A stretch of DNA of 64,000 bases, taken from assembly GCA_029555415.1 (NCBI GenBank), contig JAKPSI010000119.1, positions 124,001-188,000 of the forward strand, in the 5' to 3' direction. A model generated the notes under the pieces. That model ran no database searches, had not been told where the DNA came from, and worked only from the letters and a program-made list of their open reading frames with translations. This stretch comes from Bacteroidota bacterium. Its GTDB lineage: Bacteria > Bacteroidota > Bacteroidia > Chitinophagales > Chitinophagaceae. Shown here piece by piece: positions 1 through 64,000 of this stretch; position 1 is the stretch's first letter, and every line of letters begins with the position of its first letter. The position numbers and the translations under genes were made by a program.

Positions 1-100
1 GGATCAGCAAAAGGATCGATATGGCAAGGATGATCAGCGGCAAAAGGATGTTTGAACCGAATTTAGGAAAACTCCGCGGATGCGTTCGGCAAAATATCAA
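1..100 (-). CDS. Possible partial membrane ORF running off the left edge
   Basis: Reading the minus strand after the AI-2E transporter stop, one frame stays open to the window edge and encodes a hydrophobic run (about FGSNILLPLIILAISILLLI). The only possible start I see is a TTG that overlaps the stop of the upstream gene, as in translationally coupled genes. Fewer than 35 codons are visible, so neither the start nor a family can be named. It could equally be a chance open frame. Confidence 0.2.
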   Translation of the reverse strand, partial: MIFCRTHPRSFPKFGSNILLPLIILAISILLLI

Positions 101-1164
101 ACCGTGCGGGCCGGTTTTCTGAACAGCATCCGGTCAATGAATGCTTCCGTTTTTTCAGGATGCTGCGGCCGCTGATAGAACGCTTCATAATAAGCTTTCA
201 TGAATGCGGTCAGTGGTGCCGCAATGAATGCGCCCATGATGCCAAATGCCGCCGTCATGGCCAGTAACATCACCAATATGGACACCGGATGTATGTTCAT
301 CGTATTGGAACGGATGCGCGGAATAACGAAATCACCGATGATCTCATCCAGCACCAGTAAAAAAACAGCGGTCCATAGCGCCGTAGAAGGAGAAATGGAG
401 AATGCGATGAGTATGGGCGGAACCGACATGATGTAGAATCCGATCTTGGGGATCAGCTCTGCAAAAAAGGTGATGCCGGCCCAAATCCACACACCGGGGA
501 TACCCATGAAATAAAGAAAGAACCAAACAATGACGGCACGCAGGGCACCGGCCAGGATATTGGACCACATCCATCCGATCGTCATCACAGAGGCATTGGA
601 GAATGCCACACTTGCCTTTTCTTTTTTTGCATCCGGAAAACAGGAAAGATATAGTTGCAATAACGGGCGCGGATCGATGAGCATATAAATGACCAGACAG
701 AAAAAGAAGATGACCGTTAGCAGGTTCTGGAAAAAACCCATGGAGTAAACGCCCACCTGGCTCACCACAGAGGACAGCTGATCGGTAACGGGTGTGGTGG
801 ATGCTACGGCATTCTGCTGCGCGGAACCGTATTGCCCTAACCATTCCGCCACCTGCAGATTCAGTTTATCCAGATAACCCGGCAGATTAGCGATCAGGAG
901 TCTTACCTGCGTAACGATCCTGGGTAACACCATCCAGCCGATCCCTGCGAAAATTGCGAGTACACCGAAGAAAACGATCAGCGCGGCGAGGGTCCTGGGA
1001 ACTTTTCTTTGCTGCAGCCAGGTCACCGGAGCATTCAGTACAATGGTGATCACAATGGCGAAGAAAAGCAGCAGCACTACGCCGATGACGGCATGTAAGA
1101 ACCAGAGCGCCACGAAAATACCCGCAGCGATATAAAGAAATTTTGAAGATATCCTGTATTCCAT
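97..1164 (-). CDS. AI-2E family transporter (permease), copy 1
   Basis: A 355-residue polytopic membrane protein of the AI-2E/PerM (DUF20) family, whose members are proposed to export small molecules; the substrate cannot be read from sequence. Visible features are two N-terminal hydrophobic segments (about residues 8-45), a third near 60-80, a long amphipathic middle part, and a cluster of C-terminal helices with the family-typical Pro/Gly-rich segment around GIPGVWIWAGITFFAELIPK. Length fits the family. I chose the ATG at 1164; a GTG three codons upstream (1173) is the alternative. It is divergent from the MATE exporter and a paralogue of the AI-2E gene at 2909, so two copies bracket the exporter. 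Family confident, function open. Confidence 0.85.
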   Translation of the reverse strand: MEYRISSKFLYIAAGIFVALWFLHAVIGVVLLLFFAIVITIVLNAPVTWLQQRKVPRTLAALIVFFGVLAIFAGIGWMVLPRIVTQVRLLIANLPGYLDKLNLQVAEWLGQYGSAQQNAVASTTPVTDQLSSVVSQVGVYSMGFFQNLLTVIFFFCLVIYMLIDPRPLLQLYLSCFPDAKKEKASVAFSNASVMTIGWMWSNILAGALRAVIVWFFLYFMGIPGVWIWAGITFFAELIPKIGFYIMSVPPILIAFSISPSTALWTAVFLLVLDEIIGDFVIPRIRSNTMNIHPVSILVMLLAMTAAFGIMGAFIAAPLTAFMKAYYEAFYQRPQHPEKTEAFIDRMLFRKPARTV

Positions 1165-1383
1165 TTTCCGCACATCCCGGCACTAAAGGTAGCTGAAACA
1201 GGCCATGGACATGGCTTCCATAATTATTCCGGGATTTTATATAATTTCGCTCCTTCATTCACACGCATATGAAAATCGCTTAGGTTCCCGCTCAGGGAGC
1301 CATTCTTACCGACCGTTCATCCAATGCCGGCCTTCTCAGGCGGGCAGATTCATTGTTTTCTTTACATTCAATACGTATTTCAA

Positions 1384-2799
1384 ATGACCCAAACCAACAA
1401 TAGCCGTAAGGCAAACTATTTCTTTTCCATCATCAGACGATCGTTGTCCGGTGAAGCACATGACTATACCAGTGGCAGTATCCGGCTGGCCATCGTATTA
1501 CTGGCCATCCCCATGATCCTGGAGCTGAGTCTGGAAAGTGTGTTCGCAGTGGTCGATATGTTCTTTGTAGGTAAGCTCGGTGCCAATGCCATTGCCACCG
1601 TAGGACTCACCGAAAGTTCCATCACCATCGTGTATTCCATCGCCATCGGTCTCAGTACCGCCGCCACTGCTGTCGTGGCACGCCGCATCGGTGAAAAGGA
1701 CCCGGATGCCGCGGCACATGCGGGCATGCAGTCCTTACTCGTAGCGGTAATACTTACCGCGATCATCACCGCTGCCGGGGTCTTCTTCGCGCCGGATATC
1801 CTCCGTATCATGGGCGCACAACCGGAAGTGGTGAAAGAAGGTGCGGTATTCACCCGTATCATGCTGGGCGGGAGTCTCGCCATCATGATGCTGTTCCTCA
1901 TCAACGGTATCTTCCGCGGTGCAGGTGATGCGGCCATGGCCATGTATAGTTTGTGGATCGCCAGTCTGATCAATATCTTTTTATGCCCGCTACTGATCTA
2001 TGGTGCAGGACCCATTCCCGCACTCGGGTTGAAAGGCGCCGCCATCGCCACCACCATCGGCCGCAGTTGTGGTGTGCTGTATCAATGCTATCATCTCTTT
2101 AAAGGCGATGGCATCATCAAAGTGAAAGCCAGTCATTTCAAATGGGATACCAAAGTGCTCAAAACGCTGGTGGAGGTGGCCTGGCCCGCCACCCTGCAGT
2201 TCATCATCCAGTCCGGCAGCTGGATCGTGCTTTCGGTACTTGTAGCCACCACCGGTGGTACGGATGCTTCTGCAGGATACCAGATCGCCATAAGGAATGT
2301 GGTGTTCTTCATCCTGCCCGCATGGGGACTCAGTAATGCAGCCGCAACACTGGTGGGACAGAACCTCGGTGCTAAAGAACCCGAACGCGCGGAAAAGAGC
2401 GTATGGCTGACGATGCGCTACAATATATACTTCATGGCGATCGTGATGCTGCTGTTCCTGTTCTTCGCAGGACCGATCGTGCGCATCTACACCCATGATC
2501 CTGCCGTGATGAAATATGCCATCCTTTCCCTGCAGGTATTTGGCAGCGGTTATATCTTCTATGGTATCGGCATGGTCGCGATGCAGGCGCTGAATGGCGC
2601 CGGCGATACACGCACCCCCACCTGGATAAACCTGATCGGGTTCTGGTTCTTCCAGATCCCGCTGGCCTGGCTGCTGGCCAAAACCCTGGGCTGGGGCCCC
2701 ACCGGCGCCTTTGTCGCCATCCCCATCGCCGAAACGGTCATTGCCGCGGCTGGTTATTACTATTTCAGGAAGGGGAAGTGGAAACAAGTCAAAGTTTAA
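1384..2799 (+). CDS. MATE family efflux transporter
   Basis: A 471-residue inner-membrane multidrug and toxin extrusion protein (NorM/DinF class), which exports cationic drugs or metabolites using a Na+ or H+ gradient. The two MatE halves are clear: one begins near residue 35 (LAIPMILELSLESVFAVVDM, with the typical VDMFFVGKLG), the second near 260 after KTLVEVAWPATLQ, and about 12 hydrophobic segments alternate with short loops. The ATG at 1384 is preferred over an upstream in-frame codon at 1324 because the longer N-terminus is not MATE-like. The 5' region carries an imperfect GGTTCCC/GGGAGCC hairpin near 1284-1303. No regulator gene is adjacent. Confidence 0.93.
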   Translation: MTQTNNSRKANYFFSIIRRSLSGEAHDYTSGSIRLAIVLLAIPMILELSLESVFAVVDMFFVGKLGANAIATVGLTESSITIVYSIAIGLSTAATAVVARRIGEKDPDAAAHAGMQSLLVAVILTAIITAAGVFFAPDILRIMGAQPEVVKEGAVFTRIMLGGSLAIMMLFLINGIFRGAGDAAMAMYSLWIASLINIFLCPLLIYGAGPIPALGLKGAAIATTIGRSCGVLYQCYHLFKGDGIIKVKASHFKWDTKVLKTLVEVAWPATLQFIIQSGSWIVLSVLVATTGGTDASAGYQIAIRNVVFFILPAWGLSNAAATLVGQNLGAKEPERAEKSVWLTMRYNIYFMAIVMLLFLFFAGPIVRIYTHDPAVMKYAILSLQVFGSGYIFYGIGMVAMQALNGAGDTRTPTWINLIGFWFFQIPLAWLLAKTLGWGPTGAFVAIPIAETVIAAAGYYYFRKGKWKQVKV

Positions 2800-2818
2800 A
2801 GGAAAACGGATAGTGGGT

Positions 2819-2887
2819 AATGGATAATGCGGACCACGCTGTGATTAATACGTAATTTTAATTACCGGCCGAACCGCATTATCCATT
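2819..2887. repeat. 14-bp inverted repeat between MATE and AI-2E genes
   Basis: AATGGATAATGCGG at 2819-2832 is exactly complementary to CCGCATTATCCATT at 2874-2887, separated by 41 bases, with further partial complementarity outside (AAACGGATA versus AACTTTCCGTT). It can form a long hairpin in the 110-bp gap. There is no U-tract, so it does not look like a simple terminator; it resembles the small palindromic units found between genes elsewhere in this window. Confidence 0.6.
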
Positions 2888-2908
2888 TTCCATTATCAAC
2901 TTTCCGTT

Positions 2909-3952
2909 ATGAGTAATGTTTTCGATCAGAACCGCATCAGACAATTCTTCTTCATTGCACTCATCCTGTTGCTGGGCGTAGTGCTCTTCCTGGAGTTGTA
3001 CAGTTTCCTGCCGGCACTGCTGGGAGCGGTCACGTTTTATATCCTGATGCACCGCTTCATGTTCTATCTCACGGAGAAAAGAAAATGGAGAAGAGGACTC
3101 GCTGCCCTGCTGCTGATGCTGGCATCGCTGATCATGATCCTGATTCCTGTCGGTTTGCTGGTCAACATGCTTTCATCGAAAGTGAGTTATGCCATGCAGC
3201 ACTCCAATGAACTGATGGATGCGTTGAAAAAACTCGGGGTCTCACTGGAATCAAAACTCGGCATCACGCTGGTGAGCAATGAGAATATCGATCAGCTGGG
3301 TAAAGGCATCGCGGAGAGCCTGCCCGGTATCCTCGGCGCCACATTCAATTCGCTCAGTACGATCTTCTTCATGTATTTCATTTTGTATTTCATGCTCATC
3401 AATGCGCGCAAAATGGAGACCACACTGTTCGAATACATTCCACTGCGCGATGAGAATGTGATACGCATCAGTAAGGAAGTGAACATGATGGTGATCTCTA
3501 ACGCGCTGGGTATACCGGTCGTGGCATTCGCACAGGGTGTAGTGGGTCTCATTGGTTATCTGATCATCGGCGTACCTCAACCCTTCTTCTGGTTCGGTGT
3601 TACCTGCATCGCGGGTATGTTGCCGGTCGTAGGTGCGGCGGTAGCCTATATACCGCTTGCATTGATCTTCTTCGCGAACGGACAGAACTGGCAGGGCATC
3701 TTTATGACCATCTATGGATTCGGTGTGATCGGTACTGTAGATAATGTCCTTCGTTTTACGCTGCTGAAAAAGATCGGTGATGTACATCCGCTGACCACTG
3801 TATTCGGCGTTATCATCGGTTTGAAAGTATTCGGTTTCATCGGCCTGATCTTCGGACCCCTGCTCATTTCCATGTTCATGCTATTGCTCAAGATCTACTC
3901 TAATGAGTTCGTGATCAAGCAGCGCGACATCACCCGTATTTTGGAGAACTAG
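2909..3952 (+). CDS. AI-2E family transporter (permease), copy 2
   Basis: A 347-residue AI-2E/PerM family membrane protein. N-terminal helices lie at about residues 12-45 and 60-85, followed by the long soluble/amphipathic middle section, then C-terminal helices including GVPQPFFWFGVTCIAGMLP and a Gly-rich terminal helix pair (FGVIIGLKVFGFIGLIFGPL), which is the classical family ending. It is a diverged paralogue of the protein at 97-1164, and the two flank the MATE gene. The hairpin-forming repeat at 2819-2887 lies immediately upstream, so it may be transcribed separately. Substrate unknown. Confidence 0.87.
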   Translation: MSNVFDQNRIRQFFFIALILLLGVVLFLELYSFLPALLGAVTFYILMHRFMFYLTEKRKWRRGLAALLLMLASLIMILIPVGLLVNMLSSKVSYAMQHSNELMDALKKLGVSLESKLGITLVSNENIDQLGKGIAESLPGILGATFNSLSTIFFMYFILYFMLINARKMETTLFEYIPLRDENVIRISKEVNMMVISNALGIPVVAFAQGVVGLIGYLIIGVPQPFFWFGVTCIAGMLPVVGAAVAYIPLALIFFANGQNWQGIFMTIYGFGVIGTVDNVLRFTLLKKIGDVHPLTTVFGVIIGLKVFGFIGLIFGPLLISMFMLLLKIYSNEFVIKQRDITRILEN

Positions 3953-4121
3953 CTATACAGGGTTTTCCTGTACCCCGCGTAAAATTGCACGTAATATTAT
4001 GTTAGGGAACTCGTAAAACTTCGCAACAGGCTCAAAAACAACATTTTATTACTTGTTTTTTCCGTTACTGCACACTATTTTGTGCAGGTAGTCCGTTAGA
4101 TATCCTGAAACCCGTACCCGA

Positions 4122-4868
4122 GTGAGAAATCTGTTAATTCCAATATCCGTGGGATTCCTGTCCCTATCCTTCACTGTCGTTCCCGCTGCAACCGCAGAGG
4201 TGAGTACGAACACCGAAGGCTATTTCTCCCCCGCAGCGGTCAATAAGGAAATCACAAGTCCGGAAATAGAAGCTGAAGCACATACCATATATAATAGGTG
4301 TGGTCTGGAAGCTTACGGTTTATCCTCTGTAGCATTTTCGTATGCGTATGAGGGTTATGAAAAGCTGGTAGCAGAAAATAAGATCCCCCGTTCGGGAATG
4401 ATCACGATCTGCGACTTCAGCCAGGGTTCCGGAAGTAAGCGACTTTACATCATAGATCTTGAAAATAATAAGCTGGTCAGGAATACCTGGGTTGCACATG
4501 GCAGGAACTCCGGTTCCGTTTTCGCCACCCGGTTCTCTAACCAACCCGAATCACTGCAGAGCAGTCTCGGCTTCTATGTTACGCGCGGAACCTATATCGG
4601 TAAACATGGTATGTCGCTCAAACTCGACGGCCTTGAACCCGGTATCAATAACAATGCGATGCGCCGCAACATTGTCGTTCATGGTGCTGCTTACGTGGAT
4701 CCCGCCCGCGCCCGGTACGGCGGCGGAATGGGACGCAGCTTCGGTTGTCCGGCCGTACCCCAACAAGAATCGGCTTCTATTATTAATACGATAAAAGAAG
4801 GAACATGTCTCTTTATCTACCATCCAGGCGTTAATTATTTGCATGCTTCAAAATTATTAAACGACTGA
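4122..4868 (+). CDS. Murein L,D-transpeptidase catalytic domain (YkuD_2-like) protein
   Basis: A 248-residue exported protein starting at GTG 4122 with a short signal peptide (hydrophobic to about residue 25, cleavage near AATAE). The C-terminal half has the YkuD_2 pattern: an HG pair in VVHGAAYVDP followed by a Gly-rich stretch and SFGCPAVP, whose Cys is the expected nucleophile and whose upstream His belongs to the active site. The family is related to enzymes that make 3-3 peptidoglycan cross-links or attach proteins to peptidoglycan; which of these applies is unknown. A TTG-20-nt-TATTTTG promoter-like pair sits near 4049-4080, overlapping TGCACA/TGTGCA inverted repeats, and a terminator follows at 4896. 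It appears monocistronic. Confidence 0.85.
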   Translation: MRNLLIPISVGFLSLSFTVVPAATAEVSTNTEGYFSPAAVNKEITSPEIEAEAHTIYNRCGLEAYGLSSVAFSYAYEGYEKLVAENKIPRSGMITICDFSQGSGSKRLYIIDLENNKLVRNTWVAHGRNSGSVFATRFSNQPESLQSSLGFYVTRGTYIGKHGMSLKLDGLEPGINNNAMRRNIVVHGAAYVDPARARYGGGMGRSFGCPAVPQQESASIINTIKEGTCLFIYHPGVNYLHASKLLND

Positions 4869-4895
4869 TTGGACACAACAAGGATGGATGATAAC

Positions 4896-4930
4896 AAAAA
4901 GCTCAACTTACCCTATGGTTGGGCTTTTTT
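4896..4930 (+). terminator. Rho-independent terminator of the L,D-transpeptidase-like gene
   Basis: A stem of AAAAAGCTCAAC with GTTGGGCTTTTT (one G-T pair), a 10-base loop, and a run of six T. It lies 27 bases after the stop codon of the upstream gene. Confidence 0.8.
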
Positions 4931-4939
4931 GTTTTATTT

Positions 4940-5017
4940 CCCGCAGATCGCGCAGATTACGCGGATTACGCAGAAGGGTTTCACGCAACGACGCAAAGGC
5001 ACGGCGGCGCAACGAAT
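4940..5017. repeat. Dispersed repeat: GCGCAGATTACGC and ACGCAACGACGCAAAGGC modules
   Basis: The intergenic space holds a low-complexity tract built from CGCAGATTACGC-type units followed by CACGCAACGACGCAAAGGC and GGCGGCGCAACGAAT. The second part is nearly identical to the tract at 62747-62788 and resembles, inverted, the one at 62926-62968. No reading frame in it looks protein-coding. I see nothing else between 5018 and 5149. Confidence 0.7.
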
Positions 5018-5149
5018 ACAAAACAACCGTGTTCCTTGCTGTTTACAACGAACTTCCAATTGTATCGCTTTACCCAATATCCATCCCAAACGAAGCTCTA
5101 AATAATCAAGCTCACAGAATATTCATTAGACCCCCTTGCAGCTTGAAGC

Positions 5150-6325
5150 TTATAGCTTATTTGCATTCTGAATGATCGTCAATCCCCCCATCCACGCCAT
5201 CGCCACCACCACGATCCAGCCAATGACCTGAAGCAGAACAGGGTGTTTGTAATCTTTCATCAACCCTTTCCGCATGACCGAGATCAGCATCACCGCCAGC
5301 GCAATGGGAAGAATGAGTCCATTCACCGCACCCGCCAGTATCAATAGTTTCACGGGATTACCCACCGCAACAAAAATGACCGTAGAAAGAATGATGAAGG
5401 CACTGATGACGATCTTTTCTTTTTGCTGCACGAAAGGAACCAGCGTTTTCCAGAATGAAACGGAAGTGAACGAGGCACCCACCACAGAAGTGATCGCCGC
5501 ACTCCAGATCACGATACCAAAGAATGCATATCCGAGTTTACCGGCAGCGGATTGAAAAACAGTCGCGGCCGGATTCGATGGTGATAAATGAATGCCCTGC
5601 CAAACGATGCCCAGCGCGGCAAAGAACAACAGGAAACGCATCAATGAAGTAATAAGGATCCCACTCACCGCGCTGCGCGATACCTGTCCCAGATTTTCTT
5701 TTCCGCTGATACCCGCATCCAGCAAGCGGTGCGCGCCGGCAAAGGAGATATAACCACCCACGGTTCCACCCACCAGTGTCACGATCTTCATCACATCGAT
5801 CTTCTCCGGCCACACCGTTCTGTACAATGCCTGCATCACCGGCGGATGAGAAGAGAATACGATGTATAAAGTCAGGCCGATCATCAGCAGACCCAGCAGC
5901 TTCGCGAAATTGTCCATCAGCTTACCCGCATCCTTATACCAGAATATCCCGAGCGCGATGCAACAACTGATGATGGCACCCGCTTTCGGATCCAGTCCCG
6001 TCAGCACATTCACACCCAATCCGCATCCCGCGATGTTACCGATATTGAACACCAGTCCGCCGAACGCGATGAGTGCCGCCAGGAAATATCCAAGACCCGG
6101 TAAGGTCTGATTCGCGATATCCTGCGCGCGGCTTCCGCTCATGGTCACAATGCGCCAGATGTTCAGCTGCGCGCCGATATCCAGTAATACGGAGATCAGG
6201 ATCACGAAGCCGAAACTGGTGAGTAATTGTTCCGTGAACAAAGAGGTCTGTGTCAGGAAACCCGGACCAATGGCGGAAGTGGCCATTAAGAATGCGGCAC
6301 CTAATATGGCGGAGTTCTTTTTCAT
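5150..6325 (-). CDS. Nramp-like transporter of the 5-oxoprolinase operon (YcsG-like)
   Basis: A 391-residue polytopic membrane protein with about 11 hydrophobic segments. The first helix has the Nramp-like motif SAIGPGFLTQT (compare the DPG-type motif of true Nramp metal transporters), and VFNIGNIAGCGLGVN follows. Its position as last gene of pxpB-pxpC-pxpA, 3 bases after pxpA, matches Bacillus ycsG, which sits in the ycsFG-kip cluster. By context the substrate may be 5-oxoproline or a related compound rather than divalent metal; that is inference. The departure from the canonical DPGN metal-binding motif supports a non-metal role. Confidence 0.8.
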   Translation of the reverse strand: MKKNSAILGAAFLMATSAIGPGFLTQTSLFTEQLLTSFGFVILISVLLDIGAQLNIWRIVTMSGSRAQDIANQTLPGLGYFLAALIAFGGLVFNIGNIAGCGLGVNVLTGLDPKAGAIISCCIALGIFWYKDAGKLMDNFAKLLGLLMIGLTLYIVFSSHPPVMQALYRTVWPEKIDVMKIVTLVGGTVGGYISFAGAHRLLDAGISGKENLGQVSRSAVSGILITSLMRFLLFFAALGIVWQGIHLSPSNPAATVFQSAAGKLGYAFFGIVIWSAAITSVVGASFTSVSFWKTLVPFVQQKEKIVISAFIILSTVIFVAVGNPVKLLILAGAVNGLILPIALAVMLISVMRKGLMKDYKHPVLLQVIGWIVVVAMAWMGGLTIIQNANKL

Positions 6326-6328
6326 GGT

Positions 6329-7078
6329 CTACTCATTCTTCGTTGCTCCAATAGAAATACCCTCCGCTTTCAGCGCCGCATGAATCGCTTGCGCGAATAC
6401 AAGCGCGTGTGCCCCATCTCCATGCAGACAAACCGTTTCCGCCACCACCGGTATCACTTTGCCGCTCGTGCTTGTCACGGTTCCTTCTTTGACCATTTGC
6501 AATGCCTGCTTCACAGCCGTTTCCGTATCGGTGATCAGTGCACCGGGTTGTGAACGCGGCGTCAGCGAACCATCATCCTGATAGGTACGGTCCGCGAATA
6601 CTTCACTCAACGTGGTCAGTACTGCAGCTTTTCCTTCATCGATCAGCAATGAACCACTGAGTCCGAACAAACAAAGATGGCTGTTGAAGTTCTTTACCGC
6701 TGTTGCGATCGCCTTCGCCAGTTCACGGTCACGCGCCGCCATATTGTATAAAGCACCATGGGGTTTGACATGTACAACATGTCCGCCGGCAGCGGACGCG
6801 ATCTCTTCCATCAGCAATAATTGCTGGATCACCAGTTCATACACCGCAGCCGGTGCAAGGTCCTGTTCCTGCCGCCCGAAATTTGCAAGGTCATGAAAAG
6901 AAGGATGGGCCCCGATGGCCACACCTGCTGCCACACATTGTTCCGCGGTATGCCACATCGTTTTCTCATCGCCGGCATGAAAGCCGCAGGCGATATTGGC
7001 GGAACTGATAAAAGGCATGATGGCTGCATCATCGCCGGTCCCTTCCCCGAGATCGCAATTCAGATCAATGTGTAACAT
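6329..7078 (-). CDS. pxpA: 5-oxoprolinase subunit PxpA (LamB/YcsF family)
   Basis: A 249-residue cytoplasmic protein of the LamB/YcsF family. The signature is at the N-terminus: LNCDLGEGTG, then ISSANIACGFHAGDEKTM and GVAIGAHPSFHD. PxpA works with PxpB and PxpC to cleave 5-oxoproline (pyroglutamate) to glutamate with ATP hydrolysis, disposing of a damage product formed from glutamine and glutathione. The gene overlaps the end of pxpC by 14 bases and is followed 3 bases later by the Nramp-like transporter gene, so all four genes form one translationally coupled operon. Length is normal for the family (about 250). Confidence 0.95.
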   Translation of the reverse strand: MLHIDLNCDLGEGTGDDAAIMPFISSANIACGFHAGDEKTMWHTAEQCVAAGVAIGAHPSFHDLANFGRQEQDLAPAAVYELVIQQLLLMEEIASAAGGHVVHVKPHGALYNMAARDRELAKAIATAVKNFNSHLCLFGLSGSLLIDEGKAAVLTTLSEVFADRTYQDDGSLTPRSQPGALITDTETAVKQALQMVKEGTVTSTSGKVIPVVAETVCLHGDGAHALVFAQAIHAALKAEGISIGATKNE

Positions 7079-8066
7079 GATGTTTGTTTAAGAAGTCCTG
7101 CAGCCGGTTGCCGCATGAATAAGCCAGCTGCTGTAAGTGCGTATGCTGTGCCTGCAAAAGGTTCTCGGCCATTAACTGATCCGTCAGGCGGAAGCGGATC
7201 TTGTCACCGGGCGCGAGTTGCGCCAGCCGGTGATGATGTGCCGTGATGCAATGCCCGATCCGCGGATAGCCACCGGTGGTCTGATGATCGGCCATCAGGA
7301 TAATGAGATGCCCGTCGGGTAATAATTGTATCGTTCCGAAGTCAACTGCGGATGAAACCACTTCTTCATGCGTGAGCGTATGCAATGGCGTATGATTCAG
7401 CCGGTATCCCATCCGGTCAGAATGTTTGGTGATCACGAAAGCGGTCATGAAAAGATTCTCTTTGGATTCACGGATGAGCGAATTCCATTCATGTCCGGGC
7501 AGGATGTAGATCTCATGCGGATCTTCCTGCCAGTGCACATCCGCCTGCCAGGGTAACGCATAACATTCCTGTTTGGCGGCGATCAGTCCTTCCGGCAAAG
7601 GGACCCGCAAAAAAAGTTCATCATCCTTACGCAACTGTCTTCCCTTGAATCCACCCGCATGGGCTTTGAGATGCGTGCTGCTGCTGTTGAGCCATGTCTT
7701 GTGTTCAAATCCTCCACGCACCGATAAATAAGCGCGTGCGCCATGATGCGGTTGTTTAAAATGAAGCAGATCGTTCTTCGCCACCAGTATCGGATGCAGG
7801 TGCGGTACCGGTTCGCCATTGATATGCGCATGGAAGTCGGCCCCGCTGAGTGCGATGAGTGCCGGTTCCGTGAACATGAATACGGAAGCCGGGAAATGCA
7901 TTTCGATCACTGCTTCCTCAGGCGCGTTCCCCACCAGCGCATTGCTCACCTGCATGGAGAATTTATCCATGGCACCAGTGGGGTTGATCCCCAGCTGGCG
8001 ATGGCCGTAACGCCCCATATCCTGCAGCGTATCCTGAATCCCTGCTTTAATAATTTTCAAACTCAT
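7065..8066 (-). CDS. pxpC: 5-oxoprolinase subunit PxpC (KipA/biotin-dependent carboxylase-like)
   Basis: A 333-residue member of the KipA/PxpC family (AHS2 domain). Family landmarks are GIQDTLQDMGRYGHRQLGI near the N-terminus, GAMDKFSMQVSNALVGN, and the C-terminal MADHQTTGGYPRIGHC. I start it at ATG 8066 (MSLKIIKAG), which overlaps the last 20 bases of pxpB; a longer in-frame start at 8099 would add 11 residues not typical of the family. Together with PxpB it forms the ATP-dependent 5-oxoprolinase with PxpA. In Bacillus the orthologue KipA counteracts KipI, the inhibitor of sporulation kinase KinA; no such kinase is near here. Confidence 0.93.
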   Translation of the reverse strand: MSLKIIKAGIQDTLQDMGRYGHRQLGINPTGAMDKFSMQVSNALVGNAPEEAVIEMHFPASVFMFTEPALIALSGADFHAHINGEPVPHLHPILVAKNDLLHFKQPHHGARAYLSVRGGFEHKTWLNSSSTHLKAHAGGFKGRQLRKDDELFLRVPLPEGLIAAKQECYALPWQADVHWQEDPHEIYILPGHEWNSLIRESKENLFMTAFVITKHSDRMGYRLNHTPLHTLTHEEVVSSAVDFGTIQLLPDGHLIILMADHQTTGGYPRIGHCITAHHHRLAQLAPGDKIRFRLTDQLMAENLLQAQHTHLQQLAYSCGNRLQDFLNKHHVTH

Positions 8067-8754
8067 GCCTGCTGATTGAATAGAATTGTACCTGATCACC
8101 CGCAGCTAATAATGCCGGTTCTTCCCGCTCCGGCGAGAACAGGGCCAGCGGCGTTCGCCCGATGATATGCCATCCACCCGGTGAAACCAGGGGATACACA
8201 CCGGTTTGCCTGCCCGCGATGCCCACAGAACCGGGCATGACCGTTTCCGGTACCGGCTTACGCGCCATAGCGATCCGTTCATCCACTTCACCCATATAGG
8301 TGAACCCGGGCAGGAAGCCCAGCATGTAAACACGATAAATGGAAGCGGTATGTATATGGACCAGTTCTTCTGCTGAAATATGTTTGGCGAGTGCGAGAGA
8401 AAGGAGATCGGTCGCGAAGGGTTTTTCATAACAGACCGGTATCCGCACCAGCCGGCCCTGGACCGCATCCGCTGAAACCGGCTGCTGCAGCCTCTCTTCC
8501 AGCAATTGCCGCATGTGATCGTATACCGTTGTGCCGGGAGCGATCCTTTTCCTTAACGCCAGTACATCATAATAAATGGTGAGGGAGCTGTACGCGGAAA
8601 CCACTTCGGTCATGCCGGGTAACGGTACTTCTGATAACTGACGGAACCGTGCCAGTACTTCCCGGTTCACAGGTTCACTGATACAATTACCCCAGTCCGC
8701 CGTTATGGCTGAATCCCCCAGGGGAAAGATCCGGTATGTTGTTTTGGCTGTCAT
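8047..8754 (-). CDS. pxpB: 5-oxoprolinase subunit PxpB (KipI family)
   Basis: A 235-residue KipI/PxpB (AHS1 domain) protein and first gene of the pxpBCA-transporter operon. Characteristic sequence: FPLGDSAITADWG at the N-terminus, GFLPGFTYMGEVDERI, and the Gly-rich GSVGIAGRQTGVYPLVSPGG before GWHIIGRTP. It forms the catalytic complex with PxpC. It is divergent from the radical SAM gene at 8793; only 38 bases separate the two starts, so their promoters must overlap. No regulator resembling KipR is linked. Confidence 0.94.
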   Translation of the reverse strand: MTAKTTYRIFPLGDSAITADWGNCISEPVNREVLARFRQLSEVPLPGMTEVVSAYSSLTIYYDVLALRKRIAPGTTVYDHMRQLLEERLQQPVSADAVQGRLVRIPVCYEKPFATDLLSLALAKHISAEELVHIHTASIYRVYMLGFLPGFTYMGEVDERIAMARKPVPETVMPGSVGIAGRQTGVYPLVSPGGWHIIGRTPLALFSPEREEPALLAAGDQVQFYSISRHEFENY

Positions 8755-8792
8755 GAAATGTATGTCAATATACCAACTTAACTTTACTCCTC

Positions 8793-9824
8793 ATGCCCCG
8801 CTTCAATACCAACGACACCTTTAATTTATTATCCAAACTCACATTCAGGCGCTGCTGGAACGCCATGAAAGTACTGGTAAGTTATTACCTGAGCAAGTGG
8901 ACCGGTCGTGCCATTCAATGGGGCTACCCGATCTCCATTTCCTTTGAGCCCACTACCTCCTGCAACCTCCGCTGTCCCGAATGTCCCAGCGGACTCCGCG
9001 CCTTTACACGGCCCACCGGTATGCTGCAAAAGGATTTCTTCAGCGAAACGATCGATCAGCTTTCGAAAGAATTGCTCTACCTCGTTTTTTATTTTCAGGG
9101 GGAACCCTATCTCAATCCGGCTTTCCTGGATATGGTGAAATATGCTTCCGCGAAAAAGATCTATACCGCCACTTCCACCAACGCGCATTACCTGGATGAT
9201 GCCAATGCGAAAAGGACGATCGAAAGCGGGCTCGACCGCCTCATTATTTCTATCGACGGAACCACGCAGGAGGTGTACCAGCAATACCGTGTAGGCGGAC
9301 AACTCGATAAAGTGATCGCCGGCGCGAAGAATATCGTGCGCTGGAAAAAAGAACTGAAAAGCAAAACACCCTTCATCATTTTCCAGTTCCTGGTCGTGCA
9401 ACCCAACGAACACCAGATCGAAGACGTCAAAAAACTGGCGAAAGAGATCGGGGTGGATGATGTGTGGTTCAAAACAGCGCAGGTCTATGATTACCGGACC
9501 GACCCCAACCACCTGATCCCGGTGCAGGGTAAATACAGCCGCTACCGCAAGACCGAAACAGGATACGAATTCAAGGGAAAGCTTGAAAACCACTGCTGGC
9601 GGCTCTGGCATGATCCGGTCATCACCTGGGACGGACTGGTGGCGCCCTGCTGTTTCGATAAGGATGCGCAGCACCAGCTGGGCGATCTGCGGAAAAAAAG
9701 CTTCAAAGAGATCTGGAAAAACGGGGAATACAGTACATTCAGAAAGAAAATACTCCAAGGCCGCAGGAATATCGATATCTGCGCCAATTGTTCGGAAGGC
9801 ACCAAAGTGTGGAGTAATGAATAA
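8793..9824 (+). CDS. Radical SAM/SPASM domain protein
   Basis: A 343-residue radical SAM enzyme. The 4Fe-4S motif is TTSCNLRCPECPSG near residue 52-62 (CxxxCxxC). The C-terminal part has SPASM-like cysteines (HCWRLWHDPV, APCCFDKDA, DICANCSEG) that would bind auxiliary clusters. SPASM proteins modify peptides or act as anaerobic sulfatase maturases or in cofactor synthesis; no precursor peptide gene is visible next to it, so the substrate is open. The following DinB-like gene starts 15 bases after its stop, suggesting co-transcription. Confidence 0.88.
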   Translation: MPRFNTNDTFNLLSKLTFRRCWNAMKVLVSYYLSKWTGRAIQWGYPISISFEPTTSCNLRCPECPSGLRAFTRPTGMLQKDFFSETIDQLSKELLYLVFYFQGEPYLNPAFLDMVKYASAKKIYTATSTNAHYLDDANAKRTIESGLDRLIISIDGTTQEVYQQYRVGGQLDKVIAGAKNIVRWKKELKSKTPFIIFQFLVVQPNEHQIEDVKKLAKEIGVDDVWFKTAQVYDYRTDPNHLIPVQGKYSRYRKTETGYEFKGKLENHCWRLWHDPVITWDGLVAPCCFDKDAQHQLGDLRKKSFKEIWKNGEYSTFRKKILQGRRNIDICANCSEGTKVWSNE

Positions 9825-9839
9825 TTAAAACCGCCAAAC

Positions 9840-10319
9840 GTGGAATTACCTTCATCGCTTACGACCCGGATGCACTACCAGCATAAATCGCTGGTGGATC
9901 TTATTGACGGACTGAATGAAGAACAATTCAGGCGGGAGGTCATCCCCGGCAAATGGTCCGTGTTCGAGAATATCGTACACCTGCAGACCTATCAGCACGT
10001 GTTCATCGACCGGATCAATCAGCTGCTCAAAGGCACCAATCCCACCTTCCCTTCCTATAGCGCGGAAGCCGATCCGGCCTTCCATGAAAATTGTACTAAG
10101 ACCAGCCGTGAGATCATGCATGACCTGCTCACGACCCGCAAAGAGATCACATCAGGCTTGCTGAATCTGCCGGAAGCTGATTTCAGCAAAACCGCTGTGC
10201 ACCCGGCTTTCGGGCAACTGAACCTGAATATGTGGATGAATTTTTTCCTGCTGCATGAAGCGCACCATCTCTTTACCATCTTCAAGCTGGCAGCAACGCT
10301 GAAAAAGGAGATCGACTGA
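9840..10319 (+). CDS. DinB family protein (putative metal-dependent transferase)
   Basis: A 159-residue four-helix-bundle protein of the DinB/DinB_2 family, starting at GTG 9840. Putative metal-binding His residues are visible in NIVHLQTYQHVF (about residues 47-53) and in LLHEAHHLF near the C-terminus, matching the three-His arrangement of the family. Members are thought to be thiol (bacillithiol or similar)-dependent hydrolases or transferases; the function here is unassigned. It lies 15 bases downstream of the radical SAM gene, probably in the same transcript. Confidence 0.85.
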   Translation: MELPSSLTTRMHYQHKSLVDLIDGLNEEQFRREVIPGKWSVFENIVHLQTYQHVFIDRINQLLKGTNPTFPSYSAEADPAFHENCTKTSREIMHDLLTTRKEITSGLLNLPEADFSKTAVHPAFGQLNLNMWMNFFLLHEAHHLFTIFKLAATLKKEID

Positions 10320-10409
10320 TCACCAGCTTTTCATTTCCCGGTAGATCGAAGTATAGAAGGAGAAGAATCCTTCAAAAAAACTGCGTGCGGAATCGGAGAT
10401 CCATTTCAT
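10320..10409 (-). CDS. Putative small protein, 29 residues
   Basis: An ATG-to-TGA frame on the minus strand, starting one base after the DinB stop when read from the left. The peptide is MKWISDSARSFFEGFFSFYT followed by SIYREMKSW: an amphipathic, aromatic-rich helix bracketed by Lys/Arg, a composition typical of small membrane-associated peptides. It is convergent with the DinB gene. No clear promoter or ribosome-binding site is visible and no family is recognised. It may be a chance frame. Confidence 0.35.
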   Translation of the reverse strand: MKWISDSARSFFEGFFSFYTSIYREMKSW

Positions 10410-10586
10410 AGACTAAGGTGTTGGGATGATGGTTCAATGGAAAGGACATACAAATCAAACGGAAATTCATACACCCTCCAATACCACGAAGAGGGGATTT
10501 TGCAACCGCATGCTGCACGCGGGAGGGGCCGATTTTGTTAATACCCTGTGAATTGCATGAATGGGTTTTTAGATTTCACCATTCGG

Positions 10587-10605
10587 TGTTTAAACATTAA
10601 TTTTG
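10587..10605 (+). promoter_or_regulatory. marR promoter with palindromic operator
   Basis: A perfect 10-bp palindrome TGTTTAAACA (10587-10596) sits one base before a Bacteroidota -7 box TAATTTTG (10598-10605). The same palindrome in the same relation to a -7 box occurs at 24285-24307 in front of the OB-fold/yceI pair. By analogy with MarR autoregulation this is a probable operator of the regulator encoded at 10706. The leader to the start codon would be about 95 nt. Upstream, 10410-10586 shows nothing I can name. Confidence 0.6.
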
Positions 10606-10705
10606 CAGGTCCAGCGGTGCTGACCGGAAAATTCCCGAATTATTCAAGGTCAGCCTTTGGAATGGCTGAATCTTTTTACATTTACCACGAACTCAACGAA
10701 CTGCC

Positions 10706-11164
10706 ATGGGCATCGACAAAGACATACAACAGGCCAAATTCAGGAATAATTACCAGAAAGCAGGTATCAATCTACTGTATACCATCGGCTGGATACGTGA
10801 TCGTACCCGGTCTATTTTTGAATCGGAGGATATCACTCCCCAGCAGTTCAACATCCTCCGCATCCTGCGCGGAAGCTTTCCGCAACCTCTCTCCACCCTG
10901 CAGATCCGCGAACGCATGCTGGATAAAATGAGTGATACCAGCCGTATCGTCGACCGCCTGATCGTTAAAGGTTTAGTTAAAAAACTGGTTTGCAAATCAG
11001 ACCGTCGCCTCGTAGACGTTATCATTTCAGATAAAGGCAAAAAGTTACTGGAACGTCTGGACCTGCGCCAGGATGAGATCGACGGTGCGTTGAAAAATCT
11101 CACCGACAAAGAAGCCGCTCAACTCAGCGACCTTTTAGATAAGATACGGGACGGCGCCAAATAA
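10706..11164 (+). CDS. MarR family transcriptional regulator
   Basis: A 152-residue winged-helix regulator. The recognition region is clear: ITPQQFNILRILRG (helix before the HTH), then STLQIRERMLDKMSDTSRIV and DRLIVKGLVKK with the wing in SDRRLVDVIISDKGKKLL. MarR dimers usually bind palindromes overlapping their own promoter and release on binding a phenolic or oxidised ligand. A matching palindrome lies over its predicted promoter (10587-10605) and over the promoter of the OB-fold/YceI genes at 24.3 kb, so these are candidate targets. The glycosidase downstream has its own -7-like box and is probably separate. Confidence 0.93.
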   Translation: MGIDKDIQQAKFRNNYQKAGINLLYTIGWIRDRTRSIFESEDITPQQFNILRILRGSFPQPLSTLQIRERMLDKMSDTSRIVDRLIVKGLVKKLVCKSDRRLVDVIISDKGKKLLERLDLRQDEIDGALKNLTDKEAAQLSDLLDKIRDGAK

Positions 11165-11205
11165 GATTATCACGTACTTTTGCGCCTCATTCCGAATATG
11201 AAGAT

Positions 11206-12747
11206 ATGAAGCGACCCGTGTATGTGCTCCTTGCAGCCCTTTTAGTATGCTCCCTTTCCGTATCCGCCCAGCCGAAATATGAATTCCGCGCGGTTTGGAT
11301 CGCGTCCGTTGATAATATCGACTGGCCGCAGAAAGGGGTTACCGACCCCGAAACGCAGAAAGCTGATTTCATCCGTCAGCTCGACCTCCATCAGAAAAAT
11401 GGCATGAATGCCGTGATCGTTCAGGTGCGCCCCTCCGCGGATGCCCTCTACGCTTCTCCCTACGAACCCTGGAGTCAGTGGCTCACCGGCGTTCAGGGAC
11501 AAGCTCCCAATCCCTACTATGATCCGCTGCAGTTCATGATCGATGAAACGCATAAACGCGGCATGGAATTCCACGCCTGGCTGAACCCCTACCGCGCCGA
11601 TTTCAAAGTAGGTGGCTCTTCCATCAGCAATGAACACATTACCCGTACCCATCCGGAATGGTTCGTTCAGTACGGTGATAAAAAATATTTCGACCCTTCC
11701 AATAAAGAAGCACAGGCTTTTGTCGTGAAAGTGGTCCGTGATATCGTGCACCGCTATGATGTGGATGCCATTCATATGGATGATTATTTTTACCCCTATC
11801 GCCTGCCCGGCAAAGATTTCCCCGATGCCGCGGCGTATGCGAAAGCCGGGACCAAACTGAGCAAGGACGACTGGCGCCGCAGCAATGTGGACTCCATCAT
11901 CCGTCAGCTGAGCATCACCATCAAGCAGGAAAAACCGCTGGTGAAATTCGGCATCGCCCCATTTGCGGTATGGCGCAATAAGGACCGTGACCCCGATGGC
12001 AGTGATACCCGCTCAGGTGTTACGAACTACGATGATCTCTACGCCAACATCCTGCTCTGGCTGAAAAAAAGCTGGATCGATTATGTGGCTCCGCAACTTT
12101 ATCTGGAGATCGGTCACGATAAGATCGGTTTTGAGAAAATGGTGGACTGGTGGAACCGCCACGCTTACGGAAAGCACGTCTACATTGGTCATGGTATCTA
12201 CCGCGCCAATGAAGGCGGAAGAGCCTTCCAGAATCCGAATGAGATACCCAATGAGATCAAACTGCTGCGCCGTTATCCCAATGTACAGGGCAGCATTTAT
12301 TTCAGCAGTAACAGTTTCGACCGTAACCCCAACGGATGGAACGACAGTCTGCGCGATAATTATTACAAATACCCGGCCCTCATCCCGCCCATGCGCTGGG
12401 TCGATAATGAAAAACCCTGGCCGCCGATCGTGGAAAGAAGCATCAGCAATGATTCGGTGATCCGACTGGTAGTGAAACCCGATCCGCGGAACCGTATTGA
12501 GATCAAATATTACATCGTGTATGAATACGCACCCGAATCACACAGTGATGTGTTCGGTAATATTCCCCGTTATATTTCCCGCATCGTAACGTTACCAAAA
12601 GGATTCACTTTATCCGAAACACTTTCATCCGCGCATTTCTCTTACCGCTATGTCATCACAGCTGTGGGTAAGAATAACAATGAAAGCGACATGAGTGAGA
12701 TCGCGATACTCGTGCAGCCCGGCGGAACGAAATGGAGTTTTTATTGA
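11206..12747 (+). CDS. Glycoside hydrolase family 10-like protein (GHL10/DUF187)
   Basis: A 513-residue secreted protein with a signal peptide (cleavage after VSAQ, about residue 22). The GHL10 domain follows at once: EFRAVWIASVDNIDWPQKG, then VIVQVRPSADALY, EFHAWLNPYRADF and DAIHMDDYFYPY, which supplies the Asp/Glu-type active-site residues of the TIM barrel. The last ~120 residues look like a beta-sandwich (Fn3-like) module. The family is linked to cleavage of cell-wall glycans, with some members acting on denuded peptidoglycan. A TACTTTTG -7-like box lies at 11175-11182. The neighbour at 12751 is convergent and stops 4 bases away. Confidence 0.9.
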   Translation: MKRPVYVLLAALLVCSLSVSAQPKYEFRAVWIASVDNIDWPQKGVTDPETQKADFIRQLDLHQKNGMNAVIVQVRPSADALYASPYEPWSQWLTGVQGQAPNPYYDPLQFMIDETHKRGMEFHAWLNPYRADFKVGGSSISNEHITRTHPEWFVQYGDKKYFDPSNKEAQAFVVKVVRDIVHRYDVDAIHMDDYFYPYRLPGKDFPDAAAYAKAGTKLSKDDWRRSNVDSIIRQLSITIKQEKPLVKFGIAPFAVWRNKDRDPDGSDTRSGVTNYDDLYANILLWLKKSWIDYVAPQLYLEIGHDKIGFEKMVDWWNRHAYGKHVYIGHGIYRANEGGRAFQNPNEIPNEIKLLRRYPNVQGSIYFSSNSFDRNPNGWNDSLRDNYYKYPALIPPMRWVDNEKPWPPIVERSISNDSVIRLVVKPDPRNRIEIKYYIVYEYAPESHSDVFGNIPRYISRIVTLPKGFTLSETLSSAHFSYRYVITAVGKNNNESDMSEIAILVQPGGTKWSFY

Positions 12748-12750
12748 GCC

Positions 12751-15213
12751 TTACAGCCAGCGGTTACGTAACCAGTCCCACTTGGTCAGTCCGATCTTGA
12801 ACTGCACCGGATTTCGGTACTGATTGGCGGCGGACCCCACCACATACACGCCCAGCTTGAATTTGGTGAGGGGGTTGAAAGGCCATTTGATCACGCGTTC
12901 GATCCCCGCGAATACTTCAAAATAACGCAGGTCACGCTCCGGCGCGATCAGGAAACCCGTACCGGCCACTTCACGTAACTGCAGCTTCTTGAGGAAAGGG
13001 ATCTTATTCAGCAAGGCGCCGTTGAATTCATGCACCAGATGCCCTTCATAAAAACGCTTGAATAACGGGAAGGTGGAATCCAGTGCCTGGAAAGCTTTAT
13101 GCGGACTGGAGAACAGCAAGGGATCGCCGCGGCGCTGGAACTGATAATCCACCAGCCGCAGATCACGCGTATTGGTGAAATTGCCAGTCTTGATCCGGTA
13201 ATTCGTATTACCCCAGATCCCGAATTTGATCTTCTGCTGTATGCCGAATTCGATATAATCAAAATCGACCTTGCTCTTGAATACGCCCGGCATGCCCTTA
13301 CGCCACAACACATAGAAGGTGGGATATTTCGAACCCAGCAGGATCCGCTCCTTCGGCTCACGCACATAACGCATCTTCGGTGTGTACTCCAGCCGCACCC
13401 TTGTATAGAAAGCATTGTAAGGATCGAATGCGATGGCCTGATTGTTCACAAATGTGCCACCCAGTAAACTGTCCGCTTTCGGATTTGTACGGTAATCGGC
13501 CACCGAACGGCGGAAAGCGATGTCCAGATCATTGGTCAGGTATAATCCGCTGGTGATGCCCAGGGTATGACTGATACCGAATGCATTATTGAGATAGATA
13601 TTGCTCCGCTTCAGCATATTGATCCACGCGTCACCTTCATAGATGTACTGGAAGTCGCGCCCCGCGCTCAATGTATACGAACCACCACTGAAAGGATTGT
13701 ACTTGCGCGTAAAACTCACACTGCCGTTCAGGTCCTTGTTGCGGATACCGTAACTGGCATTGAACATCATCGACATATCCTTGCGAGATTCGAATATTTT
13801 ACTGTGAAAGAAGGAAAGGTTGATCCGCGTTCCGCCGAAGGTGAACGGATTGATGATGGCCGTTACCGGAGGCAGCATCCATTTGCTTTCCTTCTCGTGA
13901 TCATTGAACATCTGACCCAGAAATAATATGTTCTTCCAGGTCACGCGGTTGATCACATCATCCAGTGAATCCAGATAAGCTTTGGAATGCATGACCGCAT
14001 ACACACTGTCCTTGTAACGGATGAACGCCACTTCCTTTACACTGAGTGGCTCCGTGCGTACCTGTTTCCAGAACAGACTGTCCTTCCGGTACGCTTCTAC
14101 AGAGGTCACACTGACCTCGTTCCCGAAATACCCTTTGTTGAATTGTTTATTGAGTTCATAATTCCGGAAGTCCGCCACCGTCTCTCCTGTTTTCTTTCCC
14201 TTACCTGTTTTGGAAAAATAAGTGAACTGCTGCCGCGTGATCATCCAGGCCGTTTTATTCACGAATCCGTAATTCTGTTCCACTTCAAAATAATCATACT
14301 CGGGCAAGTGATAGGCCGGCAGAATGAATTTTGAATGCAGGATCGCGAAGGAACTGTCGGAGATCGTGATCTCACCTTCCACCGTTGCATTACTGAGCTG
14401 GCGCGGGGTTACGCGGATCGTATACGTCCGGTATTTACCACTGCGTACGGATTTGATCGTCTTGAAACGGTAGGCCACCAGTCCGCTGTAACTCACCGGT
14501 GATATGAACGGGATCTGTGAGATGCCCGGTGCCTTCAGCAGGTTATTGTACAAATTGAAATCCCCTTCAGTGGCAGAGAGAAAGAAAAGATCACCCACAT
14601 TACCACGCTTGGTCACCGCCACCCGTTCTTCTTTGTATTGTTGTCCGCTGCCATGATCGTATTTCAGCAGCACTTCCGCCATGGCCATCGATGCCAAGCT
14701 GGGTTCTTTAGGAACAAGTGCGGTATCACTTCCGCTCTTTATCACTTTTCCGAAAACGGTATCCTGTTGTGTGGCCTTGATGTATACCTGGCAGGAATAG
14801 AGGCCGGACGCGGCCATCAGCGAATCCTTTTTACTGATCACTTTGCGGATCATTTCTTCGGCACGGTCGCGCAGCTTCACACGCACGACCACTTCGCCCA
14901 GGTCCTGCCCCGGGTCATCTTCCAGAATGAAATTCTGTTCCGTATTCGCGGTGATCGTAATGGGCATCAAACGCGGCAGGTAACCGATCATGGTCACTAC
15001 CACTTCATACTGTCCCTCTTCCAGCATCAGCTCAAAGGAACCATCATCTTTTGTGATCGTTCCTTCCTTCATGCCCTTCACCTGCACACTGGCCAGCGCC
15101 AGCGGTTCCATTTGCTTATTGGCCACACGACCCTTCAACCTGTAACTCGATTGTGCCATAACGGCCATCGGCAGGGTAAAAAATAAAATCAGTAAAAAAA
15201 CAGATCCTTTCAT
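12751..15213 (-). CDS. DUF5686 outer-membrane protein with carboxypeptidase-regulatory domain
   Basis: An 820-residue secreted protein. Residues 1-20 are a signal peptide (ending VMAQ); residues about 24-110 form a CarboxypepD_reg-like beta-sandwich (LKGRVANKQMEPLALASVQV), as at the N-terminus of many TonB-linked proteins. The rest matches the DUF5686 layout: a linker with GLYSCQVYIKATQQD, then a long beta-rich C-terminal part ending in WLRNRWL that looks like an outer-membrane barrel with alternating polar and aromatic strands. Function is unknown. Single-gene unit; divergent space to the right (15214-15380) holds nothing recognisable. Confidence 0.86.
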   Translation of the reverse strand: MKGSVFLLILFFTLPMAVMAQSSYRLKGRVANKQMEPLALASVQVKGMKEGTITKDDGSFELMLEEGQYEVVVTMIGYLPRLMPITITANTEQNFILEDDPGQDLGEVVVRVKLRDRAEEMIRKVISKKDSLMAASGLYSCQVYIKATQQDTVFGKVIKSGSDTALVPKEPSLASMAMAEVLLKYDHGSGQQYKEERVAVTKRGNVGDLFFLSATEGDFNLYNNLLKAPGISQIPFISPVSYSGLVAYRFKTIKSVRSGKYRTYTIRVTPRQLSNATVEGEITISDSSFAILHSKFILPAYHLPEYDYFEVEQNYGFVNKTAWMITRQQFTYFSKTGKGKKTGETVADFRNYELNKQFNKGYFGNEVSVTSVEAYRKDSLFWKQVRTEPLSVKEVAFIRYKDSVYAVMHSKAYLDSLDDVINRVTWKNILFLGQMFNDHEKESKWMLPPVTAIINPFTFGGTRINLSFFHSKIFESRKDMSMMFNASYGIRNKDLNGSVSFTRKYNPFSGGSYTLSAGRDFQYIYEGDAWINMLKRSNIYLNNAFGISHTLGITSGLYLTNDLDIAFRRSVADYRTNPKADSLLGGTFVNNQAIAFDPYNAFYTRVRLEYTPKMRYVREPKERILLGSKYPTFYVLWRKGMPGVFKSKVDFDYIEFGIQQKIKFGIWGNTNYRIKTGNFTNTRDLRLVDYQFQRRGDPLLFSSPHKAFQALDSTFPLFKRFYEGHLVHEFNGALLNKIPFLKKLQLREVAGTGFLIAPERDLRYFEVFAGIERVIKWPFNPLTKFKLGVYVVGSAANQYRNPVQFKIGLTKWDWLRNRWL

Positions 15214-15380
15214 GTGGTTGTGGTCACTGGAACATGCAAAATTGATACTTATTTATCCGATCAGGAAGTCTCCGGCCGGTTTTAAAGCCAGTTTAACATG
15301 TTCAGGAACAGGGAGGCAGTGGCTTTAAAAGGGTGGATATTACTCTGAAATATGACAGCAGCCCATTGGCTTTAGTTGCA

Positions 15381-15689
15381 TTAATGATACAGGGAACGGG
15401 CATGCGGTTTTTGCTCCATATAGTTGGTGTAATCCACCGAACCGAGCCGGAAACGCACAGGAACCTTTGTCAGCTTATCTGTCAGCAATTCCTGGCGACA
15501 AAAGAATCCCAAATGACGACTGTAAAAAGAGGCCGGTATACCGGTTACATGTACACTGTCCGCGGCCACATACATGGGCACCCGGAGACTGAAAACGGCT
15601 GGCGGCGGGGTGAGTTTGGACTGTCCGGAAATATTTCCGGAAAAGAATATTAACAACACAACAAGAATACTGCAAAGCCGTTCCCGCAT
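15381..15689 (-). CDS. Small secreted hypothetical protein
   Basis: A 102-residue protein with a good signal peptide (hydrophobic core SILVVLLIFF, probable cleavage after ISGQ near residue 23). The mature part is beta-rich with VTGIPASFYSRHLGFFC, a lone pair of Cys-containing positions and FRLGSVDYTNYME near the C-terminus. I do not recognise a family. It is divergent from rpoN (start 15787), so the ~100 bp between them must carry both promoters. Single gene. Confidence 0.6.
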   Translation of the reverse strand: MRERLCSILVVLLIFFSGNISGQSKLTPPPAVFSLRVPMYVAADSVHVTGIPASFYSRHLGFFCRQELLTDKLTKVPVRFRLGSVDYTNYMEQKPHARSLYH

Positions 15690-15786
15690 CCCTATCTAAT
15701 TTGTATGTAATTTACGGCCTGATTTTTGATGTTGGGCCGGATTTTTGAAATTTCAGGGGCCGGCCCGTTTAAACCATTCTCCGAAC

Positions 15787-17277
15787 ATGGCCCTAAGCCA
15801 GAGCCTACAGCAGAAGCTACTGCAGAAATTATCCCCACAGCAAATTCAGTTAATGAAGCTGCTGCAGGTTCCTACGGCCAATCTCGAAGAAAGGATCAAG
15901 GAAGAACTGGAGGAAAACCCCGCACTGGAACTGGATGAAGAAAAACATGAGGACGACGGCGAGGATACGCTGGATGAACTCAATGAACCCGGCGAAGATG
16001 AATATGATGACCCCGACGGCAGTGAGGACGAATACACGGATATCGATGTAAGCGATTATGTGCAGGACGGTGACGATGAAGTGGGCGATTACAAACTCCG
16101 CGATGATAACTATCCGGAAGATGATGAGAACCGGACCATCCCTTTTAAAACAGAGACCAGTTTTTATCAGTTACTGCTCGATCAGCTCGGCATGCTGAAA
16201 CTCGACCCGCTTGAACAGCAGATCGCCGAACAGATCGTGGGCAGTATCGATGAGGACGGCTACCTCCGCCGCGATTCCACCGCGATCGTGGATGACCTGG
16301 CCTTCCGCCAGAATATCAACACCTCACTGGAACAAGTGGAATCACTCGTGAAACGTATCCAGCTGTTCGATCCTGCAGGCGTTGCAGCACGTGACCTGCA
16401 GGAATGCCTCCTGCTGCAATTACAAAGGATGAAGGATGAAGGCAAACCGGTCGACCTGGCCATCAAAGCCGTTTCCCGCTATTTCGATGAATTCACCAAG
16501 AAGCACTACGAAAAAATACAACGCGGACTGAACCTGGACGATGATCAGCTGAAAGCGATGATGATGCAGATCGTCCGCCTCAATCCCAAACCCGGCGGTA
16601 CCGTTGGCGCGCAATCCAAAGCGGTGAACTATGTGGTGCCCGATTTCTTCCTGCTCAATAATAATGGTAAGATCGAACTGACCCTGAACAGCCGCAATGC
16701 GCCGGAACTCAGGATCAGCGAGGGTTACAGGGATATGCTGAAGGAATATGACCGCGGCAGCAAGAAAGACAAACGCCAGAAAGAAGCCGTCCTCTTCATC
16801 AAACAGAAGATCGACTCGGCCAAATGGTTCATCGATGCCATCAAGCAACGCCAGCATACACTGCTGAGTACCATGCACGCGATCATGGACCATCAGCAGG
16901 AATTCTTCTTCACCGGAGATGAAACTACTTTGCGTCCGATGATCCTGAAAGACATCGCTGCCAGAACGAATCTGGATATCTCCACCGTCAGCCGCGTAGC
17001 GAACAGCAAATTCGTACAAACGGAATTCGGTACCTATCGTCTTAAATTCTTCTTCAGTGAATCACTGAGTACGGAAAGCGGCGAAGAAGTATCCACTCGC
17101 GAAGTAAAGAAGATCCTCAGCGACCTCATCGAAGGGGAACATAAAAAAAGACCGCTCAGTGATGAACGCCTTACCGAACTGTTACAGGAAAAAGGTTATA
17201 ATATTGCCCGCCGGACCGTTGCCAAATACCGGGAACAACTGAACATTCCGGTCGCACGCCTTCGTAAAGAACTCTGA
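15787..17277 (+). CDS. rpoN: RNA polymerase sigma-54 factor
   Basis: A 496-residue sigma-54 factor. Region I is glutamine-rich at the start (MALSQSLQQKLLQKLSPQQI), which decides the start at ATG 15787 rather than an upstream in-frame codon at 15745. An acidic region II follows (about residues 55-115, many Asp/Glu). The core-binding and DNA-binding domains end in the RpoN box ARRTVAKYREQLNIP near the C-terminus. Sigma-54 needs AAA+ activators to open promoters of the -24/-12 type; no such activator is linked here. The SGNH gene starts 7 bases after its stop, suggesting co-transcription. Confidence 0.97.
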   Translation: MALSQSLQQKLLQKLSPQQIQLMKLLQVPTANLEERIKEELEENPALELDEEKHEDDGEDTLDELNEPGEDEYDDPDGSEDEYTDIDVSDYVQDGDDEVGDYKLRDDNYPEDDENRTIPFKTETSFYQLLLDQLGMLKLDPLEQQIAEQIVGSIDEDGYLRRDSTAIVDDLAFRQNINTSLEQVESLVKRIQLFDPAGVAARDLQECLLLQLQRMKDEGKPVDLAIKAVSRYFDEFTKKHYEKIQRGLNLDDDQLKAMMMQIVRLNPKPGGTVGAQSKAVNYVVPDFFLLNNNGKIELTLNSRNAPELRISEGYRDMLKEYDRGSKKDKRQKEAVLFIKQKIDSAKWFIDAIKQRQHTLLSTMHAIMDHQQEFFFTGDETTLRPMILKDIAARTNLDISTVSRVANSKFVQTEFGTYRLKFFFSESLSTESGEEVSTREVKKILSDLIEGEHKKRPLSDERLTELLQEKGYNIARRTVAKYREQLNIPVARLRKEL

Positions 17278-17283
17278 TCATTC

Positions 17284-18501
17284 ATGAAAAAAATACTGCT
17301 CACCATACTGGCCGGACTGTTCTTTATACGGTCAGGCGCCCAACTGATGACCTTTGATGAGCAGGCAGCCGTAAAACAATTCCCGCAGATCAGCGCGGTG
17401 TTCAACCGCATTTTCAACGGCTCGCAGATGGATTCCTTTTACCGGAAACTGGAGATGCTCAAACGGACCGGTAAAGGCACTGTGAACATCGTACACATCG
17501 GCGACTCGCATATCCAGGCGGATTATATGACCGCCGTGGTGCGCAACGGCCTGCAGCAGTTCTTCGGCAGCGCCGGACGCGGCATGGTATTCCCGTATCA
17601 GCTGGCCATCTCCAATGCACCGCCCGATATCAGCAGCAGCTCCAATACTACCTGGCAGTTCAACCGCGTCACACATACGGAGATCCCCATCGCCGCCGGT
17701 GTTTCGGGTTATGTTATAAGGACCAGCACGCCCGGCGCCTCATTCGACTTCAGTCTGAAAGGGCAGTCGCAGGATATCTCCTTCAACAAACTGCGTTTCT
17801 TCACGGACAGCAACAGCAGCTGGATCCTGCAGGCGGATAATAATCCAACTCCTTATCTCATTAAAAAGGAAGAAGGGGATGACGCGCTTTCGCAGGATGT
17901 GCAATTAGAGAACAAAGCTGTTTCCTTCAGCCTATCCTCATTGCCATCAAATGCATTGAAGGAATTTTATGGTGTATCACTGGAGAATTCAGGTCCGGGA
18001 TTATTGTATCATACCATTGGTGTGAATGGCGTTCGCTACGATCAGTTCAATGTGTCGCCCGTATTCTGGCAGCAATTACCGGCGCTGAAAGCGGACCTCT
18101 ACATCATTTCCCTGGGTACCAATGAAGCACAGAAAACGGATTTTGATGAACCGGCTTTCATCAAAGGCGTGAGTCTCTTCCTTCAAAAACTGAAAGCCGC
18201 ATCACCGAACGCATCGGTACTGATCACAACGGCCGCTGATTCCTATTACCGCGGACGCCACCCCAATAACGTACTCCGCGGGATCAACATCGCCCTCTTC
18301 AATTACTGTAACCGCGAGAACCTTCCCATCTGGGACCTCTACCGCATCAGCAACGGCTACGGCTCTTCTACCCGCTGGATCCGCCGCGGCCTCATGAACC
18401 CCGACCGCATCCACTTCACCGGTGAAGGCTACAGGATACAGGGACAGTTACTGTTCAGCGCGCTGGCGAAGGGATACAATAATTTCGTGAGCAGCTACTG
18501 A
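17284..18501 (+). CDS. SGNH/GDSL hydrolase family protein
   Basis: A 405-residue exported protein with an N-terminal signal sequence (to about residue 20). SGNH blocks are visible: NIVHIGDSHIQAD (block I, nucleophile Ser), SLGTNEAQ (block III-like, GxN) and DRIHFTGEGYRI (block V, Asp-x-x-His). This class includes esterases and acyltransferases that add or remove O-acetyl groups on envelope glycans. It follows rpoN by 7 bases and is convergent with an MBOAT gene that itself follows another SGNH gene, suggesting a shared role in envelope O-acylation (inference). Confidence 0.85.
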   Translation: MKKILLTILAGLFFIRSGAQLMTFDEQAAVKQFPQISAVFNRIFNGSQMDSFYRKLEMLKRTGKGTVNIVHIGDSHIQADYMTAVVRNGLQQFFGSAGRGMVFPYQLAISNAPPDISSSSNTTWQFNRVTHTEIPIAAGVSGYVIRTSTPGASFDFSLKGQSQDISFNKLRFFTDSNSSWILQADNNPTPYLIKKEEGDDALSQDVQLENKAVSFSLSSLPSNALKEFYGVSLENSGPGLLYHTIGVNGVRYDQFNVSPVFWQQLPALKADLYIISLGTNEAQKTDFDEPAFIKGVSLFLQKLKAASPNASVLITTAADSYYRGRHPNNVLRGINIALFNYCNRENLPIWDLYRISNGYGSSTRWIRRGLMNPDRIHFTGEGYRIQGQLLFSALAKGYNNFVSSY

Positions 18502-18507
18502 ACGGAG

Positions 18508-18627
18508 GGAAATTTTGAATTTTGAATTTTAAATTTTGAATGAACTACGAAGGCACGAGTAAATTCTGTTTCCTTCAATTCAGCATTCAAAATTCCCGTC
18601 CGAACGGCGTTAGCCGGGCGGGCAAAA
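18508..18627. repeat. Intergenic inverted repeat with a 33-bp dispersed unit
   Basis: Between two convergent genes, GAATTTTGAATTTTAAATTT (from about 18515) is complementary to AAAATTTAAAATT near 18624-18636, so the whole gap can fold. Inside, 18595-18627 holds a 33-bp unit (starting CCCGTCCGAACGGCGTTAGC) that is repeated without mismatch, on the other strand, at 40781-40813. No coding frame is visible. It may serve as a bidirectional terminator. Confidence 0.8.
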
Positions 18628-18628
18628 T

Positions 18629-20269
18629 TTAAAATTGGAGATATATCGGCATCACCGGTTCAGCCGATTTAAAGAACCCATATAACAATACAAAAAGGAA
18701 GAAGATCGTCATGTACGCGATGAGCGGTACTTTATGGAAACGTGCGATCACTTTATCCGCCGCGTCATCAGGGATCAGGTGCAGGATGAATGCGATGCCG
18801 ATCATCCATAATACGATCTTATAGTTGCCGTAGAAAGCGCCCCAAACGGAGAAACTGAAATCATGCAGGATCTGATGGATCATGTTATCCGCATCCGTGA
18901 AGCTGGCGCATTTGAAGAAGATCCAGCAGAAACATACAAAGTGGAACGTAAGCAGTGCGGCCAGGATATTATAAAGTTTACTGTCGCCGATCTTAGCCAG
19001 CCGTTTACCCGTCAGCATCATCCAGATCTTGTGCACCGCGAGTGATACACCATGCATCGCGCCCCAGATGATGAAGTTCCAGCTGGCACCATGCCAGAAA
19101 CCACCGAGCAGCATGGTGGTCAGCAGATTCATATTCGTGGCAATGCCGGCCTTTTCTTTATTGATGATAGAGGGCAGGATGAACAGCAGCAGGATACCCG
19201 CACTGAGCGCGATGGATGCCAGCCAGGAAAAATGCAGCAGGTTGACTCCGGCGAATAAAATACCCACGAAGAACAAACCCGAGAACAGCCAGGTGGCGAA
19301 ACTGCCGCTGCGGTTACCTCCCAACGGGATGTACAGATAATCACGCAGCCAGGAAGAAAGGGAGATATGCCAGCGCCGCCAGAATTCCGTGATGTTCTTA
19401 CTCTGATAAGGTGACGTGAAGTTGGGCGGTATCGTAAAACCCAGCCACTTGGCGATACCGATGGCCACATCACTGTAGCCGCTGAAATCACAATAGATCA
19501 CGACTGCGTAACCATACACGGCGAACAGGTTCTCCAGACCAGTGTACCGGGACGGATCATCGAAGATATAGTTGACGAAGTTGAGCGTGATATAATCGGA
19601 GATGATCAGTTTCTTGAACAGACCGGATAAAATGAGATAAAATCCTTTCGTGAAATCCTGATCCGTGATGGCCACCGGCTGATTGATCTGCGGAACAAAA
19701 TCATGCGCCCGCACAATGGGACCCATCACCAGCTTGGGGAAGAAGGACAGGAACAGCAGATAGTCGCTGAATTTCTTTGCCGGCTCGAAATGACCGCGGT
19801 ACACATCCACCGTATAACTCAGGTTCTCGAACGTATAGAAGGAGATACCGACCGGCAGCAGGATGTTGAGCGGATTGTAATGCGCACCGGTCATCCCGTT
19901 CCAGGTAGCGATGAAGAAATTGGTGTACTTGAAATAGAACAGCAGTCCGAGGTTGAAGATGATACTTGCCAGCAGCAGCAGTTTCTTCTTCCTTGCATCC
20001 TGTTGCCGGTAAATGGCGTTCGACAGCACGAAATCAACGATGGCCGATATGATCACGAAGATCACAAAGAACCCGCTGGCCTTATAAAAGAAGTAAAGGG
20101 AAAAGAAACAGAAGATATATCGGCGAACGGGATAGTTGTTCCTGAAATAATAATACAGGCCCATGAACAGCGCGAAGAAGAACACGAAGAATCCGTTGTT
20201 GAACAACAGCGGATTGGCCGGGTCATACTTGAACTGTTCCAGAAAAGCTTGCAGATCGAATGCGGGCAT
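18629..20269 (-). CDS. MBOAT family O-acyltransferase (AlgI-like)
   Basis: A 546-residue polytopic protein of the membrane-bound O-acyltransferase family. The catalytic His lies in GGFWHGASWNFIIWGAMHG near residue 400, and the family pattern around FWRRWHISLSSWLRDYLYIP is exact. AlgI-like MBOATs move acyl (usually acetyl) groups across the membrane to a periplasmic SGNH partner. The preceding gene (20276) is such an SGNH protein, only 6 bases away, and a glucosaminidase lies before that, so the set probably O-acylates an exported glycan. Peptidoglycan or exopolysaccharide as substrate is not resolvable. Confidence 0.93.
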   Translation of the reverse strand: MPAFDLQAFLEQFKYDPANPLLFNNGFFVFFFALFMGLYYYFRNNYPVRRYIFCFFSLYFFYKASGFFVIFVIISAIVDFVLSNAIYRQQDARKKKLLLLASIIFNLGLLFYFKYTNFFIATWNGMTGAHYNPLNILLPVGISFYTFENLSYTVDVYRGHFEPAKKFSDYLLFLSFFPKLVMGPIVRAHDFVPQINQPVAITDQDFTKGFYLILSGLFKKLIISDYITLNFVNYIFDDPSRYTGLENLFAVYGYAVVIYCDFSGYSDVAIGIAKWLGFTIPPNFTSPYQSKNITEFWRRWHISLSSWLRDYLYIPLGGNRSGSFATWLFSGLFFVGILFAGVNLLHFSWLASIALSAGILLLFILPSIINKEKAGIATNMNLLTTMLLGGFWHGASWNFIIWGAMHGVSLAVHKIWMMLTGKRLAKIGDSKLYNILAALLTFHFVCFCWIFFKCASFTDADNMIHQILHDFSFSVWGAFYGNYKIVLWMIGIAFILHLIPDDAADKVIARFHKVPLIAYMTIFFLFVLLYGFFKSAEPVMPIYLQF

Positions 20270-20275
20270 GTCTTA

Positions 20276-21622
20276 TTATTTCAGCGTTCGTTTATATTTT
20301 TCGAATTCACTCATCATGGACCGGAACAGGTAATCACCCAGCACTTCCGCGCCGCGGTGATTCGGGTGCACATAATCCTTATTGGCCAGCGACGGATTGC
20401 GCTGCGCCCAGTCCACGATCGAATTGGTGCCGCCCATGGAGGCGAACTGATTATAGAAACAACTGCCGGTCTCATAGGCCAGCGTTGCCTGTATCTTGAT
20501 GAGTGAATCGATGCCGACGGCCGACTTGTACTCACCGCCATAACGGAAAGCGCGGTCAGCCGTACTCACCAGCAGGAAATCGGATGCAGGGAAACAATTC
20601 CTGAACTTCTTGACGATCGGCATCAGCGCCCTGGCATACCAGTTGAAGTTCCGGTCGTTCGGACGGAACAACAGATTGACACCATACTGGAATACGATGA
20701 GGTCATAAGGATTGTTCTCCGCGATCTGCGTCATGAAAGCGGAATCGATCTTCGCATATTCGATGCCGGTGATGCCACGGAAAGAAAAATTATCGACGAA
20801 GATGCCGCTGGCCGTTTCAAAGGAGATACCGTACACCGGTAATTGCGGAGCAGCTACCGACATCCTGATCTGGCGGCTGCCATCGATCACCAGCGGTATG
20901 CGGTTCAGGCCATGATCGGCATGCAGGGTGAATGTTGCGTTGTTGACGGAAATATTCACAGGACCGGATGCGGGTCCGCAGATGATCGATTTTTCAATGA
21001 CAGCGAGACTGTCCGTTACGGTATGATCGCTCATCATCACCCAATCGCCATTGCCACGGAACAAATGTCCGGAGAGATAGAGCCGGCCACCATTCGATGT
21101 TTTGAAATTCTCATCCGCCCAGCCACCGGAATAGTCGGCCGTTACGGACTGACGGAATTTGGATACCTGTGAGGTGATGGGAACAAAGCCGACACCGCTG
21201 CCGCCGAATGCTTCCTGTAATAATTTACGCAGGGTCTGTGTGAGCAGATCGCCCTCGATCATGCTGTCGCCGAAATACGCGATGCGGATCTTGCGCTTCT
21301 TACCGGTCTTGAGGTCATACAACTTCTGCATGAAATTGCGGAGCGAAGGTTCAGTGGAATCGGTATTGAAGGAAGTGATGTAACGCGGGCGCAGATAGAG
21401 ATTGAAATCCTCGTGCGCTTTTTTCTCGATCACGATACCGTTCGTGTTATCACGCAGGGTATCGCTGACATCCGTAGAGTCCTTTGTAACGATATCGGAA
21501 ATGAGATTGATCCTTTTGAAGGGCATCCATTGAACATGGAAGAGGGTACCGAGGATGGATACCATCAGATAAATGACAACACTATACACCACGAATAACA
21601 GGACACGACGATTACTGTTCAT
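20276..21622 (-). CDS. Membrane-anchored SGNH hydrolase-like protein, partner of MBOAT
   Basis: A 448-residue protein with one N-terminal transmembrane anchor (about residues 7-27) and a periplasmic SGNH domain: IAYFGDSMIEGD (block I), IVFQYGVNLLF (block III-like) and KDYVHPNHRGAEVLG (block V with Asp...His). This architecture resembles AlgJ/AlgX and PatB partners of MBOAT proteins. It ends 6 bases before the MBOAT gene and starts 7 bases after the glucosaminidase gene ends, so the three form one operon. Confidence 0.85.
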   Translation of the reverse strand: MNSNRRVLLFVVYSVVIYLMVSILGTLFHVQWMPFKRINLISDIVTKDSTDVSDTLRDNTNGIVIEKKAHEDFNLYLRPRYITSFNTDSTEPSLRNFMQKLYDLKTGKKRKIRIAYFGDSMIEGDLLTQTLRKLLQEAFGGSGVGFVPITSQVSKFRQSVTADYSGGWADENFKTSNGGRLYLSGHLFRGNGDWVMMSDHTVTDSLAVIEKSIICGPASGPVNISVNNATFTLHADHGLNRIPLVIDGSRQIRMSVAAPQLPVYGISFETASGIFVDNFSFRGITGIEYAKIDSAFMTQIAENNPYDLIVFQYGVNLLFRPNDRNFNWYARALMPIVKKFRNCFPASDFLLVSTADRAFRYGGEYKSAVGIDSLIKIQATLAYETGSCFYNQFASMGGTNSIVDWAQRNPSLANKDYVHPNHRGAEVLGDYLFRSMMSEFEKYKRTLK

Positions 21623-21629
21623 ATAGCTA

Positions 21630-22151
21630 CTAACGGGAAACGGATAATTTATTTTGTATGATGGCGGCGGTCACGCGTTGTTTCCAGACGGCCGGCACTT
21701 CAGAGTAACCATTCCGGCTCATGTGATCCAGCCAGATCTTATAGTTCATATTACCCTTCAGTTTCTTGTAATACTTCTTACGGCTCTGTACCTGGCAGAA
21801 ATGTGTGAAAGAGGCCGTGGCGTCCGGATACTGTTTGTAGCGGGTGCGGATCTTTCGGGTGTGCATCAGGTTGTTCTTGCCAACGATACCGAAATAGTTA
21901 TTCAGCAGTTTGCAGTTGCGGCTGGTGCCGGAAGCGGATTCAATGATGGAAACGCCGAGAATGACCGCGGTCGGGATCCCGTAAACAGCGGAAAGGGAGT
22001 CAGCCAGCGGACGGAATTTTTCAACGAAACTGCGTGATTGCGCGTGACCGGTGGCGAATGTCAGAACCAATACCCCTGCCAGGAGCACTCTTACGAAGCC
22101 CGGAGCGGGCTGGTGTAAGGCAGGCCATTTGATTTTCTTCAGGATGGTCAC
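21630..22151 (-). CDS. Glucosaminidase (FlgJ/LytD-type) domain protein
   Basis: A 173-residue exported protein with an N-terminal hydrophobic signal region (VRVLLAGVLVLTFATGHAQ). The remainder is a compact glucosaminidase domain: IPTAVILGVSIIESASGTS carries the catalytic Glu (IIES), followed by NNYFGIVGKNN and the Tyr-rich SFTHFCQVQ region. Such enzymes cleave the N-acetylglucosaminyl bonds of peptidoglycan. It heads the operon with the SGNH and MBOAT genes, which hints that the modified glycan may be peptidoglycan. Divergent from the PAP2-like gene at 22215. Confidence 0.9.
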   Translation of the reverse strand: MTILKKIKWPALHQPAPGFVRVLLAGVLVLTFATGHAQSRSFVEKFRPLADSLSAVYGIPTAVILGVSIIESASGTSRNCKLLNNYFGIVGKNNLMHTRKIRTRYKQYPDATASFTHFCQVQSRKKYYKKLKGNMNYKIWLDHMSRNGYSEVPAVWKQRVTAAIIQNKLSVSR

Positions 22152-22214
22152 AGGGAGGTAAATATACTAAATGAATACCCCTTTTTAAAGAATCCTTTAC
22201 TTTGCAAAAACCTG

Positions 22215-22916
22215 ATGAATATGCCCGCCCGCATGGTAGTAGATGAAAAGACCGGTTTAACGGAAACACGTGAAACGGGAAGGCCTCCCCAACCTGCCCT
22301 GCTGCGCTACCCCGCGGTACTGATCTCCTGGCTTTTCCACCCGGTTTTTGTGCCGGTATACCTGGTATTGTTCATGGTTTTCGTTCATCCTTACCTGTTC
22401 GCAGGGTTCAGTGAATGGGACAAAGTGAAAGTGGTGATCCAGGCCTTTGTGATGTTCACTTTCTTTCCGGTGGTGACCGTACTGTTGCTCAAGGCCCTGA
22501 ATTTCATCGGCAGTTTTTACCTGCGTACACAGAAGGACCGTATCATTCCTTTCATTGCCTGCGGCATCTGGTATTTCTGGATCTGGTATGTATGGCGTAA
22601 CCTGCCCGATTACCCCAAAGAATCCGTTGCGCTCACATTCGCGGTATTCGTGGCTTCCTGGCTCGGACTGATGTTCAATATATATATGAAGGTGAGCATG
22701 CATGCCATCGCGATGGGGACGGCCATGACCTTCATCCTGATGCTTTCCCTGCGTGGTTCCGTGAATCCCGGTATCTATTTGTCGGTGGCGGTATTCTGCA
22801 CTGGACTGGTCGCAACCGCCCGGCTCATCGTTTCCGACCATACGGAAAAAGAGGTCTATGCCGGCTTGCTCGCCGGCTGTATCGCGCAGGTAGCCGCATT
22901 CCTCATCTTCGTTTAA
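22215..22916 (+). CDS. PAP2-like membrane phosphatase
   Basis: A 233-residue integral membrane protein with about six hydrophobic segments. The PAP2 signature is degenerate but recognisable: TQKDRIIPF (K-x-R-x-P-like), KVSMHAIAMG (in place of PSGH) and ARLIVSDHTEKEVYAG (SR-x5-H-like). Members dephosphorylate lipid phosphates such as undecaprenyl pyrophosphate or phosphatidylglycerophosphate. Because two of three motifs deviate, catalytic activity is uncertain. Monocistronic; 200 bp downstream lead to recA. Confidence 0.75.
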   Translation: MNMPARMVVDEKTGLTETRETGRPPQPALLRYPAVLISWLFHPVFVPVYLVLFMVFVHPYLFAGFSEWDKVKVVIQAFVMFTFFPVVTVLLLKALNFIGSFYLRTQKDRIIPFIACGIWYFWIWYVWRNLPDYPKESVALTFAVFVASWLGLMFNIYMKVSMHAIAMGTAMTFILMLSLRGSVNPGIYLSVAVFCTGLVATARLIVSDHTEKEVYAGLLAGCIAQVAAFLIFV

Positions 22917-23061
22917 ACCCGCACCAGTAAGGTGTTTTAGCGGTGTTGTCCTGATCTTAAAACAGTGCCTGAACCGTTATTTTCCGGTTTGTTGCCTCCA
23001 CATGCGCGCTATCTTTAAAAAAATAATCCAAAAAATATTAGTTTTTTATTGCTAAATGTTT

Positions 23062-23069
23062 TAGTTTTG
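23062..23069 (+). promoter_or_regulatory. -7 box of the recA promoter
   Basis: TAGTTTTG fits the Bacteroidota sigma-A -7 consensus TAnnTTTG, about 50 bases before the recA start, in an AT-rich stretch (23020-23090). I see no recognisable LexA-type SOS box here. Confidence 0.5.
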
Positions 23070-23120
23070 AATGTTAATTAGTTTTTAAGAACGGCTTTAC
23101 TCAACAGCTAACTTTGAATC

Positions 23121-24152
23121 ATGGCAAAATCAGAAAAATCAACAGATATGTCAACCAATAACGAAAAACTGAAAGCGTTAAAGCTTACGATCGACAAGAT
23201 CGACAAGGATTTTGGCAAGGGCAGCGTAATGATGATGAATGAAAAAGGCGTACACGAACTCGAGGTAGTGAGCACAGGCTCCCTCGGTCTGGATGTGGCC
23301 CTCGGCATCGGTGGTCTTCCCCGCGGCCGTGTGATCGAGATCTACGGACCTGAGTCTTCCGGTAAAACAACGGTAGCTATCCACGTTATCGCAGAAGCCC
23401 AGAAAAAGGGTGGTATGTGCGCGATCATTGACGCGGAGCACGCTTTCGACAGCACTTATGCGCAACGCCTGGGTGTGGATGTTGACAATCTGCTGATCTC
23501 CCAGCCTGATTATGGTGAGCAGGGTCTTGAGATCGCTGACCGCCTGATCCTTTCCGGTGCGCTGGATGTAGTGGTGATCGACTCCGTTGCCGCCCTCGTT
23601 CCCAAAGGTGAACTGGAAGGTGAAATGGGTGACAGCAAAATGGGTCTGCAGGCGCGTTTGATGAGTCAGGCTCTGCGTAAACTGACCGCTACCATTTCCA
23701 AAACAAATACGATCTGCATTTTCATCAACCAGTTGCGTGAGAAGATCGGTGTGATGTTCGGTAACCCCGAAACCACTACCGGTGGTAACGCCCTGAAGTT
23801 CTACGCTTCCGTTCGTCTGGATATCCGTCGTATGACACAGATCAAAGACGGTGATGAAGCTGTAGGTAACCGTGTGAAAGTGAAAGTGGTGAAGAATAAA
23901 GTAGCGCCTCCATTCCGCGCGGCTGAATTCGATATCATCTTCGGTGAAGGTATTTCCAAGACCGGCGAGATCATCGATATGGGCTCCGAACTGGGTATCA
24001 TCCAGAAAAGCGGAAGCTGGTACAGCTACAATAATGATAAACTTGGCCAGGGCCGCGATGCAGTGAAACAGCTGCTGACCGACAATCCTGAACTCGCTAA
24101 AGAGCTCGAAGCCAAGATCAGAGAGAAGATCAAAGAGATGCAGGCAGCATAA
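23121..24152 (+). CDS. recA: Recombinase RecA
   Basis: A 343-residue RecA, the ATP-dependent strand-exchange protein for homologous recombination and SOS signalling. Walker A is GPESSGKT near residue 75-82; [18 protein letters not shown] (Walker B) and [20 protein letters not shown] (loop region) follow. The C-terminus is Lys/Glu-rich ([17 protein letters not shown]). The first ATG is used; an internal ATG at 23148 is a possible shorter start and gives the more usual N-terminus. No intein. Flanked by its own promoter and a strong terminator at 24221. Confidence 0.98.
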
Positions 24153-24220
24153 AAACCAATTGGACCTTCCGCTCGCCGCCACGGCTAACGGAATGAGTTA
24201 AAATGGGTTAGTAAGTTCCA

Positions 24221-24246
24221 CCCCGGCCACCGCGCCGGGGTTTTTT
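24221..24246 (+). terminator. Rho-independent terminator of recA
   Basis: CCCCGGC and GCCGGGG form a 7-bp GC stem with a 6-base loop followed by six T, about 70 bases after the recA stop. Confidence 0.88.
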
Positions 24247-24284
24247 GTGTCTTCACAAATATTTAAGCCCCTTTTACCGACTTC

Positions 24285-24307
24285 AATGTTTAAACATTAT
24301 ATATTTG
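24285..24307 (+). promoter_or_regulatory. Promoter with palindromic operator upstream of the OB-fold/yceI pair
   Basis: AATGTTTAAACATT (24285-24298) is a perfect 14-bp palindrome placed directly before a consensus -7 box TATATTTG (24300-24307), 15 bases ahead of the start codon at 24323. The inner 10 bp equal those in the marR promoter at 10587. This is the predicted binding site of the MarR protein at 10706; the link is inference from the shared site. Confidence 0.62.
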
Positions 24308-24322
24308 TGAGACAATCGGAAT

Positions 24323-24781
24323 ATGAAATTCTTATTAAAACTATCCATAGGTGCCCGGCTCCTGATCACCGTGCTGATCCTGCTGGCAGCAGGTGCCGGG
24401 ATCTATTGGTATGTAGCCACTGATACATTTGCGGATACGAGTAACCGCAGATCCGCATTTACGGTCAGTGCGCAGGATTTCATTGCTGAATTCAATACCA
24501 ATGATACGGCCGCCAATAAAAAATATACGGATAAGATCGTGACCGTGAGCGGCAGGGTTTCAGCAGTGGAACCAGCTGACACCACTGTCAATATCAAATT
24601 CATCGACAGCACCAGCGGCTCCTATGCCATCTTCGCTTTCCAGGAACAGCATCTCGGTGAAGCAAAAGCAGTGAAGCCGGGCGATAGTATTTCCATCAAA
24701 GGATCCTGCAGCGGAGGTATTTACAGCATGATCCTCGGCTATCATTCCATTTCCTTCAAACGCTGTGCATTAACGAAGTAA
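24323..24781 (+). CDS. OB-fold (tRNA_anti-like) membrane-anchored protein
   Basis: A 152-residue protein with an N-terminal membrane anchor (about residues 8-32) and a small beta-rich domain: KIVTVSGRVSAVEPADTTVN, FAFQEQHLGEA and VKPGDSISIKGSCSGG, the arrangement of the OB-fold tRNA_anti-like family. Cellular role unknown; members are often found beside YceI genes in Bacteroidota. Here it starts 15 bases after a -7 box overlapping a MarR-type palindrome, and precedes yceI by 23 bases, so the two form an operon. Confidence 0.75.
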   Translation: MKFLLKLSIGARLLITVLILLAAGAGIYWYVATDTFADTSNRRSAFTVSAQDFIAEFNTNDTAANKKYTDKIVTVSGRVSAVEPADTTVNIKFIDSTSGSYAIFAFQEQHLGEAKAVKPGDSISIKGSCSGGIYSMILGYHSISFKRCALTK

Positions 24782-24804
24782 TCAATAACTATTAAATACA
24801 ACGC

Positions 24805-25350
24805 ATGAAAAAAACCATGATTCTGGCCGCACTGGTCCTCGCAACCGGCAGCCTCTTCGCCCAAAAGAAAACCACCACATCCGCAACTGTAGCTTTTGAT
24901 GCATCCACAAGCCTCGACGCATTACCGAAAGCTGAGAACAAAACTGTGATCGCAGCGATCGATACCAAAACCGGTACCATTCAGTTCGAAGCAGCTGTAA
25001 AGAATTTCGCATTCGCGAACCCTACCATCCAGGAACACTTCAACGGTGGCAACTGGTTGAATTCTGAAAAATTCCCCACGTTCACTTTCAGCGGAAAATT
25101 CGATGACCTGTCCAAAGTGAATTTCACTAAAGACGGTTCTTACACGGTGCCCGTTAGCGGTACCCTGACCGTTAAGGATGTTACCAAACCCGTTACCACT
25201 ACAGCTACTGTAGTTGTTGCGAAAGGCGCGATCAACGCAACTGCTGGTTTCGGTATCACCCTCGCAGACTACAGCATCACCGGTGCTCCGATCACTGCAG
25301 GTAAAGTTGCCGCTCAACCGAAGATCACGGTCAGCGCTGACTTCAAATAA
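24805..25350 (+). CDS. YceI family periplasmic protein
   Basis: A 181-residue exported protein: signal peptide (MILAALVLATGSLFAQ region, cleavage about residue 20) and a lipocalin-like YceI domain with EAAVKNFAFANPTIQEHFNG, FPTFTFSGKFDD and SGTLTVKDVTKPVT. YceI proteins bind amphiphiles such as isoprenoid quinones. It is the second gene of the operon with the OB-fold protein and ends before a strong terminator at 25376. The shared MarR-like operator suggests induction by a small hydrophobic or oxidant signal (inference). Confidence 0.93.
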   Translation: MKKTMILAALVLATGSLFAQKKTTTSATVAFDASTSLDALPKAENKTVIAAIDTKTGTIQFEAAVKNFAFANPTIQEHFNGGNWLNSEKFPTFTFSGKFDDLSKVNFTKDGSYTVPVSGTLTVKDVTKPVTTTATVVVAKGAINATAGFGITLADYSITGAPITAGKVAAQPKITVSADFK

Positions 25351-25375
25351 TTATCGTTAGTAGCAAAGGTCTCAG

Positions 25376-25407
25376 AAAAAACCCCCGGCGTTTTGCCAGG
25401 GGTTTTT
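25376..25407. terminator. Bidirectional terminator between convergent genes
   Basis: AAAAACCCCCGGC pairs with GCCAGGGGTTTTT (one bulge), giving a GC-rich stem with A-tract on one side and T-tract on the other. It serves yceI on the plus strand and can serve the 814-residue gene on the minus strand. Confidence 0.85.
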
Positions 25408-25413
25408 CATTTA

Positions 25414-27858
25414 TCAGAAGGCCCGTGGGCCAGTAAGGATCTTCTCAAAATGGATCAGCTTTCCGGTGGCATCAAAGCCTTCTACCACGATCCTGAATTT
25501 CTTCGTGATATCATTATTATAGAAATCAAAACTGAACTTACGCGTATTCCCTTCTGTCAGGATCGCCGGGTTCCAGTATAATGTAGCACGATGGTCTGAT
25601 TCAACCACAGTTGATTTCTGTGCATAATCAGGCTGATACAGCTCTTTAACCACCGAAAAACCTTCCACTTCAAAGAACGGAAGGTCCGTACCCGTACTCA
25701 GTTCACGTCCCGCATCCGCACCTTTCTTCGTGAACACCGCGATGGTACCGCCGGAAGCCGATGTACCCGCTCCAAAGAATCCTGTTTCATAAAATTTGAT
25801 CAACGCGATATCCGTGACCATCAAACCCTGTACGGTGCTGGCATTGGAAATGGAATTGTCCAGATAGATCGTCACCGGCCAGGCCTGTCCGCCCTGGATA
25901 CTGAAATTCTTTTTGCTCACGAAACCACCATTGCTGTACTGCACCTGCGGAACATTCTGTCTTACGAAGTCCACCAGATTCTGATTCTTGTTCTTCGGGG
26001 GATCAGCAAGGAAATCAAATGAGGTCCTTGCCTCTTTGGTGAACGGTCCCTGCGCGTAACGTTTATCCGTACTCAGACTATCCTTCTTCTCACTGTCTTT
26101 TCCGCTGGTTGCCGTTGCAGGAGTTGAAGCAGCCAGTTCCTCCGGTGTTTTCAATTGCATGAACTGAGCAAAGGCCTGGTTATAAGCGGCCGGCTCTGCC
26201 TGCAGGTCCTGTTTCATATTACGCAGCTCCGCCGCACCGGGCGTTGTTTTTAACGCCGTTGTTTCCTGCGGAATGACCGTTACGGTCTGGGGCTTGCCCT
26301 TCGCGGTCATATACATATATGAAACCTTGTTCTTTCCGAAAAGCAACAGCGAGTCCAGATCGAAACGACCCTGGTCATCCACTTTCACTTCAAAATTGGC
26401 CGGTGTCTGGTTCGGTGCGGTAATGAATAATGTCAGCGTGCCGCCCTTCACCGGTGTCTTGTCCTTCGTATCCGTCACGGTTCCCGATACTTTCAGCAAT
26501 CCGGGGTCCTTTGTGGTAATGGGAGAAAATTCTCCTTTCGTTATTTTATCCCAACTGTATCTCGCCCAGCCATGCGTCATCATCAGCAGGTCGATCGGTC
26601 CTTTCACGGAATCAACCGGACTGCTGAAATACCAGTCGGGGTTATTGATATCCGTCGCCAGTTCATTGGTCAGCAGGAATCTGGAGAAGATCGTTTCTTT
26701 TCCGGGAACGGCGATATCCGCATCCGTTACAGATACGGAAATGCTGCGCTGCAATGAATCCGGGAAACTGATCTCGAATGTGTTCTTCCCTCTTTTATCG
26801 TTGCTGTACACCGGAGTAGCGAGACTGATATTGCTGCTGTAATTCTCATTGTTCACGTATGATAAACGCTGTGCCAGGGGAGCATTATTCTTACCCAGTA
26901 ATACGAACTGCAGGATCCCGGTCGGGAGGTTTTCGGTCATCAGGTGTCCGCGAACGGAAGGATAATCCTCAAACGTCACATCCGTTTCAAATACGATCAG
27001 CTTATGTTGTACCACGACCAGGTGCAGGTTCTCGAATTCCTTCTTGTCTTTTTCTGTACGTGCCAGCATGAACATCTTTCCGCCTTTCTCATCCATTACT
27101 TTGATGTTCACCCCGGAAGCTTTCACCTCCGGAAGCGGGAACCGTACCGGCTTTCCGCCGATCTCCACTTCCGCGAAATATTTATTACCGGCGATGGGTT
27201 TGAATTGTGTCCGCCCCATGCCGCCATACGTGGTCTTCAAAGATGAGATCATCGTGCCATCTTCCATTATGATATTGCCTTCCACGCTCGCGGGACTGCC
27301 ATTCGCATTGGTAGCCGTGAAAGCCACCGCGCAAACAACGCCATCGATCATATTACCGCTTTCCGGGAAGAACTGCATGCTGATCTGTGAACCGCCGGAT
27401 GGAGGATTCGATGCGCCGGATCTTACTTTGGGGTCAATGACCTTCACCGGCTGATGGAACAGGAATGATTCGCCGGCATTCAGCATCCAGGGTGTGAATG
27501 CGCGGATCATATAATTACCTGCGGCAAGACTGTCCGGTAAAGTAAGACTCCCCGTAACACTGGCACCACTCACCGGGAACATCTGCTCACTGAGCTGGGT
27601 ACCTCTTTTGTCGAATAACTGGATATAAAATCGGGTGCTGCCCAGATTCGGAAGAGTGTTCCCGAAAAGGTAGGCTTTGAAATGAATGGTCTCACCGATG
27701 ACATAAAAATCCTTGTCAAGATGCAGCTGCGCCTTCTCGTCCGGATACTGTTTGTTCAGTGTGGCCAGCGCTTCGTCCACGGTCTGTGCCCGGAGCATGG
27801 TCACTGGTTGTAAAAAAAGAAGGAGTCCGAGGCAGAATCGTACCGCTTTGCTTGACAT
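25414..27858 (-). CDS. Large secreted MG2/TonB-plug-like protein
   Basis: An 814-residue exported protein with a signal peptide (cleavage after MLRAQ, about residue 25). The first third looks like a macroglobulin MG2 domain (KDFYVIGETIHFKAYLF; SLAAGNYMIRAFTPWML). A second beta-sandwich region follows (VSGTVTDTKDKTPVKGG), then a linker rich in Thr/Ala/Lys (about residues 560-610) and a TonB plug-like segment (NFSIQGGQAWPVTIYLDN; GTIAVFTKKG). No barrel follows, so it is not a complete receptor. Members of this Bacteroidota-only type are uncharacterised; a role in surface protein handling is conceivable but not shown. Convergent with yceI. Confidence 0.75.
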   Translation of the reverse strand: MSSKAVRFCLGLLLFLQPVTMLRAQTVDEALATLNKQYPDEKAQLHLDKDFYVIGETIHFKAYLFGNTLPNLGSTRFYIQLFDKRGTQLSEQMFPVSGASVTGSLTLPDSLAAGNYMIRAFTPWMLNAGESFLFHQPVKVIDPKVRSGASNPPSGGSQISMQFFPESGNMIDGVVCAVAFTATNANGSPASVEGNIIMEDGTMISSLKTTYGGMGRTQFKPIAGNKYFAEVEIGGKPVRFPLPEVKASGVNIKVMDEKGGKMFMLARTEKDKKEFENLHLVVVQHKLIVFETDVTFEDYPSVRGHLMTENLPTGILQFVLLGKNNAPLAQRLSYVNNENYSSNISLATPVYSNDKRGKNTFEISFPDSLQRSISVSVTDADIAVPGKETIFSRFLLTNELATDINNPDWYFSSPVDSVKGPIDLLMMTHGWARYSWDKITKGEFSPITTKDPGLLKVSGTVTDTKDKTPVKGGTLTLFITAPNQTPANFEVKVDDQGRFDLDSLLLFGKNKVSYMYMTAKGKPQTVTVIPQETTALKTTPGAAELRNMKQDLQAEPAAYNQAFAQFMQLKTPEELAASTPATATSGKDSEKKDSLSTDKRYAQGPFTKEARTSFDFLADPPKNKNQNLVDFVRQNVPQVQYSNGGFVSKKNFSIQGGQAWPVTIYLDNSISNASTVQGLMVTDIALIKFYETGFFGAGTSASGGTIAVFTKKGADAGRELSTGTDLPFFEVEGFSVVKELYQPDYAQKSTVVESDHRATLYWNPAILTEGNTRKFSFDFYNNDITKKFRIVVEGFDATGKLIHFEKILTGPRAF

Positions 27859-28059
27859 AAGTGGAATTTTCAGTTAAAGTAAGTTAAACCGGGTTGCCGG
27901 CCTTTATGATTTTTATTACCGGCCATTTAGACGGATAAAGATACATTTTGCTTTCGCCCCGGAAAATGACTTCCCTCCAAAATCAGGAGGAAATAAACCC
28001 GGTCTTCCGTGAAATGACCATTTTTTCAGCGTCCCTATTTGTTAAATTGCAGTCCCGGC

Positions 28060-30105
28060 ATGGCATTCAAACTACATACCCCATTTCCCCCCGCAGGCGA
28101 TCAGCCGGATGCGATCAACCAGCTGACGGACGGCATCTTATCGGATGAAAGATACCAGACGTTGCTGGGCGTGACCGGTTCCGGTAAAACATTCACGATC
28201 GCCAATGTGATCCAGAATGTGCAGCGCCCTACATTGGTACTCACGCACAACAAGACCCTGGTGGCACAACTGTACGGCGAGTTCCGTCAGTTCTTTCCGG
28301 AAAATGCCGTTGAATATTTCGTGTCCTATTATGATTACTATCAGCCCGAGGCATACATGCCCGTGAGTGATGTATACATTGAAAAAGATCTCAGCATCAA
28401 TGACGAGCTGGATAAATTAAGGTTGCGTGCCACCTCCAGTTTACTGAGCGGACGCAGGGATATTATTGTCGTGGCTTCCGTCAGTTGTATCTATGGTATG
28501 GGTAACCCCACCGATTATGAGAACGGGATCATCCGGATCGAAAAAGGCCAATCCATTTCACGGCAGGGCTTTTTGCACGCGCTGGTCAATTCCCTGTACA
28601 CCCGCACCACCGGTGATTTCAACAGGGGCAGCTTCCGCGTAAAAGGTGATACGGTCGATATCAATCTTCCTTATGTTGACTACGGATACCGCATCACTTT
28701 CTTCGGGGATGAGATCGAAGAGATCGAAAGCATTGATGTGGTGAATTCCAAAAGGATCGCATTGATGGAGAACGCGGCCATTTTCCCCGCCAATCTATAT
28801 GTGGCGCCGAAGGACATCCTGCAGCAGGTCCTTTATGAAATACAGGATGAGGTGCAGGCACAGATCACTTATTTCAAGAATAACGGCAAGTACATCGAGG
28901 CGCAACGGCTGAGCGAACGCGTCAATTATGATATTGAAATGATCCGCGAGCTGGGTTATTGCAGCGGCATCGAGAACTATTCACGATTCTTCGACCGGCG
29001 GAAACCCGGCACCAGACCCTTCTGTTTGCTGGACTATTTCCCGAAGGATTTCCTGTGTGTGATCGATGAAAGTCACCAGACCATTCCGCAGGTGAGCGGC
29101 ATGTATGGCGGCGACCGCAGCCGGAAACTCATTCTGGTGGATTATGGCTTCCGCCTGCCATCCGCACTGGATAACCGTCCGCTCAATTTCCATGAATTCG
29201 AATCACTCGTGAACCAGACCATTTTCGTTTCCGCGACACCTGATGATTATGAACTGGAAAAATGCGGCGGGGTGGTGGTGGAACAGGTGGTTCGGCCTAC
29301 CGGACTGCTGGATCCCCCCATTGAAGTAAGGCCTTCCGTGAATCAGATCGATGACCTGCTGGATGAGATCGATAAACGCGTGAAGAAGAATGAAAGGACG
29401 CTGGTGACCACGCTGACCAAACGGATGGCGGAGGAAATGGACAAATACCTGCACCGCATCAACATCAAATCAAAATACATCCACAGTGAAGTGGATACGC
29501 TGGAACGTGTGGAGATCCTGCGGGAACTGCGGTTAGGTAAGATCGATGTGCTGGTGGGCGTGAACCTGCTGCGGGAAGGTCTGGACCTGCCGGAAGTTTC
29601 ACTGGTCGCGATCCTGGATGCGGATAAGGAAGGATTCCTGCGCAATGAAAAATCGCTGACACAGACCGCAGGCCGCGCCGCGCGGAATGTGGAAGGCAAG
29701 GTGATCTTCTATGCCGACAAGATGACCGACAGTATGCAAAAGACCATTGATGAAACGATCCGGAGAAGGGAAAAACAGATTGCATATAATATAGAACACG
29801 GCATCACGCCACGTACCATCATCAAATCCACACAAGATGTTTTTGCACAAACATCCGTGCTGGATATCAAAGGTTATAATCCGGACGATCCGAATGCCAT
29901 TGCACCGGAACAGGATATGATCACAAGAGCGGCTGAAGAACAGGAAACCTACAGCACCATACCGCAAGCGGAGAAAGCGATCAATAAGCTCAAAAAAGAA
30001 ATGGAAAAAGCCGCGCGGGACCTTGATTTCATGGAAGCGGCCAGGTTACGCGACCTGATGTTCGAACTGCAGGGACAATTGGAATCGCTCAAAGCAGGGA
30101 AGTAA
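28060..30105 (+). CDS. uvrB: Excinuclease ABC subunit B
   Basis: A 681-residue UvrB, the damage-verifying helicase-like subunit of nucleotide excision repair. Walker A is LGVTGSGKTFTIANV near residue 37; the beta-hairpin region FVSYYDYYQPEAYMP follows; DEFRRR-like superfamily motifs (CVIDESHQTIPQ; LREGLDLPEVS) are intact, and a C-terminal UVR motif (KAARDLDFMEAARLRD) contacts UvrC. I start at ATG 28060 (MAFKLH); an in-frame TTG at 28039 is less likely. No other uvr genes are linked, but recA and polA are within 5 kb on either side. Confidence 0.98.
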   Translation: MAFKLHTPFPPAGDQPDAINQLTDGILSDERYQTLLGVTGSGKTFTIANVIQNVQRPTLVLTHNKTLVAQLYGEFRQFFPENAVEYFVSYYDYYQPEAYMPVSDVYIEKDLSINDELDKLRLRATSSLLSGRRDIIVVASVSCIYGMGNPTDYENGIIRIEKGQSISRQGFLHALVNSLYTRTTGDFNRGSFRVKGDTVDINLPYVDYGYRITFFGDEIEEIESIDVVNSKRIALMENAAIFPANLYVAPKDILQQVLYEIQDEVQAQITYFKNNGKYIEAQRLSERVNYDIEMIRELGYCSGIENYSRFFDRRKPGTRPFCLLDYFPKDFLCVIDESHQTIPQVSGMYGGDRSRKLILVDYGFRLPSALDNRPLNFHEFESLVNQTIFVSATPDDYELEKCGGVVVEQVVRPTGLLDPPIEVRPSVNQIDDLLDEIDKRVKKNERTLVTTLTKRMAEEMDKYLHRINIKSKYIHSEVDTLERVEILRELRLGKIDVLVGVNLLREGLDLPEVSLVAILDADKEGFLRNEKSLTQTAGRAARNVEGKVIFYADKMTDSMQKTIDETIRRREKQIAYNIEHGITPRTIIKSTQDVFAQTSVLDIKGYNPDDPNAIAPEQDMITRAAEEQETYSTIPQAEKAINKLKKEMEKAARDLDFMEAARLRDLMFELQGQLESLKAGK

Positions 30106-30235
30106 TAGTACCGCTTGCCGGCTAAGTATTCCTGCTCATATTACAGACATTCTTTCCCGATTATTACATATATGCCATAACGATTCGTTTCTTGTTCATA
30201 CGAACGATCCGATCCTTTTTAAACCCCGACCCAAC

Positions 30236-30481
30236 ATGAAACGCCGCATCCGCAGGATGGTCAATTTTGTTGCCACGAACCTGCTCGTTTTTGCGATATA
30301 CCTCAATTTTTTTCATAAGGACCGGCATGAGCCCCGCCCTGCGGACTCCCTGAAACGGCCCGCCTTCGGTGATACCGATCAGAAAAAAGATGCGATCAGG
30401 GCACACCGGGAATCAAGCATACATTTAAAGGAACAAGCCGCACTGGCCGATCCTGTTCCTGATCCTGCCAACAAGTTTTAG
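30236..30481 (+). CDS. Small single-TM protein, tandem paralogue 1
   Basis: An 81-residue protein with a basic N-terminus (MKRRIRRMVN), one transmembrane helix (about residues 9-26, FVATNLLVFAIYLNFF), then HKD and a charged, Pro/Ala-rich tail. The first 28 residues closely match the neighbour at 30653 (shared pattern RR-x-R-x-x-VNF-x-A-x-NLL-x-FA-x-YLNF-x-HKD), while the tails differ in sequence and only share low complexity. This marks tandem duplication with tail divergence. No family recognised. The positive-inside rule puts the tail outside the cytoplasm. Confidence 0.65.
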   Translation: MKRRIRRMVNFVATNLLVFAIYLNFFHKDRHEPRPADSLKRPAFGDTDQKKDAIRAHRESSIHLKEQAALADPVPDPANKF

Positions 30482-30487
30482 CCCGCT

Positions 30488-30526
30488 TTGTCATACTTTT
30501 TTGACAATCACTCGTAGTTTTACGAG
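30488..30526 (+). promoter_or_regulatory. Paired inverted repeats upstream of the second small-protein gene
   Basis: TTGTCA (30488-30493) and TGACAA (30502-30507) form one inverted repeat; CTCGTA-GTTT-TACGAG (30511-30526) is a perfect 6-bp hairpin next to it. They lie between the two small-protein genes, just after the first one ends, and could be a terminator-like or operator structure. The 5' leader of the second gene would be over 100 nt long. Confidence 0.4.
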
Positions 30527-30652
30527 CGACATCAAAGTATTTGTGCCCGATTTTGAAAGATTACCCTTACGTACAATTGGAAGGGATCACAGGCGGAACT
30601 ATCTTGGACCCGGAAATAAAATCCAATCCGAGAAACCGAAAAATCCAATACT

Positions 30653-30913
30653 ATGCAAAGACGAGTCCGTAAAGTCGTAAACTTCTTCGCGTTCAACCTT
30701 CTGTTCTTCGCACTTTATCTCAACTTCATCCACAAGGATCCCGCAGGCTATTTACCTGACCCCGGCCAGGTAACCAAAAACCCTGCATTCAGCGGTACCC
30801 TGATCAGCAATGAACAGGCTCCCAAAGAAAATGAAGCAACAAGTGTTGCAAAGGGTGTTGCCGTAAACAGCGATATCAGAGATGGTAAAGCGTTGAAATT
30901 ATCGATCAACTAA
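30653..30913 (+). CDS. Small single-TM protein, tandem paralogue 2
   Basis: An 86-residue protein: basic MQRRVRKVVN, transmembrane helix (about residues 10-27, FFAFNLLFFALYLNF), HKD, then a Pro- and Asn-rich tail ending KALKLSIN. It is the paralogue of the gene at 30236. Its own long AT-rich leader (30527-30652) and the strong terminator after it (30934) show it is an independent small transcript. The conserved helix plus variable tail suggests the membrane segment is the functional part. No homologue family recognised by eye. Confidence 0.68.
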   Translation: MQRRVRKVVNFFAFNLLFFALYLNFIHKDPAGYLPDPGQVTKNPAFSGTLISNEQAPKENEATSVAKGVAVNSDIRDGKALKLSIN

Positions 30914-30933
30914 GTAAGCAGCATTAATATTCG

Positions 30934-30975
30934 ATCCCGGCTTCTGGCGGTACAGCCTGAACGCCGGGATTTTTT
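30934..30975 (+). terminator. Terminator after small-protein paralogue 2
   Basis: ATCCCGGC and GCCGGGAT form an 8-bp stem around a 21-base loop, followed by a run of T, 20 bases after the stop codon and just before the polA leader. Confidence 0.8.
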
Positions 30976-31032
30976 ATGCCCTTTCCTGACCAGCGGTTTG
31001 GGGAGGGGCCGGCTTCCGCTTACCTTAGTGGC

Positions 31033-33879
31033 ATGGCAAAAAAAGTATTCCTGCTCGACGCGCTGGCCCTTGTTTTCAGGGCTTACTACGCGCTGATCCG
31101 CAATCCGCGGCTCACTTCCAAAGGCAAAAACACCAACGCCCAGTTCGGTTTTACCAATGCACTGACCGACCTGATCAATAAACAACAACCCAGCCACATG
31201 GCCGTGTGTTTTGATACGCACGCCCCCACGGAAAGGCATATCGATTTTGAAGCTTACAAAGCCAACAGACAGGAAGCCCCCGAAGATATCCTGGCTGCCA
31301 TTCCGGATATCAAAAGGATCATTCGCGCTTTCAATATCCCCGTCGTGGAAATGGATGGCTATGAAGCCGATGATGTCATCGGTACCCTCAGTCAGCAAGC
31401 CGCCAAAGCCGGTTACGAAGTGTACATGGTCACGCCGGATAAGGACTACGGACAACTGGTGACCGACAAGATCAAGATCTACAAACCCGGCTACCAGGGC
31501 GGCGATGCCGAGATCCTGGGACCCGATGAAGTTTGTGCCAAATGGAATATCAAAAGTGTTTCACAGGTGATCGATATCCTCGGACTCATGGGCGATGCGG
31601 TCGATAATATCCCGGGTATCGCCGGTGTTGGAGAAAAAACCGCCGCCAAACTGCTGGCCGAATATGAAACCATCGAGAATGTGCTGGCCAATGCGGACAA
31701 GATCAAAGGCGCACTCGGAGAAAAAGTAAGAGCCGGAAAAGAGGCGGCCATCCTTTCCAAAAAACTGGCAACGATCATCACGCATGTACCGGTTGAATTC
31801 CATGAAGAGGATTTCAAACTGAAAGAGTGGAATAAAGAAGCACTGAAAGAAGTATTCGGGGACCTGGAATTCAGGACCCTCGGCAAACGTTTGCTGGGAG
31901 AGGATCCTGTGGCAACCACTTCAGAAAAACCGGCCGGCGGAAAAGAGATCCCGCAAGGGGTGCAGACCGACCTGTTCGGAAATATCATTGAACCGGAAAA
32001 GAAAGAGATCCCCAAAACTGAAACTGAAGGCAGTAACGGTGAAGGCATGACCGTTGATAAGAACATCAATAACACACCCCATCATTATACATCCGTTGAA
32101 GGCGACGCTGCCTTGAAGAAACTGGTGACAGAATTGAAAAAGTATGATGAGATCTGCTTTGATACAGAAACCACGGGCATCGATGCCAATGAAGCGGAGA
32201 TCGTCGGACTCAGCTTCGCCGTCAAACCCGGTGAAGCCTGGTATGTACCCTGCCCGGCCGACAAGGAAAAAACGATGACCGTCCTGGCGCATTTCTCCGG
32301 ACTGTTCGCGGATAAAAAGAAGACCTGGATCGGACAGAACATCAAATACGATATGCTCATCCTGAAATGGTACGGCATCGAGATCGCGGGTGACCTGTTC
32401 GATACGATGCTGGCGCATTACGTCATTGAACCCGACGGTAAAAGAAGCATGGACGACCTGAGCGCGAAATACCTCGGTTATGAACCCGTGCACATCGAAG
32501 AGCTGATCGGTAAAAAAGGAAAGAACCAGGGTACCATGCGTGATGTGGAACTGGAAAAGATCAAGGAATACGCATCAGAGGACGCAGACATCACCCTGCA
32601 ACTGAAAAAGATCTTCTTACCGCAGCTGAAAGAAAAGGAAGTGGAAAAAGTTTTTTACGAAGTGGAGAACCCGCTCGTGAAAGTGCTGGCCGCCATGGAA
32701 TATGAAGGCATCAAAGTGGATACGGAATTCCTGAATGATTATTCTAAACTACTCGAGAAGGATGCCAAGACCGCGGAAGAAAGTGTGTACAGTCAGGCCG
32801 GTGTTCGCTTCAACCTCGCGTCCCCCAAACAACTGGGAGAAGTGCTGTTCGATAAGCTGAAGCTGGACACATCCGCCAAAAAAACAAAAACAGGTCAATA
32901 CCAGACCGGTGAGGATGTATTGCTGAAACTGGCCGCCAAAGGGCATCAGATAGTGGATGATATACTCACCTTCCGCGAACTGACGAAACTGAAATCCACT
33001 TATGTGGACGCGTTGCCGTTGCTGATCAATTCCAAAACCGGTCGTGTGCATACTACCTACGGACAGGCGGTAGCGGTGACCGGACGCCTGGCCAGTAACA
33101 ACCCCAACCTGCAGAACATACCGGTGCGGACGGAAAGAGGGAAAGAGATCCGCAAGGCATTCATTCCGCGCGACAGTAAGCATATCTTATTATCGGCCGA
33201 CTATTCCCAGATCGAATTGCGCATCGTGGCCGCCATCAGTGGTGATACGAATATGTGCGCCGCCTTCACTAAAGGGACCGATATCCATACCGCTACCGCG
33301 GCCAAAGTATTCAATGTGGAGGAGAAGGATGTGACCAAGGAAATGCGTTACAAAGCCAAGAGTGTGAACTTCGGCATCATCTATGGTCAGGGTGCTTTTG
33401 GTTTGGCTGATAACCTCGGCATCTCCCGTTCGGAAGCGAAAGAGATCATCGATAATTACAAGAAAGAATTCCCGGGTATTCAGAAATACATGGATGATAC
33501 CATCAACTACGCGCGCGAACACGGTTATGTGCAAACGCTGATGGGGCGCAAGCGCTGGCTGCGGGATATCAACTCCGCCAATTTCACCGTTCGTGGTTTC
33601 GCGGAACGCAACGCCATCAACTCACCGATCCAGGGAACCGCTGCCGATATGATCAAACTGGCGATGCAGAAAGTACATGCAGCCATGAAAAAGGAAAAGA
33701 TGGAAAGCCGGATGATCCTGCAGGTGCATGATGAGTTGGTATTTGATGCATTGAAATCGGAAGTAAAGGAATTGAGACCCCTGATCCTGGAATGCATGCA
33801 ATCCGCATTACCGCTTCCGCATAAAGTTCCCGTGATCGCGGAATGCGGAGAAGGCAAGAACTGGCTGGAAGCGCATTGA
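31033..33879 (+). CDS. polA: DNA polymerase I
   Basis: A 948-residue polymerase I for Okazaki-fragment maturation and repair synthesis. N-terminal 5'-3' exonuclease domain (MAKKVFLLDALALVFRAYYA; helix-hairpin-helix in GDAVDNIPGIAGVGEKTA), then a 3'-5' exonuclease domain whose first motif is intact (ICFDTETTGID), and the family A polymerase domain with motif A LLSADYSQIELR, the O-helix region KAKSVNFGIIYGQGAFG and motif C LQVHDELVF. The ATG at 31033 is chosen over an upstream in-frame start at 30976. A linker of about 60 residues between the exonuclease domains is rich in Lys/Glu/Thr. Confidence 0.98.
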   Translation: MAKKVFLLDALALVFRAYYALIRNPRLTSKGKNTNAQFGFTNALTDLINKQQPSHMAVCFDTHAPTERHIDFEAYKANRQEAPEDILAAIPDIKRIIRAFNIPVVEMDGYEADDVIGTLSQQAAKAGYEVYMVTPDKDYGQLVTDKIKIYKPGYQGGDAEILGPDEVCAKWNIKSVSQVIDILGLMGDAVDNIPGIAGVGEKTAAKLLAEYETIENVLANADKIKGALGEKVRAGKEAAILSKKLATIITHVPVEFHEEDFKLKEWNKEALKEVFGDLEFRTLGKRLLGEDPVATTSEKPAGGKEIPQGVQTDLFGNIIEPEKKEIPKTETEGSNGEGMTVDKNINNTPHHYTSVEGDAALKKLVTELKKYDEICFDTETTGIDANEAEIVGLSFAVKPGEAWYVPCPADKEKTMTVLAHFSGLFADKKKTWIGQNIKYDMLILKWYGIEIAGDLFDTMLAHYVIEPDGKRSMDDLSAKYLGYEPVHIEELIGKKGKNQGTMRDVELEKIKEYASEDADITLQLKKIFLPQLKEKEVEKVFYEVENPLVKVLAAMEYEGIKVDTEFLNDYSKLLEKDAKTAEESVYSQAGVRFNLASPKQLGEVLFDKLKLDTSAKKTKTGQYQTGEDVLLKLAAKGHQIVDDILTFRELTKLKSTYVDALPLLINSKTGRVHTTYGQAVAVTGRLASNNPNLQNIPVRTERGKEIRKAFIPRDSKHILLSADYSQIELRIVAAISGDTNMCAAFTKGTDIHTATAAKVFNVEEKDVTKEMRYKAKSVNFGIIYGQGAFGLADNLGISRSEAKEIIDNYKKEFPGIQKYMDDTINYAREHGYVQTLMGRKRWLRDINSANFTVRGFAERNAINSPIQGTAADMIKLAMQKVHAAMKKEKMESRMILQVHDELVFDALKSEVKELRPLILECMQSALPLPHKVPVIAECGEGKNWLEAH

Positions 33880-33893
33880 TGAAATGCTGAATT

Positions 33894-34262
33894 TTATTTC
33901 TTCTTTTTAACGGGGCCCATGTTTCTCTTTTTGGAAACAGGGGCCTCTTCATTATACGATAAGGCCAGACCGATCCAAAAGGCAAGCTGGCGGCGGGTTC
34001 TGAGGTTATCAGGATCCACGAACACATATCCTTTCATCACTTTTCCGGTGAAGTCCATCGGCTCCGCATCATTCCGTTCCATGATCTCATCATAACGGTC
34101 AGGGTGGAAACGCACCATCAGTTTGTCTTTCGCCAGACCGACACACATCTTATCATTCACCATGAAGCAGATCCCTCCGAACATTTTTTTCTCTTCGGTG
34201 ATGTGATGGGTTTCCGCGATCATTTCCCGGATTCTGTCTGTAAGACCTTCAATGTTCGTCAT
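33894..34262 (-). CDS. TfoX/Sxy N-terminal domain protein
   Basis: A 122-residue protein with a TfoX-N domain: EEKKMFGGICFMVNDKMCVG and KDKLMVRFHPDRYDE are the family signature; the C-terminus is a Lys/Arg tail (SKKRNMGPVKKKK). In gamma-proteobacteria TfoX/Sxy activates competence genes, but stand-alone N-terminal-domain proteins in other phyla are uncharacterised, so the name does not imply competence here. It lies 3 bases downstream of the VOC gene at 34266 and is probably translationally coupled to it. Confidence 0.85.
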   Translation of the reverse strand: MTNIEGLTDRIREMIAETHHITEEKKMFGGICFMVNDKMCVGLAKDKLMVRFHPDRYDEIMERNDAEPMDFTGKVMKGYVFVDPDNLRTRRQLAFWIGLALSYNEEAPVSKKRNMGPVKKKK

Positions 34263-34265
34263 GGT

Positions 34266-34658
34266 CTATGATGATTGCATTCCTTCGGGAATATTATGCA
34301 ATGCGATACGGTTCCCTTCTGTATCCAGGAACAGCCCCATGAAACCGTATTCCGGTGAGATCTCTGTTTTAGGCATCAGGATCTTTCCGCCGGCCCCTTC
34401 CACTTTATCCAGTATCACCTGCAGGTCAGGGTTTCCGTTCAAATAGATCAGGGGACCATCCGTTGCGGAGGGCGTATGAGAAGTGCTTTCCATCAATGTA
34501 CCCCCTACGCTCATCCGGTCATCGGTCGGGAACATACGCATCCTGAACTGTGGTGTTTCCAGCGGGATCATTGTGAACCCGAAGATGGCTTCATAAAAAG
34601 TAGCGGCCCTGTCCATATCCTTTACCGGGATCTCGAACCAACTGATTGCATGTTTCAT
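34266..34658 (-). CDS. VOC family protein (glyoxalase-like)
   Basis: A 130-residue vicinal-oxygen-chelate fold protein: SWFEIPVKDMDRAATFYEAI at the N-terminus and GFMGLFLDTEGNRIALH at the C-terminus are the paired beta-alpha-beta modules. The enzymatic function (for example glyoxalase, dioxygenase or antibiotic resistance) cannot be assigned. It is the first gene of a two-gene operon with the TfoX-like gene. Confidence 0.88.
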   Translation of the reverse strand: MKHAISWFEIPVKDMDRAATFYEAIFGFTMIPLETPQFRMRMFPTDDRMSVGGTLMESTSHTPSATDGPLIYLNGNPDLQVILDKVEGAGGKILMPKTEISPEYGFMGLFLDTEGNRIALHNIPEGMQSS

Positions 34659-34718
34659 GGTAGCATGTTTTTACTAATATAACAAGCTTCTGAAGTATGA
34701 CCTTACCGTTCATACCAG

Positions 34719-34757
34719 AAAAAAAAAGCCCCGGTATCCCGATTGTTACATCGGGGC
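34719..34757 (-). terminator. Terminator of the Spy-like gene
   Basis: Reading the minus strand, GGCCCCGAT and ACCGGGGC pair around a short loop and are followed by nine T. It lies about 30 bases after the stop codon of the gene at 34790. Confidence 0.78.
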
Positions 34758-34789
34758 CGGGACTCACATCCGGTTCGGTGGATGAAAAA

Positions 34790-35197
34790 TTATTGATTTC
34801 CTCCGCCACCACCGCCCATGTTACGCCTTTGGGGACGCATAGACGGTTCGATCTGTTCTTTCCATGTCTTGAACTGATCAGCGGTCAGTACCGCTTTCAG
34901 TTTTTCATCACGGGCATCGGTCAGTTTACCCATTTCAGCCATCATGGTCTCACGGTCGGGAGGTCCGCCGCCTGCCATCAGTTCCTCACGCTTGGCATCC
35001 TGGGCTTTGTAATAAGCTGTGAACACCGCATCCACCTGGGTCAGTTTGGCTGCTTCCAGTTTGAAGGCGCTGTCGATTTTCTGGTGAACCATCGCCACCC
35101 TTTCTTCTACTGTACGGCGCTGAAAACCACCGGGCTGTGCATAAGTTGCACCTGCAATGGCTGTGGCGCAGAAAAACAGGAATAAGATCTTTTTCAT
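34790..35197 (-). CDS. Spy/CpxP-like periplasmic protein
   Basis: A 135-residue exported protein with a signal peptide (FLFFCATAIAGATYAQ, cleavage about residue 21). The mature part is helical and charged, with LTADQFKTWKEQIEPSM near the end, the LTxxQ-type motif of Spy/CpxP-related stress chaperones. It ends with a Gly-rich tail (RNMGGGGGGNQ). Likely a periplasmic helper; the exact role is unknown. Single gene with its own terminator. Confidence 0.7.
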   Translation of the reverse strand: MKKILFLFFCATAIAGATYAQPGGFQRRTVEERVAMVHQKIDSAFKLEAAKLTQVDAVFTAYYKAQDAKREELMAGGGPPDRETMMAEMGKLTDARDEKLKAVLTADQFKTWKEQIEPSMRPQRRNMGGGGGGNQ

Positions 35198-35375
35198 GCA
35201 GGAAAAATTTTATGAATAATTAAGTCGTTATATGTCAGACGTATGAACCCTCCCAAACTGTCGCACCACAGGCTGCTTTTTTGGCCTTTTCCCCGTTTTT
35301 GTACCGAAACAGGCATTCCTTACCCCGGATTTGCCCGAACTCAATTATCTTGCAGCTCCTTAATAATCAAAACTT

Positions 35376-35861
35376 ATGGATTACAGTAAACTTGTTGCGG
35401 TGACCGGTCTGCCCGGCTTATTTGAACTGCTGAGCAGTAAGGCGGACGGCGCCATTGTGCGTTCCCTGGATGATAAAACCACCCGTTTCGTTTCCAGCCG
35501 GGTGCATAATTTCTCCCAGCTTGAAAGTATTGAAGTGTATACGGTTCGTGAAAACGTGAATCTGGCCGATATTTTCCTGGCCATGCAGAAAGACGGTGGC
35601 AAACTGCCCGATGATAAAGACGCGGCTGCAGTGAAGAAGTACTTTGAAAAAGTATTTCCTGACATGGACTTCGACAGAGTATATGACAGCGACCGTAAAA
35701 AGATGGTGAAATGGTACGCGGTCATTCAGAAAAACAATGTGGAGATCAAATTGTCAGAGATCACCGAAGAGGAAGAAGAAGCGGCACCCGCACCTGTGGT
35801 GGAAGCACCTGTGGTGGAAGAAAAGCCGAAGAAGGCGACACGCAAGAAAAAAGCAGAATAA
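35376..35861 (+). CDS. DUF5606 domain-containing protein
   Basis: A 161-residue soluble protein. The conserved N-terminal part (MDYSKLVAVTGLPGLFELLS; VYTVRENVNLADIFLAMQK) is the Bacteroidota-specific DUF5606 domain; the last ~35 residues are an acidic Glu/Ala/Pro/Val run followed by a basic KKATRKKKAE tail. Function unknown. It ends just before a perfect 9-bp hairpin at 35886 and lies 68 bases upstream of the M3 peptidase gene. Confidence 0.88.
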   Translation: MDYSKLVAVTGLPGLFELLSSKADGAIVRSLDDKTTRFVSSRVHNFSQLESIEVYTVRENVNLADIFLAMQKDGGKLPDDKDAAAVKKYFEKVFPDMDFDRVYDSDRKKMVKWYAVIQKNNVEIKLSEITEEEEEAAPAPVVEAPVVEEKPKKATRKKKAE

Positions 35862-35885
35862 CATTGATCTGATCATCAGATACGG

Positions 35886-35917
35886 GCTACCTGATCATTC
35901 AGGTAGCTCTTCCTTTT
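35886..35917 (+). terminator. Hairpin terminator after the DUF5606 gene
   Basis: GCTACCTGA and TCAGGTAGC form a perfect 9-bp stem with the loop TCAT, followed by TCTTCCTTTT. A weaker inverted repeat ATCTGA/TCAGAT at about 35867-35881 precedes it. Confidence 0.75.
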
Positions 35918-35929
35918 AAATACAGTCCC

Positions 35930-37648
35930 ATGAACTTTACAGCCGATATCAAAAAACTGCCCCGTCATTTTTTGCCGGAAGACTTCACCCTGCGCGACTG
36001 GGAAACAACGGAACCTTATTTCCAAAACCTGGCCGATCGCGTACTGGATTCAAGGGAAGCGCTGGAACAATGGCTGAAAGATGTCAGTGAACTGGAAGCT
36101 GTTGTCAGCGAAGACGCTTGCTGGCGGCAGATCCGCATGACCTGTGATACGGAGAACAAAGAACTGGAAGAAGCCTTTACGTTCTTCATGATGGAACTGC
36201 AGCCGAAGATCCAGCCCTTTGCCGATCAGCTCAACCGTAAACTCATTGCCTGTCCTTTTACGCAGGAACTCGACAACAAACAATACTTCACCTACCTGCG
36301 CAACGTCAAAAAGAATATCGATCTGTTCCGGGAAGAGAATATTCCCCTGCAGGCGGAACTGAATGTGATGCAGCAGCAGTTCGGTGTGATCTCCGGAAAA
36401 ATGACCGTTGTTGTGAACGGACAGGAATTCACTTTACAGCAAGCCACCAAATTCCTGGAAGATCCCGATCGCAGCGTACGCGAACAAGTTTACCGCGCGA
36501 TCTCTGACAGAAGATTTCAGGATCACAAAGAACTGGATGTCTTATACAGTAACCTGGTGCAGAAAAGGAATGAAGTGGCCCGCAATGCCGGCTTCTCCAA
36601 TTACCGCGATTACCGTTTCGCCGAACTTGGTCGTTTCGACTATAATAAGGATGCCTGTTACCAGTTCCATGAAGCCGTCAAACTGCATGTGATGCCGCTG
36701 GTGGACCGCTTGTACGCGGAGAAAAAGAAGAAACTCGGGCTGGATGTACTGCGCCCCTGGGATATTGAAGCGGAACCGGCCGGTATTGAGCCCCTGCGTC
36801 CCTTCAAGACCGGGGACGAACTGACCCAAAAGGCCATTGTCTGTTTCCGCAAACTGGAGCCTTTCTTTGGCGACTGCCTGGCGAAAATGAAGGAGATGGG
36901 CCGGCTGGACCTGGAAAGCCGGAAAGGCAAAGCGCCCGGTGGTTATAACTGCCCGCTGGCGGAAACCGGTGCACCGTTCATCTTCATGAATGCGGCCGGA
37001 CAGCTGGATGATGTGACCACGATGGTGCACGAAGGCGGTCATGCGATCCACTCCTTCCTCTCCCATCATTTACAACTGAGTGGTTTCAAAGAATACCCGA
37101 CCGAGATCGCTGAAGTGGCGAGTATGGCCATGGAACTGTTCAGTATGGATCATTGGGAAGTTTTCTTCCCGGATGCCGCTGAACTGAAACGCGCGAAAGA
37201 ACAACAACTCGAAAGAGTGATCACGATCTTCCCCTGGATCGCGACGATCGATAAATTCCAGCACTGGGTGTATGAAAATCCCGTTCATACCGTCGAAGAA
37301 CGTGTGAAAAACTGGCGCCGCATTCTGGAAGAGTTCAGTTCACCTGAGATCGATTTCAGCGGACTGGAAGATTACCGCAACTATTTCTGGCACCGCCAGC
37401 TTCATTTGTTTGAAGTACCGTTCTATTATATCGAATACGGTATCGCGCAACTGGGTGCGATCGGTTTATGGATGCAATTCAAACAGAATAAGAAAGATGC
37501 GCTGGGTAATTATACCCGGGCGCTTGAACTGGGCGGTACACGTACCCTGCCGGAGTTATTCGCTGCTGCCGGATTGTCATTCGACTTTTCCCCGGGCTAT
37601 ATCAGTGGTTTAATGGACTTTGTGAAAAAGGAAGCAGAAAGCCTGTAA
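35930..37648 (+). CDS. M3 family oligoendopeptidase
   Basis: A 572-residue cytoplasmic zinc metallopeptidase of the PepF/oligopeptidase type, degrading peptides. The active site HEGGH lies in MVHEGGHAIHSFLSHH near residue 370, with the third ligand Glu in FKEYPTEIAEVASMAMEL. Domain arrangement and length match the family. It is the last plus-strand gene before the Fur cluster; two hairpins and a candidate small RNA follow in the gap. No operon partner. Confidence 0.95.
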   Translation: MNFTADIKKLPRHFLPEDFTLRDWETTEPYFQNLADRVLDSREALEQWLKDVSELEAVVSEDACWRQIRMTCDTENKELEEAFTFFMMELQPKIQPFADQLNRKLIACPFTQELDNKQYFTYLRNVKKNIDLFREENIPLQAELNVMQQQFGVISGKMTVVVNGQEFTLQQATKFLEDPDRSVREQVYRAISDRRFQDHKELDVLYSNLVQKRNEVARNAGFSNYRDYRFAELGRFDYNKDACYQFHEAVKLHVMPLVDRLYAEKKKKLGLDVLRPWDIEAEPAGIEPLRPFKTGDELTQKAIVCFRKLEPFFGDCLAKMKEMGRLDLESRKGKAPGGYNCPLAETGAPFIFMNAAGQLDDVTTMVHEGGHAIHSFLSHHLQLSGFKEYPTEIAEVASMAMELFSMDHWEVFFPDAAELKRAKEQQLERVITIFPWIATIDKFQHWVYENPVHTVEERVKNWRRILEEFSSPEIDFSGLEDYRNYFWHRQLHLFEVPFYYIEYGIAQLGAIGLWMQFKQNKKDALGNYTRALELGGTRTLPELFAAAGLSFDFSPGYISGLMDFVKKEAESL

Positions 37649-37651
37649 AAT

Positions 37652-37669
37652 ACCACTAAAGTGGTAGGG
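37652..37669. other. Short hairpin just after the M3 peptidase stop
   Basis: TACCACT-AA-AGTGGTA is a perfect 7-bp inverted repeat directly behind the stop codon. There is no T-tract, so it is more likely a protein-binding site or mRNA-end structure than a terminator. Confidence 0.45.
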
Positions 37670-37699
37670 TATAAATTCGGAAAATTCATAGGAGGCCCG

Positions 37700-37807
37700 T
37701 ATTTTTGGTTCAGAAATTCACAAGTGCGATACTGCACTTTAACATAGCTACTAATCAGAGCCTTAACCAAAAAGTCCCGATGTTTCTACACCGGGGCTTT
37801 GTTTTTT
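37700..37807 (+). ncRNA. Candidate small RNA between pepF-like and fur-like genes
   Basis: A consensus -7 box TATTTTTG (37700-37707) has a TTTG-like TTCG 20 bases upstream (37676-37679), the spacing of Bacteroidota sigma-A promoters. Transcription would start near 37714 and meet a stem-loop terminator at 37771-37807 (AAAGTCCCGATGT with ACACCGGGGCTTT, then GTTTTTT) after about 95 nt. The interval contains an internal hairpin (AGTGC-GATACT-GCACT) and no open frame of note. Terminator could instead serve the peptidase mRNA or, less well, fur. Confidence 0.4.
37771..37807 (+). terminator. Rho-independent terminator
   Basis: AAAGTCCCGATGT and ACACCGGGGCTTT pair with one G-T and one mismatch, followed by GTTTTTT. 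It terminates whatever is transcribed rightwards from the peptidase gene or the candidate small RNA. Confidence 0.75.
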
Positions 37808-37827
37808 AAGTACGTTCTGAAATTGCA

Positions 37828-38268
37828 TCAGCTGCAGTTCCTGCAAATACCTTCCACTACAACTTCTACCTGGTCAGCTGAATATCCGCGTGGTAATTTG
37901 ATCGCGGGCGTGACCACATCATCGAGGCAAAAGGTCTGGTGGCAATGATTACAAACGAAATGAATATGGTGATCATGATGATGCCCTTCACTGCAATCAT
38001 CTTTGCAAAGCGCGTAGCGAACTGAATTATCCGCGGTAGGGATGGTATGGATGATACCCTTGTCCACAAAGGTCTGCAGCGTTCTGTACACCGTTACCCG
38101 ATCGAATTTTTCACCGGCACTTTTCTCGATATCACCATGCGATAATGCGCCCGGCTGATCCAGAAAAAGCTGAAGGATCTTTTTACGTCCGGCTGTTACA
38201 CTCAGCTGATTTTTCTTCAGCAGTGAGTCCACCGTATGAATATGATGATGTGTCGTTTGCTTATGCAT
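37828..38268 (-). CDS. Fur family transcriptional regulator
   Basis: A 146-residue Fur-family metalloregulator. The winged helix is in ALSHGDIEKSAGEKFDRVTV with YRTLQTFVDKGIIH; two CxxC pairs (VCNHCHQTFC and GICRNCS) form the structural zinc site; a His-rich loop GHHHDHHIHFVC precedes it. N-terminal HHHIH is also His-rich. Subtype (Zur-, PerR- or Fur-like) cannot be fixed by eye, but the linkage to SCO and MerC points to zinc, copper or oxidative control. It is 13 bases after the SCO gene, so both are co-transcribed. A candidate site is at 38949. Confidence 0.92.
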   Translation of the reverse strand: MHKQTTHHHIHTVDSLLKKNQLSVTAGRKKILQLFLDQPGALSHGDIEKSAGEKFDRVTVYRTLQTFVDKGIIHTIPTADNSVRYALCKDDCSEGHHHDHHIHFVCNHCHQTFCLDDVVTPAIKLPRGYSADQVEVVVEGICRNCS

Positions 38269-38281
38269 GAATAGCGTATTC

Positions 38282-38895
38282 CTATTTTTTCTCTTTGAGC
38301 ATTTTGGCCGCGTCTTCCATGAGTTCTTTTACCTCAGCATCTTTCAGTCCGTCATAGATCTTGCGCACATCACCGTTCCGGTCAACCAGTGCCCAGAACT
38401 GTGTATGCAGGAAATCGTCATCGATATTACGCAGATTGTTCTTCGGGTCATCTATTGTGTAGCTGATACGCGCTGCGGTATACAGACTGTCTTTACGTCC
38501 GGTCAGGAATACCCACTTCTTCGTATCCACGCCCAGTGAATCGGCGTATCGTTTCATGCGGGAAGCTAATCCTGAACCGGATTGCAGGTATGGGAAAGGA
38601 TCAGGAAGTCCGGCTCATCTTTAAAACGGTTGTATACCTCTTTCATCTTGGTGTTCATTTTTGGACAAATACCGGTGCAGGTGGTAAAGAAGTACTCCGC
38701 CACATAGATCTTGCCGGCCACATCTTTCTCGGTGAAAGGCTGGCCGTCCTGTGTCGTGAACTTAAAAGGACGCACATAACTTACCGGTGGCACATGCACC
38801 TGGCCCCAGCCCGGCATCAGGATCGTGAGGGCGAAATAGAATCCGGTAAAAAGGAGGGCGAAAAACCCGATATAGAACCATTTCTTCTTTGACAT
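38282..38895 (-). pseudogene. SCO1/SenC family protein with an internal frameshift
   Basis: Two successive minus-strand frames (38566-38895 and 38282-38557) together make one SCO protein of about 203 residues. The first frame has a membrane anchor and the copper-site motif TTCTGICPKMN; the second supplies DDDFLHTQFWALVDRNGD with the conserved His. The first frame stops at TAG just after HTCNPVQD, and the reading continues one frame over in LASRMKRYADSLGVD. One missing base at about 38569 would restore a continuous protein, so this is a frameshift mutation or a sequencing error. SCO proteins deliver copper to cytochrome c oxidase. Upstream a TAACTTTG -7-like box lies at 38913-38920. Confidence 0.75.
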
Positions 38896-38948
38896 AACTG
38901 CATCTTAAAGGGCAAAGTTAACACCTCCCGCCTTCAAATAATAGTTTT

Positions 38949-38976
38949 GCAACACTGTTGCTTTTTCTTAATTTTG
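38949..38976 (+). promoter_or_regulatory. merC-like gene promoter with palindrome
   Basis: TTTTG at 38945-38949 and TAATTTTG at 38969-38976 fit a -33/-7 pair with 19-base spacing. A palindrome GCAAC-ACT-GTTGC (38949-38961) sits between them. Such a position suits a repressor; the divergent neighbour operon encodes a Fur-family protein that could be it (inference). Confidence 0.5.
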
Positions 38977-38985
38977 TTACCCTTC

Positions 38986-39378
38986 ATGAAATTAAGGATC
39001 AATTGGGACGCGTTAGGTATCGGGGCTTCACTGGCCTGTGCCATTCATTGTGCCCTGCTCCCGCTTTTCCTGACCAGTTTGCCCCTGTTCGGCATCAATA
39101 TCATCAATAATCTGGCTTTTGAGATCGGCATGATCGGGCTGGCACTGGCCATTGGTATCTACTCCCTTTACCATGGGTTCAGGCGTCACCACCATAGTCC
39201 CGTTCCCATTCTGTTATTCCTCGGCGGATTCAGCCTGCTGGTGATGAAAGAGTTCATCACTAATTTCTCCAACTGGCTCCTGTTGCCTGCCGTTATCCTG
39301 ATCATCACCGCCCATCTGATCAATTACCGCTCCTGCCGTGTGCACAACCACGCGCACCGTGATGATTGTAATCACTGA
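38986..39378 (+). CDS. MerC domain-containing membrane protein
   Basis: A 130-residue protein with four hydrophobic segments. GIGASLACAIHCALLP in the first helix carries the Cys pair of the MerC family, and the C-terminus is rich in His and Cys (SCRVHNHAHRDDCNH). MerC proteins carry mercury or other soft metals inwards; here the metal is not fixed. I choose ATG 38986 since the longer ORF start gives an atypical N-terminus. The promoter places the start close to the transcription start, giving an almost leaderless mRNA. Divergent from SCO/fur. Confidence 0.85.
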   Translation: MKLRINWDALGIGASLACAIHCALLPLFLTSLPLFGINIINNLAFEIGMIGLALAIGIYSLYHGFRRHHHSPVPILLFLGGFSLLVMKEFITNFSNWLLLPAVILIITAHLINYRSCRVHNHAHRDDCNH

Positions 39379-39421
39379 GACCAGCCCGTATTTTTTATTT
39401 AACTTGAATAAAATTAACTGC

Positions 39422-39844
39422 ATGAAACGATTCATGTTCGCGGCTTTCCTGTTCATGGGTATCGCTGCATTTTCACAGGACAAGAATGAAACCGCGATCC
39501 GCAAACTGATGGATGAACAGTCAGCCGCCTGGAATAAAGGCGATATCGATGCGTTCATGCACGGTTACTGGGAAAGTGATTCCCTGATGTTCATCGGTAA
39601 GAGTGGTGTGACCTACGGATGGAACAATACCCTGAAGAATTACAAAAAAGGATATCCCGATGTTACCGCCATGGGTACCCTTCAGTTCACACTGATCAAG
39701 GTACAACGGCTTTCCGGCCGCTACTACCATGTTACCGGCAAATGGTACCTGAAACGCACCATTGGTGACCTGAGCGGACATTATACTTTATTATTCCACA
39801 AACTGCACAAACGCTGGGTGATCGTTTCCGATCACAGCAGCTAA
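39422..39844 (+). CDS. NTF2-like/DUF4440 secreted protein
   Basis: A 140-residue protein with a short signal peptide (MKRFMFAAFLFMGIAAFSQ) and an NTF2-like alpha+beta fold: IRKLMDEQSAAWNKGDIDAF, MHGYWESDSLMFIGKSG and GKWYLKRTIGDLSGHYTLLF. These match DUF4440 (SnoaL-like). Enzyme activity is not implied. The start is set by the signal peptide; the longer frame upstream is a chance extension. It lies 43 bases after merC and 20 before the SPFH gene, probably one transcript. Confidence 0.85.
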   Translation: MKRFMFAAFLFMGIAAFSQDKNETAIRKLMDEQSAAWNKGDIDAFMHGYWESDSLMFIGKSGVTYGWNNTLKNYKKGYPDVTAMGTLQFTLIKVQRLSGRYYHVTGKWYLKRTIGDLSGHYTLLFHKLHKRWVIVSDHSS

Positions 39845-39864
39845 CAAATTAAATAAACATCTGT

Positions 39865-40767
39865 ATGGCACTCATCATTCTCGCGATCCTCCTGTTATTC
39901 GTATCCTACGCGATCCACCGCAATCCTCAATACGGCCGTTATGCGGTGATCATCAGAGTACTTTCCTTTATTATCCTCCTCATCGGCATCCTTTCCAAAT
40001 CGATCGTACAGATCAATGCGGGTGAGATCGGTGTAAAATCATTATTCGGTAAAGTGCAGTCTGATGTACTCCCCAGCGGATTACACCTGGTGAACCCGCT
40101 GATGGACGTTACCCGGATGGATGTAAAGACAGAGAACTATACCATGAGTGGCGTGCATGATGAAGGTTCCAAATCAGGCGATGATGCGATCCGTGTACTG
40201 ACCGCCGACGGTCTGGAAGTAACGATCGATCTGACCGTGCTGTACAAACTGCTGCCTTCCGAAGCGCCGCGCATGGTGCGGGAGACCGGTATCGATTATA
40301 CCGATAAGATCGTGAGACCGCTGACCCGGACCAAGATCCGCGACAACGCCGTGTATTATGAAGCGGTGGCGCTTTATTCCGATAAACGCGATGAATTCCA
40401 GCACCGCATCTTCAAGAGCATTGAAGAGGATTTCAACAAAAGAGGTCTGATGCTGGAACAACTGCTGGTGCGCAACATCACCCTGCCTGAATCCGTGAAA
40501 GCAACGATCGAACAAAAGATCAATGCTGAACAGGATGCACAAAAAATGCAGTTCGTGTTACAGAAAGAAAAACAGGAAGCTGAACGTAAACGCGTGGAAG
40601 CACAGGGTATCGCCGATTACCAGCGCATCATCAACATCGGCCTGACCGATCAGCAGCTGCAATACGAACAGATCAAGGCCTATCTGGAACTCGCCAAATC
40701 AGCTAACTCCAAAGTGATCATTATGGGGAAGGGGAATAGTCCGGTGATTTTGGATACGAAGAACTAA
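39865..40767 (+). CDS. Prohibitin/SPFH family protein
   Basis: A 300-residue SPFH-domain membrane protein. After two N-terminal hydrophobic segments (about residues 2-15 and 27-44) the band-7 domain starts with NAGEIGVKSLFGKVQSDVLP. A coiled coil (about residues 195-260) with EQDAQKMQFVLQKEKQEAER follows, and the C-terminus is typical (KVIIMGKGNSPVILDTKN). Such proteins form large membrane rings as scaffolds for proteases or microdomains. Terminal gene of the merC-NTF2-SPFH group. A 33-bp dispersed repeat starts 14 bases after its stop. Confidence 0.92.
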   Translation: MALIILAILLLFVSYAIHRNPQYGRYAVIIRVLSFIILLIGILSKSIVQINAGEIGVKSLFGKVQSDVLPSGLHLVNPLMDVTRMDVKTENYTMSGVHDEGSKSGDDAIRVLTADGLEVTIDLTVLYKLLPSEAPRMVRETGIDYTDKIVRPLTRTKIRDNAVYYEAVALYSDKRDEFQHRIFKSIEEDFNKRGLMLEQLLVRNITLPESVKATIEQKINAEQDAQKMQFVLQKEKQEAERKRVEAQGIADYQRIINIGLTDQQLQYEQIKAYLELAKSANSKVIIMGKGNSPVILDTKN

Positions 40768-40780
40768 ATGCAATTTTGAG

Positions 40781-40813
40781 TTTTGCCCGCCCGGCTAACG
40801 CCGTTCGGACGGG
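40781..40813 (-). repeat. 33-bp dispersed repeat, inverted copy
   Basis: A 33-base unit beginning TTTTGCCCGCCCGGCTAACG is the exact reverse complement of 18595-18627, 22 kb away, and is also followed by AATTTTAAATTTTGAA-type sequence. Both copies sit just after a gene end. It can form an imperfect hairpin. Confidence 0.85.
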
Positions 40814-40878
40814 AATTTTAAATTTTGAATTGAGTCCGACAGTCCGGAATGACTAAATTCAATGAACAGACTGTTTTC

Positions 40879-40972
40879 CGCTGCAAACAAAAAGTTTATA
40901 CTAATACTGAAGCCCCCGCAGCGACCAAAATATTTACGCCCTCCTGTCATTCCGAGCCAGGCGAGGAACCTT
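40879..40972 (-). repeat. 94-bp interspersed repeat, copy 1
   Basis: In minus orientation this matches the elements at 41225-41318 and 62800-62893: AAGGTTCCTCGC-TGGCTC at one end, TCGCTGCGGG in the middle, and GTTTGCAGCG at the other end. All three are 94 bp long. Its ends are partially complementary through CGCTGC and GCAGCG. The 40814-40878 part has nothing recognisable. Confidence 0.8.
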
Positions 40973-41141
40973 ACTGTTGAACGCATCTTGTATAGTTCAG
41001 CAGAAATTAGAATAAAACGCCGCAGGAAATACTTTTTTAGTTTATACACTTCGTTCGCGACGGCGAAGTCTGCCCTGATCAGTTCATCACAGAAACTTCG
41101 GGAAATATTTGGGTGCAGGCCTGTGCACTCAATAAAAACTA

Positions 41142-41219
41142 CCCGCTTTAGTAAGCCTCCCGAAACAATATCTCCGTGCCTCCCTGCCTACCGGCAGGCA
41201 GGCGTGGTTAAATAAAAAA
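41142..41219 (+). repeat. 78-bp direct repeat, copy 1, with nested palindrome
   Basis: 78 bp that recur at 41363-41440: CCCGCT, then ATATCTCCGTG, then a 20-bp palindrome (CCTGCCTACCGGCAGGCAGG, one mismatch, 41183-41202), then CGTGGTTAAATAAAAAA. The palindrome looks inserted into a CTCCGTG...GTGGTTAAAT unit. Between the two direct repeats lies the second 94-bp element. Confidence 0.8.
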
Positions 41220-41224
41220 ACAAC

Positions 41225-41318
41225 AAGGTTCCTCGCCTGGCTCGGAATGACAGAACTGAGTAAGGCAAGAGTGTCGCTGCGGAATTTCTTCTTAACTAAC
41301 ATACTCCCGTTCGCAGCG
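41225..41318 (+). repeat. 94-bp interspersed repeat, copy 2
   Basis: Plus orientation. It has the same ordered blocks as copy 1 and copy 3 at identical length: AAGGTTCCTCGCCTGGCTCG, GAATGACAG, GTGTCGCTGCGGAA and CGTTCGCAGCG. No open frame. Confidence 0.82.
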
Positions 41319-41362
41319 ATGTGTGACTGCAACGCAGGCACCCGTGACCTCCATAAGGTCTT

Positions 41363-41440
41363 CCCGCTATAGTCCCCCTCCGGAAAAAATATCTCCGTGT
41401 CTCCCTGCCTGCCGGCAGGCAGGCGTGGTTAAATAAAAAA
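41363..41440 (+). repeat. 78-bp direct repeat, copy 2, with perfect 20-bp palindrome
   Basis: Matches 41142-41219; here the palindrome CCTGCCTGCCGGCAGGCAGG (41404-41423) is perfect. It ends 27 bases before the stop of the VanZ-like gene. The whole interval 40768-41467 contains repeats but no gene. Confidence 0.82.
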
Positions 41441-41467
41441 GCTGAAAAAAACGCGCTAAGCAAGTTC

Positions 41468-41884
41468 TTAATACTCAATACTGGTCTTACTTTTCGCAAT
41501 CTGTAGTTTGCCAAACACAATATAAGAAGCGATCAACCCCACCGAAGAAAAGAGAATATCATTGAAATCAAAGGTCCTGCCGAATACCGGTATGAGCTGC
41601 AGGTACTCATTCACGACCAGCATACCAAAGCCCAGGATGCAGACCAGGCGCAGGTCATACACATTCTCTAACCGGAAGATCCTTGCCAGCATATAGTTAC
41701 GGCCACTGAAGAACCAGTAGGCACCGAAGGGGATCAGGAAGGAGCCGAAGAGGTTGGGGGCGATGCCCAGGAAGAAGCTGCCCGGCTCATCGAGCAGGTG
41801 CAGGGGACGAATGATGAATTTGATGGCCCAGATCAACAACGTGCCGGCTATCACTGACCATTTACTGATTTGCTTTAATTCCAT
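41468..41884 (-). CDS. VanZ-like membrane protein
   Basis: A 138-residue membrane protein with four hydrophobic segments (ATG 41884; an extension to 41929 is possible). The C-terminal part VNEYLQLIPVFGRTFDFNDI followed by LFSSVGLIASY fits the VanZ-like pattern (E-x-x-Q, GR-x-FD-x-xD, G). VanZ relatives confer low-level glycopeptide resistance, but most members have unknown roles. Followed on the same strand by repeats only. Confidence 0.65.
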   Translation of the reverse strand: MELKQISKWSVIAGTLLIWAIKFIIRPLHLLDEPGSFFLGIAPNLFGSFLIPFGAYWFFSGRNYMLARIFRLENVYDLRLVCILGFGMLVVNEYLQLIPVFGRTFDFNDILFSSVGLIASYIVFGKLQIAKSKTSIEY

Positions 41885-41950
41885 AGCGTGCTGATGAATT
41901 TCTAAAATAGTCTTTTTTGCCGGATGCATTATACCTGTGTCAGGGTATTT

Positions 41951-42184
41951 TTAATCACTTCCTTTATCCCACAAGCCTTTCATATAACGGATGACAAAGA
42001 AAAGCGTTACAGCTGCTATTGCATAAAAAAGGACCGTGAAGATAAGCGGGTAGTTTCCCGGCCATCCCAGTCTGTAATAAATACCTGCAGAGAATACAGC
42101 AATGAGCCAGGCCAGCGCGACGGAGATCGCATTGAGGAGTCTTGTGAAATATTTTTTGATATCGGGGTCCCAGCCGCTTTCCAT
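41951..42184 (-). CDS. Small two-TM hypothetical protein
   Basis: A 77-residue protein with two transmembrane helices (about residues 17-36 and 46-66), an acidic/aromatic N-terminus (MESGWDPDIKKYF) and short charged C-terminus. I recognise no domain. It lies 66 bases upstream of the VanZ-like gene in the same direction and 49 bases after the GH25 gene's stop, so it may belong to a transcript started at the GH25 gene. Confidence 0.6.
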   Translation of the reverse strand: MESGWDPDIKKYFTRLLNAISVALAWLIAVFSAGIYYRLGWPGNYPLIFTVLFYAIAAVTLFFVIRYMKGLWDKGSD

Positions 42185-42233
42185 GAACAGGAATTAAGAT
42201 CGGAAAGTTAGGGAATCCGGTTCAGTTCCCTGT

Positions 42234-43013
42234 TTATCGTTCATGCAGCAGCAGGGTCCGGAAGGCCATTGAATCACCGGAGAAAACATTGAAGTCCACT
42301 TTGGAGAGGATCCCGTTCACATGTCCCTCATCACTGTGCTGCCAGAATAGCCAGTCACGGCCGATCCGCGGCTGGTCCGGCTGATAATAATGCGCCACCC
42401 ATAATGGATATTCATCGAAATCATTGCCGAGGTAACGGGCATAGAATTCCGGATTGGTATAAATGATCGGCTGAATATGATAATAATCCTCCACGATATC
42501 CAGCCACTTCTTCATTTCCTTCTTCAGTGATGCGGCCGTTGCGCCATTCAATTGCTCCACATCCAGCACCGGCGGCAGATCACCCGGATGCAGTTCCACA
42601 TTATCGATGAAATGTTCCGCCTGCATTCTGCCGTCCTTGGACCCGATGAAAAAATGATAGGCCCCGCGGATGATCCCGGCTTCTTTCGCTTTTTTCCAGT
42701 TGCGCCCGAACTGTGGATCATCGATCCCGATACCTTCTGTGGCTTTGATGAAGGCGAAGCCCAGTTTGACGTCCATCACATTCATCTTGCTCACTTCTTC
42801 CCATGCGATGGTCTGCTGGTATTTGGAAACATCGATGCCGTGAATGGAATAAGAAGAAGGGATGCTGATGCCGAATTCCGGATAGCGGGCTTCCTTCGCC
42901 TTTTTATAAGTGACCCATTGAAAGAACAGCCAGCCCCCGTAAGCGGTCAGCCCCACTGCGAATACAATGAATAAGGTCAGTCGGGACAGTCTTTTTTGCT
43001 TCCTGCTCAGCAT
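42234..43013 (-). CDS. GH25 family lysozyme-like protein
   Basis: A 259-residue protein with an N-terminal membrane anchor (about residues 12-32) and a GH25 domain: IHGIDVSKYQQTIAWEEVSK, FAFIKATEGIGIDDP, GAYHFFIGS and PPVLDVEQLNG (catalytic Asp-x-Glu). GH25 enzymes cleave the beta-1,4 bond of peptidoglycan. The C-terminal WQHSDEGHVNGI matches the family ending. Divergent from the acyltransferase at 43146. Confidence 0.92.
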   Translation of the reverse strand: MLSRKQKRLSRLTLFIVFAVGLTAYGGWLFFQWVTYKKAKEARYPEFGISIPSSYSIHGIDVSKYQQTIAWEEVSKMNVMDVKLGFAFIKATEGIGIDDPQFGRNWKKAKEAGIIRGAYHFFIGSKDGRMQAEHFIDNVELHPGDLPPVLDVEQLNGATAASLKKEMKKWLDIVEDYYHIQPIIYTNPEFYARYLGNDFDEYPLWVAHYYQPDQPRIGRDWLFWQHSDEGHVNGILSKVDFNVFSGDSMAFRTLLLHER

Positions 43014-43145
43014 GGGTGGTGGTAATTGATCCGGAACGCAAATATAACCGGCGATCTTTTAGGAATCTGTTAATTCAGCGCACACATTTCCGCGCAGGTC
43101 ATCTTCTTATATTCCCTGAATCCATTATCTTTTCAAGACCTAACG

Positions 43146-43715
43146 ATGTACTATTTCTGGAAAATATGGTGGAAGCTCACGGGCTGGAAGCTCAAAGGTG
43201 AATTCCCGCGGCAGTTACCCAAAATGGTGCTGGCTGTTGCGCCCCATACCAGCTGGCATGATTTCCCCATAGGTATCGCCGCCCGTAGTCTGGTCCGTGC
43301 CGGCAAGATCCGTTTCCTGGGTAAAAAAGAGCTGTTCGATGGCCCCTTTGGCTGGATGTTCCGTGCCCTGGGAGGCACACCGGTGGACCGTTTCAGCAAT
43401 AAGGGCATGGTGGAGCAGGTGGCGGATCTGTTCAGATCGAATGATGAATTCAAGATCGCGATGGCGCCGGAGGGTACACGCAAACAGGTCACCAAACTCA
43501 GGACCGGTTTCTACCAGATCGCTTTACAGGCCAGGGTACCTATAGTCATGGTCGGACTTGATTTCGGCAGCAAGCAGGTCTGTTTCTCCGAGCCCTTTGA
43601 TCCTACCGGTGATGAAGAAAAAGACATGCAGCATATCATCCGCTTCTTCGCAGGCATGCGGGGGAAGTATCCGGAACAGGGGGTGGGGCATTTGGTGGAT
43701 AGTAATAATGTATAA
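43146..43715 (+). CDS. Lysophospholipid acyltransferase family protein
   Basis: A 189-residue member of the PlsC/lysophospholipid acyltransferase family. Motif I is PHTSWHDFP (in place of the usual His-x4-Asp), motif III is MAPEGTRKQVTKLRTG (PEGTR), and the fold includes VPIVMVGLDFGSKQVCFSEP. Such enzymes acylate glycerophosphate or other lipids. Its last ~50 bases (43647-43694) are repeated downstream at 44575 and 50680 as part of gene remnants, while this copy is intact. The S51 gene starts 18 bases after its stop. Confidence 0.88.
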   Translation: MYYFWKIWWKLTGWKLKGEFPRQLPKMVLAVAPHTSWHDFPIGIAARSLVRAGKIRFLGKKELFDGPFGWMFRALGGTPVDRFSNKGMVEQVADLFRSNDEFKIAMAPEGTRKQVTKLRTGFYQIALQARVPIVMVGLDFGSKQVCFSEPFDPTGDEEKDMQHIIRFFAGMRGKYPEQGVGHLVDSNNV

Positions 43716-43732
43716 CTGTTAAACCAATTGAA

Positions 43733-44521
43733 ATGAATCGCAGGGATTTTATCAAAACAACCTCTACGGCAGTACCAGTGATTTCACTGCCCTTGTTGAA
43801 TGAAATAAAAATGAATCCAGCAGTTCCTGTAAGAAAACTATTTGTTTATGGAGGTGAATTTGACAGGGTATTCATTAAATATGCCGCTTCGTTAACAGGA
43901 AAACAGCATCCAAAGATCTGTTTCCTGCCTACAGCCGCAGGTGATGCACCTGGCTATATTGTGCGGTGGTTTGAGAGCTGTGCAGGTCTACCCGTTGCGC
44001 CTTATGTTCAGCGATCCTTCATCTCCTCATACAATCAGAAAGAGTCATTCGAAGATATCTTTTTGAGTATGGATGTCATTTTAGTGGGAGGGGGAAACAC
44101 TTTGAATTTGATGGCCATCTGGAAAGCACAGGGGATGGATATGGCATTACGAAAAGCATATGAATCAGGGGTGGTGCTGGGAGGCGGGAGTGCAGGATCT
44201 CTTTGCTGGTTCGAGCAGGGGACTACTGATTCCCGACCCGCAAAATTGTCCACGGTAGAGGGCTTAGGTTTTATCCAGGCCAGTCATAGTCCGCATTACG
44301 ATGGAGAAGCGCAACGAAGGCCCCTTTATATCTCCAAGATAAAGAGTGGTGAATATAAACCAGGATATGCTTGTGATAATGGCGCAGGGATATATTTTGG
44401 GAATGAAGCCGTCAAACAAGTTGTTTCGCTTGACCAAAAAAGCAACGCCTATTTTGTGGGTATGTCCGAAGGGGAAGTTAAAGAAACGGTGCTTCAGAAA
44501 ATTGTACTGCCCTCTTCCTGA
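43733..44521 (+). CDS. S51 family serine peptidase / cyanophycinase-like, with signal
   Basis: A 262-residue protein with an RR-containing N-terminus (MNRRDFIKTTSTAVP) resembling a Tat signal, followed by a glutamine-amidotransferase-like (peptidase S51) fold: ILVGGGNTLNLMAIW, then VVLGGGSAGSLCWFEQG with the nucleophilic Ser and SHSPHYDGE as possible His-containing site. S51 enzymes include peptidase E (aspartyl dipeptidase) and cyanophycinase. No partner gene indicates the substrate. GC is lower than the core and it follows an acyltransferase tail, consistent with insertion. Confidence 0.82.
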   Translation: MNRRDFIKTTSTAVPVISLPLLNEIKMNPAVPVRKLFVYGGEFDRVFIKYAASLTGKQHPKICFLPTAAGDAPGYIVRWFESCAGLPVAPYVQRSFISSYNQKESFEDIFLSMDVILVGGGNTLNLMAIWKAQGMDMALRKAYESGVVLGGGSAGSLCWFEQGTTDSRPAKLSTVEGLGFIQASHSPHYDGEAQRRPLYISKIKSGEYKPGYACDNGAGIYFGNEAVKQVVSLDQKSNAYFVGMSEGEVKETVLQKIVLPSS

Positions 44522-44541
44522 CAGTAGCATGGCTCGTCAAT

Positions 44542-44637
44542 GAAGTGGCTGATATGCAAACGACCTTCCGCATCTTCGCGGGCATGCGGGGGAAATATCC
44601 GGAGCAGGGGGTGGGGCATTTGGTGAGGGAAGATTAA
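44542..44637 (+). pseudogene. Remnant of the acyltransferase 3' end (copy B)
   Basis: A frame ending in TAA reads EVADMQTTFRIFAGMRGKYP then EQGVGHLVRED, matching the last ~32 residues of the acyltransferase at 43146 (DMQHIIRFFAGMRGKYPEQG). The 48-bp stretch 44575-44622 has three mismatches against 43647-43694. No upstream part of the gene exists. The rest of 44638-44864 is AT-rich and shows nothing recognisable. Confidence 0.8.
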
Positions 44638-44864
44638 TGTTCAGGTTTTTAAGAACTTCCTATTGCTGTACCTGCAATTGAAAAGGCAAATTTGCCAGGC
44701 CTCAAATGCCAATACATGGACACTATGAACTAATAATTTTAATAGTGTATATTATAGTGTTGGATGCAAGACACAGAGCCCGCACCCTAATAACAGGCAA
44801 CCATTTCAGAGGTTTCATTTTAAGTTAGTTTAACATAACTATACAGTAAATCAATACATACAGA

Positions 44865-45584
44865 ATGAAACCAGACCGAACTATCTTTCAAAAAAGTCAT
44901 ATATTTTTTGCTGCATTTTTTCTGCTAATGCTTGCAGGCTTCTGGTTGACATATTTCACAAAAATATCAGACCAGGAAAACTATCGTATGCATGTACATG
45001 GTGTAACACTAATATTATGGTGTACACTTTTAATATCTCAAGCGTATTTAATAAGAATAAAACGATACGCGCTTCATAAGCGGTTAGGCAAGCTATCTTA
45101 TGTGATAGTCCCGCTAATTGCATTTACAACCATTGACCTCTATAAATACCGGTTAAGTGAGCTTACAATATTAAGCACAAGAGACTACTTGTTTACAGCC
45201 TCGGTTTTAATTGCTCTTCTTACTTTTTTGATCTTTTATGGACTTGCAATTTATTATAAAAACAAGCCGGCAATTCATGCACGATATATCATCTGTACCG
45301 TTTTTCCCATGTTCACAGCTGTTTTCGACCGCATCATTGACTCCTATTTTCCTTTTCTGTTACCTTATTTTCCGGACGTAGAGGGGCCTGTTGCTCAGGC
45401 TTTCGGGTTAACCTTAGGTGATATCTGCTTATTCGCTTTATGCATCTGGGACTGGCGTTCGCATAAGCGCATATACGTCTTTCCCATTGCTTTGATCATT
45501 CATCTTATCTATCATTTTTCAGTTCTGTATTTTTATAAATTTGAATTTTGGAGATCGTTTTGTAATTGGTTCTTTCATTTGTGA
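44865..45584 (+). CDS. Seven-TM hypothetical membrane protein
   Basis: A 239-residue protein with about seven hydrophobic helices (near residues 14, 47, 78, 108, 140, 185 and 208 onward). YRMHVHGVTLILWCTLLISQ and YALHKRLGKLSYVIVPL carry conserved His residues in loops. I cannot name the family with confidence; it resembles unassigned Bacteroidota membrane proteins. AT-rich and non-native in composition; probably accessory DNA, following the second acyltransferase tail. Confidence 0.6.
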   Translation: MKPDRTIFQKSHIFFAAFFLLMLAGFWLTYFTKISDQENYRMHVHGVTLILWCTLLISQAYLIRIKRYALHKRLGKLSYVIVPLIAFTTIDLYKYRLSELTILSTRDYLFTASVLIALLTFLIFYGLAIYYKNKPAIHARYIICTVFPMFTAVFDRIIDSYFPFLLPYFPDVEGPVAQAFGLTLGDICLFALCIWDWRSHKRIYVFPIALIIHLIYHFSVLYFYKFEFWRSFCNWFFHL

Positions 45585-45684
45585 AGGAATGAAGTATTAA
45601 AGAATACCAGCACAGCAGAAAGCCTTCTCTCGCATATCATTTACTCGAGCAGTAAAACTATCTGGAAGACTAAACAAATTCAAA

Positions 45685-46221
45685 ATGAAAAAATATATAC
45701 TGGCGCTTTGGGTTGTTATTATTTTAATTTCATGTAATGGTCAATTAAACAAATCGAGGATTGAAATTAACCCGGATCATATCAGGCGAGAAGCGATCAA
45801 AATGACAGATTTTTTAACAGAAAGAAACTGTGATTCTTTCATTGCATTTCAGTATCCCAAAATTATTGAAATGTTCGGAGGCAGGCAAAAGGCTTTTCTT
45901 GCAATTACCAAAAGTTGGAAAAATCATGATGCGGATAGTCTAAAGATCACGAGAATCACAATTGGTGAACCGACGAAAGTTATTAGCTATAAAGATGAAC
46001 TTCAATGTACAATCCCCCAAAACGTTGTGATTAAGAGTCCTAAAGTTTCGATAAGTGTAAAGTCAACATTGATCGCCATTTCAAAGGATGGGGGAAATAG
46101 ATGGTATTTTATAGATGCGGTTGGAGATAATATTAAAAACATAAGATCGACTTTCCCAAATATCAGCAAAGAGCTAGTGATCCCGGAACAAACAAAGCCT
46201 GAAGTTATTAATGAGCTATGA
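45685..46221 (+). CDS. Hypothetical lipoprotein
   Basis: A 178-residue protein with a lipoprotein signal (MKKYILALWVVIILISCNGQ, lipobox Cys 17). The rest is alpha+beta with FIAFQYPKIIEMFGGRQKAF and a C-terminal half (WYFIDAVGDNIKNIRSTFPN) reminiscent of unassigned DUF-type periplasmic domains. AT-rich, in the same orientation as the membrane gene 100 bases upstream. No recognised family. Confidence 0.6.
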   Translation: MKKYILALWVVIILISCNGQLNKSRIEINPDHIRREAIKMTDFLTERNCDSFIAFQYPKIIEMFGGRQKAFLAITKSWKNHDADSLKITRITIGEPTKVISYKDELQCTIPQNVVIKSPKVSISVKSTLIAISKDGGNRWYFIDAVGDNIKNIRSTFPNISKELVIPEQTKPEVINEL

Positions 46222-46354
46222 TCTCTTTACAACGATCGGTTCCATACTCATCTTCTCCATTTGGGCAATCATAGCCTTTACGGGAAAAAGAAAGTATTTC
46301 AGGATCTTAAGGATGCCGGGAGATCATTCATCCAGATCCAGCGAAATAAGTTGA
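46211..46354 (+). CDS. Putative small or truncated membrane protein, 47 residues
   Basis: An ATG frame that overlaps the stop of the lipoprotein gene by 11 bases (a coupled-gene arrangement) and encodes MSYDLFTTIGSILIFSIWAI plus IAFTGKRKYF..., a clear N-terminal membrane helix followed by a basic segment. It runs 31 bases into the end of the oppositely oriented LuxR gene. The membrane helix plus abrupt end suggests a gene cut off where this accessory block joins older DNA. It may be a chance frame. Confidence 0.35.
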   Translation: MSYDLFTTIGSILIFSIWAIIAFTGKRKYFRILRMPGDHSSRSSEIS

Positions 46355-46959
46355 TACGCCGCTGCGATCCGTATCAGCTCCGCCGTATTCCGCGCATTGA
46401 GTTTACTCAGCAGATTCTTCCGGTGTGTATCGATGGTTGTGGTGCTCAGAAATATCTTCTGCGCGATCTCGGGATTGGTCAGCCCCCTTGCCACCAGCTC
46501 CAGCACTTCCTTTTCCCGCGCGGTGATCACCGGTTTCTTCTTCTCCGGATTTTCACGGATCAGTGTCGCCACCTGCTCACTGAGATAGACCTTGCCCTGC
46601 ATCACCTGCCTGATCGCATCTTTCAGTTCCTGGCGCGTTGCGTTCTTCAGCACATAACCGGAAGCGCCGTATTCCAGCATCTTGCGGACATAAGTCTCCT
46701 GGTTGAAAGTACTCAGGCCGATGATGAAGATGCCGGGATATGTTTTTTTGATCTCCTTGCAAAGGTCGATCCCGTTGATATCCGGCAAATTGATATCCAG
46801 CAGGATCACATCCGGTTGCTGCTGATGCAGGAAAGCCAGGCAGGACGCGCCATTGGACGCATGGCCCACCCAATCGATCTCTTCATCACTTTGTAAAAGC
46901 GACCGGATCCCTTCAATGACCATGTAGTGGTCGTCAACAATGAATAAACTTACTTTCAT
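46324..46959 (-). CDS. LuxR/NarL family response regulator
   Basis: A 211-residue response regulator. Receiver domain with phospho-acceptor Asp in VILLDINLPDING and the VDDH acidic pocket at residues 8-11; C-terminal LuxR HTH in VITAREKEVLELVARGLTNP with EIAQKIFLSTTTIDTHRKNL. Its cognate kinase is the gene immediately upstream on the same strand: the regulator's ATG directly follows the kinase's TAA stop. It would bind inverted repeats; one candidate lies in the divergent region at 48979. Confidence 0.95.
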   Translation of the reverse strand: MKVSLFIVDDHYMVIEGIRSLLQSDEEIDWVGHASNGASCLAFLHQQQPDVILLDINLPDINGIDLCKEIKKTYPGIFIIGLSTFNQETYVRKMLEYGASGYVLKNATRQELKDAIRQVMQGKVYLSEQVATLIRENPEKKKPVITAREKEVLELVARGLTNPEIAQKIFLSTTTIDTHRKNLLSKLNARNTAELIRIAAAYQLISLDLDE

Positions 46960-48927
46960 TTATACAGGTACTTCAATTTGAACAGATGTGCCTTTGCCGG
47001 CAGTGGAACGTATATCCAGCTTCCCTTTCATGTAACCGATGCGGCTCCGGATATTGAGCCAGCCCGCACCACCCTGATTCGCCGGATCCTCCGCATTGAA
47101 TCCCTTGCCATCATCTTCAACGGTCAGCGTCATGCCGCCCTCATCATAACTGATCTGAACAATGGCTTCTCTTGCACCCGCATGGCGCAGGATATTGCTG
47201 ATCAGTTCCTGCACGATCCTGTAAAGATTGATCGCGGTGGTTTGCGCGATCGTTTTTCCATCGAGGTTGAGCGACTGATAACTGATTTGCACCACACCTG
47301 AACGGTTGATGTCATTACAGAAATCCTGCAATGCCTTGTCCAGACCGAATTTCAGCAATACCTCCGGCATCATATTGTGCGCCACCCGCCTCAGTTCACT
47401 GATCGAACTGTCCAGCATATCCACGCTTCTTTCAAAAGCCTGCTGGTTCTCCGGCGTCATCACCAGGTTTTCTTTCATATGCTGGAATGAAAATTTAATG
47501 CCCGACAGCATGCCCCCGAGTCCATCATGAAGGTCCTTGGCAAGTCGTGTGCGTTCCTGCTCTTCCCCTTTCATCACCGCTTCCGCCGCGGAAAGTTGTT
47601 GCTCGGTCTCCAGTTCCTGGATCCTCTGCTGTTGTAATTTCTGATACTGTTTGTTATTCCGGTAGGCCAGGACCGAGATCAGGATCACGGCAAGGATACC
47701 CGTTGCGAGTAAGATATTGAGCAGGTTCTTTTGCCGGATCGAATACGCCTGGATCTGCTGCTTATTCTCAAGCTCCCGGATCTTCATTTCATTTTTCTCT
47801 TTCCCGTAACGGGTTTCCATTTCCTGCGTATTGCGGTTAAGCTCTTCATTCAGTAATGAATCGGCCACGATATCGCCCTGCTTCCGGTAACTTTCATAAG
47901 CATTGAGATCATGCTGCGCCAGCGCGATATCCGAAAGTAACAGGAGAATATCCCTGACACGTGCGGTCATACTATTCTCCCTGGCGAGACTCAAGGCCTG
48001 TGCACCGAAACGCCTGGCTTCCTCATACTGTTGCTGATGCATTTTCGCGATAGCCAGTCCGAACAGACTTTCCGCTTGTCCGTCCTGATCGTTGAATTGC
48101 TGCGCCAGCTTGTACGCTTCGTTGCAAAGGGGTGCGATCTTATCATACTGACCGGAAAGTTTATACGCGCCTGCAAGATTCAGTAGGACGGATTCCCTGA
48201 GTTTGACATTTTGTGTGGTCGTACTGATCGCCAGTGCTTCCTGTAATAACGGGAATGCTTTTTCCGGAGTTTTGAGACTGTTATAATGGATCGCCAGGTT
48301 ATTCAGGGCCATGCCCAGCTGTGGTGTCAGGCCCGCTTCCCGCGCCTGTTTCACGGCCTGCTCTCCATAAGTGATCGCTTCTTTGTAGCGATGCATATTC
48401 TCATATAACACCTGCAGAGCATCACTGCATTGTTCCGCATACTGGTCGTTATGCCTGAGCGCGAAGATCCGCTGCGCTTCAATGTACAATCCGGTCGCTT
48501 CTTCATAACGGCCTCCGTACACACAGGCGTTGGCGGTATTGAAGATGGCTTTGGATAAATTGAGACTGTCATTCATCCGGCGCGCCAGCAGGATCCCTTC
48601 TTTATTCAATTGATAGGAGGAATCGAAACGGCCCTGCACATTCAGGACATAGGTGTAGTTGAATATGTACTTGATGATGCCGGTCTGATATCCGATCGAA
48701 CGGCTGAGATCACCCGCCTTTTTATACCAGCTTTTGGCCGTTTCGGGCTGATCGTTCTCATATTGCTGGCCAATGCTGATGTACAGCATGGCAGCCGCAG
48801 AATCCTTCCCCGCCTGCTTTTCAAGCCGGAGCAGACTGTCCCGGTTCAGGATATCCTGGCCCCGCACCGAACCAGCCAGTATAACCATCAGCAGTACACT
48901 AAGAAAGGACCGTCTCATATATTTCAT
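46960..48927 (-). CDS. TPR-containing sensor histidine kinase (HisKA_3 type)
   Basis: A 655-residue membrane sensor kinase. Signal peptide, then a periplasmic array of TPR-like helices (about residues 30-370; repeated patterns such as ALNNLAIHYNSLKTPEKAFP), one transmembrane helix (LLNILLATGILAVILISVLA), and a cytoplasmic coiled coil leading to the HisKA_3 domain with KDLHDGLGGMLSGIKFSFQH, where the His is phosphorylated, and an ATPase domain ending in VEDDGKGFNAEDPANQGG. I start at ATG 48927; an in-frame TTG at 48945 is less likely. Typical of Bacteroidota two-component systems. Partner: the LuxR regulator. Confidence 0.93.
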   Translation of the reverse strand: MKYMRRSFLSVLLMVILAGSVRGQDILNRDSLLRLEKQAGKDSAAAMLYISIGQQYENDQPETAKSWYKKAGDLSRSIGYQTGIIKYIFNYTYVLNVQGRFDSSYQLNKEGILLARRMNDSLNLSKAIFNTANACVYGGRYEEATGLYIEAQRIFALRHNDQYAEQCSDALQVLYENMHRYKEAITYGEQAVKQAREAGLTPQLGMALNNLAIHYNSLKTPEKAFPLLQEALAISTTTQNVKLRESVLLNLAGAYKLSGQYDKIAPLCNEAYKLAQQFNDQDGQAESLFGLAIAKMHQQQYEEARRFGAQALSLARENSMTARVRDILLLLSDIALAQHDLNAYESYRKQGDIVADSLLNEELNRNTQEMETRYGKEKNEMKIRELENKQQIQAYSIRQKNLLNILLATGILAVILISVLAYRNNKQYQKLQQQRIQELETEQQLSAAEAVMKGEEQERTRLAKDLHDGLGGMLSGIKFSFQHMKENLVMTPENQQAFERSVDMLDSSISELRRVAHNMMPEVLLKFGLDKALQDFCNDINRSGVVQISYQSLNLDGKTIAQTTAINLYRIVQELISNILRHAGAREAIVQISYDEGGMTLTVEDDGKGFNAEDPANQGGAGWLNIRSRIGYMKGKLDIRSTAGKGTSVQIEVPV

Positions 48928-48978
48928 GGGCTGTATAATACTCAAATATCATGATCTGTACGACGAAGCGCCTCCACC

Positions 48979-49019
48979 AAAACCATGATTTTCGTCAAAA
49001 AAATGAAATTCATGGTTTT
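48979..49019. promoter_or_regulatory. 10-bp inverted repeat in the divergent kinase/secreted-protein promoter
   Basis: AAAACCATGA (48979-48988) pairs perfectly with TCATGGTTTT (49010-49019). It lies between the kinase start and the gene at 49071, whose -7-like box TATTTTTG is at 49048-49055. Spacing of about 21 bases between arms suits a dimeric regulator or hairpin. A LuxR-type regulator site is plausible but unproven. Confidence 0.45.
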
Positions 49020-49070
49020 AGGGGAAGACCTGAGCGGCAGCAGCGGATATTTTTGGATAAAATCAGGCAC

Positions 49071-50456
49071 ATGAAAAAAAGCTGGCTGTATCTCTTATTG
49101 GCATTGATGGTCTCCGGTAAAATCTCCGCACAGGCCGAAACATTTGACATCTACCAGTACACCGCTCCGAAAGAGTGGGTGAAGCAGGCGGGTTCCGGAA
49201 CCATGGCTTTTACCTTATCGGATGATAAGAAGAACACTTTCGCCATGATCGTGCTCTACAGCAGCCGGAAAAGTGAGGGCAGTGCGCAGAAGGATTTTGA
49301 CAAGAGCTGGGATATCGTTTCAAAAAGCACCGGCATTACCACGGCGCCACAGATGCAGGCCCCGGAAACAGATAAAGGTTGGACATCACTGACCGGAGTA
49401 ACAACTTATGTAGCAGATAAAGCCACCGCGGCGATCGTACTCAGTTCTTTCACCGGATCCGGCAAATGCGGCACCGTATTGGTTTCATTCAATGATGCCG
49501 GTTATCAGGCCGCGATCGAAGCGTTCCTGAACAGCCTGGACCTGAATGCGAATGCCGCTCCGGTAACAACACAGAATAATAATACTACAACAACTACTAC
49601 TACTGCATCATCAACAGCAGGGGGCATTAGTTATACCGTTCCGCGAGGCTGGACTGAAACCAAAAACGCGAATGGAAGCGTGTCCATAGCTTCACCCTTA
49701 TTGGAGTGCCGGGAAAACAGCTATTACACCATTCATTATCTCGGCAGCTCTGTATATAACGGCAGCTTACAGGAATATGCCGCGAACCTGCACAAGTCTT
49801 ATTTCTATGAAGGTGCCAATGCACCGACACAGTATATGTCCGGCGACAAAAACATCTCGAAGGGTTATGACAATGACGGACGTGAATATCTGTCATTTGC
49901 CACCTCGGCGCATTTGTTCGATAAGGACCGCTGCTATCATTATGGCATGGTGTACCTGCTGCGGACCGGGGATCAGATGGCTGTTTTCCTGGTCGAACTG
50001 AGACCCGTTAACAGCAATAAAGAAGGAATACCGGGGTGGGGAAATTTTCTGAGTGATTGTAACGCCCTGCGTTCAGCCTGGAGCCGTTTTCTTAGTGCGG
50101 TAAAATTCAATAAACCCGGAAAACCGCTCGGGACGCTGCCGGAAGAGCTTTTCGGCAACTGGGAAAGCCGCGTCATCCTCGGGGCTACCTACTTTGGCTT
50201 CATTGATTCCCGGATCATGGAACGCTATCATTTCATGGAAGACGGCCGTTATCAATCCCAGAAAATGCTGGCCGGCAATAACTACGGCAAATACCAGGTT
50301 ACCGGTAACAAACTCACCATCACCGATGCATCGGGCAAGAGCAGCAGCTACCGTTTCAGGCTTGAATCCGTATTTGAATACGGAAGCTGGAAACGAGAAC
50401 TGACGCTGCTGGATGCGAATGGGAAGGAGGTGACGTTGCGGTATGATGGGGAGTAA
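49071..50456 (+). CDS. Secreted protein with duplicated PsbP/DUF1795-like domains
   Basis: A 461-residue exported protein (signal peptide to about residue 21, ISAQ). Two related beta-rich modules are visible: one beginning YTAPKEWVKQAGSGTM (about residues 30-160) and one beginning YTVPRGWTETKNANGSVSIA (about 190-340), joined by a Thr/Asn-rich linker (about 163-186). A third C-terminal beta module (GNWESRVILGATYFGFIDSR) follows, lipocalin-like. Function unknown. It is divergent from the two-component operon, making it the prime candidate target of that system. Confidence 0.68.
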   Translation: MKKSWLYLLLALMVSGKISAQAETFDIYQYTAPKEWVKQAGSGTMAFTLSDDKKNTFAMIVLYSSRKSEGSAQKDFDKSWDIVSKSTGITTAPQMQAPETDKGWTSLTGVTTYVADKATAAIVLSSFTGSGKCGTVLVSFNDAGYQAAIEAFLNSLDLNANAAPVTTQNNNTTTTTTTASSTAGGISYTVPRGWTETKNANGSVSIASPLLECRENSYYTIHYLGSSVYNGSLQEYAANLHKSYFYEGANAPTQYMSGDKNISKGYDNDGREYLSFATSAHLFDKDRCYHYGMVYLLRTGDQMAVFLVELRPVNSNKEGIPGWGNFLSDCNALRSAWSRFLSAVKFNKPGKPLGTLPEELFGNWESRVILGATYFGFIDSRIMERYHFMEDGRYQSQKMLAGNNYGKYQVTGNKLTITDASGKSSSYRFRLESVFEYGSWKRELTLLDANGKEVTLRYDGE

Positions 50457-50489
50457 AATACCTCGCTAAATTTCATATCTTACTTAGGG

Positions 50490-50736
50490 TTCCCCAGGCG
50501 CATGGAGTTATGCGCAAGCGTGTGGAGAAACCAGGGATCAGGGTTTCCCAGATAGGTTCGTATTTCACGTTCCGATCATCATATTGAGACTTGATTTCGG
50601 CAGCAAACAGGTCTGTTTCTCCGAGCCTTTCTATCTCACCGGTGAAGAAGAGAAGGACATGCAGCAAATCATCCGCTTCTTCGCAGGCATGCGGGGGAAG
50701 TATCCGGAACAGGGGGTGGGGCATTTGATGATGTAA
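50490..50736 (+). pseudogene. Degenerate acyltransferase remnant (copy C)
   Basis: The last ~150 bases are nearly identical to 43557-43700 of the intact acyltransferase gene (LDFGSKQVCFSEP; TGEEEKDMQQIIRFFAGMRG; then KYPEQGVGHLMM and stop). Further upstream the match becomes weak but can be traced (RKRVEKP resembling RKQVTKL). The reading frame is broken. The 48-bp unit 50680-50727 is identical to 43647-43694. It directly precedes the AT-rich helicase gene. Confidence 0.82.
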
Positions 50737-50909
50737 ACGTAACCGGCTGAGTATTTTTCCTTCAAATTCCTTTTTGAAGTGCCATCTTTCAATTTGAATG
50801 GGTGGTTGCACACAGTTTACGAATAGCGTAAATTAGAGTGTAATCAAGGACTCTTTTACTAACATTCAACAGTCAATTGAGAAGCATTTGTTCTAAAGGC
50901 ATAAAAACA

Positions 50910-53576
50910 ATGAAGGTTGTTTTACAAGTTCTCCTTTTAGTTTTACTGATCATTTCAGGTGTTTGGTTATATCGCAAATACCAGCAAAACCTTCTTAAGA
51001 AAAAGGAAATTGAAGAGGCGGAAGAGAAGGAGCGGGAAGAAATCCGTCAACAATTATATGATTTTATTAAGTCAAAACTTAACAAAATCAGAATAGCAAA
51101 AAATGAATTTTCAAATTACTTAGATCATGATTCCGGTTACTTCGCAAACTATCAGCTAGAACAATGGAAACGGCAGTATTTAAGCCTATTTTCTGAGATT
51201 GAAGGTACAACATACGAATACCTTCCGTTTTCTTCAGATGAATTGAAAGACATCAAAGAATTTATAGCATTTTATCAAACTGGTGAAAATCTACGATTAG
51301 AGTCAACCATTTCTTTTGTAGATGCTGAATTAAAATCATACAGTAGTTTTTTTGATAATATTGAAGGCAGGAAACTGGATCATCAACAGCGAAAAGCAAT
51401 TATTACAGATGAAGACAATAACATTGTTATTGCAGGCGCTGGTTCTGGAAAAACAACTACAATTGTTGGCAAAGTAAACTATGTAATTGATCGATATAAG
51501 GTAAACCCTGAAGAGATCCTGCTTATTTCATTCACCAATAAATCGGCTGCTACACTAGCAAGCAGGATTAATATTAAAGGCGTAGACGCAAAAACATTTC
51601 ACAAACTAGGTAAAGACATCATTGCTGAAAGCGAAGCGAAGCAGCCTAGTATTTTCGACGAAAACCAATTTAAACCACTTTTGACAAAGTGCTTTAAAGA
51701 ACTCCTTGCCGATAAACTGTATTTGAAACAGGTAACAACATACTTCACGGAGTATATGAAACCAGTGAAGTCACAATTTGAGTTTGATAATCAAGGCGAT
51801 TATATTCAATATATCAAAGACAAGAATTTTCGTACTTATAAAACGAAGGAGGTTACAACTAGAGAAAGAACAACATACAAGATGGAAGTTGTTAAAAGTA
51901 TTGAAGAGTGTAAAATTGCAAATTTTCTCCTTTTCAATGGAATTGAATATGAATATGAGTTTCCTTATGAATTTGATACAGCAAATGAGGCTTTCAGGCA
52001 ATACAAACCTGATTTTACAATTAAACAAAATGACAAGATTTTTTACTTAGAACATTTGGCCGTATCCAGGGACGGAAGTGTACCAAAATTCTTTACAAAA
52101 GAACGCGAAACACAAGAAGAAGCTAAATCCAGATATTGGGAAAAGATTTTTTGGTCAAGAGATCTTCACCAAGCTAACAAAACAATACTTATTGAAACGT
52201 TTAGTTATGAAATGAGTGAAGGGGTTTTATTTGACAACCTCACTTTAAGTTTGAAGGCAGCAGGCATAACGATCCAGCCTAAATCACCCGAAGAAGTTTG
52301 GCAAATAATTAATAACGCAGCACAAGACGAAATAAACACCCTTATTGCATTGATAGGAACTTTCATAACCCTTCTTAAATCAAATAATTACACTTTAGAT
52401 TATATACGCTCAAAGAACACAGAAACGCAAGACCGTTTTTCCCGAGAAAGAAGTTCCTTGTTCATGGATATCTGTACCCCGGTCTTTGATCGCTATGAAA
52501 ACTATTTACGCGACAGGGGTGAGATCGATTTCAGTGATATGATCAACAAAGCCACAAACCTGGTTTACAAGAAGAAGCACAACCGAAAATACAGCTACAT
52601 CATCATTGATGAGTTTCAGGACATCTCCATTGGTCGATATCAGCTTGTTAAATCGCTCAAAACCAATAATCCCGCCTGCAAAATTTTTGCTGTTGGAGAT
52701 GATTGGCAATCAATTTATAGATTTAGTGGAAGCGATATCGCTTTGTTCAAAGATTTTGAGAAATACTTTGGATACACGGTTAGGTCGAAAATAGAAACGA
52801 CCTATCGTTTTCACGAACCGTTGATCAGGCTTTCAAGCGATTTTATCCTGAAAAACCCTAATCAAACAATGAAGGAATTGAAGGGGGTGTCAGCGGAAAA
52901 AAAAACAAGCTACAAGATTCAATATTCAACTTCCGATAATCAGGACGACAGCATTGCGGTTCAAATTATTTTCAATGAAATACTATCAAAACATGATGGA
53001 GGTACAGAAAAGGAGGTTTATATACTTGGACGATATGGTTTTGATATTGACCGAATCAAGAACTTAAGCGGCGCATTTTTAATAGACAGAGCAAGTGAAT
53101 CGATCTCTTATAGCATAAAAACACAAAACGGTGTAATTAAGCGTTTGAAGGCGCAATTTATGACCATACATAAGGCTAAGGGCCTGGAAGCAGATATCGT
53201 AATTGTCTTGAACTGCAATTCTGGTAAACTCGGTTTCCCTTCTGAGTTATCGGATGACAGTGTTTTAAATTTACTTTTAAGTGATGCCGACCAATTTGAA
53301 AATGGTGAAGAAAGAAGATTGTTTTATGTTGCTATGACAAGAGCAAGAGAGTTGGTTTACTTTGTGACAGATAGCTCATTTAAGTCAAAATTCATATCTG
53401 AAATTGAAGCAGAAAGCTTGCAGTCTCCCAATAAAAAGTGTCCGCAGTGCAGATCGGCAGACCTGGTCTTGAGAAAATCCGGTATTGCAAAAAATGGAAA
53501 TACTTACAAGTTATTTGGTTGTTCGAATTATCTATATGGGTGTGATTTCACGACGACAGAATGGATAAATAATTGA
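50910..53576 (+). CDS. Membrane-anchored UvrD/Rep-type helicase with a zinc-finger tail
   Basis: An 888-residue superfamily 1 helicase. Residues 1-20 form a transmembrane helix (VLLLVLLIISGVWLY); a charged coiled coil follows (about 28-60). Walker A is IVIAGAGSGKTTTI (about 173-186), Walker B IIIDEFQDIS, and VGDDWQSIYRFSGSD and AMTRARELVYF are motifs III/VI-like. An insert between motifs contains GIEYEYEFPYEF and YKPDFTIKQNDKIFYLEHLA, reminiscent of a nuclease fold (PD-(D/E)xK-like; inference). The C-terminus has CPQCRSADLVL...FGCSNYLYGCDFTT, a topoisomerase-type C4 zinc finger. Start at ATG 50910; a TTG at 50877 is an alternative. Strongly AT-rich, alien to the core. Confidence 0.85.
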   Translation: MKVVLQVLLLVLLIISGVWLYRKYQQNLLKKKEIEEAEEKEREEIRQQLYDFIKSKLNKIRIAKNEFSNYLDHDSGYFANYQLEQWKRQYLSLFSEIEGTTYEYLPFSSDELKDIKEFIAFYQTGENLRLESTISFVDAELKSYSSFFDNIEGRKLDHQQRKAIITDEDNNIVIAGAGSGKTTTIVGKVNYVIDRYKVNPEEILLISFTNKSAATLASRINIKGVDAKTFHKLGKDIIAESEAKQPSIFDENQFKPLLTKCFKELLADKLYLKQVTTYFTEYMKPVKSQFEFDNQGDYIQYIKDKNFRTYKTKEVTTRERTTYKMEVVKSIEECKIANFLLFNGIEYEYEFPYEFDTANEAFRQYKPDFTIKQNDKIFYLEHLAVSRDGSVPKFFTKERETQEEAKSRYWEKIFWSRDLHQANKTILIETFSYEMSEGVLFDNLTLSLKAAGITIQPKSPEEVWQIINNAAQDEINTLIALIGTFITLLKSNNYTLDYIRSKNTETQDRFSRERSSLFMDICTPVFDRYENYLRDRGEIDFSDMINKATNLVYKKKHNRKYSYIIIDEFQDISIGRYQLVKSLKTNNPACKIFAVGDDWQSIYRFSGSDIALFKDFEKYFGYTVRSKIETTYRFHEPLIRLSSDFILKNPNQTMKELKGVSAEKKTSYKIQYSTSDNQDDSIAVQIIFNEILSKHDGGTEKEVYILGRYGFDIDRIKNLSGAFLIDRASESISYSIKTQNGVIKRLKAQFMTIHKAKGLEADIVIVLNCNSGKLGFPSELSDDSVLNLLLSDADQFENGEERRLFYVAMTRARELVYFVTDSSFKSKFISEIEAESLQSPNKKCPQCRSADLVLRKSGIAKNGNTYKLFGCSNYLYGCDFTTTEWINN

Positions 53577-53959
53577 CAAGTCAAGGACATATAATCAAAA
53601 TCAATGATTTTGGAATGGTTAATCAGTTATCAATCCGTTGACTATCTTATGTTTATCTAAGTTGAAATTTCAAAGAAGACATCCGAGTAATCACGGCCTC
53701 ACCCAAATGGATATCCTCAAAACAGAACGAGAAAAAATGCCCGCGTACAGGTCACAGCCGGTGAGTTCTGGTGAACAGGTAAGACGAATACCCGGTTAGT
53801 AGTATTTCCAGGGAAGGGATTTTAAGTAAATTAGAACTACTCGCTGTTGTCTCGTTAGATGATGGAAGAAGTGGCCCAAGCTAACACCCTGCTTATAATG
53901 CAGACTCTTTAGCATGTTATGATAGACATGCATATGCTTCAATTTATTTTGTTTTTTAG
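53577..53959. other. Gene-free, AT-rich gap in the accessory region
   Basis: No complete gene. Some frames stay open for 30-50 codons, but none has a start, composition or motif I would trust as a gene. It probably contains decayed coding sequence, as at 53960. Confidence 0.5.
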
Positions 53960-54097
53960 TTCATTGAGTTTTTAAAGAAAATATATAGTGAAAGTTATCA
54001 AAGCATTATAGACGAGAATATTTTTTATATTATGACCAAATTAGCCGAAGAATCGGGAATCATACAAATGCAATCAAAAAGCGAGGTCTTTAAATAA
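53960..54097 (+). pseudogene. 5'-truncated gene fragment before the AbiJ-type gene
   Basis: An open frame preceded by a stop, with no usable start codon, reads FIEFLKKIYSESYQSIIDEN then IFYIMTKLAEESGII...SEVFK and ends with TAA 2 bases before the ATG of the next gene. The charged helical composition looks like real protein. It is the C-terminal end of a lost gene, once arranged in an operon with the AbiJ-type gene. A non-standard start cannot be excluded. Confidence 0.35.
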
Positions 54098-54099
54098 AA

Positions 54100-55002
54100 A
54101 TGAATAAAATATCTAACATTACAAGAAGAGACATCTTTGATACAATAACTATTGAAGGTCTTAGTTGGAATGGCCGATTGGAAGAAACAGACTTTCTTTC
54201 TCGGCTTTATGATCTTAGTAAAATTCCATCAACAGATAGTAGGTTTAAGGACGCAAACGGTGACATTTGGCAGCATAGAGTAAATAATAACGATTGGGAC
54301 GAAAATTGGATTTTCTCAGACGAGAGATTTAATCTAATTCACTGTGACGACGCTACTTTCTTACAATTCCTATGTGAAATGCTTCATCCAATAGTTAGGA
54401 GCGACACAACTCAAGTTACAAGGCTTCATCAAATGTTCAATGAGTATTTATCTAAGGACAATTTTGAGTTGGTTGAAAAAACAAGAATTTCAGAAAGACC
54501 AATTTTTATTGGTCGTTATAAGATTCTAGGTAAAGCGACAATTCAAAAATCAAAGAAAGAAATTGAAGATTATCTATCGGATGAGTATGTAGTAAAGCAA
54601 ATTAATATTATGGAAAGTGCTATTGAGAATTCGCCAGAATTAGCAATTGGCACAGCAAAAGAACTTATTGAAACAATTTGCCATACTATTTTAACCGAAA
54701 GAAAAGTTGAAACGGATAAAAATTGGGACTTACTTCAATTATTAAAACAAACCACAAAACAGCTTAATTTAACACCAGAGGGTATCCCGGATGAAGCTAA
54801 AGCATCAAAGACAATTAAAAGTATTTTGGGTAGCTTGACAACAGTGGTTCAAGGTATTGGTGAGTTAAGAAATCAATATGGTAGCGGACACGGGAAAAAA
54901 GCTACTTTCAAGGGACTTACTTCAAGACATGCAAAACTATCGGTTGGCGCTGCTTCAACTCTTGCAATTTTTCTTTTAGAAACACATAAGACAAGACTTT
55001 AA
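54100..55002 (+). CDS. AbiJ-type abortive infection protein with HEPN domain
   Basis: A 300-residue protein in two parts. Residues 1-140 match the AbiJ N-terminal domain type 3 (ITRRDIFDTITIEGLSWNGR; LPSTDSRF-like IPSTDSRFKDANGDIWQHRV; HPIVRSDTTQ). Residues about 170-300 are the Abi_C domain, a HEPN-type helical domain: ELIETICHTIL, then GELRNQYGSGHGKK with Arg257 and His264 in the R-x6-H RNase motif, and HAKLSVGAASTLAIFLLETH. HEPN toxins of this kind are thought to degrade RNA when phage infection is sensed. AT-rich. It is 1 base upstream of the next gene, so the two are coupled. Confidence 0.85.
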   Translation: MNKISNITRRDIFDTITIEGLSWNGRLEETDFLSRLYDLSKIPSTDSRFKDANGDIWQHRVNNNDWDENWIFSDERFNLIHCDDATFLQFLCEMLHPIVRSDTTQVTRLHQMFNEYLSKDNFELVEKTRISERPIFIGRYKILGKATIQKSKKEIEDYLSDEYVVKQINIMESAIENSPELAIGTAKELIETICHTILTERKVETDKNWDLLQLLKQTTKQLNLTPEGIPDEAKASKTIKSILGSLTTVVQGIGELRNQYGSGHGKKATFKGLTSRHAKLSVGAASTLAIFLLETHKTRL

Positions 55003-55003
55003 A

Positions 55004-55810
55004 ATGAATAATGCATTAAATAAAAACTATTTAGAGCACAATGTATTTAGACAATTATCTGAATATGCAGAATTCTATCGTTCCTTATCTAACTCTACAA
55101 TGGGCTGGATTTCACAAGGATCAGGTTCGGGAATAAATATTGATACTTACGTTTTTTCTTCAATGCAAGGAACTTTGGAATCGATTCACGATATTTTATT
55201 TAAGGGGCGCATTAATGATTCTTATGCTTTACTTAGGAAGTACTATGATTCAACAATTATAAATATATATTCTAATCTCTATTTGAACGACAACTTCAGT
55301 ATTGACAACTTCATAGTTGATAAAATAAATCATTGGGTTAAAGGAAAAGAAACGATTCCAAGCTTTGGAATAATGTCGGAATATATTATAAAGTCACAAA
55401 AAGTAGCGGAAATAACACAATTGATTTATAAAAACGGGGCTTTCAAAGGTAGTTCATTTGAAGAGCTAAGAAAAAGATGTAATGACCACACTCACTATCT
55501 TTATTACCATAATTTAATCTTAAATGACAACGAACTATACTTGCAAAATAGGCTGTCTACTCTTGATAGTTTTTCTACTGATCTAAAGGACATATTCATT
55601 TTGCATTTATCATACTTATTCTATTTAAACGATCATTACATGATGTCGAGTGATTATATCGACAGTTTGGATTGTGGGCTGACACCAGAAGAAGATTCAC
55701 AATATTGGGTTGCACCATTCATTCAAAAGGCATTTGACAACATTATTAAAGCAAACCGTCCAGAGATAGCTGAAATAATAAAGGGCAAAACTGCAATGAA
55801 ACTTGAATAA
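55004..55810 (+). CDS. Hypothetical protein coupled to the AbiJ-type gene; HEPN-like motif
   Basis: A 268-residue helical protein with no family I can name. Its ATG follows the AbiJ stop by one base, a classical coupled pair. Near residue 158-164 the segment RKRCNDHTHYLYYHN contains R-x5-H with an Asn two residues after the Arg, resembling the HEPN RNase motif; otherwise the protein is rich in Tyr/Asn/Asp with SYALLRKYYDSTIINIYSNL and SQYWVAPFIQKAFDNI. It may be a second HEPN-like effector, an antitoxin, or a sensor. Strongly AT-rich like its neighbour. The function is not assigned. Confidence 0.62.
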   Translation: MNNALNKNYLEHNVFRQLSEYAEFYRSLSNSTMGWISQGSGSGINIDTYVFSSMQGTLESIHDILFKGRINDSYALLRKYYDSTIINIYSNLYLNDNFSIDNFIVDKINHWVKGKETIPSFGIMSEYIIKSQKVAEITQLIYKNGAFKGSSFEELRKRCNDHTHYLYYHNLILNDNELYLQNRLSTLDSFSTDLKDIFILHLSYLFYLNDHYMMSSDYIDSLDCGLTPEEDSQYWVAPFIQKAFDNIIKANRPEIAEIIKGKTAMKLE

Positions 55811-55822
55811 GTAAGTATTTGA

Positions 55823-55954
55823 CAAAAACCCGAATCGCTAACAAAAAGCTTTGCGCAATTAGGGCTGGACGCTGCAGCAATCATCAGCAGTGCATATCCA
55901 AGTTTTGGTTTCGGGAAGACGTTTGCTCAATTCCCCCAACTACACAAAGCCTAG
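55823..55954 (+). pseudogene. 5'-truncated gene fragment after the AbiJ pair
   Basis: An open frame preceded by a TGA and ending with TAG reads LTKSFAQLGLDAAAIISSAY then PSFGFGKTFAQFPQLHKA. It lacks a start codon. The regular composition suggests real coding DNA left over after a deletion. No family recognised. The 55955-56011 stretch holds nothing further. Confidence 0.3.
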
Positions 55955-56011
55955 AACGTTAACGCTCTCCAAAATATTCATACACCAGTTACCTCACATT
56001 ACCTACTTCCA

Positions 56012-56290
56012 ATGCCTCATAACCCCCTCCCCGAACTGAACAACATAGGCATTGTCGTCCAATCACTGGACGATGCCATTGCCTTCTTCACTGAGATCGG
56101 ACTGACCCTGGAAGGGCGGACCATGGTTGAGGGTGAATGTGCAGGACGCGTGACTGGACTGGGAGATCAGTCGGTGGAGATCGCCATGATGGTAACGCCT
56201 GACGGGCACAGCCGGCTGGAGCTTTCCAGATTCATCAGACCGGCCACTATCGAAGATCACCGGACAAGCAGGAATAGGGCTGTGCTCTGA
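56012..56290 (+). pseudogene. Truncated VOC (glyoxalase-like) protein
   Basis: A 92-residue N-terminal half of a VOC protein: LNNIGIVVQSLDDAIAFFTE and HSRLELSRFIRPATIEDHRT are the first module, but the frame stops at RNRAVL just after the DHRT point, where full-length relatives (about 140 residues) continue into a second module. GC content is core-like. It marks the right border of the accessory block. It may have been cut off by recombination. Confidence 0.7.
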
Positions 56291-56379
56291 GATTGACGGG
56301 GACCTAAGTTGGTATATTTATTAAATACAGTTCACCTTTTTATGGAAAGAAGTGAGCACATCACTCAAACTAATACAAT

Positions 56380-56910
56380 ATGACTACCAGTTCTAATATA
56401 ATGTTCTTGACAAGTCTATTATTTACCTCTGTTACTTTTATAGCCTGCAGAGATTTACCTAATAAGAATCCAGCAGGTGAAAAAACGTTGTCGCAGGACA
56501 GTCGTTTAAATTACGATACATCAACCACAACAATAATTGCATTAAAGAGCAAAAGCGAGTGGCCGTTTGACAGTACGTGTAAGGCTACAGTATTGACACA
56601 AGATAATTTACAAACTATTGATACTTTATTGTTACGTTGTATTGCTAACTACAATAATTCGCTAAGCAATAACAAGGAACAATGGGGAATTGATTTAGTG
56701 AAATGGAATTACAAAAAACAGTTAGTCGCTGTTATTAACAAGGACGGGCAAAAAGAAGTTTGGGTAAACTGTTTTTGCAATACGTGGGACAATGACCAAT
56801 GGAAAACTGAAATATTGCAAGTAGATGATGGCGGAACCTGTTATTTCAATTTTAAAATAAATTTAGAAACCAAAAAATATTACGCACTAATCGTTAATGG
56901 TGTAGCATAA
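56380..56910 (+). CDS. Hypothetical lipoprotein, AT-rich
   Basis: A 176-residue protein with a signal region ending in a possible lipobox (TSVTFIACRDLP, Cys at about 23). The mature part is Asn/Lys-rich, with VWVNCFCNTWDNDQWKTEIL containing a Cys-x-Cys. No family recognised. Low GC marks it as accessory. Convergent with the hmuV-like gene 20 bases away. Confidence 0.58.
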   Translation: MTTSSNIMFLTSLLFTSVTFIACRDLPNKNPAGEKTLSQDSRLNYDTSTTTIIALKSKSEWPFDSTCKATVLTQDNLQTIDTLLLRCIANYNNSLSNNKEQWGIDLVKWNYKKQLVAVINKDGQKEVWVNCFCNTWDNDQWKTEILQVDDGGTCYFNFKINLETKKYYALIVNGVA

Positions 56911-56929
56911 AAAAGACGGTCTTCTTATA

Positions 56930-57703
56930 TCACATCACCATCACCGGCGCTTCCCCTTCCCCCTGCCGCATGATCCTCACCTCCACATCAAACACCTCTT
57001 TGATCAGTTCCGTCGTCACCTGCGCATGATCCCTTACATGCGCTACCATCTTCCCTTCTTTCATGAACAGGATGCGGTCGCCGAAGCTCATGGACAGATT
57101 CAGGTCGTGCAGAATGGCGATCACCGTTACGCCTTCACGGCTGAGGGCCCGGGCTACGGTCAGTAATTGTAACTGGTGTTTGAGGTCCAGGTGACTGATC
57201 GCTTCATCCAGAAAGAGATAACGGGTGGTGTCCTTCTGTTCCCAGATCTGGGCCAGCACGCGGGCAAATTGTACGCGTTGTTTTTCACCGCCGGATAAAG
57301 TCAGGTATTCCCGTTCCATGAAATCCGCCATGTCAGCGCGTTTCAGAGCTTCCGCGCAAATGGCTTCATCCTTCGGACCGGGCTGGAAATCGAAATGCGG
57401 ATAACGGCCCATCATCACCACTTCTTCTACGGAAAGCGGAAAGAACAACGCGGGTTGCTGGCTCAGCACCGCACGGCGCTGCGCCAGTTTAGCCTTGTCC
57501 ATTTTAAATACATCCTTGCCATCATAGGTCACCGTTCCTTCCTTTGGTTTCAGCTCACCGCTGAATACTTTCAGGAAAGTGGATTTTCCGCAACCATTGG
57601 GGCCCACGATCACATGAAAGGAACCGGGTTCAAAATCCACATCTATCCCCTGCAGGATCTTTTTACCGCCGGCCTGGTAATGGATATTCCGGGTACTAAG
57701 CAT
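56930..57703 (-). CDS. hmuV: Heme ABC transporter ATP-binding protein (HmuV-like)
   Basis: A 257-residue ABC ATPase. Walker A GPNGCGKST near residue 33-41, Q-loop VLSQQPALFFPLSVEE, signature LSGGEKQRVQFARVLAQIW, Walker B YLFLDEAISHLDLKHQ and H-loop AILHDLNLSMSFGD. I start at ATG 57703 (MLSTRN), which overlaps the end of the permease gene by 8 bases; the longer frame upstream is not coding-like. It completes a heme importer with the permease and binding protein. Last gene of the operon. Confidence 0.93.
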   Translation of the reverse strand: MLSTRNIHYQAGGKKILQGIDVDFEPGSFHVIVGPNGCGKSTFLKVFSGELKPKEGTVTYDGKDVFKMDKAKLAQRRAVLSQQPALFFPLSVEEVVMMGRYPHFDFQPGPKDEAICAEALKRADMADFMEREYLTLSGGEKQRVQFARVLAQIWEQKDTTRYLFLDEAISHLDLKHQLQLLTVARALSREGVTVIAILHDLNLSMSFGDRILFMKEGKMVAHVRDHAQVTTELIKEVFDVEVRIMRQGEGEAPVMVM

Positions 57704-58748
57704 GCTGCCCTCCTTTCTGCAGGATATTGCTGCGCTTGAGGAGTATGATGAAAACCGGTGCACCGACTATGGAAGTGATGATGCCCACCGGTATCTCAGC
57801 AGGTGCGAGTAATAAACGCGCACCCGTATCCGCCATTACAAGTAAGATGGAACCCGCCAGCATGGAAGCGGGTAATAATTTTTTATTGTCGCTGCCAATG
57901 ACCAGTCGCAGCATATGCGGTACGATCAGACCCACAAAACCAATAACGCCCACAAAAGCAGTGGCCACCGAAACCATGATGGTATTCAGGATCATCACAC
58001 GCCTTTTCAGTTTCTCCGTATCCACACCGAGATAGGAAGCTTCTTCTTCACCCAGTAACAATGCATTCAGTTGTTTGGAAAAACGCAGTGCATAGATGAA
58101 GATCACGATCGATACCGCGCCGGTGATGAAGAACTGCGTCCAGGTGGCCCTTGCAAAGGTGCCGAGGTTCCAGAACGTGATGTCCCGCGCCTGCGGATCC
58201 CGCGCGATATAACTCATGAAGCCCGTACCACTCAGCGCCACGGCATTGACCGCGATACCCACCAGCAATAATGAAATGATGGAAACACTTCGGGCGTTCC
58301 TGGCCAACGTGTACACTAAAAAGGTAGCGATCAGTCCGCCCGCGAATGCCATCAGCGGCACCAGGAAGGTATTGGCATAGATCTTCAATTCCGGAGAAAA
58401 CGAAGAAGACAGCACAAAAACCACCGATGCGCCGAAAGCCGCGCCGGAGCTGGTTCCTGCGAGACCCGGTTCCACGATCGGGTTCCGGAACAAACCCTGC
58501 ATCAGCACACCACTCAGGGCCAGTACAGAACCGGTCACCGCACACAACAATACCCTTGGTAAACGTATTTGTATAAAGACCGCTTCATAGATCGAAGCCG
58601 GTCGTTGCCCCTGGAAATAATGTTTGAGGGAGGACAACATCTCATCCGGACGGATCGATACCGCACCGAATGCGATGGCAGCGATCAGCGTCAGGAACAG
58701 CAGGATCCCCAACAGCGGCAGGAAGTATTTATTTTTTTTCCGGGACAT
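57696..58748 (-). CDS. hmuU: FecCD/BtuC-family heme ABC transporter permease (HmuU-like)
   Basis: A 350-residue FecCD-type permease with about ten transmembrane helices. Landmarks are RLPRVLLCAVTGSVLALSGV, GLAGTSSGAAFGASVVFVLS and the C-terminal GFVGLIVPHMLRLVIGSDNK, followed by AGSILLVMADTGARLLLAPA. These are invariant elements of iron-siderophore/heme/cobalamin importers. It overlaps the binding-protein gene by 20 bases at its start and hmuV by 8 bases at its end. The tight overlap shows a translationally coupled operon. Confidence 0.95.
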   Translation of the reverse strand: MSRKKNKYFLPLLGILLFLTLIAAIAFGAVSIRPDEMLSSLKHYFQGQRPASIYEAVFIQIRLPRVLLCAVTGSVLALSGVLMQGLFRNPIVEPGLAGTSSGAAFGASVVFVLSSSFSPELKIYANTFLVPLMAFAGGLIATFLVYTLARNARSVSIISLLLVGIAVNAVALSGTGFMSYIARDPQARDITFWNLGTFARATWTQFFITGAVSIVIFIYALRFSKQLNALLLGEEEASYLGVDTEKLKRRVMILNTIMVSVATAFVGVIGFVGLIVPHMLRLVIGSDNKKLLPASMLAGSILLVMADTGARLLLAPAEIPVGIITSIVGAPVFIILLKRSNILQKGGQHA

Positions 58749-59622
58749 TTTTTGCGGGATGGAGCAGGCTCATCAGCTTCAGCACATTCTCCGCTGTGCG
58801 GGGGCCGAAATAAACCATGTCATGTTCTTCGAAACGGTAGATGCGGTTGTTCTTCGCCGCATTGGTGAGCGCTACACCGGGAACGGTCTTGAAGTTTTCC
58901 GCACCACCCATTTTATCGAAACCGAAATCCGTAGCGATGATCACATCCGGATTGGCCAGCGCGATGGCTTCCGCACTGATCTGTTTCGCACCCTTGCCAT
59001 CATACACCGCGATCTTTCCACCGGCGAGTTTGATCAAACGATCGGCAGGGCCTTCATTCTTGCGGCCACTCATCACGAAGAAATTATTATTGGCCTGTCC
59101 GTAATGGATCACCATCACGGTAGGTGTATCGGTCAGTGTTTTCTGCGCGGCATATACGGCATTCATGTCCGCGTCCATCTTCGCGATGATGGAATCCGCG
59201 CGTTTGGTCTCACCCAGAAAGGCGGCCAGTTCTTTCAGCAGCATTTTGGAACTGTCGTATGAATTGGCACTGCCGAACGCTTTCAGCGAAAGGCCCGCGT
59301 CCTTCAGTTTGGGGATCACGGTCTCGGGACCGATATCATTGCAATGGATCACCACATCCGGGTTCATGGAGATGATGCCTTCCACACTCAGTAAACGGTG
59401 GTAACCCACGGTGGGCAACAGTTTGGCGCTGTCGGGATAAGTACTCGTCAGATCACGCGCCACGATATCATGCCCGCGGCCGAGCGCGAATACCATTTCC
59501 GTCAGTTGTTTGGAAACACAAACAATGCGGAGCGACTTTGTACCATCGGGTTCTTTATGACGGAAGCGGCCACAGCTGAACAGGGTGGCGGCCATGAGCG
59601 TAAACAACAGGATCTTTTTCAT
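58729..59622 (-). CDS. hmuT: Heme ABC transporter substrate-binding protein (HmuT-like)
   Basis: A 297-residue periplasmic binding lipoprotein (signal with lipobox, FSCGRF, Cys about 17). The cluster A-1 type fold is clear: LRIVCVSKQLTEMVFALGRG, DLTSTYPDSAKLLPTVGYHR and EGIISMNPDVVIHCND, resembling HmuT of heme importers. It follows the TonB receptor after a strong hairpin (59640-59667). The substrate (heme or an iron chelate) is inferred from the family. Confidence 0.88.
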   Translation of the reverse strand: MKKILLFTLMAATLFSCGRFRHKEPDGTKSLRIVCVSKQLTEMVFALGRGHDIVARDLTSTYPDSAKLLPTVGYHRLLSVEGIISMNPDVVIHCNDIGPETVIPKLKDAGLSLKAFGSANSYDSSKMLLKELAAFLGETKRADSIIAKMDADMNAVYAAQKTLTDTPTVMVIHYGQANNNFFVMSGRKNEGPADRLIKLAGGKIAVYDGKGAKQISAEAIALANPDVIIATDFGFDKMGGAENFKTVPGVALTNAAKNNRIYRFEEHDMVYFGPRTAENVLKLMSLLHPAKNVPEKK

Positions 59623-59639
59623 GTGATCATATTAAAAGC

Positions 59640-59667
59640 ACTGTTCCGGGCCAAAACCCGGAACAGT
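59640..59667 (-). terminator. Strong hairpin between the receptor and hmuT
   Basis: ACTGTTCCGGG and CCCGGAACAGT form a perfect 11-bp stem with a 6-base loop in the 55-bp gap between the TonB receptor and the binding protein. The T-run after it is weak, so it may partly terminate or protect the mRNA end, giving more receptor than transporter message. Confidence 0.7.
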
Positions 59668-59677
59668 ACTGAAGTTA

Positions 59678-62080
59678 TTATAAATTATAACGCAGGCTGA
59701 AACCTGTGAAGTAATTCGATCCGCGCGGACCGGCGAGATAAGCGTCCGGCAGCTGGTTGATGAACACAGCGATGGGGTAACGTACTCCACCGATATTGTT
59801 CAGACCGAAATACAGGTCCAGGTCGAAATGCTTCGACAAGCTGCCCTGGTAGCCGATCTTGGCATTTGTCAGGTTGTAACCTTTCGTCATATTGATGTTA
59901 TCCGAAGTGATCGGGAAAGCACCTTTATGACTCCACGTGAAGTTGCCGTAGATACCGGGTTTGGTATTGAAATCAACACCCAGGTTAGCGGTCAGCTTGG
60001 GAACACCGGCCACATCCTTGCCGTCAAAATGAACTACGGAATCTTTCAGCACTACGCCACGGAAATGGAAACTGTAGTTCTCGTACTTGAAATTGGAAGC
60101 GGTCACATTCGCGAAAGCACGAACGGAAGAGAAGAAGGATTTGTCGGATTCATAAGCGGTCACTTTCACGATGCCTTCAAAACCTTTGTCGTTCTGCTTG
60201 CCGCCATTCACCAGGTAAGTATATAAGGTAGCGGTACCGGCAGCATTGAGAACGTTCACGGCCGACATCTTATCTGCGAAGATCGCGTCGAAGTAAGCCA
60301 GCTGGAAGTTCACTTTACCGTTCAGCAGGGAACCTTTGGTACCGATCTCGAACTGCGTGCCCACTTCCGGCTTCAGGTTGTTGTTGAGTTTGCCGGTAAA
60401 GGGAATATAGAAATAAGAACTGGTCGGCGCTTTGTAACCCTTACTCCAGGAAACATATGCGGAGAAGTTCTTGTTGAATACTTTGTTCAGCGCGAAATGT
60501 GGTGATACCATGGACTTGTATGCGGTATCAAAACGGGTCGGGAGCTGGTTGTTCGCGAAAAGACGATCACTCAGGTTGATCCGCATGTTGCTCACACCGA
60601 TACCTGCAGTTACAGAAAGATCCTTTGGTAACGCGAGTGTCCATTCGGTGAAATAAGAACCGGTACTGCTGGTCGTGTATTTATTGCTGTTCGCTGCACC
60701 GATGGTCCAGTAGTAGTGTGTACCATATACCCATACCGCCAATGGATCGCGGGGATCCTTCACCATGGTGTAACCAATGGTCTGTGCGGTCTGGCTTTGC
60801 AACTCTACACCCGTGATGCCGCTCAGGGTAAGGCCCTTGCCCAGCGCGAAGTTGGTATTGAACGTGGAACGCAGTCCGTAGTTGAGCGGATCTTTATCCG
60901 TCCAGCCACCGGCAGAACTCGCATTGATCGTAGCACCGGTACCGAATACAGTAGTGGTGTTGGAAATACTCTTGCAGAAATTATAGGTATGGCTCACACC
61001 TGCACGGAAGCTGGTCATGGCCGCATGTCCGTCACGTTTCACATAATCGATATTGCCGGTATAGTCGTTATTCGCCCATTGGGAAAGCGTGAGCTCACCG
61101 ATACGCTGGTCATAGCTTTTACTGTAACCGATGTACATGTTCACGGTCTGTTTATCGTTCGGCTTGAATTCACCGGATACATTCACAAAATCCTTTTCTG
61201 AATTATTATGATAGGTGTATCCTTCTGTGAACTGATGTCCGTAATTCACCAGTAAAGAAGAACGTTCCGCGCCCATCGCGAAATGAGTAGTGTAACGCTG
61301 CAGTCCGTAAGAACCGACCATCAGGTCCTGTGTGAAAGAGGTCTTGCCTTTTTCAGGTCTGATCGTTTTCAGGTTCACGACACCGGCAACGGCCAGTCCG
61401 TAAATGGTACCGGCGGGGCCTTTGGTGACCTCCACGTTACCGATGGAACCGAAATCGATATCATCCATTACGGTGATGCCTTCCGCATCGGTGATGGGAA
61501 TACCGTTCAGGTATACTTTGGAACCTTGTCCGTCGAAGTTGCTGTTGATACGACCGGTACCCCCGCTGCCGTTACCATAACCACGGATGTTGAAGCTTTG
61601 TCCGGAAGAAACCGCACGGCGCTGCATGATCACACCGGGAACGTTGGTATTGATCGCATCGTCCAGGAACAGGCCGGTACTGCGGTTCAGCTCGGCGCGG
61701 TTCAGTTTGCTGATCGATGCGGGTTGGTATAACAATGATTTGTTCTGGTTGGATGTAGCAGTGATCTCCACGTTACCCAGCGTACTGCCGGCTTCATTGA
61801 GGGTGACCTGTAAATTGACATCGCAGTCCTTCACCGTATATTTCACCGTTCCATAACCGACGAAGCTGACACTGATCTCGGTATTGCCACCGTTACAGGG
61901 AATACTGAATGCGCCGTTGGCATCTGAAGTCGCCACGGCTTTGCCCGCAACAGAGATCGTGGCACCGGACAGCGGCGTACTGCCGGAAGCATCGGTCACG
62001 ACACCTTTAATGGTCTTTTGCGCGAAAGCGAACTGGAATGTGAATATGGAAATGATCAGGAATAAAAATTTGAATTTCAT
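59678..62080 (-). CDS. TonB-dependent outer-membrane receptor with carboxypeptidase-regulatory N-domain
   Basis: An 800-residue outer-membrane receptor. Start ATG 62080 gives a signal peptide (MKFKFLFLIISIFTFQFAFA), a CarboxypepD_reg-like domain (KTIKGVVTDASGSTPLSGAT), then the plug (KLNRAELNRSTGLFLDDAIN; FDGQGSKVYLNGIPITDAEG) and a 22-strand type barrel ending in the aromatic signature NYFTGFSLRYNL. Followed by hmuTUV in one transcription unit, so it probably takes up heme or a related iron compound. A longer frame to 62140 is less likely. The upstream gap (62081-62178) has inverted repeats such as CGCATATGCG and CAGAC-ATAGC-GTCTG. Confidence 0.95.
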   Translation of the reverse strand: MKFKFLFLIISIFTFQFAFAQKTIKGVVTDASGSTPLSGATISVAGKAVATSDANGAFSIPCNGGNTEISVSFVGYGTVKYTVKDCDVNLQVTLNEAGSTLGNVEITATSNQNKSLLYQPASISKLNRAELNRSTGLFLDDAINTNVPGVIMQRRAVSSGQSFNIRGYGNGSGGTGRINSNFDGQGSKVYLNGIPITDAEGITVMDDIDFGSIGNVEVTKGPAGTIYGLAVAGVVNLKTIRPEKGKTSFTQDLMVGSYGLQRYTTHFAMGAERSSLLVNYGHQFTEGYTYHNNSEKDFVNVSGEFKPNDKQTVNMYIGYSKSYDQRIGELTLSQWANNDYTGNIDYVKRDGHAAMTSFRAGVSHTYNFCKSISNTTTVFGTGATINASSAGGWTDKDPLNYGLRSTFNTNFALGKGLTLSGITGVELQSQTAQTIGYTMVKDPRDPLAVWVYGTHYYWTIGAANSNKYTTSSTGSYFTEWTLALPKDLSVTAGIGVSNMRINLSDRLFANNQLPTRFDTAYKSMVSPHFALNKVFNKNFSAYVSWSKGYKAPTSSYFYIPFTGKLNNNLKPEVGTQFEIGTKGSLLNGKVNFQLAYFDAIFADKMSAVNVLNAAGTATLYTYLVNGGKQNDKGFEGIVKVTAYESDKSFFSSVRAFANVTASNFKYENYSFHFRGVVLKDSVVHFDGKDVAGVPKLTANLGVDFNTKPGIYGNFTWSHKGAFPITSDNINMTKGYNLTNAKIGYQGSLSKHFDLDLYFGLNNIGGVRYPIAVFINQLPDAYLAGPRGSNYFTGFSLRYNL

Positions 62081-62178
62081 GTTGATTGATTGATTAATAA
62101 AGAATGGCGCAGACATAGCGTCTGTACCGCATATGCGCACATTGGATCCTGCGGATCCCCAAAGTTGAAATGGAATGA

Positions 62179-62706
62179 TCAGGCCCGGGGCGGTGGCGTG
62201 GTTACTTCCGTAATGGCGGGAAGTACCGCGGACTGATAATGAAAATGCGTGGTGGTAACGGTGACCGGTACCTGTATGGTTACGATCGGCTCAGTGCCGA
62301 CGAATACGATCTGCGTGAGTTGTTGCAGGAGAGAATGACCGTTGCCCTTCTTTTGATGCTGATGGTCCTGCACCTGTTCCATTTTCTTCAGCAGACCTTC
62401 TTCTTTTTCATCTTCAATACAGCGGATGCGGAGTGTACCGGCCGTTACCTGCTGTTCAATGATATCATACAGCTTGCCGTGGAAATAGAACTCGTGTTCA
62501 TTTTCACTTTCGAAAGAGGGGTCTGCAGGCTGATCGTTCGTTAATGCGAATTCAAAAACCTCTTCATCCGGCACCTCTTTTTGTTCACGAAGCCTTGCCC
62601 TGACCTCATTGCGGCGCTGGATCTGTATACATTTGATATACAGCCAGTAGCCGCCTGTGTTCAGGAAGAGACATGTTAATAATAATATGGTGATCCCTTT
62701 TTTCAA
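62179..62706 (-). CDS. Membrane-anchored hypothetical protein preceding the heme operon
   Basis: A 175-residue protein with an N-terminal membrane segment (ITILLLTCLFLNTGGYWLY), an acidic middle (EQKEVPDEEVFEFALTNDQP), NEHEFYFHGKLYDIIEQQV, a His-rich linker (QDHQHQKKGNGH) and a C-terminal Thr/Pro tail (TTTHFHYQSAVL). No family I recognise, yet its position as first gene before the TonB receptor and hmuTUV suggests a link to metal or heme sensing or binding. Probably a Bacteroidota-specific accessory to iron uptake (inference). Confidence 0.65.
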   Translation of the reverse strand: MKKGITILLLTCLFLNTGGYWLYIKCIQIQRRNEVRARLREQKEVPDEEVFEFALTNDQPADPSFESENEHEFYFHGKLYDIIEQQVTAGTLRIRCIEDEKEEGLLKKMEQVQDHQHQKKGNGHSLLQQLTQIVFVGTEPIVTIQVPVTVTTTHFHYQSAVLPAITEVTTPPPRA

Positions 62707-62732
62707 TTAAGGAGGCAAATTAAGTGATTTTG

Positions 62733-62788
62733 GGGGTTCGCGCAACGGCGGGGCACGCAACGACGCAAAGGCGCGGCGACGCAACGAA
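62733..62788 (+). repeat. CGCAAAG-type dispersed repeat
   Basis: GGGGTTCGCGCAACGGCGGG leads into CACGCAACGACGCAAAGGCG and GCGACGCAACGAATG. The second half is almost the same as 4982-5017. It is directly followed by the third 94-bp element. Confidence 0.75.
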
Positions 62789-62799
62789 TGCTAAAGAGC

Positions 62800-62893
62800 A
62801 AGGTTCCTCGCGTGGCTCAGAATGACACAAGCTCTTAATTAAGGAATGTCGCTGCGGGAAGACCTTTTTCTTCTGAAACACCTGTTTGCAGCG
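62800..62893 (+). repeat. 94-bp interspersed repeat, copy 3
   Basis: Matches 41225-41318 and, inverted, 40879-40972, at exactly 94 bp: AAGGTTCCTCGCGTGGCTCA, GAATGACAC, ATGTCGCTGCGGGAAG, and CTGTTTGCAGCG at the end. Not coding. Confidence 0.8.
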
Positions 62894-62925
62894 ATGAAGC
62901 GGTGTTATCTAATAAAAGGAACAAT

Positions 62926-62968
62926 TAAACGTTGCGCCGCCGCGACTTGGCGCCTTTGCGTGAACCCC
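62926..62968 (-). repeat. Inverted CGCAAAG-type repeat
   Basis: Read on the minus strand, GGGGTTCACGCAAAGGCGCC, AAGTCGCGGCGGCGCAACG repeats the module at 62733-62788 in opposite orientation. Together the two flank the 94-bp element, giving a composite palindrome-like block of about 235 bp. Confidence 0.72.
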
Positions 62969-62984
62969 TCTCTCAGCTCAAAAC

Positions 62985-64000
62985 TCAGTTCACAAATATC
63001 TCATCCGTAAACACCCATCCCTTATCCCCTTTTCCGGGATGCCAGGCGGGCAGTTTGGCAACAGGCGTTACGACCAACCGGATGTATTTCACATTCGTCG
63101 TTTTGAAATCCACCTGGAAACCTCTTTGCGAAGGAGTGGTAGGTTCGGTGGGTTGTGCAGGAATGGTCCTGCCTAATAACGTGAGTTTATTCTTATCCAT
63201 GCCACCCCATACTTCGATGGAAGCCGGTGGCATGATATAACTGCCGATATCCTGCAGCGTGCTGAGCGTGATGGATTGTGCGGCAACGGGAGCATTGAAT
63301 AGTAGCAGGCATTCCATTTTATTCTTCCGGAAGCCCATCCATTTGCCACTGCGGAAATTGAGATCTCCCTTTTCAAGATCGGCGAGTGACCGTGGACCTT
63401 CCGCTACATAAGGCTCTTCGGGTAGCTGCAACAGGATCACGGAATCAGGTTTGAATTTGGTCGCATAGAAATATGCTTCCATCACATCACTGCTGAACCA
63501 TCCGGGTTTGAAGGCCTTTGCTTTCAGAACTGTATTCGTATTGAGTACGATGCCGGGTGCATACACCGGTGATCGCACGCTATCTGGTATTGTTCCGTCC
63601 GTTGTATAACGGATCACCGCGCCATTGATATAATGTTTCAGTTTGAGTGTGACCGGTGAAAGGATCACCTGCTCCTCATTCACCAGGATCGGTGGGGTGA
63701 GCTTCATCTGCACCGTATCACTGCGGAATCCTGTCTCGAAAGCGATCTTTCCTTTCACAACCCGTAACGCGTCGGCTTCCGCCGGGCTCATCGCGGTGTT
63801 CCATGCGTATACTCTTTGTAATGCAGGCCAGGACTGCAAAGCAAGGAGGTCGGCCTTGCTGATCTTGTTACCGGAGAGCGAGATCTCCCTCAGTGTTTTG
63901 ATACTTTGCAACTGACCGAGGTTCTTACCGGTGATGCCCGTGAAACTTAGATTGAGTTTACGCAGGTTACTGAACTGCGCGATGGTGGACAGGTCCTCAT
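62985..64000 (-). CDS. C-terminal part of a multi-domain secreted protein (LRR-like, chitobiase-C/Fn3-like)
   Basis: Partial gene running off the right edge; at least 338 residues. The first visible residues are LRR-like (NLRKLNLSFTGITGKNLGQL; KTLREISLSGNKISKADLLA), followed by a short helical linker and a chitobiase/beta-hexosaminidase C-terminal or Fn3-associated domain (INGAVIRYTTDGTIPDSVRS). The last ~170 residues form a beta-sandwich of the F5/8 type or similar, ending WVFTDEIFVN. In Bacteroidota such ends occur on large proteins with an N-terminal cytochrome c or DUF1549-like part; that part is outside the window. Confidence 0.72.
   Translation of the reverse strand, partial: EDLSTIAQFSNLRKLNLSFTGITGKNLGQLQSIKTLREISLSGNKISKADLLALQSWPALQRVYAWNTAMSPAEADALRVVKGKIAFETGFRSDTVQMKLTPPILVNEEQVILSPVTLKLKHYINGAVIRYTTDGTIPDSVRSPVYAPGIVLNTNTVLKAKAFKPGWFSSDVMEAYFYATKFKPDSVILLQLPEEPYVAEGPRSLADLEKGDLNFRSGKWMGFRKNKMECLLLFNAPVAAQSITLSTLQDIGSYIMPPASIEVWGGMDKNKLTLLGRTIPAQPTEPTTPSQRGFQVDFKTTNVKYIRLVVTPVAKLPAWHPGKGDKGWVFTDEIFVN

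Follow-up and report, generated by a model that had tools for sequence, protein, structure and literature searches.

Repeated 3′-end pieces of an acyltransferase gene bordering accessory DNA in a Chitinophagaceae draft genome

The 3′ end of a PlsC-like acyltransferase gene, here called AcT, occurs three times on one strand of the window (the whole 64,000-nucleotide stretch of DNA that was analysed): as the end of the intact gene (copy 1) and in two remnants downstream of it (copies 2 and 3). At this locus the gene end stands in direct repeats that border accessory DNA. Of the explanations considered, the most likely one, which we hold tentatively, is that copies 2 and 3 are what is left of extra AcT copies that were split by accessory DNA and whose 3′ tip was partly homogenised. 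The source genome is a 3.97-Mb draft (3,973,488 bases) in 139 contigs, and the relatives used for comparison are genomes of the same family, none from the same genus as the source.

The three copies and the DNA between them

The features of the locus are as follows.

43146..43715, plus strand: AcT, intact PlsC-like acyltransferase of 189 aa (Pfam PF01553, E 4.4e-15)
43635..43694, plus strand: copy 1, the 3′ tip of AcT, 60 bp identical to copy 3
43733..44521, plus strand: peptidase S51 family protein with N-terminal MNRRDFIK (PF03575, E 2.5e-32)
44542..44637, plus strand: copy 2, AcT 3′ remnant, in frame to a stop at 44635-44637, certain over 44567-44625
44865..45584, plus strand: AT-rich membrane protein gene, no family above cut-off
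45685..46221, plus strand: AT-rich small lipoprotein-like gene, no family
46324..46959, minus strand: LuxR-type response regulator
46960..48945, minus strand: TPR histidine kinase (HisKA_3)
49071..50456, plus strand: exported protein, PsbP/lipocalin-like matches below threshold
50470..50736, plus strand: copy 3, AcT remnant with eroded 5′ side, stop at 50734-50736, clear from about 50569
50877..53576, plus strand: AT-rich UvrD-family helicase, best NCBIfam match DNA helicase IV, below cut-off
54100..55002, plus strand: AbiJ-type protein (AbiJ_NTD3 and Abi_C), also matched by PADLOC

AcT also matches TIGR00530 (E 4.6e-13, under that model's cut-off). The original prediction had an exact 48-bp repeat of the AcT end (43647-43694 and 50680-50727); this is correct, and the exact run is in fact 60 bp long (43635-43694 and 50668-50727). 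Alignment also confirmed the predicted three mismatches in 48 positions between the AcT tip and copy 2 (44575-44622). When the whole genome was searched at the DNA level with AcT as the query, as had been proposed, only AcT itself and copies 2 and 3 were returned. Two pieces of 20–22 bp, allowed up to three mismatches, matched the window at the three copy sites only, with 0 matches expected.

Copy 3 is at least 160 bp long and 88% identical to AcT over 162 bp, while the genome DNA search aligned copies 1 and 3 at 92% over 143 bp. In the AcT frame, its clear match starts with VPIIILRLDFGSK, where AcT has VPIVMVGLDFGSK. Upstream of 50569, an anchored extension scored 15.6, reached by none of 150 mononucleotide shuffles (largest 13.9), and a free local alignment of 50457-50568 to AcT scored 20.7, which is above the 95th percentile (17.8) but below the maximum (28.3) of 500 shuffles. 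These scores make it probable, though not certain, that AcT similarity continues upstream of 50569. Copy 2 is 60–90 bp long and is certain over 59 bp (44567-44625, 93%). Just ahead of its tip, the similarity traced from about 44542 does not reach significance by itself (it scores 11.6, the 95th percentile being 13.4), so AcT homology may end near the tip; the contrast between 13 mismatches in 33 positions before the tip and 3 in 48 within it (Fisher p = 0.0004) may likewise mark that end. The expectation that the upstream gene parts are lost or degraded in both later copies is borne out by the eroded 5′ side of copy 3 and the shortness of copy 2. Copies 2 and 3 each closely trail the stop codon of a plus-strand gene, while copy 1 is AcT's own end.

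The DNA between and behind the copies was predicted to be accessory, and patchy distribution among family genomes (own genome included in each count) supports this for three of its genes: relatives of the S51 protein occur in 10 of 195 (E <= 1e-20), while for the helicase that follows copy 3 the count is 3 of 191 (E <= 1e-60) and for the membrane protein at 44865..45584 it is 22 of 191 (E <= 1e-8). The best PADLOC model for the helicase is GajB, with others matching too, and the MNRRDFIK start of the S51 protein is presumably a twin-arginine-like motif. The S51 segment (43712-44529) is 74% identical at the DNA level to that of one family member, G085, and this similarity begins at the AcT stop codon and ends some 12 bases short of where copy 2 can first be traced. 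The second interval had been described as an AT-rich membrane/lipoprotein block, which is true of 44865-46221 (GC 0.35–0.36) but not of the response regulator, histidine kinase and exported-protein part (46324-50456), whose GC of 0.50–0.51 is ordinary. Such kinases adjoin such exported proteins in several relatives (e.g., G117, G192, G007 and G106), and in G026, G122 and G182, where AcT is present, the kinase and exported-protein genes are on a different contig from AcT.

How common such an arrangement is was gauged in five contigs that include the AcT locus (476,694 of 3,973,488 bases, 12%), with the dust filter on and repeat pairs taken within 20 kb. Among the 48 repeat rows obtained, the AcT rows are the only ones that connect a full gene's 3′ end with orphan pieces on the same strand at a distance of kilobases. 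Other rows reaching the last fifth of an ORF (at least 120 aa) involve an inverted pair of 44 bp, a pair of 43 bp whose members are 112 bp apart, a 42-bp pair separated by 120 bp and situated within a longer ORF as well, and full-length paralogues adjacent to one another. The AcT locus is unusual within this 12% sample, which is small and includes the locus itself.

Divergence of the copies and distribution among relatives

Copies 1 and 3 differ at 18 of 159 nt, with 13 of the 18 differences in third codon positions (p = 0.0009), and all three differences in the tip of copy 2 are third-position and synonymous. Coding-type differences, as looked for in a decayed paralogue, are thus found in copy 3 (13/18) and in the tip of copy 2 (3/3). 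Given this third-position bias, we conclude that the fragments descend from genes that had once diverged as coding AcT genes. The differences between copies 1 and 3 are unevenly spread: successive segments carry 8 mismatches in 19 positions, 1 in 38, 9 in 42 and 0 in 60, and a last 60 nt without any difference has P = 0.0001 if differences fall uniformly. From this we conclude that the tip of copy 3 retained its likeness to AcT, or regained it, more recently than the remainder of that copy. Patchy identity with its peak at the 3′ tip points to recombination or gene conversion, and the mosaic of segments is as would be expected under conversion.

The favoured explanation can be set out as a series of steps. 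Extra AcT genes would have stood beside the surviving AcT, with copies 2 and 3 as their 3′ remnants; these genes would have been paralogues in tandem or else alleles originating from close relatives. Accessory DNA would then have entered between the AcT copies, replacing their 5′ parts. The direct AcT repeats probably offered RecA-type recombination a foothold for this entry, and one-sided or illegitimate joins could account for the S51 gene almost touching copy 2. Gene conversion or crossover between the copies would later have made the 3′ tips alike again. Of these steps, the existence of a tandem ancestor, the gene conversion and the involvement of RecA are inferences. Homology-facilitated illegitimate recombination is the subject of published papers; literature on flanking recombination and on conversion between tandem paralogues yielded nothing specific, and we do not claim from this an absence from print.

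Of the two possibilities named in the original prediction, successive integrations next to a gene 3′ end and a tandem gene array disrupted by insertions, the second has a slight advantage because of the coding-like differences in copies 2 and 3 and because copy 3 is much longer than the tip. The favoured model has a cost of two duplications, two truncations and conversion. As a counterpoint, that the 3′ end alone was kept in both remnants, in the same orientation, is also predicted by integration at a gene 3′ end.

AcT matches (E <= 1e-8) were found in 83 of 394 family genomes, own genome included. Six relatives (G109, G168, G186, G317, G370 and G413) have a second match, in each case a full-length diverged paralogue elsewhere. 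No AcT piece of the size of copy 3 is among the family-genome matches at E <= 1e-8, a threshold that would miss pieces as short as copy 2. The AcT loci of 20 relatives, together with L034, where the contig stops some 200 bp past AcT, yielded neither a further AcT-like piece better than E = 1.0 nor a full-length AcT array, all of these loci being outside the source genus. Tandem duplication has precedents: a tandem AcT pair is present in G053, a genome of the same taxonomic order, and elsewhere in the source genome (C32) there is a full-length tandem gene pair at 80%. The best matches of the AcT 3′ part to DNA of relatives are 68% over 150 bp or 71–72% over 83–91 bp. Since copies 1 and 3 are 92% alike and similarity to relatives is at most 72%, the copies arose in this lineage or in a congener.

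In the proposed comparison with related loci, the best AcT matches, G026 and G340, each have a single AcT with other genes downstream. Both retain the left-flank genes, namely GH25 and the ORFs at 41468 (for which we use 'vanz' as a label only) and 41951, with two additional ORFs between GH25 and AcT in G340. Their right flanks differ from that of the window and from each other. Directly behind AcT in G340, on the opposite strand, is a UvrD-family helicase that is 28–29% identical to parts of the window's helicase and that we take to be an ordinary PcrA-type gene.

Competing explanations

A second explanation, clearly less probable than the first but deserving serious consideration, is stepwise capture, in which circular or element DNA with a diverged AcT 3′ fragment recombines at the resident tip (Campbell-type, through RecA), each event leaving an intact AcT, then cargo, then a truncated AcT copy. 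The divergence flanking the identical 60-bp stretch could be the trace of a crossover inside that stretch, the S51 gene sits tightly between AcT and copy 2, and the cargo blocks are unlike in composition and distribution, all of which this explanation accommodates. It demands, however, that each incoming DNA, though from different sources, carried an AcT fragment of this lineage, and a search of 20 kb surrounding the S51 gene of G085 did not find AcT.

A further explanation, in our judgement an unlikely one, is that degraded integrative elements (CIME-like or e14/icd-like) accumulated in tandem, using the AcT 3′ end as attB and later losing their integrases. It would explain accessory DNA bordered by direct repeats of a gene 3′ end with the intact gene on the left. 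A CIME has no recombinase gene by definition, and copy 3 exceeds the usual size of a bare att core. The stretch identical at 37 of 38 positions lies near the 5′ edge of copy 3, the expected place of an e14-like crossover, and site-specific accretion gains slightly, at the expense of the two explanations above, from this stretch and from the free local test, which weakens the upstream similarity of copy 3. Against this, AcT similarity probably runs on upstream of the 38-bp stretch, and it is the 3′ edge that carries the longest exact run. Elements accreting in tandem at a gene end are described in passages of PMC5704250, and the approximately 162 bp of copy 3 are close to the 163-bp icd remnant of e14 given in part of PMC6379469.

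The search for an integrase gene, proposed with the original prediction, came out negative for the cargo: scanning of the cargo proteins revealed no recombinase, and six-frame whole-genome searches with the two models PF00589 and PF00239 gave no match there. In the genome, PF00589 has three matches, two on other contigs, which we take to be Xer proteins, and one on the same contig 107 kb away; the single PF00239 match is on another contig. The patchily distributed cargo fits successive integrations, but the negative scan of the cargo for a recombinase, the distance of the contig's one tyrosine recombinase and the failure to find a strong dyad in the repeat unit all count against them. That recombinase (contig C23, 59458-60648 on the contig) lies just behind a tRNA-Asn gene. 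Its action in trans at AcT was considered and rejected, since a gene that follows tRNA-Asn presumably has a site of its own; a tRNA as target was also rejected, the window having no tRNA. Among viral contigs, an exact-pattern scan gave 0 matches and a protein search found 16 pattern stretches, none of which (0/16) encodes a relative.

More speculatively, and in our view with low probability, the AcT tip could act as a recombinase-free capture module, the 60-bp tip being the place through which unrelated accessory genes repeatedly enter to form a slow cassette-like array. If the repeats do seed insertions, a duplicated housekeeping gene would have become an integrase-free collecting site for accessory and defence-related genes; if they do not, the locus would be one more scar of duplication and decay.

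A partial assembly artefact is improbable. The genome is a 139-contig draft containing a 60-bp exact repeat that could cause the sequences to the right of copies 1 and 3 to be exchanged, and the flank order around that repeat rests on the draft assembly, but in any order each of the three copies has a left flank and a right flank of its own. Least probable of all is that the AcT tail serves a function at gene 3′ ends (as a terminator or RNA-stability tag) and was gained by the plus-strand genes for AcT, the S51 protein and the exported protein, for although copies 2 and 3 lie close behind plus-strand stop codons and one of four single-strand DNA folds of the unit is borderline (z -1.80, with 10 of 200 shuffles folding as well), the other three are unremarkable (z -0.66, 0.78 and -0.25) and the differences between the copies retain a coding-type bias.

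Comparison with known systems

Prophage e14 of E. coli K-12 offers one parallel, since passages of PMC6379469 and PMC4444293 describe a duplicated 163-bp icd 3′ end (the icdC remnant). As in that description, the 3′ end of a protein gene is duplicated at the AcT locus, with the intact gene on one side and a displaced remnant on the other. Unlike e14, the AcT locus has two remnants, and neither a prophage nor an integrase was detected there; its longest run of exact identity falls at the 3′ tip, and similarity to the gene probably extends upstream. Accretion of the CIME/ICESt1 type, as outlined in part of PMC5704250, likewise involves several accessory blocks bordered by gene-end copies, but recombination genes were not found here. 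SGI1-type islands integrate at the 3′ end of trmE according to PMC8409611 and PMC6531882; they share with AcT the involvement of a protein-gene 3′ end and differ from it in that no island integrase was found at the AcT locus. In contrast to decayed tandem paralogues under gene conversion, the gaps here are filled by accessory cargo and a full-length array was not seen, yet coding-like divergence, truncated copies and patchy identity are common to both. The AcT locus is unusual, yet familiar in kind.

Genes of and behind the AbiJ block

54100-55810, AbiJ-type gene and a 268-aa ORF, with a 1-bp gap between the two
56012-56290, short glyoxalase-like ORF (92 aa; match below the Pfam cut-off)

The 268-aa ORF behind the AbiJ-type gene, for which no match was found in Pfam, NCBIfam or PADLOC, is a possible partner of that gene. 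The AbiJ block is then followed by the glyoxalase-like ORF, which may be truncated.

Repeats in the window and on a second contig

41120-41219 and 41341-41440, 100-bp direct repeat (84% identity)

This pair, which carries a CCTGCCTGCCGGCAGGCAGG-like palindrome, lies a short way upstream of the acyltransferase (AcT) locus, and one repeat on C32, another contig of the same genome, has a motif resembling the palindrome. Intergenic repeats of ~50-230 bp are scattered over G000:C32:11768-39538 and 62752-79067, in both orientations and with kilobases between them.

A recombinase gene beside tRNA-Asn

G000:C23:59224-60648 (L108/L109), tyrosine-recombinase gene (397 aa) behind tRNA-Asn

Two short ORFs on the opposite strand lie behind the recombinase gene on the window's own contig, and the region is possibly a tRNA-anchored island.
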